A stretch of DNA of 15,761 nucleotides from Actinomycetales bacterium (GTDB lineage Bacteria; Actinomycetota; Actinomycetes; Actinomycetales; Microbacteriaceae). The stretch is taken from the NCBI GenBank assembly GCA_015655255.1, contig JAATFJ010000158.1, positions 1 through 15,761 of the forward strand, read 5' to 3'. Every line of letters begins with the position of its first letter. Within the stretch, counting starts at the first letter, position 1. The position numbers were made by a program, and so were the translations under genes. The notes under the pieces were generated by a model, which worked only from the letters and a program-made list of their open reading frames with translations, was not told the DNA's origin and ran no database searches. Shown one piece after another: positions 1 to 15,761 of this stretch.

Positions 1-957
1 ATCGTCGTGACCCACGGTTTCGGCGATGTGAACCGCTATGCGAGCGGCGGCGCATTCCTCGTGCAGCTCTGGCACGGCATCCCCCTCAAGAGGATCGGGC
101 TGGACTCCCCGGCGACGACCCAGGTGCCGTCGCTTCTCGGCGCCGCGATCCTCCGCCGCCTCATCGGCGTCCTCTACCGCCGCACCGTGCGCCGCATCCG
201 TGTGCTCCACGCGGCCTCCCACCGTGCCAGGGGGCGGCTGGAATCCGCCTTCGCACTGGGATACGAACGCGTCGTCGTCACGGGGGAACCGCGCGTCGAC
301 GTGCTCTCCGAGGGCTCCCCGGAGGAGCGCAGGGCGAGCGCCACGGTCCGTGTAGAGGACGTCGCCGGTGCGGTTCCCGCGGGAGCAAAACGCGTGCTCT
401 ATGCGCCCACATGGCGCGACGGTGCCGCCGATCCTGCGGTGCCGAGCGTCGCAGACTGGGTGCGCATCGTCGCGCTGCTCGAAGAGGAGAACGCCGTCCT
501 CTTCGTGCGCTCGCATCCGCTGGGGCAGGGCGCGTACACGCCGCCCATCGCCACCGATCGAGTGCGTCCGCTGGGCGCAGATCTCCTCGCCGATGTCACG
601 CCCGCGCTGCCCGCCATGGATGTGCTCATCACCGACTACTCCTCGCTCGCCTACGATGTGGGACTGCTCGCGATGCCCGTGCTCTTCCTCGCCCCCGATG
701 CCGAGGATTACGCCCGCACGCGCGGTTTCTACGGACGATTCTCCGATGTCGCGGGCGACGATGTGGCGGACAGCTGGGCGGCGCTCATCGCGCCGCTGCG
801 TCGTGTGCTCTCCGATGAGCGTGTTCGCGCGGACCGCGCCGCACGGTCGGCTACGCTCAGCGAGCAGATGCACGCGTTCCACGACGGCGGGAACACCGAC
901 CGCGTGTACCGGGAGATCCTCATGCGGGGAGTTCCCGCACCGAAGGGAGCAGGATGA
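1..957 (+). CDS. CDP-glycerol glycerophosphotransferase family protein, 5'-truncated by the window
   Basis: Teichoic-acid polymerase/primase family (TagB/TagF type), which transfers glycerol-phosphate or a related polyol phosphate from its CDP-activated form to a lipid-linked acceptor at the inner face of the membrane. The frame is open from base 1 (IVVTHGFGDVN...), so the GTG at 7 is probably an internal codon and the N-terminus lies outside the window. Counting codons from base 1, the family motifs appear in order: LWHGIPLK with its histidine at codon 25, VLYAPTWRDG from codon 132, RSHP with histidine at codon 172, and ITDYSSLAYD from codon 210. The two histidines match those considered catalytic in TagF. 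What remains is essentially the whole catalytic C-terminal domain. It overlaps the next gene by 4 bp (ATGA), so the two are translationally coupled. Donor and acceptor cannot be told from sequence. Confidence 0.88.
   Translation: MVVTHGFGDVNRYASGGAFLVQLWHGIPLKRIGLDSPATTQVPSLLGAAILRRLIGVLYRRTVRRIRVLHAASHRARGRLESAFALGYERVVVTGEPRVDVLSEGSPEERRASATVRVEDVAGAVPAGAKRVLYAPTWRDGAADPAVPSVADWVRIVALLEEENAVLFVRSHPLGQGAYTPPIATDRVRPLGADLLADVTPALPAMDVLITDYSSLAYDVGLLAMPVLFLAPDAEDYARTRGFYGRFSDVAGDDVADSWAALIAPLRRVLSDERVRADRAARSATLSEQMHAFHDGGNTDRVYREILMRGVPAPKGAG
943..953 (+). promoter_or_regulatory. Ribosome binding site for the second CDP-glycerol transferase
   Basis: AAGGGAG at 943-949 lies 4 nt before the ATG at 954, inside the end of the upstream gene. 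It supports reinitiation at the ATGA overlap and this start codon. Confidence 0.6.
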
Positions 958-2390
958 CCACGGCCCGGATCGATGAGCAGAAGCAGTCGCTCATCATCGC
1001 CGGCACAGGCGCACGGCCGGGCGCGGCATCGCTCGATGGTGCGCGTGCCCGCGTCGCCGGACGCCTCACCGGCGGAGGGAAGACCTGGAAGGCGACCTTC
1101 CCGCTCCTCCTCTCCCGCTGGGGCGGGCCCGCCCTTCCTCTCCCCTCGGGGGAGTACACGGTGCGCATTGAGGGCGCCGATATCTCGGGCCTCCGGGTGG
1201 ATCCCGTGTTGCTCCTGGGCCTGCGCCTTGCGCTCGACGGCGACCGCGTCGACATCGCCGCACCCATCGATCCCGTCTACGAGACCGCGGAGGGGCAGTC
1301 GACACTCGAGGAGCGCTACGGCGCGCAGACGGGCGCGACGGAGAACGCCGTGTTCTTCGAAAGCTTCTACGGGCGGACGGCAGGATGCAATCCGCGCGCC
1401 ATCGACAGGGAGCTTGCCCGGCGGGTACCCGATGTGATCCGGTACTGGAGCGTCGTCGACCTGTCCGTTCCCGTTCCCGAGGGCGCGATCGCCGTGGTCG
1501 AGGGAAGCCCGGAGTGGTGGCGTGCACGGGCGGACGCGCGCCTGCTCGTCGTGAACGACTGGCTGCGGCGACGCTTCTCCCGCAAACGGGGACAGCGCGT
1601 GCTGCAGACTTGGCACGGCACGCCCCTGAAACGCCTCGCCCTGCACCGGCCGGGGTTCGCGCCGCGGCGCATGGCCGCGGTCGTCAAGGAATCCCGGCGT
1701 TGGGATGTGCTCCTCGCTCAGAACGCCTATGCGGCGCGGGTGCTGCGCAAGGCCTACGCCTTCTTCGGCCGCCCCGTGTGGACCGATGGCTATCCCCGCA
1801 ACGACGTGCTCGTCACGGGCGATGGGGCGCAGACGCGTGCCGCCCTCGGCATCGGCGCGGAAGAGCGGGTACTGCTCTACGCGCCGACCTGGCGGGACGA
1901 TCGCCAGGAGATGGTGGACTTCGTGGATGCGGAGGCGCTGGCGCGGAACACCGACTCCGTCGTCCTCGTGAGGGGGCACACCCGCACGTTGTCGGCGGGG
2001 CGGGACCGGACGGGGGCGCGCGTCATCGACGTTACGGGCTTCCCGGAGACGGCGCAGCTCCTGCTCGTCGCCGATGCGCTCATCACGGACTACTCCTCGG
2101 TCATGTTCGATTTCAGCGTCACGGGGAAGCCGATGTACTTCCTCGTGCCGGACCTGGAGCACTACCGTGGCGCGCTGCGCGGCTTCTACTTCGACCTCGC
2201 AGACCGCGCACCGGGCCCGCTGCTCGGCACCCAGGAGGAGCTCATCGCGGCGCTCGCCGATGAGGCCGTTCCCGCCATCTACACAGAGAAGTACGCCGCG
2301 TGGCGGCGGCAGTTCAACGCGCGCGACGACGGCCACGCCGCCGAGCGCGTCGTCGACCGTATCCTCGATCTCGGCTTCCTCGACGCCTAG
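954..2390 (+). CDS. CDP-glycerol glycerophosphotransferase family protein
   Basis: A 478-residue full-length member of the TagB/TagF family, expected to add polyol-phosphate units to a lipid-linked wall polymer on the cytoplasmic side of the membrane. Residues 1 to about 130 are rich in beta-strand-like sequence with no family motif, probably an accessory domain in front of the catalytic part. The catalytic region shows TWHGTPLKRL with His221, LLYAPTWRDD (L308-W313), VRGHTR with His342, and ITDYSSVMFD from Ile377; His221 and His342 correspond to the two active-site histidines of TagF. The ATG at 954 is chosen because it has an upstream AAGGGAG and overlaps the preceding stop by 4 bp. With the preceding gene it forms a tandem pair of related but clearly different transferases, which suggests successive steps (primer then polymer, or two polymers). 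The exact role of each is not decidable here. Confidence 0.9.
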   Translation: MTTARIDEQKQSLIIAGTGARPGAASLDGARARVAGRLTGGGKTWKATFPLLLSRWGGPALPLPSGEYTVRIEGADISGLRVDPVLLLGLRLALDGDRVDIAAPIDPVYETAEGQSTLEERYGAQTGATENAVFFESFYGRTAGCNPRAIDRELARRVPDVIRYWSVVDLSVPVPEGAIAVVEGSPEWWRARADARLLVVNDWLRRRFSRKRGQRVLQTWHGTPLKRLALHRPGFAPRRMAAVVKESRRWDVLLAQNAYAARVLRKAYAFFGRPVWTDGYPRNDVLVTGDGAQTRAALGIGAEERVLLYAPTWRDDRQEMVDFVDAEALARNTDSVVLVRGHTRTLSAGRDRTGARVIDVTGFPETAQLLLVADALITDYSSVMFDFSVTGKPMYFLVPDLEHYRGALRGFYFDLADRAPGPLLGTQEELIAALADEAVPAIYTEKYAAWRRQFNARDDGHAAERVVDRILDLGFLDA

Positions 2391-2395
2391 CCGCC

Positions 2396-2451
2396 CATTT
2401 GTCCCGATATCTCGCCTGCGGGGCGCGGGAGGCGCCAAACCGGGGCAAATG
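2396..2451. terminator. Large inverted repeat between convergent genes, likely bidirectional terminator
   Basis: Arms 2396-2406 (CATTTGTCCCG) and 2441-2451 (CGGGGCAAATG) pair over 11 bp with a single G-T wobble. The 34-nt loop is itself GC-rich and can fold further. It lies in the 85-bp gap between the convergent ends of the transferase at 954-2390 and the glycosyltransferase at 2476-3546. There is no clear T-run on either strand, so this would be a terminator of the tract-less kind common in high-GC actinobacteria. Confidence 0.55.
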
Positions 2452-2475
2452 ACCGGCGGATGCGAGGGGCGGGGG

Positions 2476-3546
2476 TCAGGGGAGAGGGGTGTTGCGCGTG
2501 CCTAGCCGGGAAGCATCGACCGTGCCGCGTGCGCCGTGCAGCAGACCGCTGAGGAAGCCGAAGCCCCAGGAGATGTGCATCGTCGGGATAACGAGGAGCG
2601 TCCACAGCCGTTCCCGGAGGCTCCGCTCCCCGGGGAGGGCGGCGAAGACGAGCACGAGGAGCGCATAGGCCGCGAGCGGAACGTACACGAGCGAGGCGAA
2701 AAGGGTTGCGAGGCCGCGGAGCATGCCGGTCAGCTGCAGTACGGCGACGATGACCGCGAGGCCCACCGTGACGACGAGGGCAGGAGGGGCGAAGAAGCGC
2801 AGCCCGTTGCGTCGGCCGAAGCGGCGCACGAGTTCACCGCGCCAGGCCCCCGTGGCGCGGAACTGCCGGGCGAGCCGCCACCAGCGGTCCCGTGGCCAGT
2901 ATGTCACCGCGAGATCGGGATCGAACCATACGCGATGCCCCGCTCTGCGGATGCGGAGGTTGAGCTCCCAGTCCTCTCCTCGGCGGATCGACTCGTCGAA
3001 GAGCCCCACCTCATCGAGTACCGCACGGCGCAGCACGCCGAGGTAGGCGGATTCCGCCTCACCCTCGCGGGAGCCGCCGTGATACGCGCCGCCGCCGAGG
3101 CCGATGGGGGAGTTGTACGCGCGGGCCGCGGCGCGCTGGAAGGGCGTGCGCCCCTCGGCGCGCATCACACCGCCGACGTTCGCGGCGCCCGTGCGCTCCA
3201 GGGTCTCCAGCGCGCGGCGCGCGTAGCCGGGGGACAGCTCGGAGTGCGCGTCCACGCGGATGATCGTCGCATACCGGCTCGCGCGGATCGCGGCGTTGAG
3301 GCCGACGGGGATGTGCGCATCGGGGTTGTCGACGAGGCGGATCCGCGGGTCCTCCGCGGCGAGCCGCTCCGCGATCGCCGTGGTCCCATCGGTTGACGGG
3401 CCGAGCGCGAGCACGAGCTCCGCGGGGCAGGAGAGGTCCTGCGCGAGCACGGAGCGCACGGCGTGTGCGAGATAGGCGTGTTCGTTGAGGACCGGCATGA
3501 CGAAGGAGACGCCCGGCGAGGTCGTTGCCATTTCGTTGTCATGCAC
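2476..3546 (-). CDS. Family 2 glycosyltransferase, ExoA-like, membrane-anchored
   Basis: A 356-residue GT2 enzyme (GT-A fold) that would transfer a sugar from a nucleotide-sugar to a lipid-linked or polymer acceptor at the cytoplasmic membrane face. Seen: the N-terminal Rossmann-like strand VSFVMPVLNE (13-22), the metal-binding DxD equivalent RVDAHS (Asp99-Ala-His101), the ED motif GEDWELNLRIRRAGH (Glu191-Asp192), and three hydrophobic stretches near 251-271, 280-304 and 316-338 that should hold the C-terminus in the membrane. The DAHS form and the overall plan resemble succinoglycan glycosyltransferase ExoA. The start is taken as GTG at 3546 because CATGAT sits exactly 6 nt upstream, as in other genes here; ATG at 3531 is the alternative and would shorten the protein by five residues. 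It faces away from the neighbouring transferase gene at 3597 and shares its promoter region. Confidence 0.85.
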   Translation of the reverse strand: MHDNEMATTSPGVSFVMPVLNEHAYLAHAVRSVLAQDLSCPAELVLALGPSTDGTTAIAERLAAEDPRIRLVDNPDAHIPVGLNAAIRASRYATIIRVDAHSELSPGYARRALETLERTGAANVGGVMRAEGRTPFQRAAARAYNSPIGLGGGAYHGGSREGEAESAYLGVLRRAVLDEVGLFDESIRRGEDWELNLRIRRAGHRVWFDPDLAVTYWPRDRWWRLARQFRATGAWRGELVRRFGRRNGLRFFAPPALVVTVGLAVIVAVLQLTGMLRGLATLFASLVYVPLAAYALLVLVFAALPGERSLRERLWTLLVIPTMHISWGFGFLSGLLHGARGTVDASRLGTRNTPLP

Positions 3547-3552
3547 CCCCCG

Positions 3553-3558
3553 ATCATG
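3553..3558 (-). promoter_or_regulatory. Leaderless -10 element for the GT2 gene
   Basis: On the minus strand CATGAT is followed by a 6-nt spacer (CGGGGG) and the GTG start at 3546. The transcript would begin at the start codon. No -35 consensus is visible. It is one of eight elements with the same spacing in this window. Confidence 0.5.
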
Positions 3559-3584
3559 TCACGGGGAGCGGGGGAGGGCCTGGG

Positions 3585-3590
3585 TAGGGT
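3585..3590 (+). promoter_or_regulatory. Leaderless -10 element for the third CDP-glycerol transferase-like gene
   Basis: TAGGGT followed by GGAGTG and ATG at 3597 gives a 6-nt spacing that puts transcription start at the A of the ATG. This favours ATG 3597 over the in-frame GTG at 3594. The promoter lies back to back with the one for the GT2 gene. Confidence 0.55.
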
Positions 3591-3596
3591 GGAGTG

Positions 3597-4895
3597 ATGG
3601 GTGTCGTGTCGGATGCGAAGAAGGCGGGAGAGCTGCTGCGGCGCGCTCTCCGTTCCCGTTCCGCCGTCCAGCGCGTGCGCAAGATGCTCATCGGCCGCCC
3701 CCATCTTCCGCGGGATCGGTACTCCGTCGCGGTCTACTTCGCTGACGGCGATGTGAACATCTATCAGATGAGGCAGTGGTATCGCCCGCTCGCGGAACTG
3801 GCCGAGACTCATCCTGTCGTCGTGCTGTCCCGCAACGCGACGGGGGCCGAGATCCTTCTCGACGAATCCCCTCTCCCCGTGGCGTTCATCCCCACGGTGC
3901 GCGATCTGGAGAGGTTCCTCGCGGCGCAGGACATCCGCGTCGTGCTCTACGTGAACCAGAACACGCGCAATTTCCAGATGTTCCGCTACGGTCGGCGCTG
4001 GCACGTGTTCATCAACCACGGTGAGTCCGACAAGATGTACATGACCACGAACCAGTACAAGGCCTACGACTACGCGCTCGTCGCGGGGCAGGCGGCACGG
4101 GACCGGCTCTCCCGCACCCTGTGGGACTACGACATCGATCAGCGCACGCTGGAAGTCGGTCGCCCCCAGGCCGACCACTATTCGGGCACGCTGCCCTATG
4201 CGCCCGACGACCGCACGGTCGTGCTCTACGCGCCGACGTGGGAGGGCGACCGGCCCAGCGCCCACTATGGTTCGATTGCGACGCACGGGGAACGGCTCGT
4301 CGCGGCCGTCCTCGCCAGCGACGCGCATCGACTGATCTACCGGCCGCATCCCCGCAGCGGTGTCGTCGACCCCGCCTACGGAGCCGCACATCGGCGGATC
4401 CTCGCGGCGATCGAGGCCGCGAATGCGGCCGACCCCTCCGCCTCCCATGTGCACGACGACGGGGCGGAACTCGGATGGCAGCTCGCCGCCGCCGATGTCG
4501 CCATCGTCGATATCTCCGCGATGGTCTACGACCGGCTCGCGGCGGGTAAGCCCCTCCTCGTCACCCGGCCGCTCGACGACCGCGCATCCGTCGACACGAA
4601 GGGCTACCTCTCCGACTGCGAATGGCTGCGCGCGGATGATGCGGGCGACATCATCGCCGAGGTCGAACGGGTCCGCGCCGACGAGACGGCCATCGCCAAG
4701 CTGCGGATGTGGGTGCAGCACTACTTCGGTGACACGACGCCCGGGGCGGCGACGGCGAAGTTCCATGCGGCTATTGCCCTCCTCCTCGAGCGGTGGGAGC
4801 ACTGGCATGCCGCCGAGATCGGAGCGACGCCCTCCGACGAGGACGACGACGACGAGGAGAGCAAGGACTCCGACGAGGGCAGCGGCCTCGGCTGA
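3597..4895 (+). CDS. Divergent CDP-glycerol glycerophosphotransferase-like protein with acidic tail
   Basis: A 432-residue protein of the CDP-glycerol glycerophosphotransferase superfamily (GT-B fold), probably building or decorating a phosphate-containing wall polymer. Recognisable are VLYAPTWEGDR (V209-W215 onward), RPHPRSG with His251, and a membrane-associating basic N-terminus (residues 10-35). The two other landmarks differ from the pair at 1-2390: WHGTPLK is replaced by INHGESDKMYM (His141 kept, the proline-lysine pair lost), and TDYSS is replaced by VDISAMVYD (from Val304). It also has N-terminal sequence of its own (RYSVAVYFADGDVNIYQMR). The C-terminus ends in a strongly acidic low-complexity tail of about 20 residues (DEDDDDEESKDSDEG). 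These changes suggest a separate subfamily with its own donor or acceptor. Family assignment is firm; substrate is unknown. Confidence 0.82.
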   Translation: MGVVSDAKKAGELLRRALRSRSAVQRVRKMLIGRPHLPRDRYSVAVYFADGDVNIYQMRQWYRPLAELAETHPVVVLSRNATGAEILLDESPLPVAFIPTVRDLERFLAAQDIRVVLYVNQNTRNFQMFRYGRRWHVFINHGESDKMYMTTNQYKAYDYALVAGQAARDRLSRTLWDYDIDQRTLEVGRPQADHYSGTLPYAPDDRTVVLYAPTWEGDRPSAHYGSIATHGERLVAAVLASDAHRLIYRPHPRSGVVDPAYGAAHRRILAAIEAANAADPSASHVHDDGAELGWQLAAADVAIVDISAMVYDRLAAGKPLLVTRPLDDRASVDTKGYLSDCEWLRADDAGDIIAEVERVRADETAIAKLRMWVQHYFGDTTPGAATAKFHAAIALLLERWEHWHAAEIGATPSDEDDDDEESKDSDEGSGLG

Positions 4896-4899
4896 GAGA

Positions 4900-4925
4900 A
4901 GCCCCCACCCCGTGTTGACGGGGCT
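4900..4925 (+). terminator. Hairpin downstream of the third transferase-like gene
   Basis: CCCCGT (4908-4913) and ACGGGG (4918-4923) form a perfect 6-bp stem with a GTTG loop. An alternative stem AGCCCC (4900-4905)/GGGGCT (4920-4925) competes with it. It lies between the stop at 4895 and the birA promoter element at 4930. There is no T-run, so terminator function is tentative. Confidence 0.4.
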
Positions 4926-4929
4926 GTGA

Positions 4930-4935
4930 GACCCT
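4930..4935 (+). promoter_or_regulatory. Leaderless -10 element for birA
   Basis: GACCCT plus the 6-nt spacer AGCGGT precedes ATG 4942, the same spacing as at the other leaderless starts. The first base departs from the TANNNT consensus, so this is a weaker match than TACCCT at 7531 and 9553. Confidence 0.45.
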
Positions 4936-4941
4936 AGCGGT

Positions 4942-5703
4942 ATGGACTTCCCGCTCACCTCCGCCATCGCCTCCCGCGTCGAGGTCGTCGCGGAGGCGGG
5001 ATCGACGAACGCCGATCTCCGCGCGCACGCCGCCGATCCCGCCTGGCTTGACCTCTCGGTGCTGCTCACCCGGAATCAGGTCGCGGGACGCGGACGCCTC
5101 GATCGCACCTGGACGGCGCCCGACGGCGCAGCGCTCGCCGTCTCGGTGCTGCTGCGCGAGTCGCTGCCCGCTCCCGCGTACCGGGGCTGGATTCCGCTCG
5201 CCGCGGGCGTGGCGCTGAGCGCGGCCATCGCGGCGCAGCTCGCGGGGCATGAGGTGGGGCTCAAATGGCCCAATGACGTGCTCGTCGATGGGCACAAGAT
5301 CAGCGGGATCCTCGCCGAGGCCACGGCGGAGGCCGTGATCGTCGGCGCGGGCATCAACACGGCGATGACGGCTGCGCAGCTGCCCGTACCCACCGCGACC
5401 TCCTTCGCCGTCTGCGGCGTCGCGGCGGACGAGGACCGTCTCCTCGCCGACTACCTCGGCAGGCTCCGCGTGCTGCTCGACGCGCTCGTTCGCGAGGGGG
5501 AGCCCGCGGCACGGCGCCTGCACGGGGAAGTCACCGCTCGCTGTCTCAGCCTGGGGAGAGGGGTGCGCGTCGTGCTCCCGGACGACTCGGTCCTGGAAGG
5601 GATCGCCACACGACTGGATGCGGACGGGCGCCTCGTCGTGGTGACCGGCGGTGCGGAGCACATCGTCGCTGCGGGCGATGTCGTCCACGCCCGGCTCTCC
5701 TGA
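4942..5703 (+). CDS. birA: Biotin--[acetyl-CoA-carboxylase] ligase (monofunctional)
   Basis: Joins biotin and ATP to biotinyl-AMP and transfers the biotin to the lysine of biotin carboxyl carrier domains of acyl-CoA carboxylases in the cytoplasm. At 253 residues it lacks the N-terminal winged-helix DNA-binding domain of E. coli BirA, so it is a ligase and not a repressor. Seen: GSTN (20-23), the biotinyl-AMP loop AGRGRLDR (GRGR at 49-52), KWPNDVLVD (108-116), HKISGIL with Lys119, the counterpart of the biotin-contacting lysine, and GAGINT (135-140). Residues from about 204 to 251 look like the small C-terminal SH3-like domain. The ATG at 4942 is supported by the -10 element placed 6 nt upstream. 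The position just before a PH-domain protein and purK-purE matches the actinobacterial arrangement known from Mycobacterium. Confidence 0.95.
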   Translation: MDFPLTSAIASRVEVVAEAGSTNADLRAHAADPAWLDLSVLLTRNQVAGRGRLDRTWTAPDGAALAVSVLLRESLPAPAYRGWIPLAAGVALSAAIAAQLAGHEVGLKWPNDVLVDGHKISGILAEATAEAVIVGAGINTAMTAAQLPVPTATSFAVCGVAADEDRLLADYLGRLRVLLDALVREGEPAARRLHGEVTARCLSLGRGVRVVLPDDSVLEGIATRLDADGRLVVVTGGAEHIVAAGDVVHARLS

Positions 5704-5707
5704 GCCG
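5692..5707 (+). terminator. Hairpin straddling the birA stop codon
   Basis: CGGCTC (5692-5697), loop TCCT, GAGCCG (5702-5707): a perfect 6-bp stem whose loop and 3' arm contain the TGA stop (5701-5703). There is no adjacent T-run. It is a possible transcription terminator or 3'-end stabiliser that can fold only once the last ribosome has left. Confidence 0.4.
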
Positions 5708-5755
5708 CGCGGGAACACGCCCACCGTCGACCACCGCTTTTTCGCACCGCCCGGG

Positions 5756-5761
5756 CACAAT
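5756..5761 (+). promoter_or_regulatory. Leaderless -10 element for the PH-domain gene
   Basis: CACAAT, then GGAGGG, then GTG at 5768, with 6-nt spacing. It decides the start of the downstream gene, whose reading frame is open upstream back into birA. The GGAGGG abuts the GTG directly and is too close to act as a ribosome binding site. Confidence 0.5.
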
Positions 5762-5767
5762 GGAGGG

Positions 5768-6313
5768 GTGACTGAGCCCTTGGCCCTCGGCGGAAGGCCC
5801 GTGATGCCCCCGCCCGGCGCACTGGATGAGGAACTCCTCATCGCGCGCTTCCGCGGCCATGCCCGTCGGCTGATCTGGTCGGCTCTGCTGCTCGTCGCGG
5901 TCGCGGGAGCGACGGGATTCTTCTACGACAACCTCCCCGACGGCCTCGAGAACTGGATGCTCCTCGCCGCGGCGGGTGTCCTCATCCTCTTCTGCGTCGT
6001 CGTTCCCTACCTCGTCTGGCTCTCGCGGCGGTACACGATCACCTCGCGGCGCGTCATCGTCCGGCACGGCATCGGCGCGCGTCGACGCCGTGAGCTCTCG
6101 CATATGCGCGGCTACACGATCGACATGCGCCGCGGCCTCATCCAGCGGATGTGGGGAGCGGGAACGATCAGCCTCTCCAACGGCATCGATGCGCCCGTAC
6201 GCCTCGTGAACATCCCCAGTGTGCGGCTGGTCCACGAGACGCTCGCGGATCAGATCGAGGTCAGTCAGATCCTCGCGCACCGCGATTCACACGCGCAGCC
6301 CGTCGTCATCTGA
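5768..6313 (+). CDS. PH domain-containing membrane protein (bacterial PH / DUF304 type)
   Basis: A 181-residue integral membrane protein of unknown biochemical function. Seen: two hydrophobic segments, about 34-53 (LIWSALLLVAVAGATGFF) and 61-85 (ENWMLLAAAGVLILFCVVVPYLVW), followed by the typical opening of a bacterial PH domain, RRYTITSRRVIVRHGIGARRRRELSHMRG (about 87-115), with the beta-rich remainder to about 170. The frame is open from 5651, but an upstream start would overlap birA out of frame and add no recognisable sequence; GTG 5768 follows the leaderless -10 at 6 nt. In Mycobacterium a comparable membrane protein sits between birA and purK. The GtrA-family gene found in that interval in M. 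tuberculosis is absent here. Confidence 0.85.
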   Translation: MTEPLALGGRPVMPPPGALDEELLIARFRGHARRLIWSALLLVAVAGATGFFYDNLPDGLENWMLLAAAGVLILFCVVVPYLVWLSRRYTITSRRVIVRHGIGARRRRELSHMRGYTIDMRRGLIQRMWGAGTISLSNGIDAPVRLVNIPSVRLVHETLADQIEVSQILAHRDSHAQPVVI

Positions 6314-6317
6314 GCAC

Positions 6318-6333
6318 CTCCCGCATGCGGGAG
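6318..6333. repeat. Perfect 16-bp palindrome before purK
   Basis: CTCCCGCATGCGGGAG is a perfect palindrome with 8-bp arms and no spacer. It begins 5 bp after the PH gene stop, and its right end overlaps the likely purK -10 hexamer GAGAAT (6331-6336). A dyad without a loop, placed over a promoter, fits a repressor site better than a hairpin, but a terminator for the upstream gene is also possible. Confidence 0.45.
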
Positions 6334-6354
6334 AATGGATCAGAGAAACGGAGG
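6331..6354 (+). promoter_or_regulatory. purK -10 element and Shine-Dalgarno site
   Basis: GAGAAT at 6331-6336 would start a transcript near 6343, giving a leader of about 17 nt that carries GGAGG at 6350-6354, 5 nt before ATG 6360. Unlike most units in this window, purK is therefore predicted to have a conventional leader. This fixes its start, because the frame is open upstream to 6219. Confidence 0.5.
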
Positions 6355-6359
6355 CCGAA

Positions 6360-7493
6360 ATGGCGATACGCGTGGGCGTGATCGGTGGAGGACAGCTGGC
6401 ACGGATGATGATCGCTCCGGCGGTCGAGCTGGGCATCGAACTCCGCGTGCTCGCGGAGGAAGAGGGTATGGCGGCGCGACTGGCCGCGACGGGCATCGGC
6501 GACTATCGCGATCGGGAGACCGTAGTCGCCTTCGCGCGCGATGTCGACGTCGTCACCTTCGATCATGAGCACGTGCCGCAGGACGTGCTGCGCGCTCTTG
6601 TCGAGGAGGGCATCGCCGTGCACCCCGGCCCCGATGCGCTCCGCTTCGCGCAGGACAAGCTCGCGATGCGCGCCCGGCTCGCCGAGCTCGGCGTGCCGCA
6701 GCCGGACTGGGCCGCGGTTGCCGATGACGCCGCGGTGCAGGCCTTCCTCGACGATCACGGCGGGCGCGCGGTCGTGAAGACGCCGCGCGGCGGCTACGAC
6801 GGCAAGGGCGTGCGCGTCGTCTCCTCCGCCGCGGAGGCCTCCGACTGGATCGCTCGCCTCAGCGGCACGCCGGGGGATGAGGCCCTGCTCATAGAAGAGC
6901 TCGTGCCCTTCACCCGGGAGCTCGCGCAGCAGGTCGCGCGGCGGCCGAGCGGCGACATCGTCGCGTATCCCGTGGTGGAGACGGTGCAGCGCGACGGCGT
7001 ATGCGCCGAGGTCATCGCCCCCGCGCCGTCGGCGACCCCGCGGCTCGTCCAGGTCGCCGAGGACATCGGGTGCGGCATCGCCGAGGGACTGGGCGTCACG
7101 GGCATGCTCGCCGTGGAGCTCTTCGAGACGGACGACGAACGCATCCTCGTCAACGAGCTCGCGATGCGCCCGCACAACAGCGGTCACTGGAGCCAGGACG
7201 GCGCGGTGACCTCGCAGTTCGAGCAGCATCTGCGCGCTGTCGTCGATCTTCCGCTCGGCCTGCCGACGCCGAAGGGACCGTGGACCGTCATGGTCAACAT
7301 CCTCGGGGGGCCCGCCGACGGCGATATGGATGCGCGTTTCGCCGCCGCCATGCACGAGCACCCCGATGCGAAGATCCATACGTATGGCAAGGCGCCCCGG
7401 CCGGGTCGCAAGGTCGGGCATGTGAACGTCGCGGGGGAGGAGCTCGACGAGGTCGTCTACGCCGCGCGCGCGGCCGCGGCGCATTTCGGCTGA
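6360..7493 (+). CDS. purK: 5-(carboxyamino)imidazole ribonucleotide synthase
   Basis: Converts AIR, ATP and bicarbonate into N5-CAIR in de novo purine synthesis; the product goes to PurE, encoded just downstream. The 377-residue protein has the PurK plan: N-terminal preATP-grasp Rossmann strand VGVIGGGQLARM (5-16), FDHEHV (67-72; the conserved E at 70), an ATP-grasp core with VVKTPRGGYDGKGV (138-151, Lys140 and the glycine-rich loop), IEELVPFTRELA (178-189), and the C-terminal NELAMRPHNSGHW (265-277) with metal and substrate ligands. The length is normal for the family. The ATG is chosen from the GGAGG 5 nt upstream. purE begins 49 bp after its stop behind a promoter-like element of its own, so the pair may be transcribed separately as well as together. 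Confidence 0.96.
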   Translation: MAIRVGVIGGGQLARMMIAPAVELGIELRVLAEEEGMAARLAATGIGDYRDRETVVAFARDVDVVTFDHEHVPQDVLRALVEEGIAVHPGPDALRFAQDKLAMRARLAELGVPQPDWAAVADDAAVQAFLDDHGGRAVVKTPRGGYDGKGVRVVSSAAEASDWIARLSGTPGDEALLIEELVPFTRELAQQVARRPSGDIVAYPVVETVQRDGVCAEVIAPAPSATPRLVQVAEDIGCGIAEGLGVTGMLAVELFETDDERILVNELAMRPHNSGHWSQDGAVTSQFEQHLRAVVDLPLGLPTPKGPWTVMVNILGGPADGDMDARFAAAMHEHPDAKIHTYGKAPRPGRKVGHVNVAGEELDEVVYAARAAAAHFG

Positions 7494-7513
7494 GCGCGCG
7501 CCGTTCAGCCGAA
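7485..7513 (+). terminator. Hairpin straddling the purK stop codon
   Basis: TTCGGCTGA (7485-7493, ending with the stop codon) and TCAGCCGAA (7505-7513) pair perfectly over 9 bp around an 11-nt GC-rich loop. No T-run follows. It is a possible tract-less terminator or 3'-end protecting structure ahead of the purE promoter at 7531. Confidence 0.45.
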
Positions 7514-7530
7514 GCACGGGCACCAGAACA

Positions 7531-7536
7531 TACCCT
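7531..7536 (+). promoter_or_regulatory. Leaderless -10 element for purE
   Basis: TACCCT, spacer GGGTGA, GTG at 7543: 6-nt spacing. The same hexamer occurs at the same distance before the glycosyltransferase gene at 9565. No -35 box is evident. Confidence 0.55.
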
Positions 7537-7542
7537 GGGTGA

Positions 7543-8058
7543 GTGACTGAGCCGCTGCACTCCTCGTCCGTCCCCGTGGTGGGTGTCGTGATGGGATCCG
7601 ATTCCGATTGGCGCGTCCTCAGCGGCGCCTCCCAGGCGCTCACGGACTTCGGCATCCCGCATGAGGTCGAGGTCGTCTCTGCCCACCGGACGCCGGACAA
7701 ACTTTTGGCCTATGCGCGCGAGGCGCGCGGGCGCGGCATCCGGGTCATCATCGCGGGAGCGGGAGGCGCGGCGCACCTCCCCGGCATGCTCGCCTCGATG
7801 ACCCCGCTGCCCGTCATCGGCGTTCCCGTCCCGCTCGCCTACCTGGACGGCATGGACTCCCTGCTTTCCATCGTGCAGATGCCCGCGGGCATCCCCGTGG
7901 CGACCGTCTCCATCGGCGGGGCGAAGAACGCCGGCCTGCTGGCCGCCCGCATCCTCGGTGCCGCCGATGCGGAGATCGCCGACCGCCTGGAGGTGTATGC
8001 GGGTGAGCTCGCGGCGCAAGTCGCGGAGAAGAACGATCGGCTGAAAGGCTCTCTGTGA
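7543..8058 (+). CDS. purE: 5-(carboxyamino)imidazole ribonucleotide mutase
   Basis: Rearranges N5-CAIR to CAIR, the step after PurK in purine synthesis. It is a class I PurE by size (171 residues) and by having purK next to it. Seen: [10 protein letters not shown] (14-23, phosphate binding), VVSAHRTP (44-51, with the conserved His48), [12 protein letters not shown] (71-82) and [26 protein letters not shown] core sequence. GTG 7543 is the only start that follows the 6-nt leaderless -10 pattern and leaves a normal short N-terminal extension before the first strand. The stop overlaps the start of the LCP gene (GTGA), so the two should be co-translated. Confidence 0.96.
8044..8048 (+). promoter_or_regulatory. 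Ribosome binding site for the LCP gene
   Basis: AAAGG inside the last codons of purE lies 6 nt before the GTG at 8055. Together with the GTGA overlap it supports this start over the later in-frame ATG at 8154. Confidence 0.5.
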
Positions 8059-9500
8059 CCCTTGCGCCGCCTCGGTCATCGCCCGCGCCCCGTGCGCGTG
8101 CGACGATCGAGCTGCTCCCCCTGCGGAACCCGGATCTCGGCGACGGCGCCGTCATGGGCCGACGCGGCTGGTGGCTTGTGGTGCTCAACCTCCTCCTGCC
8201 CGGTTCTGCGCAGGTGCTCGCGGGGAACAGGAAACTCGGGCGCTTCGGTCTGCGTGCGACCTTCTTCAGCTGGGCCCTCATCGCCCTCACGATTCTCGCG
8301 GGGCTGCTGTGGCGGTCGTTCCTCATCACGGTGGCGACGAACTGGTTCGTGCTCACCGCCGTGCAGATCCTTCTGCTCGGCTACATCGCGCTGTGGATCG
8401 TGCTCACCTTCGATACGCTCCGCCTCGTCCGCCTCATCCGGATGCCTACGCTGTCGCGCTTCCTTGTGCCCCTCGTGGCGCTCATCCTGCTCGGTCTCGT
8501 GGGCGGGGGAGCGGCCTACGCATCCACGGTCGCCGCCTCCAGCCGAGGTGCGCTGTCCACCATCTTCGGCGCGAGCGGGCCGAGTGTGGAGCCCAGCGAC
8601 GGGTACTACAACATCCTCCTCCTCGGCGCCGACAGCGGCGACGGTCGCGATTCCCTGCGCTTCGACAGCATCTCGGTCGTCTCCGTGAACGCCGAGACGG
8701 GGGCCATGACGATCACGGGCATCCCCAGGGAACTGCCCAACCCCCCGTTCAGCGAGGGCAGTCCCATGCTCGAGCTCTACCCGGACGGCGTGTTCGAGGG
8801 GCATGCGGACGCGACGTGCGGCTGGAACGCGTGGATGAACCATATCCGCAACGCCGCGGAGGTCTGCCGCAGCGACCAGGGCGTGAGCCTCTACCCCGAT
8901 GCCGCTGCGAACGGCTCCTCGCCGGGGATCGAGGCGACCAAGGACGCCGCGGAGGGCGTGCTGGGCATTGAGATCCCCTATTACGTCTTCATCGACATGA
9001 ACGGCTTCGCGGCGCTCATCGATGCGCTGGGCGGTGTGGACATCACCGTCACCGAGCGTCTGCCGGAGGGCGGCGGCCCCGCGTACGAGGGGCAGGCCGC
9101 CGAGGACTGGGCGACGGGGTGGATCGAGGTGGGTGAGCAGCACATGGATGGCGACACCGCGCAGTGGTACGCCCGCTCCCGCTACACGACGAGCGACTGG
9201 GATCGTATGGAACGTCAACGCGAGCTGCAGACGGCGATCCTGCAGCAGTTCACGCCGCAGAACGTCCTCAGCCGCTTCAACGAGATCGCCGCGGCCGGCA
9301 CGAACATCCTGGAGACGGATCTGCCGCAGGACAAGCTGCCCGAGTTCTTCGACCTCATCCTTAAGGCCCAGGGGCAGGACGTGCAGACTATCGAGCTCAC
9401 GCCGGACAACGGCGTCGACGAGGATAACCCGGACTACGACACGATCCACCAGATGATCCAGGACGCCCTGCACCCGCCGTCCCCCAGTCCGGAGCCCTGA
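8055..9500 (+). CDS. LytR-CpsA-Psr (LCP) family glycopolymer ligase
   Basis: LCP enzymes transfer lipid-pyrophosphate-linked polymers such as teichoic acid or arabinogalactan onto peptidoglycan outside the membrane. In this 481-residue protein residues 1-36 are a basic cytoplasmic tail, then come four hydrophobic segments (about 38-56, 66-86, 96-118, 134-156), and from about 183 the extracellular catalytic domain. LCP marks seen: [14 protein letters not shown] (183-196), [27 protein letters not shown] (the R...D and PRE block, about 199-225), and [23 protein letters not shown], the arginine-rich motif with the RQ pair. The four-helix N-terminus is longer than the single anchor of Firmicutes LCPs. 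The C-terminus is acidic and ends in a proline/serine tail. Overlap with purE by GTGA puts it in that operon, while its partners are the polymer genes on both sides. Confidence 0.92.
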
Positions 9501-9519
9501 CCGGTTTCGCGGGCTCCGG
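9489..9519 (+). terminator. Hairpin spanning the LCP stop codon
   Basis: CCGGAGCCC (9489-9497) and GGGCTCCGG (9511-9519) pair perfectly over 9 bp; the TGA stop (9498-9500) is the first triplet of the 13-nt loop. There is no T-run. It probably ends the purE-LCP transcript before the separate promoter at 9553. Confidence 0.5.
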
Positions 9520-9552
9520 GCGGGGCATCAGGTTCGCGGGGCGGGGAGTGAA

Positions 9553-9558
9553 TACCCT
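9553..9558 (+). promoter_or_regulatory. Leaderless -10 element for the GT-B glycosyltransferase gene
   Basis: TACCCT, spacer GGTCTC, ATG at 9565, with 6-nt spacing and the same hexamer as before purE. Confidence 0.55.
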
Positions 9559-9564
9559 GGTCTC

Positions 9565-10638
9565 ATGGGTGTCTCCTTACGCGTCGTACTCGATCAGGCG
9601 GTGCACGTCGTCGATCGCGACCAGGCGGATGCCGCACGCTCCCTCATGCGCGGGCTGGGGCTGACGGCGCCGACCGGCTGCACGGTCGAAGCGCTCGTCC
9701 CCGCGGGGGCCGAGACCACGGTCGCCGGTGCGGACACCGTGCAAGTGCTCCCGCTGGGGCGCCGTGAACTCGTCGCGTCCTGGCAGATCGGCATCGTGCC
9801 GGGCGTGGGCGGTGGCCTCATCCATGCCCCCAGCCTGCTCGCGCCACTCGTGCGCCACGACCGCGCGAACGACGGTGACCAGATTTCGGTGACCGTGTGG
9901 GATCTGTCGCCCTGGGAGGCCCCGGAAACCCTTCCCAAGACCACGGTGGTGTGGAAGAGGGCGATGCTCCGCCGCGCCGTCAAGCATGCCGATGCCGTCA
10001 TCGTTCCCAGTCATGATCTCGCTGATCGGCTGTCCCGCCACGCCAGGCTCGGTGATCGCATCCGGGTCATCGAGGGCGCTGTGCCGGAGTCCTTCTCCGT
10101 CCCCATCGATGCCGCGCATCGCCGGAAGCGCCTCGCCGCGCCCGGCCGCTACCTCGTGCTGCACGGCACGGATAAGGATGCGTCCCCCGGCTTTCGTGCG
10201 GCGGTCGCCGCGGATATCGATGTCGTCGTGATCGATGTGCCCGAGGGCGCCGAGGCCCGTGTCGTCGATGCCGCCTCCGCCGCGGGCTTGCCCTCCTCTG
10301 GCGTCCGTGTGCTCGGGGCCGTCGCGTCCGAGGACCGGGCGGCGCTGCTCGCCGAGGCCGCCGCGTTCGTCTCCACGAGTGCGTTGCCGTCCTGGCCGTG
10401 GTGGGCGATGGAGGCGATGGCGCTGGGCGTGCCTCTTGTGGCGGTCGGCAGCGGCGTGCACCGTGACATCGTCGCCGAGGGGGGCGTGCTCGTCGACGCC
10501 GACGGCTTCTCGGAGGCGGTCGTTGATGCCGTCGGCGCGGGGGGTGCGCGTCTGCGCATCCTTGCGGGAGACCGCGCGCGAGCGTTCTCCTGGGCGAGTG
10601 CCGCCGAGCGGGTCTGGGCCCTGCACGCGGACCTCTGA
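9565..10638 (+). CDS. Glycosyltransferase, GT-B fold (family 4-like)
   Basis: A 357-residue soluble-looking enzyme with the two-domain GT-B plan, expected to add a sugar to an envelope glycan or polymer precursor. The N-terminal half contains GGGLIHAPSLLAPLVR and VTVWDLSPWEAPETLP, then RRAVKHADAVIVPSHDLADRL, the usual helix-strand leading into the inter-domain linker (VIVPS at about 147-151). The C-terminal half has a donor-site strand YLVLHGTDKDASPGF, RVLGAVASEDRAALLAEAAAFVSTS, and MEAMALGVPLVAVGSGVHRDIV with Glu283. In the usual EX7E motif the first Glu is replaced by Pro, although the second Glu and the AMALGVPLV helix are intact. The gene ends convergently with the exporter genes. Acceptor and donor are unknown; a role in the same polymer pathway is inferred from context. 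Confidence 0.8.
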   Translation: MGVSLRVVLDQAVHVVDRDQADAARSLMRGLGLTAPTGCTVEALVPAGAETTVAGADTVQVLPLGRRELVASWQIGIVPGVGGGLIHAPSLLAPLVRHDRANDGDQISVTVWDLSPWEAPETLPKTTVVWKRAMLRRAVKHADAVIVPSHDLADRLSRHARLGDRIRVIEGAVPESFSVPIDAAHRRKRLAAPGRYLVLHGTDKDASPGFRAAVAADIDVVVIDVPEGAEARVVDAASAAGLPSSGVRVLGAVASEDRAALLAEAAAFVSTSALPSWPWWAMEAMALGVPLVAVGSGVHRDIVAEGGVLVDADGFSEAVVDAVGAGGARLRILAGDRARAFSWASAAERVWALHADL

Positions 10639-10645
10639 GTGAGGC

Positions 10646-10661
10646 GCGCGGTGGACCGCGC
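10646..10661. terminator. Tight inverted repeat between convergent genes
   Basis: GCGCGGT (10646-10652) and ACCGCGC (10655-10661) form 7-bp arms around 2 nt, in effect 6 bp with a 4-nt loop. It sits in the 37-bp gap between the glycosyltransferase stop and the end of the ABC ATPase gene. It could serve both strands. Confidence 0.4.
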
Positions 10662-10669
10662 ACCGCGGG

Positions 10670-10685
10670 GCGCTCTCAGGAGCGC
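10670..10685 (-). terminator. Hairpin straddling the stop codon of the ABC ATPase gene
   Basis: On the minus strand GCGCTC, loop CTGA, GAGCGC form a perfect 6-bp stem, with the TGA stop lying in the loop. No T-run. It is structurally like the birA-end hairpin. Confidence 0.4.
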
Positions 10686-11410
10686 ATGAGGGCGACGGCC
10701 TCTTTGCTGTTGCCGTCGAAGGCGACCTTGCCGTCGCGGAGGAGGATCCCGCGCTCGCAGAGGTCGGAGACCATGTCGAGGTCATGACTCACAATGACAA
10801 GGGTCTTCCCCTGCGCGTGCAGCTCGCGGATGCGGGCGAGGCACTTCTGCTGGAAGGGCTCGTCGCCCACGGAGAGGATCTCGTCGATGAGGAGCACGTC
10901 GACCTCGGTGTGGATGGCGACGGAGAAGGCGAGGCGGAGGAACATCCCCGAGGAGTAATGCTTGACCTCGGTGTCGATGAACTTCTCGATCTCGCTGAAC
11001 GCGACGATGTCGTCGTAGCGCTCCTCGGTCTCCTTCTTGCTCATGCCGAGGATCGCGGCGTTGAGGAAGATGTTCTCGCGCCCGGAGAGATCGGGGTGGA
11101 AGCCCGCCCCCACCTCGATGAGCCCTGCGACGCGGCCGCGCGTGAGCACGGTGCCCGTGTCGGGGCGGAGGACGCCGGAGATCATCTTCAGCATCGTGGA
11201 CTTGCCGGAGCCGTTGTAGCCGAGGAGGGCGACGGACTCGCCCTCGCCGACGGTGAAGCTCACGCCGTCGAGCGCCTGGAATTGACTGGTGAGCTGTTTG
11301 CGGCGCACCGCGGCGACGAAGGTCTCCTTGATGGAGTGCGTGTGCCGGAGGCGGAAGGCCTTGCGCACGTCGTCGACGACGATGCGCGGAGTGTCAGAGG
11401 TCCTGGGCAA
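10676..11410 (-). CDS. Polysaccharide/teichoic acid ABC exporter, ATP-binding subunit (TagH/Wzt type)
   Basis: ATPase that powers export of a lipid-linked polymer across the membrane with the permease encoded just upstream. In the 244-residue protein: Walker A GYNGSGKST (64-72), Q-loop region AGLIEVGAGFHPDLSGREN (95-113, typical of Wzt/TagH), signature YSSGM (152-156, the form seen in this subfamily instead of LSGGQ), Walker B VLLIDE (172-177), D-loop SVGD, and switch His209 in VSHD. It lacks the C-terminal carbohydrate-binding domain of some Wzt proteins. The frame is open to 11515, but the TTG at 11410 is chosen because GGAGG lies 6 nt upstream and the extra sequence before it is serine-rich shadow of the permease frame. 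It overlaps the permease gene by 17 bp. Confidence 0.92.
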   Translation of the reverse strand: MPRTSDTPRIVVDDVRKAFRLRHTHSIKETFVAAVRRKQLTSQFQALDGVSFTVGEGESVALLGYNGSGKSTMLKMISGVLRPDTGTVLTRGRVAGLIEVGAGFHPDLSGRENIFLNAAILGMSKKETEERYDDIVAFSEIEKFIDTEVKHYSSGMFLRLAFSVAIHTEVDVLLIDEILSVGDEPFQQKCLARIRELHAQGKTLVIVSHDLDMVSDLCERGILLRDGKVAFDGNSKEAVALMRS

Positions 11411-12293
11411 AACGCCCCTCCAAACGTCGGAAGACGAGTTCGCCGATGAAGAGGATGACGATGGAGACGACGAGGGCGATGAGCGCGTGGACCCACAGTG
11501 TCGGGATGGGGGCAACGGCGGCTCCCGCTGCGGCCGAGGACGGATCCATGACCGTGGGACCGAGGGGGAACCACAGGCCGTAGTGGAACAGCTCCACTGC
11601 TCCCGTGATGGGGTTGAGCATGTAGAGCTGGAAGAGCCAATCCGGCACCTTGTTGGCCACCATCTGCCACTGGTACATGACGGGGGAGGCCCAGACGGAG
11701 ATCATCGTGATGATCTCGACGAAGCTCTGCGCATCGCGGAAGGTGACGTTGATGGCTCCGAAAAGCATCCCTAGGCCCGTGGCGAGGAGAGCGATGATGA
11801 CGAGGCCGAGGAGGAGGGCCGCGATAAGGCCGATGCTCGGCACCCAGCCGAAGAACAGCGCGATGGCGATGATGACGATGATCTGCGGGACCGTGTTCAC
11901 CGCGGCGACGAGCGTACTCGCGAGGGGGAACATCTGCCGGGGAAAGTAGATCTTCTTGATGAGTGCCGCATTGTCGAGGAGCGAGCGGGTGCCGTTCGAG
12001 AACGCCTCGTTGAAGAAGGTGACCGCTGTGATCCCCGAGAGCAGGTAGAGCGGGTAGTAGTCGATGCTCCTGTTGAGGTTCAGGAAGACGCCGAGTGCGA
12101 AGAAGAAGACGAGGAACTGGATGAGCGGCTTGACGTACGACCACAGCCAGCCGAGCACGGACCCGCGATAGCGGATGCCGACCTCTTTCTTGACGATGAG
12201 GCTGAGGAGGTACTTGTGCCGGAACACGCCGAAGAGGCCGTGGCTTTGCCCGGGGGGCGTGAGCTTGTCTACGGCAGGAGGCGCTGCGGTCAA
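11394..12293 (-). CDS. Polysaccharide/teichoic acid ABC exporter, permease subunit (TagG/Wzm type)
   Basis: A 299-residue ABC-2 type integral membrane protein that would form the export channel for a lipid-linked envelope polymer. Seen: the cytoplasmic start FRHKYLLSLIVKKEVGIRYRGSVLGWLWSYVKPL, highly typical of TagG/Wzm, then hydrophobic spans near 57-75 (FLVFFFALGVF), 82-95 (LYLLSGITAVTFF), 132-150, 158-180, 193-210 and 262-283 (ALIALVVSIVILFIGELVF), with the family stretch ASPVMYQWQMV and LNPITGAVELFHYGLWF. Translation probably starts at TTG 12293, which has GGAG 7 nt upstream. Both exporter genes therefore start with TTG. It is the first gene of the exporter operon and overlaps the ATPase gene by 17 bp. 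Confidence 0.93.
   Translation of the reverse strand: MTAAPPAVDKLTPPGQSHGLFGVFRHKYLLSLIVKKEVGIRYRGSVLGWLWSYVKPLIQFLVFFFALGVFLNLNRSIDYYPLYLLSGITAVTFFNEAFSNGTRSLLDNAALIKKIYFPRQMFPLASTLVAAVNTVPQIIVIIAIALFFGWVPSIGLIAALLLGLVIIALLATGLGMLFGAINVTFRDAQSFVEIITMISVWASPVMYQWQMVANKVPDWLFQLYMLNPITGAVELFHYGLWFPLGPTVMDPSSAAAGAAVAPIPTLWVHALIALVVSIVILFIGELVFRRLEGRFAQDL
11417..11423 (-). promoter_or_regulatory. Shine-Dalgarno site deciding the TTG start of the ABC ATPase
   Basis: On the minus strand GGAGGGG within the end of the permease gene precedes the TTG at 11410 by about 6 nt measured from GGAGG. It is the best ribosome binding site in the window and moves the ATPase start 105 bp inside the longest open frame. 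Confidence 0.6.
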
Positions 12294-12350
12294 CCTGGTA
12301 CTCCGTCTCGTCCGAAGCGCCGATCGGGTCCGCGGTGCTTTCCCATCATA
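12294..12350 (-). promoter_or_regulatory. Promoter and leader of the ABC exporter operon
   Basis: On the minus strand TATGAT (12345-12350) is a near-consensus -10. Transcription would start near 12338, giving a leader of about 45 nt with GGAG 7 nt before the TTG start. No convincing -35 is seen. With purK, this is one of only two units here predicted to have a real leader. Confidence 0.45.
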
Positions 12351-12406
12351 GATTGTTCACGGGAAGGCTTCGCGTAGCGACGGGGCGTGCCGGGGAGGAC
12401 ACCGAT

Positions 12407-12421
12407 GTGAGCGGTGCTCAC
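12407..12421 (-). terminator. Hairpin downstream of the secreted protein gene
   Basis: GTGAGC (12407-12412) and GCTCAC (12416-12421) pair perfectly over 6 bp around 3 nt, about 20 bp after the stop of the secreted protein gene (minus strand). No T-run. It may terminate that transcript before the exporter promoter. Confidence 0.45.
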
Positions 12422-12440
12422 CCGGAGCGATCTCGCCGCG

Positions 12441-14687
12441 TCAAGACACCCCGGGGCCGGCGGTGTAGTCGCTTGTGGAGCCGCCGATGCTCTCGATCCG
12501 GGGAACCGATCCGTTCCCGAGCCGGAGCAGTGCCTCGTAAGTCTGCACATGGTTGAGCTTGCCGTCGCTCATGTAATAGACATCGGGGCCGTTGTTGAAC
12601 CGCACGATCGATTTATCGGCGAGAACGGGGGTGCCGAAGGTGAAGGATCCTCGCTCGGACGCGGAACGGGTCTGGATCGTCGGAGAACTCCCTCCGATGG
12701 CGACCGCGGTGTTCCATGTGACGACGTAGCGGAGTACCCCGGAACGCATCTGATAGACGGCGGTATCACCGGAGAAGCTCAGCAGCACACCCTCCGCGGC
12801 GAGGAGCGGAGCTCCGATGCCGTAGGAACGGGCGCTGTCCGCTGACCAGCTCACGAGGGCGAATCGCGCCGAGCCGTTGTTGAGCGCCACAAGGTCTTCG
12901 TAGTGCTGGATGAGGCGGATCGAGGTCGACCCATCGAAGGCATAGATGTTGGAGTTCCCCTGCGTGGCGACGAACAGCGGCGCGGCGAGCGTTCCGCTCG
13001 ATGCGGGGAAGGCGGCGCAGTCCCCGGCGGCGAGGCGTGTCGCGCGCAGGGTAACGGTGCCGGTCACCGTGCGGAATCCGTTGCCGTCGACGACGCGTAG
13101 CTCCGAGCCGCACCGCACGGTCGGCAGTAGCGTGTCCTTGGCGATCGACGCGGAGGGGAGGGCACTCGCATCGACTACGTCGACGGTGCCCTTCGCTCCA
13201 TAGTGCTGCGCGAGTTCGATGGAGGGGACGTGGATGAGCGTGGACGTCGCCGTCGTCAGATAGACCTCGCCGCGATTCGCAGCACGGACAAGGCGCCCCG
13301 CGCCCAGATAGGGGGTTCCGAGGCTATAGGCGTTGAAGGTCGTCTGAGCGATCGTCGCGGAGTAGGGGGACGTGCTCCCCGTCACGCTCGCGAGCGCCGT
13401 GGGATCGACGACATAGCGTTTCTGCGTTCCGGAGATCCAGTAGACCTCCGGTTTTCCGAGGAGACGAACGGTGGAATTGACCTCCGCGCCCGTGCTGAAC
13501 GCATCGATGACGGCCGCGGGCATGTCCGTGGCGTTCTGCGCGATGTAGCCGAGTGCCGTGACCAGATCCACGGTCGGGAAGCGATGCTTCGTGCCGTCCT
13601 TCTCCAGTAGATAGATCGTGCCGTTTCGGGGATCGCGTACGGAGCGCGTCACCGTTCCGCCATCGCGGAGGGCGTTCACCGTGGCGGGGGAGACGATCTG
13701 GAACGCCCCGAACTTCGCGGTGAGGACGTCGAGATCGTCGACGGTGCTCACGTGGTAGCGCACGCCGTTCGCGGCGAGGTAGATGGCGGCGCCGTCGGTG
13801 GCGCGGATGAGGCTTGTTACGTTGATCGAGGTCGTGGTCGACTGCGTTGATCCGAACCACTGCGTGAAGAAGCTGTAGAAGTTCCTGTTGCCGTAGGCCG
13901 AGCAGCTGTCTCCCGTGCCGAAGCCCGCCTTGAGTGCCGCGGCGTTCGGCTGATAGGGCGTGTAGTAGTAGAGGGCCGCGGTGGCCTTGTTCTGGATGTA
14001 CACCGCGCTGCTGCCGCACGCGGCGTTCGGGCTGTAGCGGATGTTCCAGGTCTTGCCGGGGGCGTAGTAGGTGAAGTACTTGCCCTCGGTGTAGATCTTC
14101 ATCTGGCGGGCGGCGCCGTAGAGCTGGTTGAAGAGCCCGGCGTAGGCAGGATCGCACGCGGCGGTGTCGGGGCAGGCCATGCCGAAGGCCTTCGTGTAGC
14201 GCCAGTCGCTCGGCCAGGTGTGCGTGACGAGGCTCTGCTCCTTCTCCAGCATGACGAGGAGCACCTGCGGATTGATGCCGCAGGACTGGGCCACCTTGGC
14301 GATCATCGTCGCCGCGGACTCATTACTGCTGCCGGCGTACCCGTTGCAATACGCATCGGCCGTGCGGTTGGGGGTTTTCTGGCGATAGTCCTTGAGGCAG
14401 GTGTAGCCGCTCTGGCACGTGGAGACCTTGCTGCGGAGGAAGGAATCGATCTGCGCTGCCGTCATCGTCGAGCTGTTGAAGAAGACGGCGTCGGACATGA
14501 TGTTCCCGGCCTGGAAGCCGTCCGTGACGAGGGCCTTGGCGATCGCTGTCGATGCCGTGCGCCCCGCGGAGACCTCCGTCGCCGAGGCCGTGGTCGATGG
14601 GACGAACACGAGCAGTGCGGCAGCGAGGAGCGCGCCGATGGCACTCGCGACGACCCTGCGCAGGCGGGACGGTGAGGTGAGGGGCAC
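12441..14687 (-). CDS. Secreted protein: cysteine-rich, possibly lysozyme-like domain plus seven propeller-like repeats
   Basis: A 748-residue exported protein of a type often labelled 'hemagglutinin' or hypothetical in actinobacteria; function not established. Start GTG 14687 is chosen because CACAAT lies exactly 6 nt upstream and because it gives a clean signal peptide: basic RLRR (8-11), hydrophobic core 12-29, cleavage expected after Ala-Ser-Ala (34-36). The frame also opens at GTG 14723. Residues about 60-280 form a compact domain with many cysteines (91, 97, 114, 136 and several more) and the helix PQVLLVMLEKEQSLV (Glu148, Glu150), then FGMACPDTAACD and NQLYGAARQM; a glutamate in such a helix before a serine recalls transglycosylase folds, but this is inference. 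From about 290 to the end there are seven copies of a unit like VYYMSDGKLNHV, about 55-80 residues apart, suggesting a beta-propeller or adhesive array. It lies upstream of the exporter genes on the same strand. Confidence 0.8.
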   Translation of the reverse strand: MPLTSPSRLRRVVASAIGALLAAALLVFVPSTTASATEVSAGRTASTAIAKALVTDGFQAGNIMSDAVFFNSSTMTAAQIDSFLRSKVSTCQSGYTCLKDYRQKTPNRTADAYCNGYAGSSNESAATMIAKVAQSCGINPQVLLVMLEKEQSLVTHTWPSDWRYTKAFGMACPDTAACDPAYAGLFNQLYGAARQMKIYTEGKYFTYYAPGKTWNIRYSPNAACGSSAVYIQNKATAALYYYTPYQPNAAALKAGFGTGDSCSAYGNRNFYSFFTQWFGSTQSTTTSINVTSLIRATDGAAIYLAANGVRYHVSTVDDLDVLTAKFGAFQIVSPATVNALRDGGTVTRSVRDPRNGTIYLLEKDGTKHRFPTVDLVTALGYIAQNATDMPAAVIDAFSTGAEVNSTVRLLGKPEVYWISGTQKRYVVDPTALASVTGSTSPYSATIAQTTFNAYSLGTPYLGAGRLVRAANRGEVYLTTATSTLIHVPSIELAQHYGAKGTVDVVDASALPSASIAKDTLLPTVRCGSELRVVDGNGFRTVTGTVTLRATRLAAGDCAAFPASSGTLAAPLFVATQGNSNIYAFDGSTSIRLIQHYEDLVALNNGSARFALVSWSADSARSYGIGAPLLAAEGVLLSFSGDTAVYQMRSGVLRYVVTWNTAVAIGGSSPTIQTRSASERGSFTFGTPVLADKSIVRFNNGPDVYYMSDGKLNHVQTYEALLRLGNGSVPRIESIGGSTSDYTAGPGVS

Positions 14688-14693
14688 TTGGCT

Positions 14694-14699
14694 ATTGTG
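14694..14699 (-). promoter_or_regulatory. Leaderless -10 element for the secreted protein gene
   Basis: On the minus strand CACAAT, spacer AGCCAA, GTG at 14687: 6-nt spacing, the same hexamer as before the PH gene. It argues against the longer frame starting at 14723. Confidence 0.5.
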
Positions 14700-14717
14700 G
14701 CGTAAAGTGCCTGACGA

Positions 14718-14739
14718 TGCCACTGTTGCCTATGTGGCA
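14718..14739. repeat. Inverted repeat in the divergent region before rmlA
   Basis: TGCCAC (14718-14723) and GTGGCA (14734-14739) are perfect 6-bp arms 10 bp apart, one helical turn apart as in many dimeric repressor sites. It lies between the -10 elements of the divergent secreted-protein and rmlA genes. The rest of the 133-bp gap (14688-14820) shows no gene. Operator function is a guess. Confidence 0.3.
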
Positions 14740-14808
14740 GGTGTGATTTCTGATATGTGCAGCACCGATAGCACGCGGCGTCCTCCCGGGTTCGTCGTCC
14801 CCATGTGA

Positions 14809-14814
14809 CACGAT
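14809..14814 (+). promoter_or_regulatory. Leaderless -10 element for rmlA
   Basis: CACGAT, spacer ATGAGG, GTG at 14821: 6-nt spacing. It favours GTG 14821 (protein start MKGIILAGG, typical for RmlA) over the in-frame ATG at 14815. Confidence 0.4.
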
Positions 14815-14820
14815 ATGAGG

Positions 14821-15761
14821 GTGAAAGGCATCATTCTCGCGGGGGGATCCGGCACCAGGCTGCATCCGATCACCCTCGGCGTCTCCAAGCAGCTCATCCC
14901 GGTCTTCGACAAGCCGATGGTCTACTACCCGCTGTCGACTCTCATCCTCGCGGGCATCCGGGACATCCTCGTCATCACGACGCCGCACGACGCGTCGCAC
15001 TTCGAGCGTCTTCTCGGCGACGGCTCGCAGTTCGGCATCAACCTGACGTTCGCGCAGCAGCCCTCGCCGGATGGCCTCGCACAGGCGTTCACGATCGGCG
15101 CCGACTTCATCGGCGGCGATGAGGTCGCGCTCGTCCTCGGCGACAATCTTCTCTACGGCCCCGGTCTCGGCAGTCGGCTGCAGCGCTTCCACGGCATCGA
15201 CGGGGGAGCGGTCTTCGCCTACTGGGTCGCCGAACCGCAGGCCTACGGTGTCGTCGAGTTCGATGCGGAGGGGCACGCGATCTCCCTGGAGGAGAAGCCT
15301 GCCCAGCCGAAGAGCAACTTTGCCGTTCCCGGTCTCTACTTCTACGACAACGACGTCGTCGAGATCGCCCGGAACCTGAAGCCCTCCGCCCGCGGCGAGT
15401 ACGAGATCACCGATGTCAACCGTGCCTACCTCGAACGTGGCAAGCTCCAGGTCGAGGTTCTTCCTCGCGGCACAGCCTGGCTCGACACGGGCACCTTCGA
15501 CCAGATGACGGACGCTGCCGACTACGTGCGCGTCCGGACTCGCGGCCGTTTCGTGTCCGACGGGACCCTGCTCTCCGTTGGTGGCAAGCTGCCCTTCAAC
15601 ACCAACGGCGGCGTCCTCTGCAACAACCACCCCACCACCCGCGGCGGCATCACCAAGGTGATCGAAGCCGTCCGCCAACGGCGCGTCGAGGCGTGCCCTA
15701 AGGTGCATTTCCCCAACTGCGACCTGGCCGTCGCCCACTGCAACGGCGGCTCGCTCGGCAT
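14821..15761 (+). CDS. rmlA: Glucose-1-phosphate thymidylyltransferase, C-terminus replaced by thiolase sequence, open at window end
   Basis: RmlA joins dTTP and glucose 1-phosphate to dTDP-glucose, the first step towards dTDP-rhamnose for envelope glycans. Residues 1 to about 237 are a textbook Rml[18 protein letters not shown] (nucleotide-binding loop G8-R13), [28 protein letters not shown] with Asp108, [28 protein letters not shown], and [18 protein letters not shown] (220-237). A normal RmlA would go on with about 50 more residues of the helical C-terminus (usually ...RTIEERQG-like). Here the frame continues without a stop as [15 protein letters not shown], then clearly thiolase-type sequence to the window end. 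The catalytic core is complete; the C-terminal dimer/allosteric region is missing. The hybrid is either a contig artefact or a real fusion. Confidence 0.88.
15532..15761 (+). other. Thiolase C-terminal fragment fused in frame to RmlA
   Basis: From about codon 238 of the rmlA frame the sequence matches what is known of thiolase-family (acetyl-CoA acetyltransferase, lipid-transfer-protein type) C-termini: [19 protein letters not shown] (242-260), [16 protein letters not shown] (261-276) with the NHP motif at 269-271, [17 protein letters not shown] and NGGSLG. In this family the last motif is usually HGTGG or HGNGG; here it reads HCNGG. The fragment is coding, in the same frame, and continues past the window. 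No thiolase N-terminus, catalytic-cysteine region or related fatty-acid gene is present elsewhere in the window. The family call is made by recall of the motif pattern, not by a search. Confidence 0.75.

Follow-up and report, generated by a model that had tools for sequence, protein, structure and literature searches.

An open frame that passes from RmlA to a thiolase

The window analyzed here, a stretch of 15,761 nucleotides taken at its full length, ends in a reading frame that raises the question of whether two unrelated protein families were fused in a living bacterium or were brought together artificially. The frame (14815–15759, forward strand) stays open up to the end of the window, with neither a stop nor a frame change, and its translation agrees with the protein string quoted in an earlier note on this DNA, which had described RmlA switching in frame to the C-terminus of a thiolase. 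Pfam profiles placed NTP_transferase (PF00483) at residues 4–237 (E 7.9e-72, profile positions 1–241 of 245) and, with the whole frame as query, Thiolase_C_1 (PF22691) at residues 244–314 (E 1.1e-15). Searched alone, the tail matched Thiolase_C_1 with an E value of 7.8e-17 and a score of 61.8 bits, above the gathering cut-off of 28, along profile positions 67–134 of 144. By these profiles, the frame carries an RmlA nucleotidyltransferase core followed by a match to the C-terminal domain of thiolases. Among solved structures, residues 301–372 of the 383-residue chain of thiolase 4u4e aligned to frame residues 243–314, and no RmlA chain in that search aligned past residue 244. The open frame, the Pfam matches and the structural alignments together confirm the switch that had been described.

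Position of the switch

The limits of the two parts were located by comparison with their relatives. Scanning of genome contigs from 84,980 species returned at least 595 relatives of the RmlA part, and the best 80 were kept. In all of these, blastn similarity to the window extended beyond 15300, and it ended at or before 15531 in 79 loci and at 15534 in the remaining one. Ends were observed at 15498 (3 loci), 15500 (12), 15501 (9), 15515 (1), 15530 (18) and 15531 (36), so that similarity stopped at 15530 or 15531 in 54 of the 80 loci and earlier in 25. In the genus of Microbacterium sp. C5A9, 210 of 295 genomes matched a 151-base piece across the junction (15471–15621), and among the matches listed none went beyond base 61 of the query, which corresponds to 15531. 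On the thiolase side, similarity to the best plasmid-borne genes set in at 15542.

The window end is accordingly divided into rmlA (rfbA), encoding residues 1–239 of a glucose-1-phosphate thymidylyltransferase (14815–15531, forward strand), ten join bases with similarity to neither the RmlA nor the thiolase relatives (15532–15541), and the C-terminal piece of a Thiolase_C_1 gene (15542–15761, forward strand). The break, previously put at about 15529–15550, was borne out and could be drawn slightly more sharply. A palindrome, GTCCGGAC, was spotted by eye within the join bases.

Relatives of the two parts

The RmlA part belongs to Microbacterium, with 92% protein identity to the locus of Microbacterium sp. 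C5A9, 93% to P0122 and 92% to both P0124 and P0125, the last two named Microbacterium. For the tail, 7337 proteins matched, of which 120 were listed; by hand count, 34 of these bore the name of an organism or a sample. Alphaproteobacteria, mostly Phenylobacterium and other Caulobacteraceae, accounted for 31 of the 34, the others being one Pseudomonadota, one Chloroflexota and one soil metagenome. The best matches among the 120 reached 79% identity over 92% of 78 residues, and two of them were named Phenylobacterium (e.g. P0010). The window end hence draws on two sources of relatives, as a chimeric contig would: Microbacterium on one side and, on the other, named relatives drawn almost entirely from the Alphaproteobacteria.

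Occurrence of tail relatives closer to the window was also surveyed. At the level of the phylum, 87 of 296 genomes contained a match, the best at 68% identity. Within the genus, 38 of 295 genomes matched at E 1e-3 or better; in eight of them the match was strong (E 2.1e-19 or better, a cut placed where the list showed a gap), the best ones being 57–67% identical, and in the 30 further genomes it was weak. Thiolases as such are therefore not foreign to the genus. A search for Thiolase_C_1 in 12 near Microbacterium genomes gave no match in 11, and the domain was found in 5 of 14 control genomes, including Caulobacter vibrioides. Among the 20 plasmid records listed of 47, the best DNA match of the tail was from the betaproteobacterium Variovorax paradoxus (80.7% identity in DNA, 70.8% in protein). 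Judged from protein identity, the donor of the tail was likely an alphaproteobacterium, a point that 72 residues are too few to settle.

Both genes are incomplete

The 3' end of the RmlA gene was read in 16 relatives (L001–L013, L015, L027 and L041). Past the equivalent of the motif DYVR, all 16 continue with T[MIV][EQ][RK]R and have a C-terminus of the ordinary kind, about 52 residues long, whereas the window diverges after residue 239 and lacks the C-terminal part that its relatives have. The earlier note had named such a continuation in a related genome as an outcome that would speak against a fusion, and it fits the reading preferred there, in which a chimera was formed close to the end of a contig.

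The thiolase piece is likewise far from a complete protein. Relatives among the 120 listed are mostly about 385–400 residues long and, by comparison with P0010, the piece is without about 305 upstream and about 14 downstream residues of a protein of about 390 (compare residues 301–372 of 383 in 4u4e); even of the C-terminal domain, only profile positions 67–134 are present. From the join to the window end, which cuts the thiolase piece, there are 230 bases, and the gene at base 1 of the window is cut in the same way. Because genes are cut at both ends, the window is presumably a whole contig.

Composition, possible errors and repeats

The earlier note had advised a comparison of composition between the two sides; made with GC content and codon usage, it did not separate them. 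In the tail, GC amounts to 67.7%, and pieces of 220 bases taken from the window average 68.3%. At third codon positions the tail has 90% GC and the rmlA part 87%. The codon score of the tail stands at the 68th percentile of 333 windows. These values lie within the spread of the window, and in 220 bases, which offer little to judge by, they argue neither for nor against a foreign origin.

At columns where at least 97% of sequences share one residue, the tail carries five residues never seen there, compared with 0–3 in each of 26 comparison thiolases. The background for this count combined the 26 loci with one in six of 119 proteins, with gapped L095 and L096 left out of 28 loci and one of the 120 proteins yielding no extractable piece. 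Tallied against the 120 listed proteins alone, the excess looked stronger because that list is narrow. In DNA, the tail deviates at 2 of 72 invariant columns, against 0–4 for members of the panel in leave-one-out comparisons. An error-rich last read could lie behind the unusual residues; sequencing errors were not taken as established, the residue count being the highest by a modest excess and the DNA count being not unusual.

The longest word shared between 15532–15761 and the rest of the window, on either strand, has 13 bases; its place in the tail is 15740, at a distance from the join. The window thus contains no long repeat that would explain the join, and homology-driven joining by such a repeat was rejected.

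The rest of the window

Elsewhere the window looks ordinary for an actinobacterium. Nine of ten scanned proteins matched Pfam families, among them CDP-glycerol glycerophosphotransferases, glycosyltransferases, biotin ligase, purK, purE and a LytR-CpsA-Psr protein, and the segment 7493–9438 aligns at 75% to a further Microbacterium locus (L002). Since other parts align with Microbacterium loci, only the window end stands out as foreign.

Two features of this region were observed in passing. Three neighbouring genes on the forward strand (7–957, 954–2390 and 3594–4895) have matches to PF04464, the CDP-glycerol glycerophosphotransferase family, although that of the third is weak; they suggest a cluster for a cell wall polymer of the teichoic-acid type. 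The reverse-strand frame 12441–14723 encodes a protein of 760 residues with no Pfam match at E 1e-5; several Microbacterium loci have kept the DNA for its N-terminal part (within about 13838–14541) next to rmlA, at 79% in that of strain C5A9.

Search for the fusion or the junction elsewhere

In a search with the full-length protein, a true fusion should come out on top. By precomputed Pfam annotation, no protein with both domains was present among the 120 listed of 7999 matches to the full-length query, nor among the 120 listed of 7337 matches to the tail. P0137, checked as one of the RmlA hits with an apparent coverage of 83–92%, proved to be an ordinary RmlA with a weak alignment of its own C-terminus, and it was rejected as a fusion. 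The exact 33-base junction was not found in viral contigs. A 361-base piece from the window end matched 47 plasmid and 3 phage records, the phage records in the RmlA part only and the plasmid records (20 listed of 47) in the thiolase part. As no record covered 80% of the piece, a phage or plasmid origin of the joined piece was rejected.

Origin of the join

Combined, these comparisons make it very probable that the rmlA–thiolase frame is a chimeric join at a contig end, an artefact of assembly or library preparation, and not a natural fusion. The switch is sharp, the two sides have different sources of relatives, the relatives keep a normal RmlA C-terminus and both parts are incomplete. No listed relative crosses the join, the relatives of the two sides belong to different phyla, and no fusion protein occurs among the listed hits. 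A Microbacterium contig ending inside rmlA would have been joined artificially to a fragment of a thiolase gene, about 220 bases of its 3' part, which probably derives from another bacterium. The closest listed named relatives of this fragment are Alphaproteobacteria. The joining may have taken place during assembly or in a chimeric library fragment. We infer that no living genome carries the join and that the contig ends where the window ends; the step that made the join is deduced in the same manner.

Against a chimera speak the stop-free frame, the composition of the tail, which fits the window, and the occurrence of thiolases in the genus. By our reckoning, two coding pieces on the same strand should join in frame by chance about one third of the times, and for this reason the open frame lends no strong support to a real fusion. 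That the join is present in a living genome is improbable. It would be so if DNA of this Microbacterium had truly been deleted or rearranged in such a way that the start of rmlA came to lie before the end of a thiolase gene, its own or horizontally acquired, yielding a hybrid with little or no function. Such an event would agree with the kept frame, with a composition like that of the window and with the strong tail matches in 8 of 295 genomes of the genus. It is nevertheless very improbable in itself, as it was seen in no listed relative, the join falls right at the window end, and the best relatives of the tail, Phenylobacterium among them, reach 79% identity against 57–68% for strong matches in the actinobacterial genomes sampled.

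More improbable still is a selected, working fusion, in which a dTDP-glucose synthase core and the C-terminal part of a thiolase from another phylum would form a new two-domain protein of Microbacterium. The continuous open frame is in its favor, but the RmlA part would have to work without the roughly 52 C-terminal residues kept in all 16 relatives read, and the thiolase piece without some 305 residues and hence most of its fold; moreover, no two-domain protein appears among the listed hits, and the frame has no end within the window. Were it real, the protein would unite two unrelated families whose relatives lie in two phyla, a combination unseen among the homologues listed. With a chimeric join as the preferred reading, the apparent fusion should not be recorded as a novel domain architecture, and binning or annotation of the contig should proceed without its last 230 bases.

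Comparison with known proteins and chimeric contigs

Residues 1–239 are those of an RmlA/RfbA protein (PF00483) of Microbacterium, at 92–93% identity, and the window protein differs from these enzymes in being without the C-terminus of about 52 residues that the 16 relatives read have kept. Residues 244–315 align without gaps over 72 positions, with up to 57 of 72 identical, to thiolases with Thiolase_C_1 (PF22691), whose best named representatives are from Phenylobacterium. Unlike these thiolases, the window has a C-terminal piece only, and five of its residues deviate at columns that are otherwise nearly invariant. Chimeric contigs are described in PMC7299287 as a known outcome of metagenome assembly; the window end would resemble the contigs described there in combining sequence from more than one genome in a single contig.
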